The position numbers and the translations under genes are program-made. A stretch of 64,000 nt of DNA from Mesodorylaimus sp. YZB2_4 (taxonomy: Eukaryota; Nematoda; Enoplea; Dorylaimida; Dorylaimidae). Numbering within the stretch: position 1 is the first letter of the stretch; every line of letters begins with the position of its first letter. The notes under the pieces are model-generated. The model did not search any database and was not told the origin of the DNA. It saw only the letters and a program-made list of their open reading frames with translations. Below are positions 1 through 64,000 of the stretch, piece after piece. The DNA lies in NCBI GenBank assembly GCA_030248295.1, contig JASANH010000085.1, forward strand, positions 124,001-188,000, in the 5' to 3' direction.

Positions 1-48
1 TAAACAGTCACAATCATGTTGCGATCATTGCGTGCACTGCTGGCATAC

Positions 49-2916
49 CGTGTTGTCCTGAACCGAATGCACCACAGCGTATCGACATTTGGTACAGCCA
101 CCAGGCCCCACAACGTTCGAAGGCCCGCTACATCTAAACAGAACACATCAATGCCTGTTCAAAAATCTGTCCGCCTATCCTTCTTACTCGGAACATCTAG
201 TATCGCACAACGCGCATCTCTTTTCCATCTTGTTTTCGTAATGGCTATCTGGTGGGCAGCTTTCAACACACGTGTTGTCCAACAGAACATTCTTGCACGC
301 GATGCAGTTCCGTGGCCCCTAAACGACCAGTATCACACCAACTTGGATGCAAATAGGACCATGCTACTTACTGGCCCTTTGCAACCGACACATTCATCGT
401 GACACGGTTCGCAGACCTTGTCCTTTGGGTACAGGCTGAAAGAGAGAGTTGGCATTGTTCGACTAACGGATTGCACTCACTTGCTACTCACTTCTCAAAT
501 TGACCGCAGTCTCGCACACATGTCCGATTGGCCTTGAAATACTGGCACGAATAACACATTTCTGGTCCTGCTCCCCAGCATCCCATGTCAGGCTCGCAAA
601 GTTGATCACAGACACGTATTTGCTTCTCTAAACACACTATGTTCAACTTTTCTACCCAAGTATAAGACCAATCAAAGCGTACCGCACGGGACTTTGGCTC
701 TGTTCAAACCGATTTCGTAGCCGCCACGAGGAGGAGGGGCTGTAATCTTCTTCCAGGGAAGTGTGTAATAGTAGCACAATTCGGGATTGCCACTAATGTA
801 CACATCGCCGTTGAGAACTGCCTTTAAACTACTCAGTGCCAACTCTTGCATCACGTCCATCCGACTCACGTGGAAGGCGTAGCGGTCTTGGAATTTCTTG
901 CGGCCATCAATTTGTTTCAAGTTTCGTAAGAATCGTAGCGATTTTAAATCACTATTCTGAACTACGAGATAATGTGTAATGCGCTCAACGCCACTTAGCG
1001 CTTCCAAATCATCCTCAGTCAGAGCTGGAAAATCCAAAAAGCTGAAAAAGATTATATTTTTAAGATCAGGACATATTTGTAAAAAAAGCTGAATGTTCTT
1101 GCCCATAGTTAGCGTGAATCCTGCCGCCAGCTGTGGTATCTGGGCGTATGTCCAGGAAGCCATCGATTATTGTGCAGTTGATGAACTCGTGAATATTTAG
1201 TGAACTCACTGATCCTTCGATTACGCAAGCTGGAAAAGGAATGCAAGTCAGAGAAATAAAACTTGCAATCAAATTATGCTCACTTTTAGGACAAGGACCC
1301 TCGCAGCGTTTGCACAAGGTCTCGTTACTCTCAGCATAGTATCCCTCGGGACAGCGAACCACGCAGCCGTCTTTGTAAATAAATAGGTGAGCTGGCGAAC
1401 AAAAAAGAGGAAATGAGTTAGGGAAGGGAACAGCACATTGTTTGGCGATGAGTAGATTGTTGATCCTATTCACTGCTTGCTACAGTTGTGGGCGGAAGAC
1501 GGACCAAGCATTCTGAGTAATAGAGTATCAAAAAGCCTGGTCGGACATGGAGGTGCCTCACGGTCCTACGCTTGCCACTGTACGCAATACAAGTGCACAG
1601 TGCATACAGTATATACTTCACAAGGAACCTAAGGGTGCACAAACTTGTTAGAATCAGTTCATCCTGACTGATTAGTACAAAGACTTACAAGGACAGGTTT
1701 TGACGCAATCTCTGACCCAAGCGTACTTTCCATTGGGATTATGTACGTATTCCATGGTCTTCACGTTGTACACCTCCCTCAGAGGGCACTTGTCCACGCA
1801 CGCGCCGTCGTCTCGCATCAAGCGGCATCCCTAAAAGTCCTGTGTCGGGTAGCTTACAATAGGGTCACACAGTGGCCTTACAATGCACTGGTCATTTCTC
1901 GGTCCTGTGCATCCTGCAGCGCATTCAGTGTGGCAGCAAAATAATGGATCGCTCCTATTGAAACACATGCCTGTCACACATTGAGGTGCACAGCCAGTTC
2001 GGTATACTGAAAGGGGTAATGGAGTATGTAGATGCTAGAAACGGTACCTTTCCTCCACGATTGACTCACTTTCCTGACATTGGTCTTGCTCGGGACCCCA
2101 GCAATATTCGCAGTTGTCCGCGCACTTCTTTTTGGTTTCTGCACAAAGAAAGCACAAGTTATGGATTTGCTGTCCCCTGGCTATCGGCATTACTCACGGT
2201 CATTGAGACAGGGGTCATTATCATTTGGAATGACTTGCAAGCGATTGTGCCTCTCGTAATCGGGACCAAGTACTTGAGTCCAGTCGACCGTGTTTGTCTT
2301 CCAGTTGCACATCCCACTCACATTCACCAAACCAACTCGGCCTTCCTCAATGGCTGAGACAAATACAACAATGACAATGGGAAGAGCCAAATCAGACAGT
2401 TACCTACCTCTCAGAGACCTCAAATCGAGGGTGCCCATCTTGCTGCTAATCACAAGGAAGGAGAAGTCATCCAAGTGATTATTATCTAAAAAAGTCCGAC
2501 CCGAAAATGTCTTGTCACCCCAAACTATTCGCAATCGCCTGAGGGAAAACCGCGGCAGTTGAGAATAAGCGATGAGCACATAACCAGCCACCTGGAAATC
2601 AAAAGACTGATCAATCGTTTGTAACAAAACTTATTGCTTAAAAAGGGAAGAAAAATCTTTAAAGCTTCTGCGAAACATCCCTTGTTCCAAGCCCCTAGTA
2701 CACCATAATTAAGCACGCAAAAATTGCATACTTCTTCAATGTTGTCGAAGAAATCCAGTGTCTCGAGTCCTTCGCTTTGCAGAGCCTTCTCTGTAATGCC
2801 AACGATTTCCAGATTTCCTTGAACCGATGTGCAATTTGAATACATATCGCGTAAAATTGCGATGGCCTTATTTACGTCAGACAGCGTAGTCATCCCGCTG
2901 TGGCCACCGGAACAAG
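49..2916 (-). CDS. let-23: EGF receptor homologue (LET-23 type), extracellular part only
   Basis: Receptor tyrosine kinase for EGF-like ligands at the plasma membrane. Only the ectodomain is here; the transmembrane and kinase exons lie beyond the left edge. Exons read 5' to 3' on the minus strand: 2916-2732, 2591-2408, 2353-2198, 2138-2070, 2006-1882, 1830-1689, 1391-1284, 1229-1073, 1041-683, 627-492, 435-372, 318-188, 133-49. All have GT/AG borders and agree in phase. Order: receptor L1 (YSNC, then GNLEI, then VAGYVLIA), furin-like Cys-rich domain (CHTECAAGCTGPR, CKRCEGPC), receptor L2 (INCT, then NGDVYISGNPELCYY), second Cys-rich domain (GCWGAGPEMCYSC). These motifs fit EGFR better than the insulin receptor. 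The signal-peptide exon above 2916 was not resolved. The intron 1042-1072 would be only 31 nt. Family sure; orthology to let-23 inferred. Confidence 0.88.
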
Positions 2917-5900
2917 CTAAAATTAAAAACTTTTCGCAGTGCTGGTCGTACAGGCTAGAATATCCCCTCATTCTGTTGGGGTAGAGCTATGCACTCGAGC
3001 ACTAGCAGCCACTTCTCGAAAGGAAACTCTGGCATTGCAGGTCTAGGCGGTTCAATGATAAGGAAACAGAAGGTGCCCACAGATAAAGCACAGTGTTTCC
3101 AACTTGTGTCATCATTGTCTCATTATGGAACCATGCTATCGAGGGGGCTTACATGTTTCAGTACACTCCGCAGGAAAAAGAAAAGCTTATCTCATTAGTA
3201 CTAATGCCATACATGAAGTCTGTCCATCCAACCAATTCGCAGTCGCACCAATCACGAGGACAGCCCATAAAGATATTTCGAAAACTGCCGACGATTCTCT
3301 TTTCTTCGCGGAAGTCTTTCCGTTTAGCACCATCCTCTTACCACCAATCTTTGAGGTCACGCACCTTCTGCGTCCAGTTTAGACCCGCTATCAGTGTAGG
3401 AGGGAAGATGAAGATTAAAAAACCAGCTGAAGCCTCTCGTGATAGGCTGCACCACGAGCCGAGACGAGGCGATGCCAAGGGCGACGGTAATTCGCTTTCA
3501 CCCACGACTGCAGACGGACTAATTTGAGAGAACGAGCCAAAAGCTACACTGACACGGAGGGGGTGGGGTGGCGGAAGTGATCGTGGTCTACTACGAGTAC
3601 GCAGTCATTAAGTGCATTGAAATAGTCCAGCTAATCCGCCTGGATCAGCTTATTCGCGCAGTTACCATTCTGGCTCCCGCCAATCAGCTCGGAGAGCAGT
3701 TAGCCAATCACTAGGCACATGGAACTGTTATCCATCAATTCCGACTCTCAGTTTTTAGTTTTCCATTAGGTATTGCCGTCTAATTGAGCAAATGAGAAAA
3801 ACAAGAAGTGCGTCGAGGATGTCGCTGGGAGCAGTAATTTCGAACCGGATACGATTGGATCGGTACCAAGCACCCGTTACTTTCAATAATCTCCAGACGT
3901 ATATGACCGATTTATCACATGGAGCTTTTTAGAAACACTGACGTGAGCCGGAGGACACACGACCGATATATGGAGACACCGCCAAGACCTGGGCAATGAC
4001 GCCCCAGTCGAGTGATACTAGAGGAGCTGGAAATGTAATCCGAGAGTGGCACTGACAAGCACCGACACCACCAAAGTCCTACCCAGATGCAATGAAATTC
4101 TAGCGTTGCGAGTGGCTGCCCATAAAATGTTACTTTAGGAGCAAAATTGTTTGCTATACACGAGATTTGGGCTGGAAAGTGTCTTTATACTTGGCCGTGA
4201 CGTCTACTGGTGCTAACGTTATCTGGTCCAGTCATCCATGCCTTTTACGCAAATACTACGCTGCCCTTCCAGAAACGTATTTGCCGAATGTTACATGGTT
4301 TGGTGCCAAGTAAGCCAGCAGGGCCTATCACGTGGCGGTCCTTCAGGCCTCCGGATTAAACTTGAGATGTACCTACGAGGAGGATCACGAGCAATATTGC
4401 ATATTACAATTCCCTTGAGCCAATAACGTCTTTGGAAAACCTAAGACTGTGAGTTGCCTCGTGGCACAGATTCAGAACGATACCCCGGGGGTGAAGCGGG
4501 GTACGCCATGGCATGCCTTATAAACAGTGAGGACATTGAGCAATTTATGCGATTGATATCGTCTCCTGAGGATCTTCTGGGCGGAAGCGAGGCGTTTATG
4601 GCTATTAGTCCGCAAGTGACGCCCAGTCAGTCTACTGTATAGGAGGAGCAGCGTCTTCGTGATGGCCTTCTTTGGAATTGAGCAAATGAAAGGCCAAAGC
4701 ATGGTCAAATAAATGGCAAGACATACAGGATGGACAACATGCGCGCTTTTGCAGTAGTCTTTAAAAGCATGTGTGCAAGCCATCAACTTGAACTGAAAAA
4801 GGCAAATAAGCCACATCTTTGCCTTCTTATCTGTCATTCACGTTTCAGGAAATGGCTAGCCGAGCATTAGGACACTTTTTGCTCTTCTTAGCTGTTCTAA
4901 CATAAAACAATCACTTGTATTAGGCAGAATGAAAAGAAGCTTGGCACGCCTAACACCGTCGTACTTGCAAGGTACATTGCTCTTTGAGACATTGATTACG
5001 CTTGTACAAAAAGACCCAACTTTTTGCCCCTCGCGGTACGGAAGGTGGAAAGGAATCAAATTAACGATGGTAATCATCTTGAAAGCAGCTCTTAACGATA
5101 ACATATAGACCGGGATTCAAAAACTATCGCTCCCGTGCGCTGGGCAATCGTGATAAGCAAAAATTTCTAAAAGCAAATCGTAAGTAAAAATGGACGTTTC
5201 GACCATATCCTACGGTCTTCATCAGCAAAACAGCGTGCTAATCAAAAAGATTAAAGAAAGACAGGAAACAAAAAAGAAGCTAGAGCACATGGAAGCAATA
5301 TCACTTGAATCCATGCAGTTTTGCTGCTGCTGCTACTCATGGTCACTTGGAGCATATACTCTGCTTTTGCTGTGTTCTGTTCTGTTCTGCGCTTGGAGTG
5401 TCTTCTATTCCGAGGCCATCACCTACACCCCGCGACATGTGCTGCGATGAATAAGCGGGCTTGCTAGATTAACTATGAATATTCCTACAACTCACCAAAA
5501 TCGATTTTAAAAGTTTTTCCTCGCTTACCCGTAAAATCGCAATTTTACCACTCATTCAATGTATCTGGCTCCCCAAACTTTTTTCAGCATACATAGTTTG
5601 TCATGTACGCAGCTGTTGATAAGATATTGATAACAAACCCACATCTGCCCGACACCCACCCTACTGATATTGTTACAAACAGACCAGCAGGCCCGAATGT
5701 ATGCCCATTTCTCTCCTGCTGCAAAATGATGGCGCACGAAGATTGAGTTGTTTGCTCGAGTACCAAACATACGAAGAGCTGATAAAGCGGGCACGGGCGA
5801 CGAGGAGCTCACGATCAGACAGCACGAAAAACAAGTTTTCCATATTTTGCTCAGCCATTTGGCATTGAAGAGAGGATTGTCGAAAGTCTTAAAAATATAG

Positions 5901-6042
5901 TCATAAAAGTGCGAGGAGAAAAATCGATAAAATTAGGTTTGTGTAGACAGAAAATCGATCGCTTTTAGACAAAGTGACAAGCGCACGTAGCGAATATGTC
6001 CTGATGGACTCGTCCGACTTCCGTGGGCTATGAATGGTAAAG
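2917..6042. other. Spacer upstream of let-23, no gene supported
   Basis: The missing first exon of the EGF receptor (signal peptide) should lie in the first few hundred bases, but no start codon followed by a hydrophobic stretch and a phase-matched donor could be singled out. Open frames up to about 120 codons exist (for example 4472-4837 on the minus strand and 5190-5450 on the plus strand, the latter with a run of Cys codons and a hydrophobic stretch). None shows recognisable family motifs or splice sites giving a longer product. I see nothing else in this stretch. Confidence 0.4.
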
Positions 6043-6573
6043 TTACGAAGATGACAAGAACGAGTACATGTTCAGGGCATATTCGAAAACAAGGGGTCCA
6101 TGAGACTTTGCACGAGGGAAAGGCGTCAATGACGTTTGGGAGAGATATCCTGCTACAATGACACACAGCTTAGAAGCATTTAGAATCGTGCTGATATCGT
6201 GCTGAATGGAGGTCAGGAATTCGTGAGATGAAGGGGTTTCGACAACTTCAAACCTTAAAGATCTCAAAGAAACCTCAAAGAAGGTTACTGTGTGTAGGTG
6301 TGTGTGTGTGTGGGTACGACCAAAGGAGCAATGTGTGAGCAATGCAATGACTGGTGAAACAATGTTCCCTCAAGCGTAGTAAGGAGAAGGATGAAACGAC
6401 TACAATACTGTGCCTATAATACATTTCTCGCATCAGGAGTAGGAAGTAGGTGCATAACACATACCTTTTCCGCCATTTTCAGTAGTCCACTGATGACTGG
6501 CATGGCCATCGATCACAACTACACACCACAGCAGTATAAGTCCGAGAAAGCATTTCGACAATGCGAGTATCAT
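6043..6573 (-). CDS. Possible small secreted peptide, two exons
   Basis: A weak prediction. The exon 6573-6465 starts with ATG and encodes a good signal-peptide profile (MILALSKCFLGLILLWCVVV), then a short polar stretch, and ends at a GTATGT donor in phase 1. The first phase-matched acceptor I see (GTAGCAG before 6149) opens a second exon, 6149-6043, that runs to a stop, giving 71 residues. The mature part has no cysteines and resembles no family I know. The intron contains a GT microsatellite. It could equally be the first exon of a longer gene with a different second exon, or chance. Kept because a signal peptide followed immediately by a donor is uncommon by chance. Confidence 0.22.
6290..6313. 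repeat. GT microsatellite
   Basis: A short, slightly interrupted run of TG dinucleotides. It lies inside the putative intron of the small secreted peptide above. Confidence 0.8.
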
Positions 6574-8979
6574 CACTGATAGCCCACTGATAACGGAAAT
6601 GGCTGACTGATAAGCATGAACAGAGGCTAGCAGTTTGTCCGAGACCAATGGTTGGTACGTAAGTTGATTAGGAAATAAAGGCAGGAACGTGGGCGACCGA
6701 GCTGCACCTAAAGACCAAATAACGTTTCCGTTAATGAAAGCCAAACCGAGAGAATCACTGCGTGGGCGAGTAAAAGCGAGTCGCGCCTCCACCTCACGCA
6801 GCTCAGCCTTCTTCCCCAAAGACCAATACGAATACCCGTCTTCCCATTTTCGTTATCAGCAAAAGCATTCTGCCGCACAGCACAGCCATCCGACGCCACA
6901 TTCGACAAAAGATCAAGTTTACACAAGGAGACTTGGGAAGCGTTTCCTTGCTATCAATCAAACAGCAAGCACGAAATCAAACCAGATCTTGTGTAAATGC
7001 GATGTATCGTTTCGAGGGATTGGCTAAAATGCGAACATGAAACACGTAAAACTTGGAAAGTCATAAAAAGTGAAATTGGAGCCGGACGGGATAACCGACC
7101 GAGCCGCCATGCACTGACTCGACTTGGCTAACAATACACAGCTAGGGTGGCCATGCTGCGCTGTTGGTCGTCAACATGTTTGTATTCTACAACGCTGACG
7201 ATAACGACCTTATTGTCAAAATAAAAGTCTTTACAGCGTAGGAAAGTCGGATGTGATACATTGAGCACATATACGTCGATACTGCCTTGTTCGAACTGAA
7301 TGGTTTAACACAAAACAACAGGGGAATTTGCGGACCAAATCCGATCATGGTTTGGTCTGTATTGGCATGATTTCTTGGCCAACACACCATTCCACCCCCA
7401 AGTCAGTCTCGTGCTAGGGATTGACCAGTTTCCCTAGCCAGTGTAGGCGCCTTGTGTAATAGGCATAGTCCATGCCTTCGGGTTTCCACCTGTCTTAGCT
7501 CCCCGTTGGAGCAATTCGTTTCTGGTCTCCATTCTCGCCAAATATGCCAACGAACTGCATTTCGAATGTCTCGCGGGGGGTTGTATTTCATCATGCTGCC
7601 GATGGTAGTCCGCGATGTGTCATGGACAAACCGTTATTTCATTTGCCACAGTGCCCCTTGGCGTACCAGACTATTTTCGATGTTACTGGTCTTCCGCTGG
7701 ACAAGCCCTGGGTTGTCATGGATTGGCCGTCGCATCAGCTATTCGGCTCGTTCGGTAAGCAGCGAGGTTGGTCATCGTTTCCAGGTGTCTCGCGCCATGT
7801 GGATTATGCGATGTTATCTCCTACCAAATGGCGATGTATTTTTCGGACGAGAAATGTGATATTGTCTTTTTCAGCAACGACGCTTCTTTGGTCTCGTCGG
7901 AACTCTCAGGTCGGGTCGGGTCTCTCGGGGCGTGCGATGCAGAATCGCATGCGCTCTCGTTACCCATCTGGGACGTCGTTGGATCGTGGGCACATGGTGA
8001 GCCAAGTGGCTGGGCTGGCACCCACTCCCGCTCGGGTAATGGTGCATCGCGATCGGGACCTGTGCACACCTGCTCTACAGTATTCATCGGGTGATGCCAG
8101 GCTGGTGGGCTCGTCTTGATTTGGTGGACTAACCCATATTTTGCTTTTGATTTAGGACTGATCTATTATTGGTCCCGCAATATTGTTATTGTTTCGGGTT
8201 GAACCATTTTCGGTCCGGCCCCAGTCGTGTGGTAGATTTCGTTTGGGATTATTTTGGTTTCGCTGGGGAACCGAATAATATTTCATTATTCGTCTGCCTG
8301 ATCTGTCGACATCTGGACTGGGCTACCGAGTCTGGACTATTTTCTGGTCTCTGTACGCACCCGTGGATTCTACTGTCCGAGTTACCATATATACTGGACG
8401 ATTTCCGGTTGTGTAAGGGCATAACTTTTACTGTGTGTGTGTGCAGTCGACGTGAGAGGTTGACTCTAGTTTTTTCTCCTTCTGTTTACATAGTGAATAT
8501 ACCGATAATTGTAGAGTTTCTAAATTCGCTGAGGTTGAAGCAAATTGTAAATACTGCATATCACTATGCATTTAATGACACTGAAAAATGTTCACCACGT
8601 TTTCGTCTCATGTCCACGGGCAGTAGCATTTCGAAATAAAGTGGCGATTTTCTTAAAAAAATAGATCCGGCTATTACTTGGGGGGTGAAAACAGGGTTTT
8701 CCGGATAGTAGGTTCGTCCAAAAAGTTTGCCGCCTCAATTGCAAACTTAGTTGCGCAATCAGCACAGAGGTGCATATGGTTTGCGAGGGTAGATTACGAG
8801 GAGGAAAATGAGATAGTTGACCTGTGGAAATCACTGTTGAGACGGCTAAAAGTTTTGAAAGAAAGAGCGAGGTACATCTTAACGCATGGTGAGTACAAGG
8901 AGCTTTTTGTGAAGTCGTCTTTCTGTAGGCTTCTATCGTTGTATAGGTAAAATATAGGTGTGCAGTGGGGAGAGAAAAG

Positions 8980-9148
8980 AATTAGGAAAATGAAAAATGA
9001 AAAATTGAAAAATGAAAAATTGAAAAAAATAAAATGGAAAATATAAAAAATTTAAAAAATGTAAAATATAGAATTAAAAAATATGAAAAAAACATATAAC
9101 ATAAAATAGAAACAAAAAGGGGGGAAAATTTATAAAAAAAATATAAAA
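8980..9148. repeat. AT-rich low-complexity tract
   Basis: About 170 bases made almost entirely of imperfect iterations of GAAAAATGAAAAATT and TAAAAAAT-type units, strongly A-biased on the plus strand. It has no coding potential. It may be a degenerate minisatellite or an old poly-A-rich insertion. Confidence 0.8.
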
Positions 9149-12100
9149 CTGCTGTGGATTTTGCCTATTATTGTCTTTGTTGCGAAAATCGTCAATTTTT
9201 GGTTGTTGAGAAGGTACTAATCGTAACAGGAGAACTATGTCTTCACTCATTGCGGGAGCTAGTGTGCCGATGTTTTTTGTTTTGAGAATTACGCGTTGTA
9301 CAGTGGTTTTCGACTAGTTAGGATGCATGTAGGTGAAGCAGCTAAGCTGAGAGGGTGAGATCAAACAGGAGATAGCAGCACCTAGATTGGTGCCAATTTT
9401 CCTTTCTATTCGCTTATATTGCTTGGTCAAGGTCACAAAGAAAAGAAGGAAGATTAACAAGCGATAAAAAAGTGTGATAAATTGATCAAATTTGAATTTG
9501 GCGGTTTTTTACTTGAAATTAATGCTACGGAAAAGATAAAAAAATAACTTTTGACCCTTTAATGGGCTTCAGGTCGTGCAAGGGTCAGGAGGTTTTCCTT
9601 CACTAAACTATTTTCCATTGGTGTGCCTGGGGAAGTGCTCCTCTCCTCTTTCAGCTTCCGTCCTCTAGCCAATGAAGAACGTGTGATGTTCTGTGATAAG
9701 GTAGATGTGAGCTGGGGTCACGTGTCGTTTGATCATACCTCTCCCAAGTTCTTTTGTGCGCGCCTCTGTAGCTCTATGTGTGGGCTCAGGTCCGTCAGAA
9801 CCCCTTTGACGGCCGGGACGTCAGGCTGCTTTCCGAACTGTAAGTCTACACGGCCCTTGTAGCGTGGAACAGTAAACTATTGTGCGAGATGTCCGTGGAC
9901 TGGGTGGGGTAGTTCCTGTGGCTTGAGCTATCCTCTGGTCAGCCCTAGTCTGTCCTAGGGCAAGCCAAGGATTTCTCTGGCGTCACAACAGGATTTCGGT
10001 GTACCGTGCCTGTTACGCACAGCAATTTCAGTCATACACAAAAGTTTACAATGAATTGATGAAAAAGTGATCATGCACATTTTGTGCTCCTAAAATACTT
10101 TAAGCCAAGCATTATCTATCCAAGACTCGGGGGTTGTGGACTGGCAGTTGTATAAGTAGAATATATCTCTCCTGTCTCACATAGGAGTCGCTGACGGATT
10201 CGGTTCCCTTTACCTTCCTAGCAGCAGGCCATTTTCACTGTGCGCAAGAGACCCCATGATTTAGAAAACTGTAATGAGCTCTGCTCTCCAGATGCACCAA
10301 GAAAAAATACCTTTGCTGTCATCAGTCACGCACGGACGTTGACTTAGGCCACTGGGAATACATACAGCTACGTGCAGTCTAAATCAGCGGTGCACCGGTG
10401 GAGTTTTTGCACCACGCCAAAAACCCAGAGGAGCCAACCAAGTCTTTCTCTCCAAGATTCACTCAAAGGGCACTATACACCGTGTTATAAGATACGATGG
10501 ATCCGCAAAGCCAACAGTTAGGACGACTGCTCTGGCTGACCGTGAAATGGGTGCTCAGAGTAGATCAACAGACAAAATCACAGAAGCGAGCTGCATATCT
10601 ATCTCGTTGGTTCTTGCCACTGGGGCCTTGAAAGTATACACTGCACTTACAGTATCTGACAGTGCGTTGTCATGCCCAATGCACTTTGACACGCTGAAGG
10701 CCCAAGAAATGAGGAAAATTGGTCAGAAACTTAAACCTTACGATACATTCATTTACTCGTATACCCATTTGGTAAGTAACCTGTTGTAGCGAGAGCGGCG
10801 TTGTGAAAGCGAAGAGCAGAAGAGAGAATGAGCGGGCCGACTGCTCAGGTCGGCCGACGATGAGAGACTGCGTATAGCGCAGACTTCGTTACACTGTCTT
10901 TACGACAAAGATACGAGTAAGAAGGGACCACTCCGGTCAGCGACAGAAACAAAGAGTGAGCCACAGGGAGACGAGCTAGGCGTAAAAGGGGAAAAGAATC
11001 ACATCGTAAAGTCACAGATCGACGATGCTTCTCTTGGGCTGTTATGTGAGCCTTGAATCCATCGCGCTCCGTCGCGACACCTGTAGCAACGTCTCCTTGG
11101 GAGGACTTGTTTGAGTTTTCATACGCACCATATCGTGCAAATAATAAGCCGCTGCCGCAGGTTGCGATGACTGTTATTACAGCATTTTAGCTGAGTTATG
11201 CTGACTATCCGTTGCGGAGAAACCCTCTAAAAATCGGCACCTATTAGCAGAGGTGATGCCTAGCTTAAGTTGGGCATTATGGACCCTATTGGTGTCTTCG
11301 TATGCAAAGAGGTCATGGATGTGAGCAATTCCGGCAGCAATGTTTCCTTGGAAGCTGCACCGCGCAGAGGGTCTTGAGCAGAGCAGCAACGGCGAAGCAT
11401 TAACTAGCAATCATTGTTGATTAGGCGGCCTACAAGAGGCTTTGGCGGCCGTGAGGAAAAAGCACATGAGCTGCTTTTTCTTGAAAACGCCTGTCCTTAA
11501 AGAAGAACTGCCTAAGTAATGCGCATGCTGGGGAATAAGGTGATGGCTGGCAGACGCGGCCGTAAAAGGGCGCGGGACTAGTTGAGCCAAAAGCCTGTTA
11601 AGCGGTTGCTAACCACCCTAGCTTACATGTCCACCTCGGTCGTGTGCGGCGCGTGTCATCGCGTGGCCGTGTTTGCATTAACTCGCCATCAATATTATAT
11701 GTCCCCGAAGTCGTGCGACCAGAGAGCTTCGGTCCGCGGGGTAATACGCAGCCGTTGCCTCGATGTCGGAACGTCATCCCAACTGCCTCCACGTTCCATC
11801 GAGGTCCTAGCCTCGGAATAGGAAAGGGCAGCAGGGCGTCGCGTAGTGATTTTCCCATTTTGCTCAGCGCTAAGGGAGTCGCCGCTTCGGGTCTTTACTT
11901 TTCCTCAAAAGAATGGGTCACGCTTTTTCGTCCCGAAACCAGGCGGAGAGAACGTGTTAAAAATGAAGAAAAGTTGGCAAGGCGGCAATCGATTGTCTTC
12001 TCATGAATAAGGTGACCCCATGGGAAAAGAGGAACCATCCTCGACGAAGTATTTGTTTTTCTAGTCTGCGTGCCATTCGATACGCGAATTTGTCAGTTGG

Positions 12101-12295
12101 GAAAAACGTGTGAGAAATCATCCTTATTCCGAAATTTACGCGACTAGGGCACTGATCGTGGGTGGAGGAAATGAGGTACTTGCCGTTCAATTGTCCATGG
12201 AAGGAACTTCCATCAGTTCTTGCCTGCTCAGGTCAGGTGGGCTGGCTGAGGTCGCGTGTGTCTCTCCTATCGATTACTTTGTTTACACTGGTCAG

Positions 12296-12337
12296 GAACA
12301 TGTCCGAAGTCACGATATCGTGACTTCTGACATGTTC
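12296..12337. repeat. 42-bp near-perfect palindrome
   Basis: Two 21-base arms meet with no spacer at 12316/12317 (left arm begins GAACATGTC, centre CACGATATCGTG, right arm ends GACATGTTC). There is a single mismatch, C at 12304 against T at 12329. The symmetry stops abruptly at both ends. It could extrude as a hairpin or cruciform. No flanking target-site duplication was seen. Confidence 0.85.
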
Positions 12338-14329
12338 GAGCCATTATATGCTCATACCTCATTCGAAAGATGCCTCATTGCGCGACTCCTTATCAGCGAT
12401 GCCAGCCCAGTCAGACATCCGAGCAGACCTCGCGACCGAGATCTGGCCACTTCGATTCTGCGCGACACGTTCTGTCTTAGCACCAGTTGTACTTATCGAT
12501 TCCAGACTCTTCGGTATCTTAGAGACAGCGGTCTGTCTGTCTCGGCCGCAACTATATCTGTGGTCATTCCAGACTGGTCGTGCCGTCAGGTATCAAGTTG
12601 AATTAAATAGGATCAGGTAATCCAATTTGTCCTCGCTCCAGTCGCGCCCCGCCTGATGGAACCATTTAGACGTAAGAACCAGTTTGGAACCATTTATAGG
12701 CAATCTTACGCCTGCCGTGACCGAACTCGACTGAATTCGCAGTCGCTCGGATTTCCGTTTCCGCTTCCTATTTTATTTTGAGAGAACACCCAATCAAGAA
12801 ATTGTCAGTTTCCCGTTTGAGTCCTAGATTGACGACCGATACTAAACGGTGGCGGAAGAACCAATAATAGCTGGCACAAGAGCACTGTCGACGAGGACTT
12901 TTCAAGCAAGCACTTTGGCTGGTTGCCTTTTAGGTCAACGCTCTGGACGCACTCACGTTTGGAACTTATTCAATATTGATGCCTGCTGGCCGCTTCCCGC
13001 CAGGTGCTGCTGTGAAATAGAAACAGTTTTTACGTTTGTTGGCTGGAGCGGCGGGTTGCGAGTCCTGGTCACTAGCCTCCTCGGCCACTTGGCTGTCGCG
13101 TCTCGTCTCGGGCAGTTGGGAGCAGAGGACCGGGGCCAGAGAGCTTTGTCCGCGCCTCATTGTGAGAACGGATAACAGGTTTGGAAGAGACAGAAATTGG
13201 AAATCTGCTAACGAGGTCACGAGCCATGGACTAGGCGAATTAGTGGTGCTCTCACGGTTTGGTAAAAGCGATTTAGCTAGGCCACCTTTTCACCCTTGCT
13301 GACTAGCTTGCTCCATTCGGGTCGTCTAGGCGCGATCGATGGGAAGCACTTCTTGGAGACATTCACAGTTTCGAACCGATAAGGCGTGGTTTTTTATGAT
13401 TCTTCAGTGACACGCGTGTCGAATACACTGGCCGCTGCCTTATCGGGGTGGCCTCTTCCTGACGACCCGTCTGCAGCCATTTCTTTCCACTCTTTCAATT
13501 CTTTCTGCAAGCAGCGACGGAACTCTGGGTGAACGGATATACGTGTGTACTTAGGATACCTTGCCTGCGAGGGAGTCGAAGAAGCCTACTGGCCGTGTGC
13601 GCGTTCGGTCGTTAGCTGACGACGGTAGCAGCAAAGCCGGCTTTGACGTCGCTCGGAGGAGACTCGATTCTTCTACAGGACCGTTCTCGCCTCGGCCAGC
13701 ACGACTCATCGAAGCGTATCTTGGAGACGCAGTTTGAGTCGTTTTGTGCTCGAGGATTATGCGTAGGCTCATCGTCAGTCCAAGGCTGTGTAATGGATCA
13801 CTACTCATCGTCGCCGTTTCATTAACTAATAACCACTCCAACAAAACTCTTTGCCCTCAGCCAGTCGAAAACTAGCATTTTCACTTTTTGTTTACACGCT
13901 GTGGCGTGAAAGTGCTCGAGCCGCGGGCTATCAGCAATGGTTTTAGCAGATGTTTGGCAAGGGTGTCCTCGAGCACCTGATGCTCTTACGGTTAGATAAT
14001 GCGTTCGAGAGTGGGCTAGCCAGTGGCGGCAACTATACGATATTAGCTACTCGCCTTCATTTTTCTGCAACAGTGCTTTTTTGCTTCCATTTAAACCAAA
14101 CAGCATGAAAAGGCTTTTTTTGTTAAAATATAGCCTGTCGAGCATTCCCTTTTTCGTCCGCCAACCGGCAGACTCTTTTCCTTCAATCGATGCGCCTCCA
14201 CCTGCACCTGAATTATACCGTTCATTTTAGACGCTTCAACGGTCGAGAAAGGGTGCGATCCATCTTGAAGAAAGGTACGCACGAATTGAGGTTTTTTCGG
14301 CATCCGCCGACCTCGAGCCGTCGGTGAAC

Positions 14330-17300
14330 ATGCGATACTCGGAGAAAGAAATTCCGCTCTTCATATTGCTCATATCTTTGGTTACGGTTCAATGGAGATA
14401 CTGCAGCGCTTCCAAGTAAGCCTCTCCCATCGCACAGTACCAATCAGCCATATGACCCCCACCAACAACCCTTATCGGTAATGAGCCTGGAATTGGGTTG
14501 CAGGGAAACAACACGCGGGAGACTTCTTCAAGCATATGACGACTTTCACACAAGTCTTCTATTTCAAAGAAAAACCACGCCATATGGGGTTTAGCTGGCT
14601 GAGGGATCGTTTCCTAAGTGGCATTCTAACAATAAGAGCCTATCTCACAAGTCAGCGCTTTATGTTTCAGTCAAAAAAGCGACGACTATGAACACGATCA
14701 AGTGTCCGATACGGAGGAGGAAGAGGCTGCTGTGAATGCCTCGTCGTCGTTTCCTGATATCTCGGCATCAGTGCTCGAACGCCGAAAGAGATCGAAGACC
14801 CGACGTAGGTTGCGGGATGGTCAGGAAGAGGAAACAACGACGCCCGTACCTGAAAAGCTAACTGAAAGAGAAATCATTCAGAAGATTCTACTCACCAACG
14901 AATACGACTGGCGGGTCAGGCCGGTCGGTCTGAACACGAGTTATGGAGGTAGGAGTCGCTATGATTCGGACAATGATCAAATAAAAAAGGCTCGCACATT
15001 TTCAGATACCGGTGGTCCTGTGAAGGTTACTGTGAATATTTATCTCAGGAGCATTAGCAAAATCGACGATGTCAATATGGTGAGGACATAATGCGTGCAC
15101 GGAACTGGCCCACAGCCTTGCTGCATCAACCCGCCATCAACGTACATTCGACCTTCGCCATTACACTTCAGACTGGCAGTCCAAACACCTAAACATGGGT
15201 GAGTTTGGCACTATTTCTCAATTTTTTGTCTTTTTTAGGAGTACAGCGCCCAGTTCACATTTCGGGAGACTTGGATTGACCGTCGCTTGGCTTACGAGCG
15301 GATGAAAAATGCCACATATACTGTGCCCAATTTCATAGTGCTGGCTCTGAGCGACAGCAGTCAACAGATTTGGATGCCTGATACATTTTTTCAAAACGAG
15401 AAGGAGGCCAGAAAGCACATGATCGACAAGCCCAACGTTCTTATCAGAATATACCCTCACGGGGAAATATTGTACAGTGTTAGGTAAGCTCATCTTCTGT
15501 CCCCAGTGCATTGTTGAGGGCTCGTTGGTGTCGCATCTCGAATACGCACACGACCTAAGACTATCTTAAGCCGCAGTGTCCGTTGCCCCTAGAGCCCCAG
15601 ACCAGTCCCTGTAAAAGATGGATGGTCCGGTGCCATCCATACCATACACATCTTGTGGGCTGTGACCCGGTAATGAGTCTTCTGAGAAGATAGGGTTTCT
15701 CGGAAAGGCGATTCATCTGCAGTAATCTACCTACTTTTCAAAGCAGGTCGAAGCAATCGACTTTCGGAAAGTGACTGGGCATGAAATCAGTTCAATTTTA
15801 GAATATCCTTAACACTCTCGTGCCCCATGTTCTTACATTATTATCCCATGGATCGCCAAGTCTGTCAAATAGACCTGGCTAGTTGTAAGTGCACGTAGGT
15901 TCTGGCTTCTGGTGAATCGCCTCGCTTAGCTTAGTGCTTTCCAAGCGTACAAAGGCCACAACGAGCTTCCTATAGACAGCAGTCAAGACTGCCTACTGTA
16001 ACACGCTTCGCTTTTGTACATGCAGATTGTCCATGGTACTGTCGTGCCCGATGAGTCTTGAGTACTATCCTTTGGACGAACAAAAGTGCCTCATAGAGCT
16101 AGCCAGCTGTAAGTATCTTTTGCTACTGCTAACGCGTAGCTGCTTATGTTAATGTGACGGCTCTAACGATACTTGCAGCGGAAAGCCTGACGGGTGTGCG
16201 TGGACTTGACAGCAATGTGCGCACCCTAACTTCATCTAGCCATACCAGGCACTGTGTCACCTGCACACCTTCCTCTGGCCGACTAGGAACTGAATAAGCT
16301 AATGAATTCTTCCACACAGATGCTTACACGACGGACGATATCGTCTACGAATGGAAGAGCGAGACGCCTGTGCAACAGAAAGATGGTTTGGGCAAAAGTC
16401 TTCCCAGCTTCGAGTTACAAGCCGTCAAGACTGGTTATTGCACGAGTACTACAAATACAGGTGCGTTGCAGGGTGTTGGGGAAAAGGGGATAAAATCGGC
16501 AGCTTTGACAAGGTTCATTGGACCGCCCACAGAAAGAAACGCGATAGCATTCCCCGTGGACTCTCGCCAAGCAATTACTGGCGAATTGATGGCGAAAGAT
16601 GGCCTGTTGGAAAAACAAGGTGCTGAGAGGGCCTTCGGGGACTTTTGATCCGACTTTCGGCGCTTGTTATAAGTATTGTCAAGTTGTTTCCCCATGTCCT
16701 CTTGGCAATATAGGTCTACTCGGCGTAAATTAGTTCGCGACATCTAGAATAAGCTTCTGCATCAGAAGGGCGGGTTGTGGGCAGCCACTTTGAGTGTGTT
16801 CTGTGAGAAAATGGATGAAAACCGGCATTCGTGGGTGTCGAACTGCTAAGAAATAAATATTATATTGACCCCCGCGGGAAGCATATGGGACCGGATTTAC
16901 CCAAGTTTGTCTTTGAAAAGGATTAGGTTTTTAGCATGGCAGCTTTCATATGCTGTATTGATCGCAAAACGGGACCCTGCTAATGCGTGCGTGACATACG
17001 CGCCTGGCAGGCTTTTTTCCCTGTGCGAGAAATTGAGATGGCTCTTTTGAGAGATAAAAAAAGGAACTTTGAGAACGAAATTGAGAAGAGATGGGTGGCA
17101 TGAAATAATGATCTAAGCACAGCGTGAGCAATGTGACTCAGGATCAGTAGTGCTACATAGCTCGCCAAATATGAGCTGTAGTGAGAATGCAGAGGAAAAA
17201 CATCGAGTCTGCTTTCCTTTCGTAGAACTTCTCTATGGTCATCCACGAGTGTAAAGTGCATTCCCTAATGTTTTCTAGACTTCCCTGCAGTAGCCAACTG

Positions 17301-19485
17301 TCGGTGTCCTGTGTGCGTCTTTCACGCCCCCTCGTGTTCCCTAACCCAATGTCTTTTCCGGATGTGAGCTTCTGGTAGGGACAACGCGACTTGCTTGTTT
17401 GCAGGCCAATACAGTTGTCTTCGTACCGAGTTGATCCTTCGTCGAGAATTCAGCTACTATCTCCTCCAACTCTACATTCCCAGCTTCATGTTGGTCATTG
17501 TCAGTTGGGTGTCGTTCTGGCTGGACAAGGATTCTGTGCCCGCTCGCGTAACCCTAGGTGAGCTCTGACCCCCAACTGCAGGTAATGTCGGTGACTGTGA
17601 CCTTTTCCTGACACAGGCGTGACCACGCTCTTGACCATGACTACCCAATCGTCCGGTATAAACGCTAAGCTGCCTCCGGTTTCATATACCAAAGCCATAG
17701 ACGTATGGATCGGGGTGTGTTTGGCCTTCATTTTCGGCGCTTTACTCGAATTCGCCTTGGTCAACTACGCTGCTCGCAAAGATATAATGAGGAATGTGAG
17801 CGGTGCCATGCGTCGAGGGCGTCGTCCGGGCATATCGACGCAAGCCGGTCCGGCACCAGTTGATCCTTCCTTGGAGAGTTTGACAGTTGGCGAGGCTGGT
17901 GCCGCCCCTCCACCAGGGCCGCCCCCCATGGACGAACACTGCAATTACAACACTTTCATGATGGTAATGTGCGATGACAGTGGTGGTGCGCAAACTAGCA
18001 CTCGCGCCAGTGTGGCTGGCTTTGGTCTTGGTGATCGTGGTGTGCTGAGTGGCAGTCATGCGGGCACGCTTGCTGTTAACAGGCACGCCTCTTACGCTGG
18101 CACGAGCCACCAGTATCGCGCGCATGGACTGGTGCCTGTGACTGCTCCTGCCCGTGGCTACGAGTCAGGCTCGACATCGTCTTGCGTACTGTGGCAGGTT
18201 AGCGCCATGGCTTTAGCTTTTTTGGCAGCTGCACTTTGCTCGCTTCATGGCATGGTCATATGTACATGTAGCACTTGCACTTTGACACTATTCGCATTGC
18301 AGCTGTTTGTAGTGAATCGGCTGTTGCACCGTTTTTCTGGGACAGATGCGGAGTCTTACTATCGCCCGTTGACCATAGCTATCGTATAAGAGAAACAGGA
18401 AATGTTTGTCGCAGTAACCTCAAGAAATAAGAGACCTGCGTCCAAGGTGCACCCAGCATGGACTCCGGCTCTTCTTCAAAGAAAATTTCATTAGTCCAAT
18501 TTATAGACTCGGCGGAAGTTGCCAGGGTTTCTCTCAGTTTTTTCTTAGACTTGGGACATCTCGTGCAATTACTCTTTTGGATAGCCCAAAGCCGTCCCTA
18601 GACAGTTGCCACTCAAGATTAAGACTCATTACCCCGTCCTTAATCAGAAGATAATGGTCTTTAGGAATTGGTCGAATTGGTCAAAGGCTCTCTTCAGGCT
18701 ACCCGCACTATTCTCCAATGCACCTTTTGCTACATCTGTTGCAACTAAAATGCCGTGAGCACTAAGAAATAGCACTGGTTAAAAAGGCATCAGCACTCGC
18801 CTGACCGCACAGATTTTACGAGGCCGCAGGTACCTCAAAATATGCACTCAGCAGTAGTATCCAGTTTGCACTGCATCGCTTCAGCAATTAAATCTGTTAG
18901 ACACATCAGCTTGCAGTTTTATTGGCCACTTTCTGCATGCTTGCATTGCTGCACCCACGTTTGCACGGTTTTAGCATGCTTCTCTCACCAGGGTCACGTT
19001 ACACAGGCGCCTCTCGCCTATGTTTTTTGGCTACAATCGGGTGATTGTCATTGCAGAACCCGATGACAAAAACTCCTTCGCCGATGATGTTGCGTCATCC
19101 GCAGGACATGCTACCTCTCCCGGCTCGCGGCACTTACAATACATTACCGAGGCACCAGCAGCAGCCTTCGATCTCGCAGCAGCAGTCTCAACTACAATAT
19201 CAACAATTTCAGAATTCCCCCATGCATTCTATATCTCAAATGACATCCCCTCAGCCCGGGTCTAACGGGCGATTGCCTAATCAGCTCCATCATAATCATC
19301 AATCTCAAGTGGCACCGGCGCCTTGCTCGCAACGACAGTCGCGTCGTCATCAACGAAGTTGTATGGACCTGTGGCTGTCCAAGTACAAAGAACGATCCAA
19401 GCGAATCGACGTCGTGTCGCGCCTCGTATTTCCCGTCGGTTTCTTTATTTTCAACTGCGTCTACTGGACAGTTTATATGTTGTAA
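14330..19485 (+). CDS. avr-14: Glutamate-gated chloride channel subunit, isoform A (first channel cassette)
   Basis: Cys-loop anion channel subunit of the nematode GluCl (avermectin target) family; acts in neuron and muscle membranes. Exons: 14330-14415 (ATG, signal peptide), 14671-14948 (acidic then basic linker), 15006-15079, 15239-15483, either 15802-15884 or 16026-16108, 16320-16460, 17405-17557, 17617-18197, 19057-19485. Phases agree throughout; about 689 residues. Visible: ligand-binding domain ([21 protein letters not shown]), Cys loop with 13 residues between cysteines, second cysteine pair (GYC...YSC), M1, PAR before M2 (anion selectivity), M2 [21 protein letters not shown]3 FIFGALLE with the glycine linked to ivermectin sensitivity, M4 at the end. 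The M3-M4 loop is unusually long, Pro/Gly-rich and Gln/His-rich. A poly(A) signal at 19798 would end this isoform. Orthology to avr-14 is inferred from the two-cassette layout. Confidence 0.88.
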
Positions 19486-22087
19486 TTGGAGCAAATCTGG
19501 TATCGTGTGCTGTTTGCTACCCAACCCACTTGTACTGTCTCCGACCCCTGTCGACGTGCTGTCGTTGACTATCCCATTCCCACACCGACCAATTATGGAA
19601 CGACGGAGAGGAATGCATGCTGCCAATACGAGATAGTGTGTGCCCACACTCACGTTTTTGTTTCCAACAAATAACCGATTTGAGAATGTCTAAGCGGCGG
19701 TCTATGGTGCTAGACGGGTTCGTGTTTCGCTGTCGCCGGTGTATGTAGTACATTTGTGAGGTTTCGTGATCCTAGGAAGAACTTACTTGTGCGGAATAAA
19801 GTGAACTGCTACACTAGGCTAGACTGCTTCTTGATATTTCTGTGTTTATATTCCTGTCGCTTACCCGCATGCCACACCAGCTATGCTCATTCCCGCTTTC
19901 GGATACTCATTCATGGAAGGTGAGGCTATATAGGACTTTTGTATGTGCAGATAGCAGGCCTTACAGTGGGCCCACTAGGACGTACTGTACAGTATGTACA
20001 TTGAGATGTGAAATCTCTGATAGGATGGTTGCTCAGTGTGCGGCTAGGCACCCAAATTATGTGGGCAGATATCGAGTTCTTATTTTGCACGCAGGCAGTT
20101 ACAGCTGCTTACGGACCGAGCTGATCCTTCGACGAGAATACAGTTATTATCTGATCCAATTATACATACCTTCGTTCATGTTGGTCGTGGTCAGCTGGGT
20201 CAACTTCTGGATCGATAAGGACAGTGTCCCAGCTCGAGTCAGGTATGGTCTTACTAATTTATTCCTTCTCACCATGGCAGTCATTGTGACCTCTGTACCT
20301 GGACTAACGATCTAAACTGACCTCGGCATTGAACTTTTGTCTGCAATGAATTATAGAGCAGGTGCGACAATTTTCCAGTCAAGAGAACAAGTTCCGCCTA
20401 CAGGTCAAATTTGCTGAATAAGAAACATCATAACGTCATCTCGTGGGTGTTCTTATTTTGGAGACACTGGTGATTTTCACCATGAAAGATACAATCCAGT
20501 CCATTAGTGCCTCCTTGTTAATTCAACCATCGCACAATTAGTTTCTGCTTCTCTAAAAACTTTAAAAATGCATATAAAATTGTGAGATGCGGCCTAAATC
20601 TTAGAACACCATAAATAAGCCCCTATTCTACGTAATAGTGCTGGGCCGTCCTGAAGTTATGAACGTCCTATACGACTCTCTGCTGCTTATTGATAGCGAC
20701 ACTAAAATATGACTGAACGACTCCTAAGCAATGACTGATTTAAGGCAGCCGATGGCGAGCTCGACTTTCAAGTCGGGGTTATATACGTACTAGCGATTAT
20801 GCTAAAGTTTTCTGATGTTTGTTGGCATAAGACGGAACGCATAGATTTTTCAGCCTCTTGGGCGGTTTCTTTGTTAAACTTTCTGACATGGTTTCGCAGA
20901 AACGTACAGTGCGGTAAATCCTCACTTATACTTACAGTATACTCGGATGTAAAACTTACAGTGTTCGTTAATTTGACCACCTGCATCAGAAAACCCATGA
21001 GATGGTTCCCCCCCCCCCCCCCCCACTGTATCCTTCCTAATCGTTGTCATCCTAACGAAAGTATACGTGTTATGATGGCCCGCATACCAGTCTGGGCTTA
21101 GTGATATTATAGGTACCTTTGTACAGGAACAACAGTACACGCTAGCCCCTCATTTTATCCCCAGCTCGAATCCTAAAGAGCCCCCAAAGCAACCAGGGAT
21201 GATTTATGGGGCACTGCATAGGCACAGTTGCCAAGGCCGGAAGGACCGTTTCTTCTCCAAATCACATCTTGTTAGTTACAAGCAAAACGAACTGTTTATA
21301 TTTGATCTTTGCAGCCTGGGGGTGACCACACTCCTCACAATGACGACTCAAGCTTCTGGAGCGAACGCGAAATTGCCTCCAGTCTCGTACACGGTATGTT
21401 GCAGGGGATGGCATCGTAGGCTGAGCCAATGGGGACATCTTTTCAGAAAGCCATCGACGTGTGGATCGGCGTTTGTTTAGCTTTCATATTTGGTGCACTC
21501 CTCGAATTCGCTCTGGTCAATTACGCTGGACGGGTAGAATTTTTGGATAAGGAAAGAAAGAAGCAGACTAAAGTGGTCAATCCTGCAGTGGCTCAAATAC
21601 CCCATTCGAATTCGACCCGTACTCAGCCGCCTCAAATGCATTATGTTCCATCCCCGCTACCCCATTCGGGTGGCTTCCCGCTGGACGTTGTGTGCCCCCA
21701 GTGCGACGCCGAACGAGAGGAAAGAATGATTGGCATAACGGTACCATGACACTTTGGCGAGGAGAGAAACAGTTCCAAACCATGCTTGCCTTTTTTAGAG
21801 GCCTTTTGAACCCATAACTGCACGAAATAGTTGGTCGACAGTCAGCAGGATTTACAAAGTGACCAGTCCATCGCGGACAGTGACTTGGTTCCGCACGTGG
21901 CTTTCAAAATACAAAGAACGTTCCAAACGAATTGACGTAATTTCGCGCCTAGTTTTTCCAGTATCCTTCTTTTTCTTCAAGTAAGTATCGCAACTCACGG
22001 TCAGTCAATTCATTCCTGCAGATAGAAGCCTACATCAGGTGCTTGCCTTTCAGCTGCGTTTATTGGTCGGCGTATATTATTTCTTGA
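14330..22087 (+). CDS. avr-14: Glutamate-gated chloride channel subunit, isoform B (second channel cassette)
   Basis: Shares the ligand-binding exons with isoform A. It then splices from the donor at 16460 to a second, paralogous channel cassette: 20095-20242 (second half of the second Cys pair plus M1), 21315-21393 (PAR and M2), 21447-21740 (M3 and cytoplasmic loop), an M4 exon ending at 21980 ([15 protein letters not shown]), and 22054-22087 ([11 protein letters not shown], stop). Both cassettes begin in the same phase after exon 16320-16460. The acceptor of the M4 exon, between about 21830 and 21890, could not be fixed in phase. The M3-M4 loop is much shorter than in isoform A. The cassette has no ligand-binding domain or start of its own, so it is an alternative tail, not a second gene. 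The same arrangement is known for C. elegans and Haemonchus avr-14 (gbr-2). Confidence 0.85.
15802..15884 (+). other. avr-14: Alternative Cys-loop exon, version 1
   Basis: 83 nt flanked by TTTTAG and GTAAGT, phase 2 in and phase 1 out. Encodes [15 protein letters not shown] followed by QIDLAS, a complete canonical Cys loop. It has the same length and phases as the exon 16026-16108, so only one of the two can be used per transcript (83 is not a multiple of three, and including both breaks the frame). Confidence 0.85.
16026..16108 (+). other. avr-14: Alternative Cys-loop exon, version 2
   Basis: 83 nt flanked by TGCAG and GTAAGT. Encodes [15 protein letters not shown] followed by LIELAS. Compared with version 1, the usual Arg after the conserved Asp is Glu and the next variable residue is Lys. 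Cysteines and their 13-residue spacing are kept. Confidence 0.85.
19798..19803 (+). terminator. Candidate poly(A) signal for avr-14 isoform A
   Basis: AATAAA about 310 nt after the isoform A stop and about 290 nt before the first exon of cassette B. Use of this site would commit the transcript to isoform A; skipping it allows isoform B. Confidence 0.45.
21008..21024. repeat. Poly-C run of 17
   Basis: Homopolymer in the intron between the M1 and M2 exons of avr-14 cassette B. Length is likely to be unreliable in the assembly. Confidence 0.7.
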
Positions 22088-22280
22088 TGATCGACGGTAC
22101 GATGCATCTGCTGTGTATGCTGTAGTGCGCACATGCTGATCTGAAATGTTTGATGTACAGTGATGATGTCCATAGCTCTAAGAAATATGTGCGGTGTAAA
22201 GAGGTGCACAGGATGTGCGGTAATTTGGATCATTTTGTATCAGTGAGTCAAGCGGGTTGCTCGTCCTTTGCTCAGTCGAA

Positions 22281-23303
22281 ATGGCGACGGCCTTCTCGCT
22301 TCTGGCGTTGGTGGCGACAGTGGCCGATGGCAGTGGACGATGTCCGAGAGGGTCGGGTTTCCACGAAGACTACTGTTTCACGGCGATTCGTCCCAAACGG
22401 AAAGAAGAAATTCTGTTAGCGCAGACGAGCTACTCGTTCGCAGTCGGTCAGTGTAGCGAGTTGTCGTTGGGTGGCATGTCGTGGTGGCTGCCGAAGGCGG
22501 ATTCGGAGGCGAAGAACGCGGAGATCGGGCGATTCTTCTATGTGCATACGAACGATACGAGGCACCGAATGTGGCTCGGCCTTCAGCGATACGATTTGAA
22601 TGCGACGGATACATTGGACTGGTTCGACCAGCACAAGTGGTTCTGGACGCTCGACAACACTTCGCTTTGGGAGATGAAGAAGCAGAACATCGATTTGTGG
22701 GCGCCCGATCAGCCGGTGTTTGGCGAAGCGTGCGCAGTCGGCGCAGTGACGGGGAAGATATTTCAGTGGAACAGCACCAACTGCGAAAGGAATCAGAGCC
22801 TGGGCCTGGCCACCGCCATCATCGTCTGCGAAGGCAAGTTGCCCAAGGAGATCCCCATCTACGAGCAACCCTGGTTCTACGGGCTGTGCGGGGGGCTGGT
22901 AGTCGTGTCGCTCTGCATATTGATCACCGCCGTCATCACTTTCCTTAGATACAAGTCGCATCGACATGGTCGCCGACGGAAGAGCCCTCCTCGCAAAAAT
23001 ACAAAAAGTCCATCATCCGTTGCCAGAGCACCCCCGAAGAAGAGACTACGTCTGACTTGGTACAAGCCCCCCATCCTGCCCTCCAAATCCGCCGATGGCA
23101 AAACGTCGCTGGGAGTGTCCCCTCGGCAGTCGGCCAGACTCGCGGGCAAGGGCGCGGACGATGACGAAGTGTCCGTCGGCTACAGCAACTTGCAGCCACT
23201 CTCGATACGCAGTCAAAGCCCTGCCAGCCGCAAAGGCAGCGAACGGAGCAAGAAATCTGTAAAAAAGGCGCTCAGGAGTCCAGGTGGCACCAAGACTAAA
23301 TAA
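22281..23303 (+). CDS. C-type-lectin-like single-pass membrane protein, intronless
   Basis: One open exon of 340 codons. ATG at 22281 is chosen over the in-frame ATG at 22257 because it starts a clean signal peptide (MATAFSLLALVATVADG) and sits in an AAATGG context. Residues about 20-200 form a divergent C-type lectin fold: GFHEDYCF, a Trp pair in SWWLPKADSEAKN, MWLGLQRY, and a late Cys pair (EACAVG, NCERN, IVCEG). The classical EPN/WND calcium-site motifs are absent, so sugar binding is doubtful. A transmembrane helix (YGLCGGLVVVSLCILITAV) is followed by a basic, Ser/Lys/Arg-rich tail of about 110 residues. It begins 194 nt after the avr-14 B stop, with a splice acceptor (TTTGCTCAG) 5 nt before the ATG. 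Poly(A) signal AATAAA at 23340. Having no introns is odd beside such intron-rich genes. Confidence 0.7.
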   Translation: MATAFSLLALVATVADGSGRCPRGSGFHEDYCFTAIRPKRKEEILLAQTSYSFAVGQCSELSLGGMSWWLPKADSEAKNAEIGRFFYVHTNDTRHRMWLGLQRYDLNATDTLDWFDQHKWFWTLDNTSLWEMKKQNIDLWAPDQPVFGEACAVGAVTGKIFQWNSTNCERNQSLGLATAIIVCEGKLPKEIPIYEQPWFYGLCGGLVVVSLCILITAVITFLRYKSHRHGRRRKSPPRKNTKSPSSVARAPPKKRLRLTWYKPPILPSKSADGKTSLGVSPRQSARLAGKGADDDEVSVGYSNLQPLSIRSQSPASRKGSERSKKSVKKALRSPGGTKTK

Positions 23304-24192
23304 TTGAATCCTTCAATCAATAAGATCGAGTTTTTGGTGAATAAAATTTGCTTTCTGTGCTTGTTCTGTCATTAGCGCGTAGCCCGTGCAATCGTGTCAG
23401 CAGCTCCCTGTTCTGTTGAGAGTTGTGGATGGGCCCTAACTATTCTTTCCGATAATTCAGAATTTGGGAAGGCTGATACTTTGCGAGGATTTTGGTGAGC
23501 GAGCCCTGTCCGCGCTGATAGAGATAAGAAGCGTTATCTATGACCCCAAAAGTCAATGCCACGCGTTCTTCGCCCCTTTCTCTCGATCATATTTACTTCA
23601 ACGCCTGAAAACGCAAACAAGTTGACTTTACGTTTATAGTTTTCGACTATATACAGAGTGTATTGACACTTCGCTCGGCGCTCCAGAAACGAGAAAAGCT
23701 CATATTATGTTTGTTCAGCTGTAAAAATCCCACGTTACAGGTTGGCACCAGCCCAAAATTTGTGTTGCAATTCGCGAATTTTTCTGCTTATGGTTAGAAA
23801 ATAGAATGAAAGCAGAGTCATCAGCACTGCCTTCAGATTTGGCGATCTCCTTCCTTACCGTTTAAAAATGCCGCCAAACCGCTATAAGATGACGCAGCTA
23901 TTCCTCACCTGCTTGCAAGCAAGTTTTTTTAAAAGATGCAAAATCAGTCACATAGTTCAGCCTACTCAGCTTTTAATAAAAGTTTTACTGGAAATGCGTT
24001 GAGAGCTTTGGCGCTAGCTTGCCTTAGAGGACTTATTTTTTATTTCTGGGGGTGAGGTATACACCTAAGGTTTCTCCTGTGTCCCGGTGCGCTCCATCGC
24101 CCAGACATGTTTCTTGTTAAGCAAGATTGCATGTGCAAAACTGAGAAACATCAGTCCAGCGAGTTTCAGGGATCCGTCAGCACAGAGAGAAA
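23304..24192. other. Spacer between lectin-like gene and gpi-1
   Basis: Holds the lectin poly(A) signal at 23340-23345 and the presumed promoter of the isomerase gene. A possible acceptor (GAGTTTCAG, ending at 24168) lies 24 nt before the isomerase ATG. No open frame worth reporting. Confidence 0.5.
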
Positions 24193-27926
<3,734 letters not shown>

Positions 27927-28447
27927 GTGGATGGTAATCGTAAATTGCCGTGGAATAGGTTGATTGGTCGATCGCTTATGCATCTTGCATTTCGATAACC
28001 AGTGCGAGTCTATCGTATCCTCATCGTTAGAGTAGTCGTGCATCCTGTGATCGTAGAGGATTGTCATACGCTTTTGTATTGCATCGTGAAAAAAGAGTAG
28101 ATTGAATTAAAAGAGGGGTGAAGATGATTGTGGTCAAGAGTTTCAATGGAGAGGGAGAGAAAGTTATTTGAACTGTTTTGAATTTCGTACATGTTTTAGA
28201 TAGGTACGATGGAAATAAGCTGAATATTGCAGTTTATCGTCATCACTTCCTTTGCTCTGCATTTTGAATTTCCCGCTTTTGAAAGCACACCATTATGACC
28301 TGGAAATCACCAGCTTACTGTAGGAATTTTGTCCGAGAGCAAGAATGTTGATCGTATCCTCGCAGTTGCCGAAGCGACTGTTCTCTGGTGCTGCTGCATT
28401 CCGTCGGGAAATCAGATTGTTTTTCATGCGATTGAGTTAATAATTTT
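27927..28447. other. Spacer between gpi-1 and FAM69 gene
   Basis: Presumed 3' UTR of the isomerase and promoter of the next gene. I see no repeats or open frames of note. Confidence 0.5.
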
Positions 28448-30263
28448 ATGGGCTTTCGCCAGCTAGCATCAATGAGATGCTACATTTTATTGCTCGCTTT
28501 GTCCATTTTGATCGGGACAATAATTTTCGTTATCTACGACCGATCGTCGGGCGATTCTGGCAGTCGATCAGTTAATGTCACTCATGTTAGTTATGTACTG
28601 GGATCTTTGGTAAGTTTTTTTAAGTCCGGCCTGTTTCCTGGCACTTTATGCTTGCTCGCTGAAAAACATAAACTCTATTTTGAAGCTAGCTGTTTACGTT
28701 GGATATGCGCATAGATGCTCGCAGTGAGATTCGACAGTCTTGTTCTCCGGTCGCTGGGCCTTCAGGACATGGATAGGTCTAGTTTCTAACCCAGAGTGAA
28801 TTAATATTCTAACATTTTTATTTTTAAATTAGTCACCTTTGTCTCTGTTCTTCATGACGCTACATATTGAGGCGGTCACAAAATTTTGGATGTCTTTAAG
28901 CGAAACACCTCGACTTCGACTGATTGGTGGGTGTTCAAAAATAGGATCCTTCTTGTAAGACATCGGAAAACAAGGACTTCGCGCTTTCGTCCTTCAGGCC
29001 ATTACCGTGGGTAGTTCGGTGTCTAACTTCCTTGTTGAGAAGCAGAAATTTGAATCTGAAAGAGAAACATCACACCGTGGGAAACTTGCACGTGGGACGC
29101 CTAGTATAGCTTTCTTGGCAAGTAATCAGCCTGAACCAAATCTTTTTATTGTTTTAGTGCGAACAATACCAAAAAGGCTGGATATCCGGTGATCTTTGCA
29201 ATAGATTATGCTTCAACAGCGAGAACTATACTGTCCTCGAATTCCACGACAGCAACAAGGCCGTCATAGTGATATTGATCGGCGGGCAGAAGCTGGCTTT
29301 GAAGTCGCAGTCGTCGTTGTTCACCGCCTATGATCAATTACCCGACGAGGTGCCGGAGACGGAGTTCTTGGACAAGGTCCTAGAAATGACCAACTTTCAT
29401 TTACAACTCGATTGGCCCAAGTATCGAACAAAGCAGCTGCTGGAATTGATATGGCCCAGTTATCGGAGGACTGAAACTTTGAACGAAGCCGATCGAAGAA
29501 GTCTGTGGGCCTTGGTGAATCAAGAAGAATATTTGACATTCGCTGTTCTCAACTCGGCGAAAGTATTCCCCAAAACGTAAGCCTTGATTAGTGCGTGTGG
29601 GATTCGATCCTGTTTTGTAATTGCCCTGTTTTCCAGAATGGGTACGTGCGGTCACTTTTACGGGGTCGAATACGTTGTTCCGTTCAAAATGGACGCCATG
29701 TTGTATGCCAATATTAAATCAAAGATTCTTCTACATTTGATGGGCACGTTGAAATTGTTCTACGACTTCCTCAACGAGCCACTCCATTGGTGCGATGTGA
29801 AATTTGATAATTTCGGTCTGAGCGCAGATTATCCCAAGCGATTCATGGTCATGGATGCTGATATGGTGTTCACCGATTCACGAATGCAGCATCTGATGGA
29901 AAGTCTTCGGTGCAAATCCGACTCTGATTGTCAATTCTTCGATTGTACGGCGAAATGCATATCGGAGACGGGCCATTGCTCGAAAAGGACCAATGATAAT
30001 GTGGACGTAAGTGCAACTCTTGGAGACCCGCTCTTTACATTTTTGAAATGACGGAATGCCCCTCACAGGAAAGTCCTTCCTCATTATCGTTGGCTTGTCA
30101 TCGCTTTCAGGTATTCTGCAAGAAGCTCGTACACGAACTGTTCGGCCCGTTCTGGTCAAAAGCGAACAAGTTCCTTGCCGCTTGCCACAATACCAATGTG
30201 AATTACACTGAACGTCTGCGTGACCTCCGCTTGGCTTGGGCTTGGTCACTGTACGATATTTAG
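28448..30263 (+). CDS. FAM69/DIPK1 divergent protein-kinase-like protein
   Basis: Type II membrane protein expected in the endoplasmic reticulum or Golgi lumen; family members have a kinase-like fold with a cysteine-rich insert and uncertain activity. Four exons: 28448-28609, 29158-29576, 29637-30006, 30111-30263, in phase. Exon 1 gives a short cytosolic N-terminus and signal anchor (CYILLLALSILIGTIIFVIY). Then comes the FAM69 pattern CEQYQKGWISGDLCNRLC, a strand-like segment ending KLALKSQ (candidate nucleotide-binding Lys), the catalytic-loop counterpart WCDVKFDNFGL, the metal-site counterpart VMDADMVF, and a Cys cluster (CKSDSDCQFFDC). Ends WAWSLYDI. The HRD motif is replaced by WCDVK, as usual in the family. 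It runs tail-to-tail with virilizer, 138 bp from that stop. Confidence 0.82.
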
Positions 30264-30400
30264 TCTTAGTCATATCTTGTTGTGATATTCTATCCGTTTG
30301 TCAAACGAATTTGTTTAAATTTTATGCTACATTTGTGAATGTGCGCACAATGTTTTCAATCAAGTCACGAATAGATCAACCCCAGAAAAACATACGCGTA

Positions 30401-33400
30401 TTACTTTGACGATGCTCTGCGGCGAGAAGACGGCGACTTGCGACTGCTCGATGACCGACTGGTCCTAAAAAGGAGAAGGTACACTATCGGCGGAGCAATC
30501 AGGGTGGTCTAGTACAATAACCACTGATACAGCACGACAGCATCACCACCCACATTCATGTTTACCATGTCAGAACCTCTGTCGATAATAATTGTAAAAG
30601 AATGGCCTACTAGCAAGGAAGAGCAGTTCCCTATTCACTGCCAGCTAGCAGCTCATCAGCGGACTTACTTTCCGTTATGCCGTCCACCGTAACGTTCTCT
30701 CGGTCGATCGTATGCAGTCCTGAAATGAATACAGTTTACACTATGTACCGGCGGGTTCACCAAACTTGTACGTTACCCTCTAGGCCGGTTCAAGCTCATT
30801 CCAGTCGGGGCTCCACTGCCTCCTGGTTTCATCAAGTTACGTCCTAAATTGTAAGAATGACAAACGTTGAACGCGGAAGACCGCACGGCGCGTTACCTCT
30901 GTCATCCATGAGATTAGGCCCTCGATATCGATTGGGTCTTCCCATATTATCTCGATCGCTGCCACCTCGATTCGAACTCAATCGCGAGGTATCTTTCTGC
31001 ATCGGCTGCAACCAGTTTGGCGTTGGCAAAACCATTAATCAAGGAGACACCGCCTTACCTTGCCCATATTCGCATCGGCTCCGTCTTGACCCCCGCTTGG
31101 AGCACTCGAAGAATGCATTGTGTGCTGGGCCATGATAAAGTCATCCACGTGCATACTCGGAGGGCGACTCGTGTTCGGCACCCGATTTCGGAATGGATCA
31201 TTGTTGCGAGTGATAACGCTTCCACGAGGGACACTCCCTCGTCCACGCAGTGGTGCCACTGAAAATGAAACAAGCTAAAAACCAAGTTTCATTCAGCGCC
31301 GACACCATCTTTCATGCCACCTGCTGAAAACTGGCTCGTATCTTACATGACCCAGCTTTGGATCAAACCATAGTTTTTAGCGACTGCCAGCAAAATAAGA
31401 CGGCATCAAAGACATTAACGGTGCCCTATAACCAGGGCACAAAATCAGCCCGTATGCACTACTACCATCCCACGACTGCCACCCCGTACAGAGCAGTAAG
31501 CACTTACCAAACCGTTTCCTCTCGCCCCGACTCGTATTGATAATGCCAGGAATTACTTTCCTAAACCAGCCATAGTCGTGACCCAAAGCATGCACGAACA
31601 CAGCTTGCCATACCTTTTTATCGCTTCAGCCTCCTCCGCTCTTTTCGCCAATATCTTCTCTGCTAATTCTTTAGCCAAGTCCAACTCTGGCAAATACTCA
31701 GTCCGCATGGCCTCGAGATCATAAGAAACCTAAAATCTGAGACTATGCAACAGGCGCTGTCAAAGCCAGCACACAGCTGATCACCCTTTCCGAATCTTGC
31801 TCCTCATCTTCCTCAAACATGTCGACTGGAAACCAGTAATGGACTTGCAATCGGTCTTCCGATGCCTCGTTGCACACGACCCACACCTGACGATTATTGA
31901 ACTGATGCACGGCATCGGGTGCTGGTGGCAACTGAACCTTCTCCTCACTTTGCCCTGCAACGAAAAATGCACCAACTGCAAGCACGCGTTCTTAGACCCA
32001 TGTACTTACATGCCCCCTCGCTCTCTTCCGACACAGCTGACAGCATTGTGATCAAGTTAGTGACATCGTCGTAAAGCGAATACAACGACGAGTCCTCTTC
32101 CATTGCATCCTGAAAAGGAGACAACGATATTACTGATCAGCCTTCACCAATGTTTACCACACATGTTCGAATATGTCCCCTCGAATGAGCCCCCCCCACC
32201 TGGACAGGGTTTGCCTCTGAGAAAATGATTTTACGCAAATCCCTACGTCCCAGACATCTAGCACAGCACTGATACTCATCGTCAGACGTCCTTACCGCCA
32301 ACATGTTCTTCAACTTCACCAAACAGTGGTTCTCATTCGGCGAATCCACTTTCCAATTCAAGAACTTTCTAGCCTCTACCTTCTTCGTACGCAGAGGCAT
32401 ACTCTCCTCGGAAACTTGCAATAATCGGACAAACAACAAGAGGGTGCTCATCGTACTGATGCAGTCCGAACTGTGACCACTAAATTCCTCCAGTAGACGA
32501 TCCAAAAGTGACTGCAAGGCGCTCACCTCAGTTTCTAACGCCCTAAACCAACATCCATTCAGTGCTTGCAGGACGATGAGCCACAGCCTTCTTACCGCGT
32601 GATGCAGTACAAGCCATAGTCGTGTTCGCACAACATCGCAAACATTCTCAAAGCCGGCAAAATGGTGGCGTAACTCTGCGATGGAGTGCGAACGTGTTTG
32701 AGAATGGCACAGCAGATTTCTCGTAGCTGCTGCACATCTGGTAAACGACACGTTAGCTGAAACCGAAAACCATCTTCAAGCCATATCAGCAAAGCACATC
32801 CTCGCCTACCTGTTCTGCGCTCGATCCACTTTGTTCCGATATGAGCATACCGATCTCCTCGTCGCACAACGATTGTAATGTCCCCTAAAAACCCAATGCT
32901 AGACAAGAAAATGCAGTCCACCAGCCAGGTCCCAGGCCCCACGGCTCGTGGCCTGGAGGGTTAGGCGTCCGCCTCTCACTTCAGGGGCACATTTGCCGGC
33001 TAGTGTTTGACTCCCTTCACCCTCAAGTACGCATAGCCGAGTTTGGTGATGTGGTAAAACAAGAACATGAATAGCGTACGTACCACGATCAGTTCCTGAC
33101 ACGTCCCGTGACTTCTCTCAGTCGACGTATGATTCAGAATCGCCAGCAAGTATTGCAGAAGACGACCATAATCACTGTTCTGTTTATCTTTCCTGAAGAG
33201 AAAAGAAATTTACTGACTTCAAACGACGATCAGCACAAAAGCCAAACGCTGGAGCCGCGGTAACTCAGTTAGTTAGTCGTTGGTCCCGCGCATTGCATCA
33301 ACCCTACCCGGGAGGCCTCAGTTCTGTTCGGGCTGAGGACGGCAGTTTAGTAAGCCCGTTCTCAGAGAGGGACCCGGTCTTCTCAGAGAGGGCGACTTAG

Positions 33401-36400
33401 TAAGTCGGTCGCAAGCCTTGCACACCTGGCTCTGGGCGACTCACCCGGTACCGTCAAGTGATGGACGCCGAACCAGACGAGAATCAGGAAGCTGATTCCT
33501 AAACACCAGTCGGGCAGGTCCCTTTCTCCTCGCCCATGATTATCATCCTGGAATGCTAGTGCTGGCACAGGATGCCCTCGTGTGGATGTCCTCCAAGTGG
33601 AGACACACAGAAGGAACCTGCCGTGAGAGCTAGTCACCTCACGGCCCCGCTTATCATATCAGGACTACTGGCCGGCTATGGGCAAAACGGGTTGGTAGAT
33701 ACTGCGACGGCATAGGACCCAAACCTCAAACTTAGAAAAACGAAAGCAAAACCCTTACTTCGATTGCAATAAACTCAAAAAGCACGTTTTGAACGACGAC
33801 TGCGAAGCCATGTACGCCAACAAATTCAAAACACGAGCGAATGCGGGCGTGGCAGGCAAAATAATTTCCCGTCTGACAATGATCGGCGCTTCATCGGGCT
33901 CGTTCGGATTCGATTTCTTCTCAGTTATTTCACAGTTTTCCAAAGCCACATTCACTACCGCTCTGCAAAATATCAATTCAAATATTGGCTAAGCCCCAAC
34001 TAAGTACGTCTTACTTACTTGACAACAACACTCCCGATTTCCCATGATAAATCTGATAATTGCAAGCAGACCCGTCGCAATCCTTGTTGCAATGTGTTCT
34101 GCGTGGAATGGGCAAAGTCTCGTATCAGAGCCTGAATTCGGTCCGCAATCGGCGCTAGCTGCGACGACCACAATCGACGATGAGACAGAACCACCGCTGT
34201 TTCTTGCTGGCTTAGCGACTAAAACTCAGAAAGTATTTTAAAAAGGATCTGCCAAATCAGAACTCCAGCATTCACTCACCTCTTTGGTCGGCAGTGGTAG
34301 CGGCAGGGGTAAAAGCTCGGAGAAAACACTCAATCCGGCCACGTAATGACACGGGGCTTCGCTGGCATACTTCAATACTTCCATGATCATTCGCGTCCAC
34401 AAACTCTTCTCCGTTTCTAAACCAATCAAAGCTCTCATCGCAATTCCCCAAACACACAACTATCGTACTAACCACTCGACAACGAATCTTTTTCTTTCAC
34501 GTCGGGCTGAACAGTCATTTCCGGTTGCGTAAAGGTCAGCAAAGTTGCGACAATTTCTTTTTGCACTATTTGACCCTCCGGTAAAATTCCGAATGATGGA
34601 ACCAAAGTACAACAGACAGTATACAATTTCAATATTGGAACCACCGGCGACAAGTCTTTGAACTAGAACGGAAGACATTTGGTCAGAAAACGAATATGTG
34701 TCTCCCACCCGTCAAGTGCATGTATTTGCTTGGGCGAGGAGAAAATTCGACCTCGATAAGAGCCCGCCGGACCCGGCCTAGCGGGTTCAGCGTCTACGTT
34801 GTCTCCTTACCGACGGAAGTTCGACTCAGGGCCAGGTAAATCATTTTGTGTACTTGTCCCTCCCTCATCCCCCAGTGCGGTTACTTTGCCAAACATAAAC
34901 ACGAACTCACCTCGTGCCCTCGACAGTGGATCAAGTACGACAAACAGCTCCGGATCAAAGTGATGGCCGGAATTACGCAGACGTAGAACATATGCCCATG
35001 CTTGTTGTTCAGACTGATGCCTTGCTGCCAATTGAGCAAATGCGAATCGGCCAATTTCTAGAGAAGGACAAAAGTGATTTTAGACACGAAACACCGAATC
35101 TAATACGTACTTCAATCAACTGCAACAAGGGCGCAATGACGTCGTGATGATGCAACTGCACTAATGCGTACTTATAACGCAGTTCGCACGGCATTTCTGA
35201 AAAGAAAGCACAAAGTAAAGCCAAAATAAGCAGCCGGTTAGTGGAGACTAAAAAAGATTGAGCGCTGACTAACCACTTGTGGGCGAGTTCTGAATGCCGG
35301 AGCGGTAATTCGAAACTTCCGCGTAATTTTTTGAAATAAACACAATAACAAAGGATGATTCGCTCGTTTTGTTTACTGAGATACTTGAAAAGTTTTAGCT
35401 GGCCCAAGCCCGGATGGGGTGCCCCTCGCCTACGCCCATACATGGACTGGACACAGCTTACCTAAATCCTCGTGACTGAATGGCTCGACGGCGATGTGTT
35501 GCGTCAAACGCAAGACAGTTATCAGTTCTTTTGGTATACGGGGTACGATGCTTTCATTTTGTACGAGTGTTTTGATCCTCGCCGATAAATACTCGATCGA
35601 CTCGAACGTAAATCCAGGCAGCTTTCGCAACGGCTCCACCCATTGTTTGACTTCGGCGATTTTGGACGTCACCTCTAAAACTAAGAGCTCCAATCCCGCG
35701 ACCCTGTTCTTTGTACAATGCAAGGTACCCTGGGAACTAATAGCCAATAACCTTTCCTGGAACGCTTTCAAATATTCCACCGATTCGGCGTGTCTTAAAA
35801 CTAGCAACAATAATTCCGATGCATAGCCAGCGCAAGCGGATTTTCGAATTCTATTGTCCCATTCAGCATCGCCTACAAATTTAATTTTACAAATATGTAA
35901 ATTAAACCAAAATACTTGCACTTACCCGTCAGTTCAATGAACGGCAGCACTGCTCCCAGATTATTCTCCCACGTAAGCACACGAACAACGGCCTTGGCAC
36001 CTTTCCGATCATTGTTCTGGTCCAGAGTCAAAGCGTAGAATGATTGCAGAGTAGTCAACGCCAGAGGATTGTCCACTTCCGTTCTCCCAGTATCGGAATG
36101 GTGAAAACGCATCAGTTCATCCACGTATTGTAAAGCTTGCAGATGGTACGTCATGTCCAAGGCCAGCTCTTGCATCAAGCTGCTGCTCTCTTCTTCCGAC
36201 ATTTCGTCCTGCTAAGACGGACAAATAAATTAGCCAAGTTCAGGAAAACCGAATGCTAAATATCAATCTCACAGGTTTTTGCAGCAACAATTGCAAGATC
36301 TCTTGCACCACTTCCGTTTGAGAGGTCAAGTAGACTAAACCCGAACACTTGGTCAAAAGGCAAGTAAGTAATCGATGAATGGCACTGACGATACGCGACT

Positions 36401-37994
36401 CGCTGCCCGTTGACCAGTGGGACAAGAATAAGTACACACTTGGTAATAGGTGGCTAAATAACGATGAGGTGAGAAATCTCAAAACGCCTGAGGAAAAGTG
36501 ACTTACGCCCGGTTGAACATTCCGTAGACAGCTGAATAAGTGTCTGGTGATGGGTGTGACCGCATGAACATCGCTGTCGTAGGCAACGAGCGAGGTGGCT
36601 GAGCCTAGAAATAATGAGCTTTCTCGTGAGAAGTGTCGCTAAAACTGCAACCATCCGACAGGCGGGTCTGGGTGGGAGAGAATGTGACCGACCGAAGTCG
36701 GTATGAGTAAGGCGAGTCCAGGACTACACCCGCGGCTGAAACATCAACCAGAGGTGTGAGTCTCGCACTCGCCGCCCTATGGATGACGAGGGACAAAAGG
36801 CAATTCAATTCGCTACCCACCAAAAGCTCATTGGCATTCTTGTAGAAATCAGTAATTCGAATTAGATTCTCGCACAGTGATCCAATCTCATCTTCGCTTA
36901 AAATCGCTTCGGCATTTGACGACACGCTGTCTTCCTCGTCGTCATTCATCGACGATGCGTCGACACTCTGCGAATTCACAGCCAATCTGAACAGAAAACA
37001 AAATGGAAGACATGTTGAACGAGTCAAACGCACAACTTACTTGTTCGCCAAATCGAACACACTTTTCAAAGACTGGTGCAATACGATTTTCCTCATCAAA
37101 GTATGAGCCGCTACTATCACTCTGCTCGACTATAAAATGAAAATCTATAAAAGGCATCAAGAAGTAAGCAGGTCGATTTTACCCTTTTTTGAAGAATAAA
37201 ACGAATCACCCGTTGACAAGGTGTAGGACACGGGGCCTCGACTGGTGCAGGCGATTTCAGCAAAAACGAATCAATTCCATTGCCGAAAAATATAGACGCA
37301 TCCAATGCTTTGAAAATTTGCAACATTACTGGCAATGATGTGGTTTCCTCTTCGAGTAAATCGAGCAGCCTATGTTGGATATCCGCTTTCTGAAAAGACG
37401 AGAAAGAATTAGAATTATCTATATGCGCCATGAAAAATCCCAATAAGAACCAGTAAGAAACACGTTTGTGAGCCATCAAAATAAACACTCTGGACAACAT
37501 ACGCATAGCTTGGCCACCACGGATTTATTTGTTTGAAACAAAGCAGCGGCCAAACGAATCCCGGCTTTTAAATGACGAACAGGAAAAACATTGGATTGTT
37601 GCGAAGCTTTCTCGACATCCAAACCGTCCAGCGTGCACAAAATTAATTCATCGATAATTTCTAAAAAGTTATTCACTATAAAACACTAAACACGACGAGG
37701 AATAGGCCAAAGAATCGGATATACAGTAAAAAACAAGCCTGAACAGACCTGACTGGCGCAGATACTGAATAATGTAAGGAAGGCCGGTGTTGATCAGACT
37801 GCAGATCTCCTCGACAGAATTAATCCAACTAAGAAACAAATAAAAATTATATTTGGATAGCTAAATTCCCGTAACCCAGAAATTATCTATGATTGGGCCT
37901 ACATTTCATCGTATGTATCCGTTTTGCAAGACTCGACCAAGGATAAAAGTTTTTCGGCCGAATCGACAATATTCTGATCTCGGTCAGACGCCAT
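30401..37994 (-). CDS. Virilizer (VIRMA/KIAA1429) C-terminal part as a separate gene
   Basis: Virilizer is the large scaffold of the nuclear m6A writer complex (with WTAP, METTL3/14). This gene holds only the part after the N-terminal VIR domain. First exons, phased: 37994-37903 (MASDRDQNIVDSAEKL), 37828-37749, 37675-37503, 37389-37183, 37129-37041, then a chain of helical-repeat exons to the stop at 30401. Middle borders are only approximate. Matches to animal virilizer along the chain: RHLKAGIRLA, HRLLDLLEEETTSLP, FSELLPLPLPLPT, AMLCEHDYGLY, and near the end an RG-rich exon with NTSRPPSMHVDDF. The tail is RS-rich (RTSRSSSSRKSPSSRR). A strong acceptor (ATTTTTTCAG) lies 7 nt before the ATG and the frame stays open through it. 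Introns carry SINE-like and other repeats around 32936-33720. Identity is firm. Confidence 0.85.
32936..33075 (+). repeat. SINE-like element in virilizer intron
   Basis: Begins GGCTCGTGGCCTGGAGGGTT, then CCGCCTCTCAC as in the copy at 26887, with a degenerate B box (GTTTGACTCC) followed by CTTCACCCTCAAGTACGCAT and a 3' part (TTGGTGATGTGGTAAAACAA) that recurs inverted at 45960-46000. Confidence 0.6.
33250..33480. repeat. Second dispersed repeat in virilizer intron
   Basis: A GC-richer insert beginning near GCCGCGGTAACTCAGTTAG. It contains GACTCACCCGGTACCGTC (near 33440), which closely matches GATTCGCACGGTACCGTC (near 50150) in a TFIIS intron. No B box was seen, so its class is unclear. Confidence 0.4.
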
Positions 37995-38384
37995 GGTCAA
38001 TCTGAAAAAATATCGATAATCTAACCGAAAGATCAGATCGGAAAAATTGATCGGGCTCTCGATCTGGCACATCGGTAGACGGTGGTAGCCAAGTATTCCT
38101 CACCCCTTGAAAACAAAATTTTAATGAATACCAACCGCAGTTTGTTTCATGGATACAGTGTATCCATGGTTTGCTCATTCTTACCAAAAATTTCTAATAG
38201 TATCAATCAATTTGTTAATTTACTTTCAGTTATGCTCTTTGTTTTTTTCATAAGTAGAAATAACGAGGTTTTAGCTGGTGCGTAATAATGCTTTAGCGTC
38301 TCGTTGTCTGCTAAGGGCGGGAAGAGTTTATATTTTAAATTTCGGCTTTCGTTTTCTTCGATCTTTAGCGAAAAGTGAGTGGGA
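37995..38384. promoter_or_regulatory. Head-to-head spacer between the two virilizer genes
   Basis: 390 bp between the two start codons, presumably acting as a bidirectional promoter. Splice-acceptor-like sites lie 7 nt before the minus-strand ATG and 16 nt before the plus-strand ATG (CTTCGATCTTTAG). A 21-bp palindrome sits in the middle. No TATA element was identified. Confidence 0.5.
38148..38168. repeat. 21-bp palindrome (10-1-10)
   Basis: CATGGATACA, a single G, then TGTATCCATG: perfect inverted arms within the divergent virilizer spacer, near the presumed left inversion breakpoint. Confidence 0.85.
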
Positions 38385-40510
38385 ATGGCGAAGTTACTTT
38401 TTGTCAACACTTTTTGTCATGATCTCGTCGAAGTACGTTTTCAACAACTTAAAAACTTAAAAATTTTGCTCTCAAATTCAAGGCAACTACAGTAGTAGCC
38501 TACTTTTAGGATTTCAATATCGATTTCGTGAAATTTTCATCAGGCGCTCTTGCAACTGTTCGCGAAATTCGAATAATTCCGGGTGGTGCTAGAATTCCAG
38601 TTGCGGAGGCGCCTCAGAGGCAAGGGTAAGGTCGGAATTGTAACATTACGGTTTATATTGTTTCTGGGTAATCATGTGTGCTAAAGTTGGTGACCCAGTT
38701 GAAGCCTGTTTCCAAACGTTTATTTTCAGGTTGACGGCACCGAACTCGTTTAGTTTGGAGGTGTTCGCGAAGAATTCAAAGCGCTCAGACGCGTCCGTTT
38801 TTGAGAGAATCGCCATGTAAGTTCTGTAGTGCTTTGCGAAAACCTGTTTTGAAATATTTAGTTTTCGTTAAGCTTTGAATATCACTTTGATTCGGACATT
38901 CGGTTTCAAATACCAGCCTCCTACACAACAGATGGAATTTTATTCAAAGGAAAATACACCGCGTTGACGGTTGCCATTTACGGTGATCTGGTATCGGGAG
39001 ATGCGGGACCTGACATTACTCAGCAACCTGTTACGTCGGCAATACCTTCTCTCGGCGCTATGAATCAAAACGCAGCAGCATTATCCTTGGCGTCTGCCGT
39101 ATCAGCAGTGGGCACTTTCACGCCATCACCATCAGATGCTGGGCCCGGTCTTTTGGCCACGGCTCCCAGTGTCTTCGCGCAACAGCCGCCGACTCAAATT
39201 TTGACTGTGGGCACACCGATACCGACATGGGTTGGCCCGCCGCCGGCGACAGTACCACCTGTGTTGCATATGGCACCACCACCGACCTTCAATCCGCTGG
39301 TCCCGCCTCCCATTTCAGTCATTCCCCCTTATCCGCCAGCAGCCCCGAATACCGGCGCCCCTCCGACCAGCGTGGTCGACTATCGTATACAGCCGCACAC
39401 AAGCGGGGGTGTCATGGTCCACGTGCCGTTTGATCCAACTAGACCACCACCCAATTTCACTCCACAACATTCGCCGCAGCTCATGGCTCAAATTTCGCCA
39501 TCGGAAAAACGTTCGCCACAAATGCACAGTTCGTCGAGGCGACACGAGCATTCATCGAAGATGAAGAGATACGAGACGAATGAAACGACAAGGGGCCAGC
39601 CGATGGAGGGTAAACCGATCGAAACGATTGGCACTGTCAAAGCGGTCGTGTCATCAGTATCACCAGTCAATCTGCGATCAAGTGTCTCAATACCGGACGA
39701 GATTCAGCTCGAAGAGGGTGGTAAGCTATTGTGGCTGACATCGTTCAGGGGTCCTATCCTAGCATTCACTCATGTCGCATTTTGATCATTCTTTACTCTT
39801 TGATCATATTGTACCATTGGTACCAGTTATTGGGGTATACTAGCTTGATTATATTATTAGCATTACATGATGCTTCCCTTTCAGAATACGCTGGTTCCGA
39901 GGGCGAGAGTTTGGAAAAATTCGATTTGGAAAATATCAGCGAAGAAGAATTCGAGTTTGACGACGCTATGGTATGTTTCTGCCTGCTTGGTTCTGAAATC
40001 GTTGCGACCCTCCTTCTCCTTGTAGGCAGCTCAAATGAACGACAATGACTTGCAAGAAGATCTGTTGATCAATGTGCGCTTCAATCCTTACAAATTCACG
40101 TTGGCACCGCTAAAGGTAACGGATTGGTTTACGTGTGTGTGGGCATGGCGGTGGGGCTTATCTCCCTGTCCTATCCGTGGGGTCTCATAGTCAAGCAATT
40201 TTACCCTTACCCCTATCGGTAAGAGAGGATGGATTCAGAGTATGTATTTCAGCCAGTCATCGCTAGAGGGTCCCGTTGTCGCAGGTTTTTGTAAAAAGTA
40301 GCGAAAAATACAGTTTTTCGTCAAGAATTTAAATTTTAAAGGAAATTCGCATTGCAAATTACCCCGTCCCTTAGTATCCAGACCCTTCCCACTCGTGGTA
40401 CGTAGTAGAACCGGAATCAACACACTTTATTTCAGTTTTTCAAAGATCCGAGCCTATCGCAGTTTGAGGCTGAAATGTTGGCGTACACGAAGAAGAGTCT
40501 TCATGCTTAA
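38385..40510 (+). CDS. Virilizer (VIRMA/KIAA1429) N-terminal part as a separate gene
   Basis: Seven phased exons: 38385-38432, 38510-38625, 38730-38816, 38873-39720, 39885-39970, 40026-40115, 40436-40510; 449 residues. Residues about 1-130 match the N-terminal VIR domain of animal virilizer: MAKLLFVNTF, VREIRIIPGGARIP, NSFSLEVF, TTDGILFKGKYTALTVAIYG. A Pro/Ala-rich linker follows, then a Ser/Lys/Arg segment, then an acidic stretch (NISEEEFEFDDAM) and a last block (NVRFNPYKFTLAPLKFF) corresponding to the segment just before the helical repeats of the single-chain protein. The last exon ends KKSLHA with a stop. In insects and vertebrates the chain would continue into what is here the minus-strand gene. 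The N-terminal part alone could still recruit partners of the writer complex. Confidence 0.85.
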
Positions 40511-40892
40511 AAGTTTTTGGTATCTAGTGTTCACTTTTTTGTTTCAGATAGGCCTCGTTTTTATTTACCTTTTATGATATTATTGCTGGATAGCATCAAT
40601 TTTATTTTTCTGCACATGTGACAATTAGCACAGGTCTATTTTATTTTGTTAGCAACTGTATCTAAGCCATTATTCTTGTTTAGGAAACGGCAATCAGTTA
40701 ACTTGTGCACACTATCTAGTATAGGACACTCAGAATGCATACCCGATTCATGCATTCTGCCAGAGGCAAGGAAGGTAAATCGTGGGCGACGTGCCTGTGC
40801 AAAAATGGTCACATGGTTGTTTAAACAGTTTCCTTTCAAGGCACGTCGAGAGTGGAGTCAAGTGTGTCCGCCTGGGTAGCTATTTGATGTAC
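40511..40892. other. Spacer between virilizer N-part and kinase gene
   Basis: AT-rich at first, with the presumed 3' UTR of the upstream gene, then a more complex sequence holding a hairpin (listed separately). This is where the right breakpoint of the inferred virilizer inversion must lie. Confidence 0.45.
40731..40759. repeat. Inverted repeat, 10-bp arms and 9-nt loop
   Basis: CAGAATGCAT and ATGCATTCTG are perfect inverted arms. It lies about 220 bp after the stop of the virilizer N-terminal gene. Confidence 0.8.
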
Positions 40893-44539
<3,647 letters not shown>

Positions 44540-46229
44540 GTTAGTTCGATCACCAAACTGGTTCGGACATGCAAGGAGCGGTGTTTTCCAAAACAGTGGA
44601 CACGTTTCGGCCACTAGCCGAACGGGAGGACGGAAATGTGTAGACAGGAGTCTTCTATGGACTTCCGTCCGTGCGAGCCTCACGAGTCTCCGCCGTACAA
44701 GGGGGACCTTGAGTTTGTGTAATTTCTATGACGACCGGTGAAACGAAGTCGATAAAGCACCGAGGTGTCTGGGCAGCGGCAGTGAAGGCTGGTCACCGGC
44801 TTCCCTCCTTGTTACACTCCTGCCCTTACCTGATGGCGGCTGTTCAAGCAATTTGAAGGCGTCGGAAGAGAAAAATCTTTGTTCGGAAGTCACTTCTTGA
44901 ACCAATGAGCTGCTAGAAGTATGCTTTGTGGGGCGATTACAGTAGGGAGGAGTGAGGATAAGCTCATTCATGCAGACGGGGATGACTGAATGATGCAATT
45001 CCGACTGATGACTACTCGCAATTAATTCAATTCGGGTTGTAGAGGGGACAGTGATCTAGGTGGGAGGCACGTGTACATACTCCCACATGTCTTATTTCCA
45101 TTGCATACGATGACAAGCAATGGCCGCCGGCTCACTCTATTTCTGTGCCAGTCTCAGAAATTGCTAATCGATTGGACACGGGCTACTGTCAGAAGGAAGT
45201 CGGAAACAGTCTCGTTTTGCGGCATATATGGGCACAATTGTGGGACGCCTAAGAGTTCTCCAAGACGTATTTTGGCCCGCTCCTCTGCTGTTACGGATAT
45301 TAACACTGCTTGTACCCGTTGCTATTTCGAAGGCAATTGTTGTTCGTCGGCCAAGCGCGTGACTCGGAATTTTTCTTCTTTTCTGTTTGACTTGACTCGA
45401 CTGGCTATCGTGTAGTAGTTTAGTGAGATGTAAAGGAGTGGACAGAGGCCGCACTGTATGTTTGATTGGACTTGGATGGGCCTGAGAGCCAATATGACAG
45501 CTTTCTACTTCAACAGTCCAGTTATGGTCGAATAATCCAAGAAGTAGCGGCATCACCCTTGAGAGGGTCAGGTTTGCGACTCTGTTTCGATTGTTGCAAT
45601 TCATTGAATGAATGCGCCGTAGGATACTTTTTAAATTCGCGCCATCTGTGCATCATTAACACTTCATGTCAAACTGTTACAATTTGATGCAGTAGAGCAT
45701 GTTTTCCCGTGCGCAACACGACTAACCAAAACATTTTTCGTGTCACATGGAAAGTCGAGATCGGAAGCACAGAAACAATGCAAGAAAACAAGTAACAGTA
45801 AATAACAAAGTCATATTCAAAAGTCGAAAAACCTTTTTTGATCACGGATACTTGTTCCCAAGTGTAAAGAGCGCGATGTTCATGTTCATAATTTATATCA
45901 GCAAGCGCAGGTATGCGCACTCGAGGGTGAAAGGGCACATGCATTGACGGCAGGAGAGATGCAGGTTGGTCCCGGTTCCCGTTCCTGCTTTGCCACATCA
46001 CCAAGCGTAGATACGCCCACTCAAAGGAAAGGGCACATCATGCACAAAATGATTACCAGGCCGCACAGTCGAGAGCTCGCTGGTAACTGCGCACCTGGCA
46101 TGCGGAGGGCTGACCCACAGGCCTGCATGTTGTCGCAGCCGGACCAGGACGGGTCTGACCAGGCTGCTGAGCACATTGTACTGAATAACCATGGGTACGC
46201 AGCGGCTACAGCAGACTATGCTTTTCTGG
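44540..46229. other. Spacer upstream of the DYF-5 kinase
   Basis: Presumed promoter and 5' UTR of the kinase at the left end. No supportable gene. Holds an inverted SINE-like copy at 45905-46035. Confidence 0.45.
45905..46035 (-). repeat. SINE-like fragments, inverted
   Basis: Two neighbouring pieces of the same repeat family on the minus strand. GCGCACTCGAGGGTGAAAGG (near 45915) is the complement of the CCTTCACCCTC segment of the other copies, and GTTCCTGCTTTGCCACATCA (near 45975) is the complement of the TGTGGTAAAACAAGAAC end of the copy at 32936. Confidence 0.5.
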
Positions 46230-46736
46230 CTAGCAGGACAGCTTGACACAGAGATCGCGCCTCTCAAACTCTCGACACATGCTGTAGTCTTGGAAATAGA
46301 CAAAAAAAACGGCCGATTCTGTTTGCTTTACTGCATCATCCTTATTTTTGTGCGTCGTCAAATTGGGCACCACCACTTCTGATGTCACTATGGACCATGA
46401 AGTTGCATTGCAAAAAGCCGAACGTATTGCATGCACATCTTCAAGTAAAATTTAAAAATCGGTTTTTTACTTGCCCCGCAGTTTCTACGAATTCCAGTGA
46501 CCGACCGTTCGGCGTGCCTACTGCAAGCAACATGCGCCTGGCGGGTCATGCACGTGGTCGCAATCTCTTCTCGTATCGAAGTGATCTGCCAGGCCTTGCA
46601 CCGATGACCGTGTCCGTAATAATTCGAATTGCACTGCACGCACTTCACCTCACACTTCCAGTTGAAATATTTGTTGCAACACTTGGAATGCGGAACCAGT
46701 AGATGGCCTTGGCCACGTCCGTGGCAGTACGAGGAC
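46230..46736 (-). CDS. Orphan cysteine-rich, probably secreted protein (5' incomplete)
   Basis: Two phased exons, 46736-46471 and 46288-46230, joined by GTAAAA/CAAG and ending at a stop. The about 108 visible residues contain 13 cysteines, e.g. SKCCNKYFNWKCEVKCVQC, then a long loop with TTCMTRQ and CSRH, then RRNCGA, YSMC and a terminal KLSC. Such density, held across a splice junction, argues for a real disulphide-rich extracellular domain. I do not recognise the family. The acceptor before 46736 needs an upstream exon ending in phase 2, which should carry the signal peptide; I could not find it between 46737 and 47290. The gene runs opposite to the neighbouring S-formylglutathione hydrolase. 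Confidence 0.5.
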
Positions 46737-47293
46737 CTTTTGGAAGAGATATACGGTACATGGGCACCAGATCAGTTGCAACAGAAGCCGATGTCGGCCT
46801 CAATACCAGATCGGTAGGTAGGATAAATGAGAACATAAATCTGACATTGTATTGGCCTGACCGTCACATCATGAAGGAGTGAGCGAACTACATGCTTTGC
46901 GATCATAAGGACGCTTGATGGGCAAAATTTTTTTACACCTCGCTTTCGCATTAGCACTTCGCCAAGACGTGAACTGATTTCTTATGCAAGCCAAGCACGA
47001 ATCAGTTGGATAAAATTTTATCGCGATGATTACATTAGTGACATTTTCCAACATTACGAGTATATATTAACTTGATTCCAAGGTGAACAGTCTGATTTCA
47101 TGAACGCACGCATCACCGTTTTCCGTGTGGAAGTAGGAAGTTTTGTTAGCCGTGCTACGCACAGGCGGTGCGGGCGCATCGTACTGTAACCGCGCAAAAC
47201 CACGGCTCCACAGAAGAACGCTCGAAAAAGTTGCGTAGATTCGATATAGCTGGAGATTGTTCCCATTTTGGACTATACATATAAGGATTAGAC

Positions 47294-49343
47294 ATGGCAG
47301 CACTTACGGAAGTTTCGTCGTCAAAATGTTTCGGTGGATTGCAAAAAGTTTTTTCGCATGTCAGGTAGGTCCACGTAGAACTTTCAGTTACGTAGCCTGC
47401 ATTGACCAACAGGGATGGTTTCTGTCTTGATGATGTGTAGGCACTTCAGGGAGTTCGCACAGGCTTGCGTATGCTGGGTTTTAGTTCGATGCTGAGAATG
47501 GGTTTGGGCTGAAGATGCGCGGGAAGAAGAGAGTGCGAGTATTCTTTGTTGTATTCTGTAGTGCAGCGTACGAGTATTCTGTATATGTAGACTAATTCAG
47601 AACAATATAAAATTCAGGATGCCCTTACGTTGTCTGCATTATGTCTAACCACGCAACACCTTTTATTATTTCGTTTTGAACAACGCCAATCAGGTGTTCC
47701 GTTTCAGTAATGAGCTAAAATGCAAAGTAAATTTTGGCGTCTACTTACCCGCCGAAGCTGCGGAGAAAAAGGAAAAACTACCCGTTCTTTATTGGCTTTC
47801 TGGTCTTACCTGCACGGAACAGAACTTCATTACGAAAAGCGGAATTCAGCGGTACGCAGCTCAACATAAATTGATAATTGTCAACCCGGACACGAGTCCA
47901 CGTAAGTGCATTGTGCCATATTGTACATTGAATGCCGTTTGAAGGAACCGCTTTGCTTGTTTAGGGGGATGCAACATCGAAGGCGAAGATGACGGTTGGG
48001 ATTTCGGTACCGGTGCTGGCTTCTATGTTGATGCGACTGAAGAAAAGTGGAAGAATAATTATCGAATGTTTTCCTATGTTACGAAAGAAGTATAATTCCA
48101 TTTTTGAAACATCTCTTTATCGTTAATTGTATTTAATTAGTTTGTTTTTAGTTGCCGGAGTTGATAAGCGCAAATTTTTCGACCAACGGAAAACAATCGG
48201 TGTTTGGTCACAGGTAAATATATCTTGGCTTATACCGGCCGTAATGCAGCCTATCTGTTTTAGCATGGGTGGCCATGGCGCCTTGATTTGTGGTTTGAAA
48301 ATGGCGGGATTTTACACTTCAGTTTCCGCCTTCGCTCCGATTTCAAATCCGATCCAAGCGCCATGGGGGCAGAAAGCATTTAGTGGCTACTTAGGTAGCG
48401 ATAAAACGAAATGGGCGGAATACGATGCTTGCGAGCTGGCAAAGAAATACAAGGGACCCGATTTACATTTGCTGATCGATCAGGTGAGACGATGCTTCTT
48501 GGTTGACTTGTTATCTGCGCATTGAGATACAAAACGGACGTTTCGACCTGTAATCCTCATCACTTTAGCTAGGAAACACCTGCCAACTTCCCTTAATTCG
48601 TACCGTACCCACCCTATCCTGACAGATCTAAAACCAGTCTGACCAGTCCAACATCGGTGCCGTGTATTGGCTTTGTCACCACCCCGTATAAGGTTTACAC
48701 GCGCATGAAACAATGAGTGCAGGATACGACACAATAAAGGCAAATATACAAGAATACTGAAGAGCAGGAAACAAGTATGCACACAGCACAGATGAATGCT
48801 GGCTTTTCACAATACAGTATGGCGCATTCACTACACCTCACCACCATGATCAGCCCTAAGAGAAAATGACAGGGTTTCAACGCAGCCTTACAGCGGGGCA
48901 GGGGTCAAGCGCAGGGCGAGAGAGTGTAAAGTGGGGAGCAATTGAAATATGGCCGACAGTTGATTTTGTAATCTTATGAATTTTGCTTTGAGTGAAGCAT
49001 TTTATTTCTGAATGACAAACCCGAATTGTCGCCAGTGAACATGTGTGTGATGGTGTAACTGACTGACCATGACACGAAATGAGGATTTGTATGTGCCAAT
49101 GTTGCAGGGCGATGCTGACGAGCATTTGGGGCAGGGTCAGCTGCATCCGGACAATTTCGGTGCCGCGTGTGGTGGTGCTGGTATTCCCGTTCGAATACGC
49201 AAACAGCCCGTAAGTACTTAATGTCCTGCTGATGACCTGTTCTTGTACTCCTTGGTTTGCAGGGCTATGATCACGGTTATTATTTTATTACCACGTTCAT
49301 TGAGGACCACGTGCAGCACCATGCCAAATTTTTGAAAAGTTGA
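47294..49343 (+). CDS. S-formylglutathione hydrolase (esterase D)
   Basis: Cytosolic serine hydrolase that splits S-formylglutathione into formate and glutathione, the second step of glutathione-dependent formaldehyde removal. Seven phased exons: 47294-47364, 47708-47901, 47965-48089, 48152-48213, 48264-48483, 49108-49209, 49263-49343; 284 residues, the usual length. Motifs: N-terminal [40 protein letters not shown], nucleophile in [11 protein letters not shown] (split by an intron within the Ser codon), and a late GYDHGYYF carrying the catalytic His. The catalytic Asp is expected near GDADEHL. The start is supported by the match of the first exon to known orthologues. A poly(A) signal follows at 49421. 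The 624-nt intron 5 looks like an insertion. Identity certain. Confidence 0.95.
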
Positions 49344-49420
49344 AGCTGTGATTTGGTTATGATCAGCAATGACTAGGTTTATTGTGCAGTATTGATTCAG
49401 TTTTCAATTTTGTCATATTT

Positions 49421-49426
49421 AATAAA
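49421..49426 (+). terminator. Candidate poly(A) signal of the S-formylglutathione hydrolase gene
   Basis: AATAAA 78 nt after the stop codon and about 130 nt before the acceptor-like site that precedes TFIIS. Confidence 0.5.
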
Positions 49427-49573
49427 CTGGTTGAATTCGGAGGGACTGCTTCTGATTTCCGTTGTCGGGTAACACGTACGAATGTCCCGCAATATCTTCG
49501 TCTCGCCCGTCTGTGCTCTCACTTGCTTGTGGTGCTCATTTTTTTGCATTTAGGAACTATCGATCGATCAAGC

Positions 49574-51992
<2,419 letters not shown>

Positions 51993-52674
51993 TTCGGACG
52001 TGGTTTGGGCGCCTGTTATGGTGTGACGAGTATAGGCGCTGATCCTTTGAAAATATTCGTTTCAACCCCAAAGTATCTACCGAGGGCGTAGTTGGACTGG
52101 ACCTTCTCAATATGGTGGGAGCTATAGCCTTTATGTTATTGTCTGGATGCTTGTGATGTGTCCTTTTGATTGGATGGGAGATTTTGTAAATTACGTGCCG
52201 ACGATTTGTTCCTGGATTAGGCATTCGTGTGTGACTGGTATGGCATGCGTTAAATAGGTGGATTGGAATTCCTTTTGGGATTAGGGAATATGTCCGTGTG
52301 GGACAAAAAAGTCCTTGTATTACATGGACCGGATGATAGGGAAGTATTTTGGTATGATCTTTGGTGTGTCCCATGAAAATGAAAAAACACGGATGTGCGG
52401 TTTATTGCACAGCATCTTCGACCATGTGTCGTCATGGATAAGCGAGCGGTATCCTAGGTACAGCAGGCATGTGGTAGCGTGTGAGGTTGGTGATGGCGAG
52501 TGTCGGTGCAGCGAAGTAGTGCGGTCAAGCGGACATCATTTGGACTCGTTGGAGCGTGCTGTATCCGGTGGTGATTTGTCCGTAGCAGGTCTCATTTCCT
52601 CGGTATACGTCTTGGCCTTGTTTGCGCTGAAAACGAAACTGTCTTGTAGATGGGTCTGGGGAAATGGTAGGTGC
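51993..52674. other. Convergent spacer between TFIIS and SLC22 gene
   Basis: The two genes end tail-to-tail. Open frames on both strands (about 125-140 codons) lack splice context and known motifs. Nothing else seen. Confidence 0.45.
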
Positions 52675-55600
52675 TTACGATCTGGCTAAATGCAGTGTGT
52701 CCTGCAGTGTCTCTGGCATGGGCCTGCCCTTTGTTTCAGGCAGCAATAAGTCGGTGAAGGCTGCGGCGACAGCGAAACACCCGTAGACGACGATCGGTAC
52801 CCAGTTACCGACGTAATAGGCCTAGAGAAAATGGAGGGATCAGGAAGGAGACGATTAGCCGCATAGTCTATCATACCAACAAGTGGATCTGAGGAGCGCA
52901 GAAGGAACCGATGCGTGCAAATAAGGAACTAAATCCAGTGCCAGTATTGCGGACGACAGTAGGGAATATTTCAGCTGAGTAGTTGTAGATGACGGCGAAA
53001 GCGGCTGCGATGCACATTTTCCCGATGACAGCACTCGCAACGACGCCCGCTGCAATACCTGCAAGAGACAGTAACCCTTACATAGATACCATTCACACTC
53101 GCAAACAAACCTCGACTCACTCTCTGGTATCAGCCCACTTATGATGCATGCTATTCCTGACAAAAGCAGCAGAACGATTATCGTCGGCTTGCGACCAAAT
53201 CGTTCCATGGCTGGGATACACGCAGCCAGGCCAGGCAACTCGAACAGGCCAGAGAGAATGAAGTTGACGTAATCATCCCCCGGCAGGTCCGCAGTGTTCA
53301 GTGATAGGCCGTAATAAGTCAATGAGCAGACTAGCCTGAAAATGATGACAGGTCTGAACTGATGGCCATACTGTAACGCAGAAGAAAAAGGTCAGGTCAC
53401 CCTTGTATATGCAACATTTGCACAAGCTCTCACACCCAGGATGTTGGACGCACCCAGGATGTTGGAGTTATGGGGTGCCCAGAGGCACCCGTAGGGCCAA
53501 AAGTCAAAATTGACCTTGAGTACTCTCTTGCATGTCGCAGAGTGCCAAAGCACATGATGTGAACCTAGCCTAACGCACTCGAGAGAAATGATAGGACACT
53601 GCACATATCCTTACCAAGTAAAAAATATGACAATGGTGTACAGAGCCAGTTTCTTGTCCTTGAATAAATCGAACAGTGATGCCTTTTTCGCCGCGGTTTC
53701 AACTCTGTCCTGCAAAATGAAATCTGAAATCATCCTACATATCGGGCTTGCTTGAAAGCCTACCGCATCTTCGCAAAGTGGCAGTTCGAATTCTTGAATC
53801 CTATTCATTTTGCAGGCCTTGTTCAATGTCCGCTGCGCTTGTTCACGTTTCCCATTGACCAGGAGCCAGCGAATCGATTCGGGTAACAGCCTGAAAGCAA
53901 ACGTGGGACCGTATGGGAAGCAATGGGGTGACTGCAGGCGTCAGGCACTGATCATAAATCACTAGCTGGACACCAGTACCATGCTGTTAGACACTACTGT
54001 AGATAACACTCGATTAGGTCTGGAGATTGGCGCACAGTCATTCATGCAGCTGACCTTCCGCGGTGGCAACAATTGTTGTGCTTCCTGTGAACAGCATAGT
54101 GATACATAGATAGATACTCTACCCGTATAGACACTGTAGTGTATGGTATGTGGTCTTAGTTTACCGCAGAAATGTCCCCATCCCGCTCGCTTTAGGCAAT
54201 GACCCACTCACCAGTAGTAGGGAAGGTACAGTAAAGTCAGAATCGATACCGAAAACTGCAACCACTGCCAATTGCGAATCAGATAACCGACCATTCCAAC
54301 GTAGAGATAGCCTATGGTGAAATAGGCCTGGATGCCCACGCCAGCAATGGTTCGAGGAAATCCATCGATGACCTCCATGGCTAGAATGAGAGCGTTGAAT
54401 CGCACCGGACTCCATGCAAAAAAGAAAGTACCTACCAATGATGAATCCGGTCAAATAAGTCCCATATTGGGCGGCAGCCCCAATGAACTGCAGGATGCAG
54501 AACAGATAGTAATTGGTGGCCACAGGGACCACATTGAAAATGATGACTTCGGACAGGCTGCACAAAACGAATGTTGGCTTTCTGCCAATCCTGCAAAGAA
54601 ATAAAACATGTTTATCAATACTTGTTAAAAGTTTCTCCCCGTCATCATTAAAAGTTGAAAGTATCTGATTATGTCACATGTTCAACGTCAACAGGGAAGG
54701 TGATATGATTTCACTGTCAATAATCTGTCCACATTCGCTGCTCTCCTAAGCTCCCGTGCAAGCTGGCGTTTTCAAAATACGCTGCGTTTCTAGTTTTCTA
54801 CGTTTTCAAAAACTTTATTGCATATGCCCTAAACATATTGTTTTTCACTCGAATAATATACTGTGCATGTTGACTTCTATGACTTAGCAAGGTTATGCTG
54901 TGTAATTCAATACTAGCCCAGTGTGAATTTTGACCAGTACTGCACTGACAACTGACGACTCGCAACTTTGTACTCACTTGTCCGAGACCATTCCAAATAC
55001 GGCAGCCCCCGTCAGTACGCCCAACATGAACAACGATCGTACTAATTCTCGATGATACGCCCTCTCGCAAACCATGTCAAACTAGAAACGGAATCGGAAG
55101 TCTGCCAAAATGTCTGACCAACTTGATTGCACGCATTACGTTACCTGCATCGACAGGGTTGAGGAGTATTGCGACGTGTCATAAATTCTGCCATGATCGC
55201 AAGGGCGGGCCAGTTTTTCCGTACATAGGACACCGTTGTCAACGTTCGTTTCGTTGAATGGACAGTACTGACAATAAGCATTTTTTCCGGCTTGTAGTGT
55301 AGGCGACGTGTAGACGAAATTGGTGAGATTTCTGTCGAAAGGAGTCGAATAGGACGCATTGCTCTCATTGTCCAAACTAGGGACTAAGCATCTGAATGAA
55401 AAGAAATACGGACTTGGAGAATCTTCTCATACACTGCAATCGCCTTATCTGGCTGAAATGGTGGACACATGGACCCGCAGGAATATGCTATGGCCGAGCT
55501 GCTAACGTGAATCGATTTTTCTTGAGGAGCTTGGCAAAAGATGTGCAAGGCCGGAAGTGCGAAAAGCTGTAAGAATCTTGCAAAACAAGCAAAATTGCTT

Positions 55601-55944
55601 CAATGGAATTTACTAAATTTGTCGTAAATTACCCCCGAAAAAATTAGCAAACAGCCCATAACTTTTCAACCGACATCACCAACATACCGATTCTCTGGCG
55701 AGGCCAATGTGAATGACGAAATCAAAGTATGGCATCCGCCCAAAAAGGACGGAATGAATAAAAGCCCGAAAACGTAACCTTGATATCGACCCCACCGCCC
55801 CAGTCGTTTATTTATTTCATCCATCTTGAGAGACCGCCGTTTTGGAATAACCAGACTCTCCACCAAGGATCGTCGGCTGTCAAACGACACAGATCCTACG
55901 TTGTCGTTCTCTACACTCCAGAACGACTCTGCACTGCACTGCAC
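52675..55944 (-). CDS. SLC22-type organic cation/carnitine transporter (MFS)
   Basis: Twelve-helix major facilitator protein for organic ions at the plasma membrane. Start taken at 55944; the ATG at 55824 (MDEINKRLGRWGRYQ) matches the usual SLC22 N-terminus and may be the real one. Order: helix 1; large extracellular loop with many cysteines and glycosylation sites (exon near 55375-55145, GKNAYCQYCPFNET); FDMVCERAYHRELV; helices 2-3 (GRKPTFVL); a helix with GAAAQYGTYLTGFI; LPESIRWLL in the intracellular loop, with a Lys/Glu-rich segment; helix 7 on; MERFGRKPTI; YNYSAEIFPTVVRNTGTG (family signature); LLPETKGRPMPET; stop at 52675. At least nine exons, borders partly approximate. Substrate cannot be told from sequence. 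Confidence 0.85.
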
Positions 55945-58900
55945 TCCAGAAGGGAGTCTGCACGCGAGTCGCCTATTAAGTGAGCACGACTCGCGAAGGT
56001 TTTCAAACGATTTTGCAGCTGCCAGCCGAAAACTTGGCGGCAGTCAGAAAGCGCATTCCCTCAAAAGACTAGCTGAGTGGCGTGGTTCCGAAAAGTTTAG
56101 TCTGCACTCGACACAGCCTGTTTTATGATTTGCAGATAAGGCTCTTGAAGACCATTAGTTAGCTCGGATCATGATATCATGGGATCAATTAGCAATGGAC
56201 GCAAAAAAGTACTTGAGAACGGTTTAGGTGAAACTAGTTTTTTCCAGACTGCCAGCAAGGAAAAGAAGTTGGTTGAACAAAGAGTACTGCACTTCTAACG
56301 ATAAGAGTAAGAGTGCAGTAGTAAGCATGGCTTGATGAAAATCACGTCTCCAAGTTTTTGTAGCTGTATCACAGAAAGAATTTGGCCATAAAATAAGCAC
56401 GTATTGTATTGTGTTTTCACAGCCCTCCTATTTAGACCCACCAAGTGATTCCAGACGTACAAGGCACATTATAGCAATCGATAGCCGACTGAAGAGCCTC
56501 GTTAGACATACAAGCCTGTCTACTATCGCGCTCAGTAACCATGCCATTTCTAGAGCGATGAAAGACTGAAAATATATCGATTTTCTCGTTGCTTTGTTAG
56601 ATCGTCGAGCAGGAAGAGAAAGCACCTTCGGCTAAATAGCTATTATTTCCCTCGCTGTTCATTGGCGGGATGGCAAAAATGTAGCTGATAACAACAGTTT
56701 TTAACTTCAGTAACAGCGTGGGCACAAAATCAATACTAGTACCCACAGTGTGTGATGCACAGGCGCGCAGGGCGACTGGGTGTGTGGGAGCTTTTTGGGC
56801 CACTCTGTAGCCGCTGGTAAACAAAAAAGCAGTACCGGCTATAGATTAGCAAAGCGTACCCGATAGCGTGCCCGAGCCTGAAGCCATCATGTTTGTTCAA
56901 AATCGCACAATTGGGTCGTTCCGCTGTTGGCACTGGTTATTCACTTTCAATGCGGTAGAGAAGTCATACAAAGCTTGACTGAAAAACTCGTACGGTCACT
57001 GTTGTGTAACGTGCTAGACAGTCGCAGCTGTTCTATATCACGCACTTGTTAAAAGTCAAAATTACGAGGCAGCGACTCAGCAGGTGTAACACGTGCTCGT
57101 GAGTCCACTTGTGCCTATCGATGGTCACACCGCGAGGCCAAGACCATGTCTTACACAGGGAGGTCATGGAAGTAATAAATACAGGCAGCACAAAGGTATG
57201 GGTACTAGACGGCCAATAACGGTGGGGCATACAGTATCTCACCCTCCTGGTGGATCCTGATGCCTCACGACAAGCCCGCTTTCTGTACGCAGTATTATCT
57301 CAAAGTGTGAAACTGTAACTAGCCATCCTACCCTCCAGTACGAATATACCTTTACAGCTCCCTCGGGCTTCTTCCTGGTTCGCATCTTGGCAATAAACGA
57401 TCGGCCAATACGCGGGGCCCACAGACTTACGCGCTAGCACAGCGTTTCCTGGAGGCCATAGTTACCAGGCAAAGCGTAGTCATCCAGGATCTCAGAAGAT
57501 GGATAGGACGCAGAGGAAAAGTCGACACTTGGACGCGTGGCAAGGTGTGGATAGATATGTACCTGGCTTGCTGTCAATTAGACTTGATGCCGTTGTAGGA
57601 CCAATACGTGAAAAGACATAAGTTCAGTGGAATGCTTACATTCTTGTTGCCTAAGGATGCATACGTCTAGTCTCCGCGCAGGCGTAGGGTTGTACCCACC
57701 TGTTATGGCGATCGATCCTCCGCGCGAAACCGCAGCTGGGGGCAATACGCGTCAGGGTAATGTTTCAGCTGTTGACCAGGTCGAAAGATTTGATTTCGAT
57801 GTGTCGCAAGCTTTATCGGCCACTCTATCCAGTATCGTGGACATGCTGTATATTACTAGCTCCGCTTCAAGCCAAAGGAAGACCATTCCACGAGGATACA
57901 TAAAAACAGTTTATTCTATCCAGACCTCTAATGGCCAGCGGTCCCTCAGTGTGGGCCTAACTTTCTCTCACGCAGAAATCCAGCTTATGAACTATGCATA
58001 GGGCCTTCTCTGGGACGCCTGCTAACTCTTCTTGGAAACGTACCGTATTTTCGACTCATGGCTATGGGGTAGTGGATCTGCCAAGATGACTGCGTCTGAA
58101 CTTCCTTCGGTTAAATCTAACTTGACGGCACCTTATTAGTATCTACCCAGGGCACTCCGTCTTACTTATGCTAGCTGATGCTGGATTAGGGCCATGCCAT
58201 TCCTAATTCCCTTACATTCCGTAGATCCCCACGGAAGGGGCACTATCCAGGTGCATCATGGTCCGTTCTTCGATTAGGCAAGATGATGAAAACTGCACCC
58301 GCTGTCTCATTACAGTCTTTTGAGTTCAGATCTTCCACCAGACCATTTACCTTGATTTACTTAAATACTCAGAAAAGTACAGTGCATTGGTCGAGAATCC
58401 ATCGGAAAACTTAATGCAACAGTCCAGATTCAAGATTCATTGCCTCACTCACTGGCTCTATTTTTGAGATCTCATATTAGCGCCCAATGGGAGGGATCAA
58501 TGTTATGATGAGATCGCTTCTCCAGGTGCTCCTTTTAAGACCTTTACTCGAGACCACCGACGAAGGTGATCTGGAAACTTACTTCGAGATAGATTTTAGC
58601 GGGCTGCGTCATGTTAACACTCAATGTGAAGTTTCCCTTGTTAGACGTTTGATTCTCCTAGTTTGCAAAAGTAACAACGACTTTTGTCCTACTTCCCTTT
58701 TCAACGAACGAAATATTTCCAGGTCAAAAATGTTCGCCCGTTTCTTCTCGCGAGTTGACCAGAACATGCCAAATTACCACACTCGCCCTTTTTGGACCAC
58801 AGTGCATGACAGCACAGTGAACGGTTGAACTTTCTGATGGGCCTCTCTGAACTTATTGTGAGAAACTGTGTCACTTTCGCGGACAGGTCAGTGCGTTTGT

Positions 58901-58998
58901 ATAGACGGCCGTTTCGCACATTAACCCTTGCGTTCCAGTATTTTTCTCAGCTCTGATATCTGTCGTCCTCTCATTTTCTTCCTGTTCTGCTGGCAATC
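55945..58998. other. 3-kb spacer upstream of SLC22 and galaxin-like genes
   Basis: Contains the presumed SLC22 promoter, with an inverted repeat of 9-bp arms (CGCGAGTCG at 55963 and CGACTCGCG at 55987), and a short TGCAC iteration just inside the gene start. A plus-strand frame at 57708-58001 (about 98 codons from VMAIDPPRE) looks mildly protein-like, but has no family match or confirming splice sites. Another at 58487-58828 is similar. Neither is strong enough to call as a gene. Confidence 0.4.
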
Positions 58999-59625
58999 AT
59001 GATCCAGAGTATTTTTCAAGCATTTTCTGTTGTGCTTGTGTTCGGTAAGAATATTTGGTAAAGAATTGGTTCTACAGAGGACACACATTTAGAGCACTCT
59101 TTTACAGGCGCGTTGTGCAATGCATTTATTGCTGGCCCCGGCGGCCCATGCTCCAACTGCCCACGTGGTTGGTGGTGTTGCGGTCCCAAAGACGAGTGCT
59201 TTGACCCAAACACATTCATGTGCTGCAACAACAATGCCACCGCCACTTGTGGTCCTCGGTCGCACTGCTGTGGATCCTCGTGCTACAACGCTGAAGACGA
59301 AATGTGTTGCGGAGGCAATAAAGTGACCAAACGGTGCGGTGAAAATTCGTGGTGCTGCGGTCATCTATGCTACGATCCTGATGAGCATCACTGCTGCGAC
59401 GGAGAACTGTTCACTTGCCCACCGAATCACATTTGTTGCGGACGGGGTTGCTACGATCCAGACACACACGCGTGTTGTAACAGGACGATCGTGGAGAAGT
59501 GCGCCGAAGAAACGGCCTGCTGCAGCGATCAATGTTACAATGAGCGGACTGAAAGGTGCGATATTGATCACGGGGAGTTTATTATTCGTCGAAGGATTTT
59601 TGGTCCTCTTTTTATTATTCAATAA
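58999..59625 (+). CDS. Galaxin-like dicysteine-repeat secreted protein
   Basis: Two exons: 58999-59044 (signal peptide MIQSIFQAFSVVLVFG, phase 1) and 59108-59625. The mature part is a run of about five repeats of roughly 30 residues with paired cysteines, e.g. WWCCGPKDECFDPNTFMCC, HCCGSSCYNAEDEMCCGG, ICCGRGCYDPDTHACC. The CCG...C(Y/F)DP.T..CC unit is like that of galaxins, the structural extracellular proteins first known from coral skeleton; granulin-type folds also have CC pairs but different spacing. Likely extracellular matrix or cuticle-related, which is inference. After the last repeat the frame ends FGPLFIIQ and a stop, while the +1 frame over the same bases encodes a strong transmembrane helix. 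Poly(A) signal at 59829. Confidence 0.7.
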
Positions 59626-61339
59626 GAACATGATGAAAGTGTTAGGATTTAAGAAAATTAGATTATTAGATTACTCTGTTTTCCCGGAAGTTTTCCCCAG
59701 GGTCTTAGTTAAAACCTGCGGCGCTGACCGTAGATTCTCAGGCAGACTGAGATCTTAATGGTTTCGCTTTGCATGGCTGAAATTGATCATTTGATTGGCT
59801 TGATTCTGATAAAACTTTTTCGGGAGTCAATAAAGGACACTTATTCGGGATTTGGGTTACATAAATTAGTCAAAAACGTAAAAAATGTATTCGTCGACGT
59901 TGACATTTTCTCTCCCCCACCCTAGGCAATCTCCTGGGGTCGACTTTCGAGCAAACACAGTATCGGATCTTTTAATTGCAGTTTTGTATTGTTCTGGTTA
60001 GCTGTGCAAAGTTTACTGTATGTAAGGTGTGAGTTGAGGGCTGGGTGATTTTGCTTTGAGAGATTAAAGCCGACAGTAACATACTGTGGATATAAATAGT
60101 TGGGGCAAGCGATGCGCAAGCATTTTGCGTGACTTTCTGTCCTTGTAGGAGTGCTATCTCGGTGATACGAAGAAAGCAATTCGAAAAAATATGACGCAGT
60201 AGCCCTTGGACTGTGGTGACCAACAGAACAGGAGCAGTTTCCCGTCTGGGTATCAAAACAGGTTCATACACTCGATTTATGTCCCTTCACCCTCGAACGC
60301 ACATATGTATATACTGTAACTGAGTTCGGTAAAAAACAGAATCGCAGCCAAAGATTCCGGGAATGTCGGTGAGGCTTCTTTGAATAATGCGGTGCTCTGA
60401 TGCGCTGTAGTTAATACAAGCCGTCTATTGTAGCAAACGCAATGGCGGACCTTAGCGGGTCAGAGAATGATTGATACTCTACCCCGGCTAGGAGACGTCA
60501 AGCTCCCAGGTCGATGTTTCAGCGGTAGGTATAATCCCAAGACGTGCTGGATAACCTGCTCCAGCCAGAGTTTTTGTCGCGCCGGCTTTGAACGGCCACA
60601 TTCTCTCCTACAGTACTACGCCTGCCGGGTTTGGTTGCACAAATATAATCAGTCCAATTTGCGCTGAGAATTTTTTCCCCACTGTATATGTGGAAAACTC
60701 AAGGGGATTCTCAGATATCTGCTCAGTGCTGATATTCTAAAAAGGAACGATTGATGGAAATGTAGCTCTCTCTTTTCACCGTTCTCAGAATGTGTCTGAT
60801 TGTTGTTTAGGACCCGCTTGCTGAGTCTCTTCCAAGATCCTTTCTGGACAAGGTTGGTTCGTAGCTTTGATGATGCATTGAACTCGAACATAATAGGCAC
60901 CAGGCGTGATGTGTGTTAATTATACATGGAGCTGCGACCTTTCCACTGTCCCAACCTTCTCTGCAAGACTAAGGTTAAAATTTGCCAACATTCTAGGTTT
61001 CAACGTCCGGTCGACCCACTTGGCCGCGAAAAAGAAGTTTGTTGCTAGCCTCCAAACTTTCTCTCCTACTTGGCATTGGAATTGTAAGTGCCCTTGCTCT
61101 TTTCAAACCGAGTCCGACACCAGCTGATCACAAAAAATGCCACCTGGCAGAGAATCATAAAAAATAGTTATATGCCGTAATATCAAATCCTGGCATTTTT
61201 GCTATTAAGAAAAGACGCTAAATTTGGATCTACGAAATGGTCGTTAGGAGGCTCTGCGTTTATTCTTTCTGAGCTCTTCCGCCCTGTGCAGTTCTGATTC
61301 TTATCTGATATAGATTACCTGCCCTTTTCGAAATGCAGC
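59626..61339. other. Spacer between galaxin-like gene and GPCR
   Basis: 3' UTR of the galaxin-like gene (AATAAA at 59829-59834), then unassigned sequence. A SINE-like 3' fragment lies at 60270-60345. No supportable gene. Confidence 0.45.
60270..60345 (+). repeat. SINE-like 3' fragment
   Basis: TGTCCCTTCACCCTCGAACG followed by CATATGT and ACTGAGTTCGGTAAAAAACA matches the second half of the copy at 32936 (CTTCACCCTCAAGTACGCAT, GAGTTTGG, GGTAAAACAA). Confidence 0.5.
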
Positions 61340-62275
61340 ATGACGTCAGCAACAGTGTATGCAGTGCTAGATTTCGATGATTTCGTGACTCCTTGGAATG
61401 AACGAATGATATGCGATTGTCTTCAGTACTCTCTGTGTGTTCAGCGTGATTTGCAATGCTATCGCAATTAGCCTTACTCTTTTCACCAATTTGAGACAAC
61501 ATAAAGTCACTTTATTCATTGCTAATCTGGCAGTCACCGATTTCCATTGCCCTTTTATATTTCTCACGGGACAGCACATGTACATTCTCTACCGCGAAAC
61601 CATGCCTTTGCTGGGGTGCCAAAGTTTAGGATTTCTAAATTTTGTAGCTGGCACACAAGAATTCGTATTCCCGCTATTTTTGGCAATCAATCGATACATT
61701 AGTTTGTATTATCCTAATCGAATTTACGAACGTATTTTTACTGGTCTGAACATGGTCTTGATGGTTGTGGGGAGTTGGACACTGTGTGTTGGCACGGGCA
61801 TGATGTTTGCCCTGAGTGGTCACATGATGTATGATCGTCTAAATGAACATTGCTGTGTTGTGTTCGATGATGATGACCACATTTGGATACTTATTTTTGG
61901 CTGACCATGGGCCTGGTATTAGTGGTCTCCAATGTTGCAATGGTGTTTTGTAATTGGAAAATTTATCAGAAACTGAAAGAGCACGTAAGCGCCAGCGGGG
62001 CTGTGCTGAAGAAAAATGTGGTTAGCGAGAACCGCGCTCTTCTGTATTTAATGATCATCGATATGGTCCTGCCTATCCTCACGCATGGTCTCTACGTAGG
62101 GCAAAACGCCGGCAAAATTTTTCTTTTCCTCGCAGAATATATTAGCAATGCTGGAGCTCGTGGTCTGTTGATTTTGACAATGGTTCGACCGTACAGGATG
62201 GCGATAAGGCGAGTGCTCTGCGGACAGAGGTCAGTGACTGTTGCGCCCTTGCGGACTCACGAATCTATGAGATAG
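61340..62275 (+). pseudogene. Rhodopsin-class GPCR, chemoreceptor-like, with two frame breaks
   Basis: A nearly intronless seven-helix receptor, closest in style to nematode Srx chemoreceptors. From ATG 61340 about 25 codons (MTSATVYAVLDFDDFVTPWN) run in one frame. Helix 1 (YAIVFSTLCVFSVICNAIAI) continues in the next frame from about 61410. This frame carries NLAVTDFHC (helix 2), a Cys before helix 3 (LLGCQSLGFLNF), FLAINRYISLYYP in place of DRY, and helix 4. It stops at 61904. At a run of five T near 61893 the reading must return to the first frame to give WLTMGLVLVVSNVAMVF (helix 5), the third cytoplasmic loop and helices 6-7, ending at 62275. The two shifts cancel. This is either a recent pseudogene or two assembly indels in a live gene. 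Confidence 0.65.
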
Positions 62276-63092
62276 GGAAATAACTGTGGGCATTTGCAAG
62301 AGGTCCAATGTTGTGCTAGTCGCTATGAATAGAAATTTGGTCGTTCAGTATCGTTTCAGGTTTTAGAAAGTGTAACTGCCACCTTTATTCGTATTTGCAG
62401 CCCACCCATTAAGCCATCAAATATATCACAAGTGAGCTACCCAAAAAGTAACATCCTCACCAACTGCTCTATACTGTAGCCAGTAATCTATGGCCTGTGA
62501 GTGACACGCTGAACACAAGAGCACTTCAAGCACATTTGTCTGAGGGGAGCGCTAGTGCTAGTCAATCACCACATTCGAAAGAAGTAGGCAGCTTATTTTA
62601 GGTTTTTCGAGTCTTCGTCCATTTATCACAGGAAATAACCCAGCTAAGCCACTTGAAAAATGAGTCGCTCTGATTGACCGCAGGGAGAGCTTGTTGCGCA
62701 AGTGAAAGTTCTTCACTGAAAAAGGGCACCGATGTTTTTGTTCTGTTGATGGATGATGGCCAATAGTATACAACATCCTGTGGTTCTCTGATTCTAAATG
62801 GAGCCAGCAAAGAGCTAGAACAAGCTACGCGAACGTTATCACAGTCACGAAAACAACAATATCCCTTTGAAAGCTGCTCCATGTGAAATGGTTACCATGT
62901 ATAGAACATCGGGTAGAAGATGTTAGTCCCCCAAAAGACTGCCGTCGATTACCACAAAGCGGTGAATTTTGGGCGTGATAAATGAACAGCAAACATTGCT
63001 GGAGCGGAAGTGACTTTTGGACACATGCTATCCTCCTATCCAATGACACATACTGTACATAGTGCAAAGTGTAGACCACCCCGCATATAAGA
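62276..63092. other. Spacer between GPCR and K2P channel
   Basis: Contains the presumed 3' ends of both converging genes. No open frame or repeat of note. Confidence 0.45.
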
Positions 63093-64000
63093 TCACACAG
63101 TGGTTTCCAATCGCTCGTCATCGATGTATCTGATATCTTCGTCGGACACATTGAACGCGCCGATCAGTCGCCTTAGGGGACCTGTGAGTTCGGGAAGGAA
63201 AAGCGAGACAGTTGCCCAAGTGTCATCATCGTCACCATGAGTTGATACACCTCCGTTCTGGACGCGATCATTGGGTGAAGGTTCATCAAAAGAAGCTATC
63301 GCTGCTACTTTCTTTTCAGCATCTAATTTCCTGGTTTCGATAGCTGTTGCGACGAATGCGTCCAACTTGTTCTTCAGCCTTGCCACCTCTTTTGCTGGCA
63401 CATTGAATTTGACACCCAGCGATGTGATCAGTTCATCAACAGTGATAACCTTATCACCGAACCGAATTTTTGTGAATTTTGCACCTTGAATTCGTCTTCC
63501 AACGTAATGCAGTTTTCGCATGTACGCCGCAGCCGCTTCAATGCACATTGTGGTCATGGCTATACCAACTGCTACGTAAATCAATGTCACTGCTAAGAAT
63601 TTGAATCTTTGCGGGACCAAATCGCCGAAGCTGAAAATCATACAAGTGGTAAGTCAGAAATGCTTGGCTCATGTGGGCACTTACCCAACAGTGGTGATTG
63701 TAATAAAATTAAAATAGAAAGCGTCAAAAAATGTGAACGATTCCCAGGATGGTAGTATGACAGCTCCCAGGCAGATGTACACAAATACCAAGCCGATTAA
63801 ACAGACGAAGGGCAAAGGCTGATCGATCTGTTCATCATCTTCGCTGGCCGAGGATGATCGATCACTGTTGCTGATAGGATCATCAGTTGTCTTGTACTTT
63901 AGTGAATTCAAACGCGTGCGAATTTTTTGTGCTGATCGACGCCAGGCGTGCGAGCTTGTGGCAACGGCATGTCGCAGGCCCTCCGATAAGAACTTTCCAA
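63093..64000 (-). CDS. Two-pore-domain potassium channel (TWK type), C-terminal part
   Basis: K2P leak channel of the plasma membrane, cut by the right edge of the window. Two exons here: 64000-63685 (cytoplasmic M2-M3 loop rich in Ser/Asp, third helix FVCLIGLVFVYICLGAVI, pore helix DAFYFNFITITTVG) and 63630-63093. The selectivity filter of the second pore, TITTVGFGDLVP, is split by the intron after the first Gly pair bases. The fourth helix (FLAVTLIYVAVGIAMTTMCI) leads into a cytoplasmic C-terminus of about 150 residues with charged stretches. M1, the first pore and M2 lie beyond 64000. Nematodes have many such genes, so no specific name is given. Confidence 0.87.

Follow-up and report, generated by a model that had tools for sequence, protein, structure and literature searches.

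Virilizer is divided between two divergent genes in a nematode genome, apparently through a local inversion

Virilizer, or VIRMA (KIAA1429), serves as the scaffold in MACOM, one part of the m6A writer, and it is undivided in six database proteins that we compared. Here we show that in a nematode genome the same domains, in the same order and at nearly full length, are divided between two genes that lie head to head on opposite strands. This arrangement had been proposed in a sequence-only reading of the locus; it was confirmed in the sequence as described, and is borne out by gene models, a VIR_N match and alignments with homologues. With moderate confidence, we interpret the locus as the outcome of a local inversion, which would have produced a two-gene, two-chain virilizer, that is, a genuine gene fission. 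The window that we analysed, by which we mean the whole stretch of 64,000 nucleotides, corresponds to bases 124001-188000 of a contig of 333,535 bp, and the genome that was searched comprises 145,146,385 bases in 1,067 contigs.

Gene models and homologues of the two halves

The features of the two halves are as follows, in window coordinates:

38385-40510, plus strand: virilizer N-half gene, 7 exons, 449 aa plus stop
38385-38432, 38510-38625, 38730-38816, 38873-39720, 39885-39970, 40026-40115 and 40436-40510, plus strand: N-half exons in the gene model
38391-39047, plus strand: VIR_N (SUN-like) domain, residues 3-142, exons 1-4 (coordinates from the model exons)
40080-40492, plus strand: conserved N-half tail, residues 414-444, with the intron 40116-40435 inside; candidate docking peptide for the C-half
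37994-30401, minus strand: virilizer C-half gene, about 1,397 aa, 29-exon model
37995-38384, unstranded: head-to-head intergenic stretch of 390 bp, containing one presumed breakpoint and the presumed promoters of both halves

The gene models were made with a gene finder that we wrote ourselves. The translation of the N-half model has its own stop codon and no internal stops. The C-half model, which opens with an ATG at 37994 and whose stop codon ends at 30401, is likewise free of internal stops; it was built with a generic, self-written splice matrix and choices made by hand, including the completion of the RS-rich end to 29 exons, and some of its internal borders are uncertain. The two halves lie on opposite strands, each with a separate start and stop, and their starts are 390 bp apart. 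Judged by its sequence, the locus encodes a virilizer divided in two rather than the usual single-chain protein. Behind neither half did we find a common poly(A) signal, and tRNA and Rfam scans of the 64-kb window returned no matches.

In a profile search, the N-half carried a complete VIR_N domain at residues 3-142 (E 8.4e-27; score 94.6 bits, cut-off 27.7), and residues 3-123 align with residues 8-128 of the human protein (E 2.3e-15). No Pfam family matched the C-half at 0.01. Sequence comparison gives this half the layout of an armadillo-like repeat scaffold with a NTSRPPSMHVDDF motif and an RS-rich end. When the C-half model without its last exons was used, residues 11-1276 aligned with residues 591-1831 of the Mytilus virilizer (P0001) at 33% identity, and with a query cut after residue 1275, residues 7-1275 aligned with human residues 376-1657 (E 1.8e-96). 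The protein search with the C-half yielded six matches among 7,988 scored candidates, all of them undivided virilizers, and VIR_N is present in the same chain in all six, one of which is a partial record. Because each of these C-half homologues carries VIR_N, and because the starts of the two worm genes are separated by 390 bp only, we conclude that the halves belong together beyond chance. In the corresponding search with the N-half, none of the 7,995 scored candidates reached E 0.001; proline-rich, low-complexity words probably filled the list.

The earlier claim that the two halves together cover the animal virilizer chain once holds in the alignment with the six homologues, where their ends meet in a variable linker. 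The N-half ends with FEAEMLAYTKKSLHA and the C-half starts with MASDRDQN, and the linker in which both ends meet is a few residues longer than in the six aligned homologues. The conserved tail of the N-half matches P0002 at 48% over 31 residues and P0006 at 48% over 29 residues, and for its last conserved block, FNPYKFTLAPLKFFKDPSLSQFEAEMLAY, the figure is likewise 48% with Octopus (P0002) and Biomphalaria. The human counterpart of the tail (approximately residues 339-363) belongs to the region that cryo-EM shows as ordered (334-1585; PMC9652331). This tail is a plausible link between the two chains, a role that we infer only, because the alignment of the tail alone with its human counterpart scores below zero and is not significant.

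The 5' end of the C-half and candidate spliced-leader RNA genes

The start of the C-half lies directly behind a sequence that has the appearance of the end of an intron:

37992-38011, minus strand: orphan 3' splice site TATTTTTTCAG/ATTGACCATG; the exon begins at base 38001 and the start codon occupies 37994-37992; predicted acceptor for a spliced leader

With a score of 8.45, the acceptor at 38001 ranks third of 32 acceptors, and its score is reached by just 14 of the 7,672 AG sites present on both strands of the window. It is located 7 nt upstream of the start codon, which has the context ACCATGG. Only one of 33 internal exons has RnnATGG in frame among its five leading codons, and it seems unlikely, though possible, that the C-half acquired this start context by chance. 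We consider it likely that the C-half mRNA is capped by spliced-leader (SL) trans-splicing at the orphan acceptor. Alternatively, the C-half may have a conventional intron in its 5' UTR, because good minus-strand donors are present upstream of 38001, at 38224 (4.40), 38185 (5.44) and 38104 (4.57).

As regards capping by a spliced leader, the genome contains nine SL-RNA-like loci, six of which are located on a single contig (C74). These loci have a 22-nt leader such as GGTAATTACCCATAGTGTTGAG, a GT donor, hairpins and a common upstream block. The donor reads GTACGT in all nine, and an Sm-like AATTTTTT is present in eight of them; the leader of one locus (L037) ends in A. For one copy, 198 of 200 shuffled sequences fold less well (z -2.62). 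Against this, stem-loop I is lost in the consensus fold of the nine loci, and only 5 of the 22 pairs show two standard pair types. Neither the Rfam SL2 model nor a C. elegans-like SL pattern with three mismatches gave a match, and a second SL pattern gave one match versus two in the reversed control; the sequence of that match recurs at the nine loci. We regard the nine loci as probable, though not certain, SL RNA genes. SL trans-splicing is described for Prionchulus punctatus, Trichinella and Trichuris (PMC7986045). Prionchulus, too, belongs to the Dorylaimia. In C. elegans, a synthetic outron has been stated to turn a transcript into an SL1 substrate (PMC5737717).

Proposed inversion of the N-half and competing explanations

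The rearrangement that we envisage would involve the 390-bp intergenic stretch and a second interval:

40480-41126, unstranded: second presumed breakpoint interval, from the N-half end to the apparent 3' end of a minus-strand protein-kinase gene

The ancestor would have had a single minus-strand virilizer gene adjoining the protein-kinase gene. An inversion confined to about 2.6 kb would then have turned the N-half round and resulted in head-to-head genes that each have their own start and stop. One of its breaks would have fallen inside the intron that separated the last N-half exon from the first scaffold exon, or at the border of that intron. The N-half would have retained its promoter, now within the 390-bp stretch, and the C-half transcript would start in the same 390 bp, opening with the end of the former intron. 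This intron end would act as a strong acceptor that does not depend on a partner upstream, and a spliced leader would cap the C-half mRNA 7 nt before ACCATGG, so that the 5' end predicted under this step is the leader followed by ATTGACCATGG. The products would be a VIR_N-plus-linker chain with a conserved tail, and a scaffold chain corresponding to the armadillo-like part of human VIRMA; the N-half tail probably holds both chains together in the m6A writer complex.

According to the sequence-only reading, inverting the segment of about 2.6 kb back would restore a normal collinear minus-strand gene. The part of this claim that concerns order stands: the halves become collinear, and the comparison of sequences supports inversion of the N-half alone as the simplest rearrangement that gives a collinear gene. 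The part that concerns normality does not, as a good in-phase donor is missing. With the acceptor at 38001, the frame is kept only if the donor cuts behind the second base of its codon, and the in-phase donors before the N-half stop score 1.53 (40476), -0.1, -1.12 (40482) and -2.24. The donor that had been named, at 40482 (GGC/GTACAC), scores below all 31 model donors, as does even the best in-phase candidate, at 40476; the model donors range from 1.77 to 7.13, in a comparison that is partly circular in that the same generic matrix chose them. When inversions were simulated and the gene finder was asked for one gene, it joined the halves in all 35 cases, by the following routes: 40476 to 38001 in five; exits at 40617 or 40861 to 38001 in ten; 40115 to 38105, skipping the last N-half exon, in eight; exits at 40696, 40774 or 40861 to 38105 in nine; and exits from the left flank in three. 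To join the halves, these models use donors of low score, leave exons out or insert exons that lack homology, and none of the 35 retains the whole conserved end of the N-half together with a good donor exit. This is mild evidence that enough time may have passed since the break for the former donor to decay, or that the break removed the edge of the exon.

It is conceivable that the genome contains one collinear virilizer and that the segment at 38.0-40.5 kb was turned round in the assembly. The orientation is seen in one contig of one assembly, the halves become collinear on inversion, and the flipped sequence does allow models that join them. In addition, the minus-strand donors at 38104 and 38185 could end the last N-half exon if a false break lay inside that exon. 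However, there is no gap and there are no repeats at the breakpoints. The window contains no N; within 36.5-42.5 kb there are two short inverted-repeat pairs, neither of which links the two breakpoint intervals; and the DNA of 37700-39000 is present in the genome as a single copy, at this locus only. A scaffolding or repeat-driven error is therefore less likely. Moreover, the matches of the neighbouring kinase and glucose-phosphate isomerase are each on one strand, as seen when the frames were scanned, and the alternative junction was found on no other contig in the genome searches. The missing canonical in-phase donor past the conserved end of the N-half also argues mildly against misassembly. 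All in all, we consider such an error unlikely.

The pre-mRNAs of the two genes might alternatively be joined by intergenic trans-splicing to give one full chain. In Drosophila mod(mdg4), protein parts encoded on opposite strands of one locus are joined by trans-splicing, and the worm virilizer resembles it in that parts of one protein lie on opposite strands. Two possible donors, at 40476 and 40482, are in phase with the strong acceptor at 38001. The worm locus differs from mod(mdg4), however, in having no good donor for joining: the scores of these two sites (1.53 and -1.12) are under those of all 31 model donors, the junction at 40476 would lose the residues MLAY, which match the Biomphalaria virilizer, and an in-frame stop of the N-half stands directly behind the donors. 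We consider this explanation highly improbable. It may also be that the split is real and only one half is in use, the other being an early relic or having a separate role, so that the writer would work without a two-chain virilizer. The observation that the truncated human VIRMA 381-1486 still binds WTAP (PMC9715571) fits this possibility. Yet both reading frames are intact, VIR_N is complete and well above the cut-off, and the tail of the N-half is conserved, which makes it improbable that only one of the halves is in use.

Further searches of the genome concerned additional copies of the locus. The sequence-only reading had named a third, intact virilizer gene as a reason to reject the split, and none was detected elsewhere in the genome with exon 4 of the N-half, the first 504 aa of the C-half or the DNA of 37700-39000. 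Exon 4 had no further copy, and all nine matches of the 504 aa were at this locus. For the DNA of 40300-41800, the 39 other listed matches are confined to its final 110 bases, which are not part of the breakpoint interval. The search of the whole genome with the VIR_N profile, which gave no matches, is uninformative, since it missed the known locus and the controls too. A haplotype contig with the opposite orientation was also sought, and none was found in the genome searches with the DNA of 37700-39000 and 40300-41800. Inverted repeats were considered as a cause of an inversion or an assembly error and were set aside, as none of at least 20 nt is present within 28-44 kb.

The divided virilizer, the m6A writer complex and known parallels

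Returning to fission by inversion, the position of the break can be compared with what has been reported for the human protein. In the cryo-EM structure of human VIRMA residues 334-1585 are ordered and the N-terminal SUN domain, reported as a HAKAI binder, is unresolved (PMC9652331). A construct comprising residues 381-1486 is described as stable and as binding WTAP alone (PDB 7YG4; PMC9715571). The worm break corresponds to human residues 364-375, and the construct starts 6-17 residues past this position. Because the break maps beside the border of the human construct and the SUN domain is unresolved, the cut would separate a flexible module from a self-standing scaffold. The human construct is engineered and has its C-terminal part removed, whereas the C-half of the worm still has this end and a separate gene encodes the N-terminal part. 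Which parts of VIRMA need to be linked is only suggested by engineered truncations; it would be shown by a natural cut in this subunit, the largest of the m6A writer.

Partners of virilizer also appear to be present in the same genome. There is a WTAP-like gene (E 1.2e-55), and there are MT-A70 loci on C8 (DPPW), C19 (EPPL) and C100 (DPPW), which, on the basis of these motifs, we take to be METTL3- and METTL14-like. By sequence, METTL3-, METTL14- and WTAP-like writer partners are thus present. Mettl3 has been stated to be absent in nematodes (PMC5900714). A Dorylaimida genome with METTL3-, METTL14-, WTAP- and virilizer-like genes limits that statement to other nematode lineages.

Gene fission is a known kind of event. 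In wasps of the family Scoliidae, the mitochondrial cox2 gene is reportedly divided into complementary genes by an insertion (PMC5374615, PMC9895450). Like the worm virilizer, one gene has there become complementary genes; unlike it, cox2 is mitochondrial and was divided by insertion, whereas the virilizer is nuclear and apparently underwent an inversion, with a possible role for spliced leaders. No report of a divided virilizer was found among the best-ranked matches of a literature search, which is weak evidence of absence. More tentatively, SL trans-splicing may make nematode genes easy to split, and the writer may have a two-chain scaffold held together by a short N-half peptide. Any break in an intron, by inversion or otherwise, would leave the 3' part with an acceptor that the SL machinery could cap at once, and no new 5' end would have to evolve; in the virilizer, the border between domains, the acceptor left without a partner and the start codon gained would all still be recognisable. 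If true, this would provide a testable connection between SL trans-splicing and gene fission.

Finally, the earlier assignment of the host to the nematodes agrees with COX1. The best COX1 copy is located on contig C73; as the genome has 15 COX1 matches, this copy may be nuclear. Longidorus vineacola and Xiphinema rivesi, with which it shares 78% identity, are its best named matches, and six unnamed ones rank above them. COX1 places the animal near the Longidoridae; Longidorus belongs to the Dorylaimida, in the subclass Dorylaimia.

Gene neighbourhood of the virilizer halves and upstream region of the N-terminal half

Both parts of virilizer are in convergent, tail-to-tail orientation with the genes that flank them on the outside, the C-terminal half with the first and the N-terminal half with the second of the following entries:

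Window 25400-30400, plus strand: glucose-phosphate isomerase and FAM69/PIP49 gene
Window 41100-46000, minus strand: protein-kinase gene

Within the kinase gene, the stretch at window 41691-41800 has at least 39 further matches in the genome, which are 40-120 bases long and 71-95% identical. Upstream of the N-terminal half, 155 nt before its start, a second strong acceptor (score 7.64) is located at window 38230 on the plus strand, and an ATG 2 nt after this acceptor starts a 17-codon frame. It is possible that the acceptor and the short frame represent an upstream ORF or a 5'-UTR exon of the N-terminal half.

Spliced-leader RNA-like loci

The worm's assembly (G000) contains nine loci that look like spliced-leader (SL) RNA genes:

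L032-L040, contigs C3, C26, C74 and C117: nine SL-RNA-like loci

Their 22-nt leaders closely resemble GGTAATTACCCATAGTGTTGAG, and the loci are characterized by a GTACGT donor, an Sm-like site and a common upstream block. Six of the nine lie inside about 41 kb of C74. The gene for WTAP, a writer partner of virilizer, is also present on C74.

MT-A70 loci and COX1 copies

Three loci belong to the MT-A70 family:

L023-L029, contigs C19, C8 and C100: three MT-A70 loci with METTL14, METTL3 and METTL4 motifs

The motif is EPPL on C19 and DPPW on C8 and C100; the loci are named by these motifs, with EPPL denoting METTL14, and DPPW METTL3 and METTL4. The genome has a METTL3-motif locus, despite the statement in PMC5900714 that Mettl3 is absent in nematodes.

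The mitochondrial gene COX1 has 15 matches in the genome (L019-L022 and 11 further places), on at least 10 contigs of nuclear appearance. Several contain frame-breaking stops, and the 15 matches are probably nuclear copies of mitochondrial DNA.
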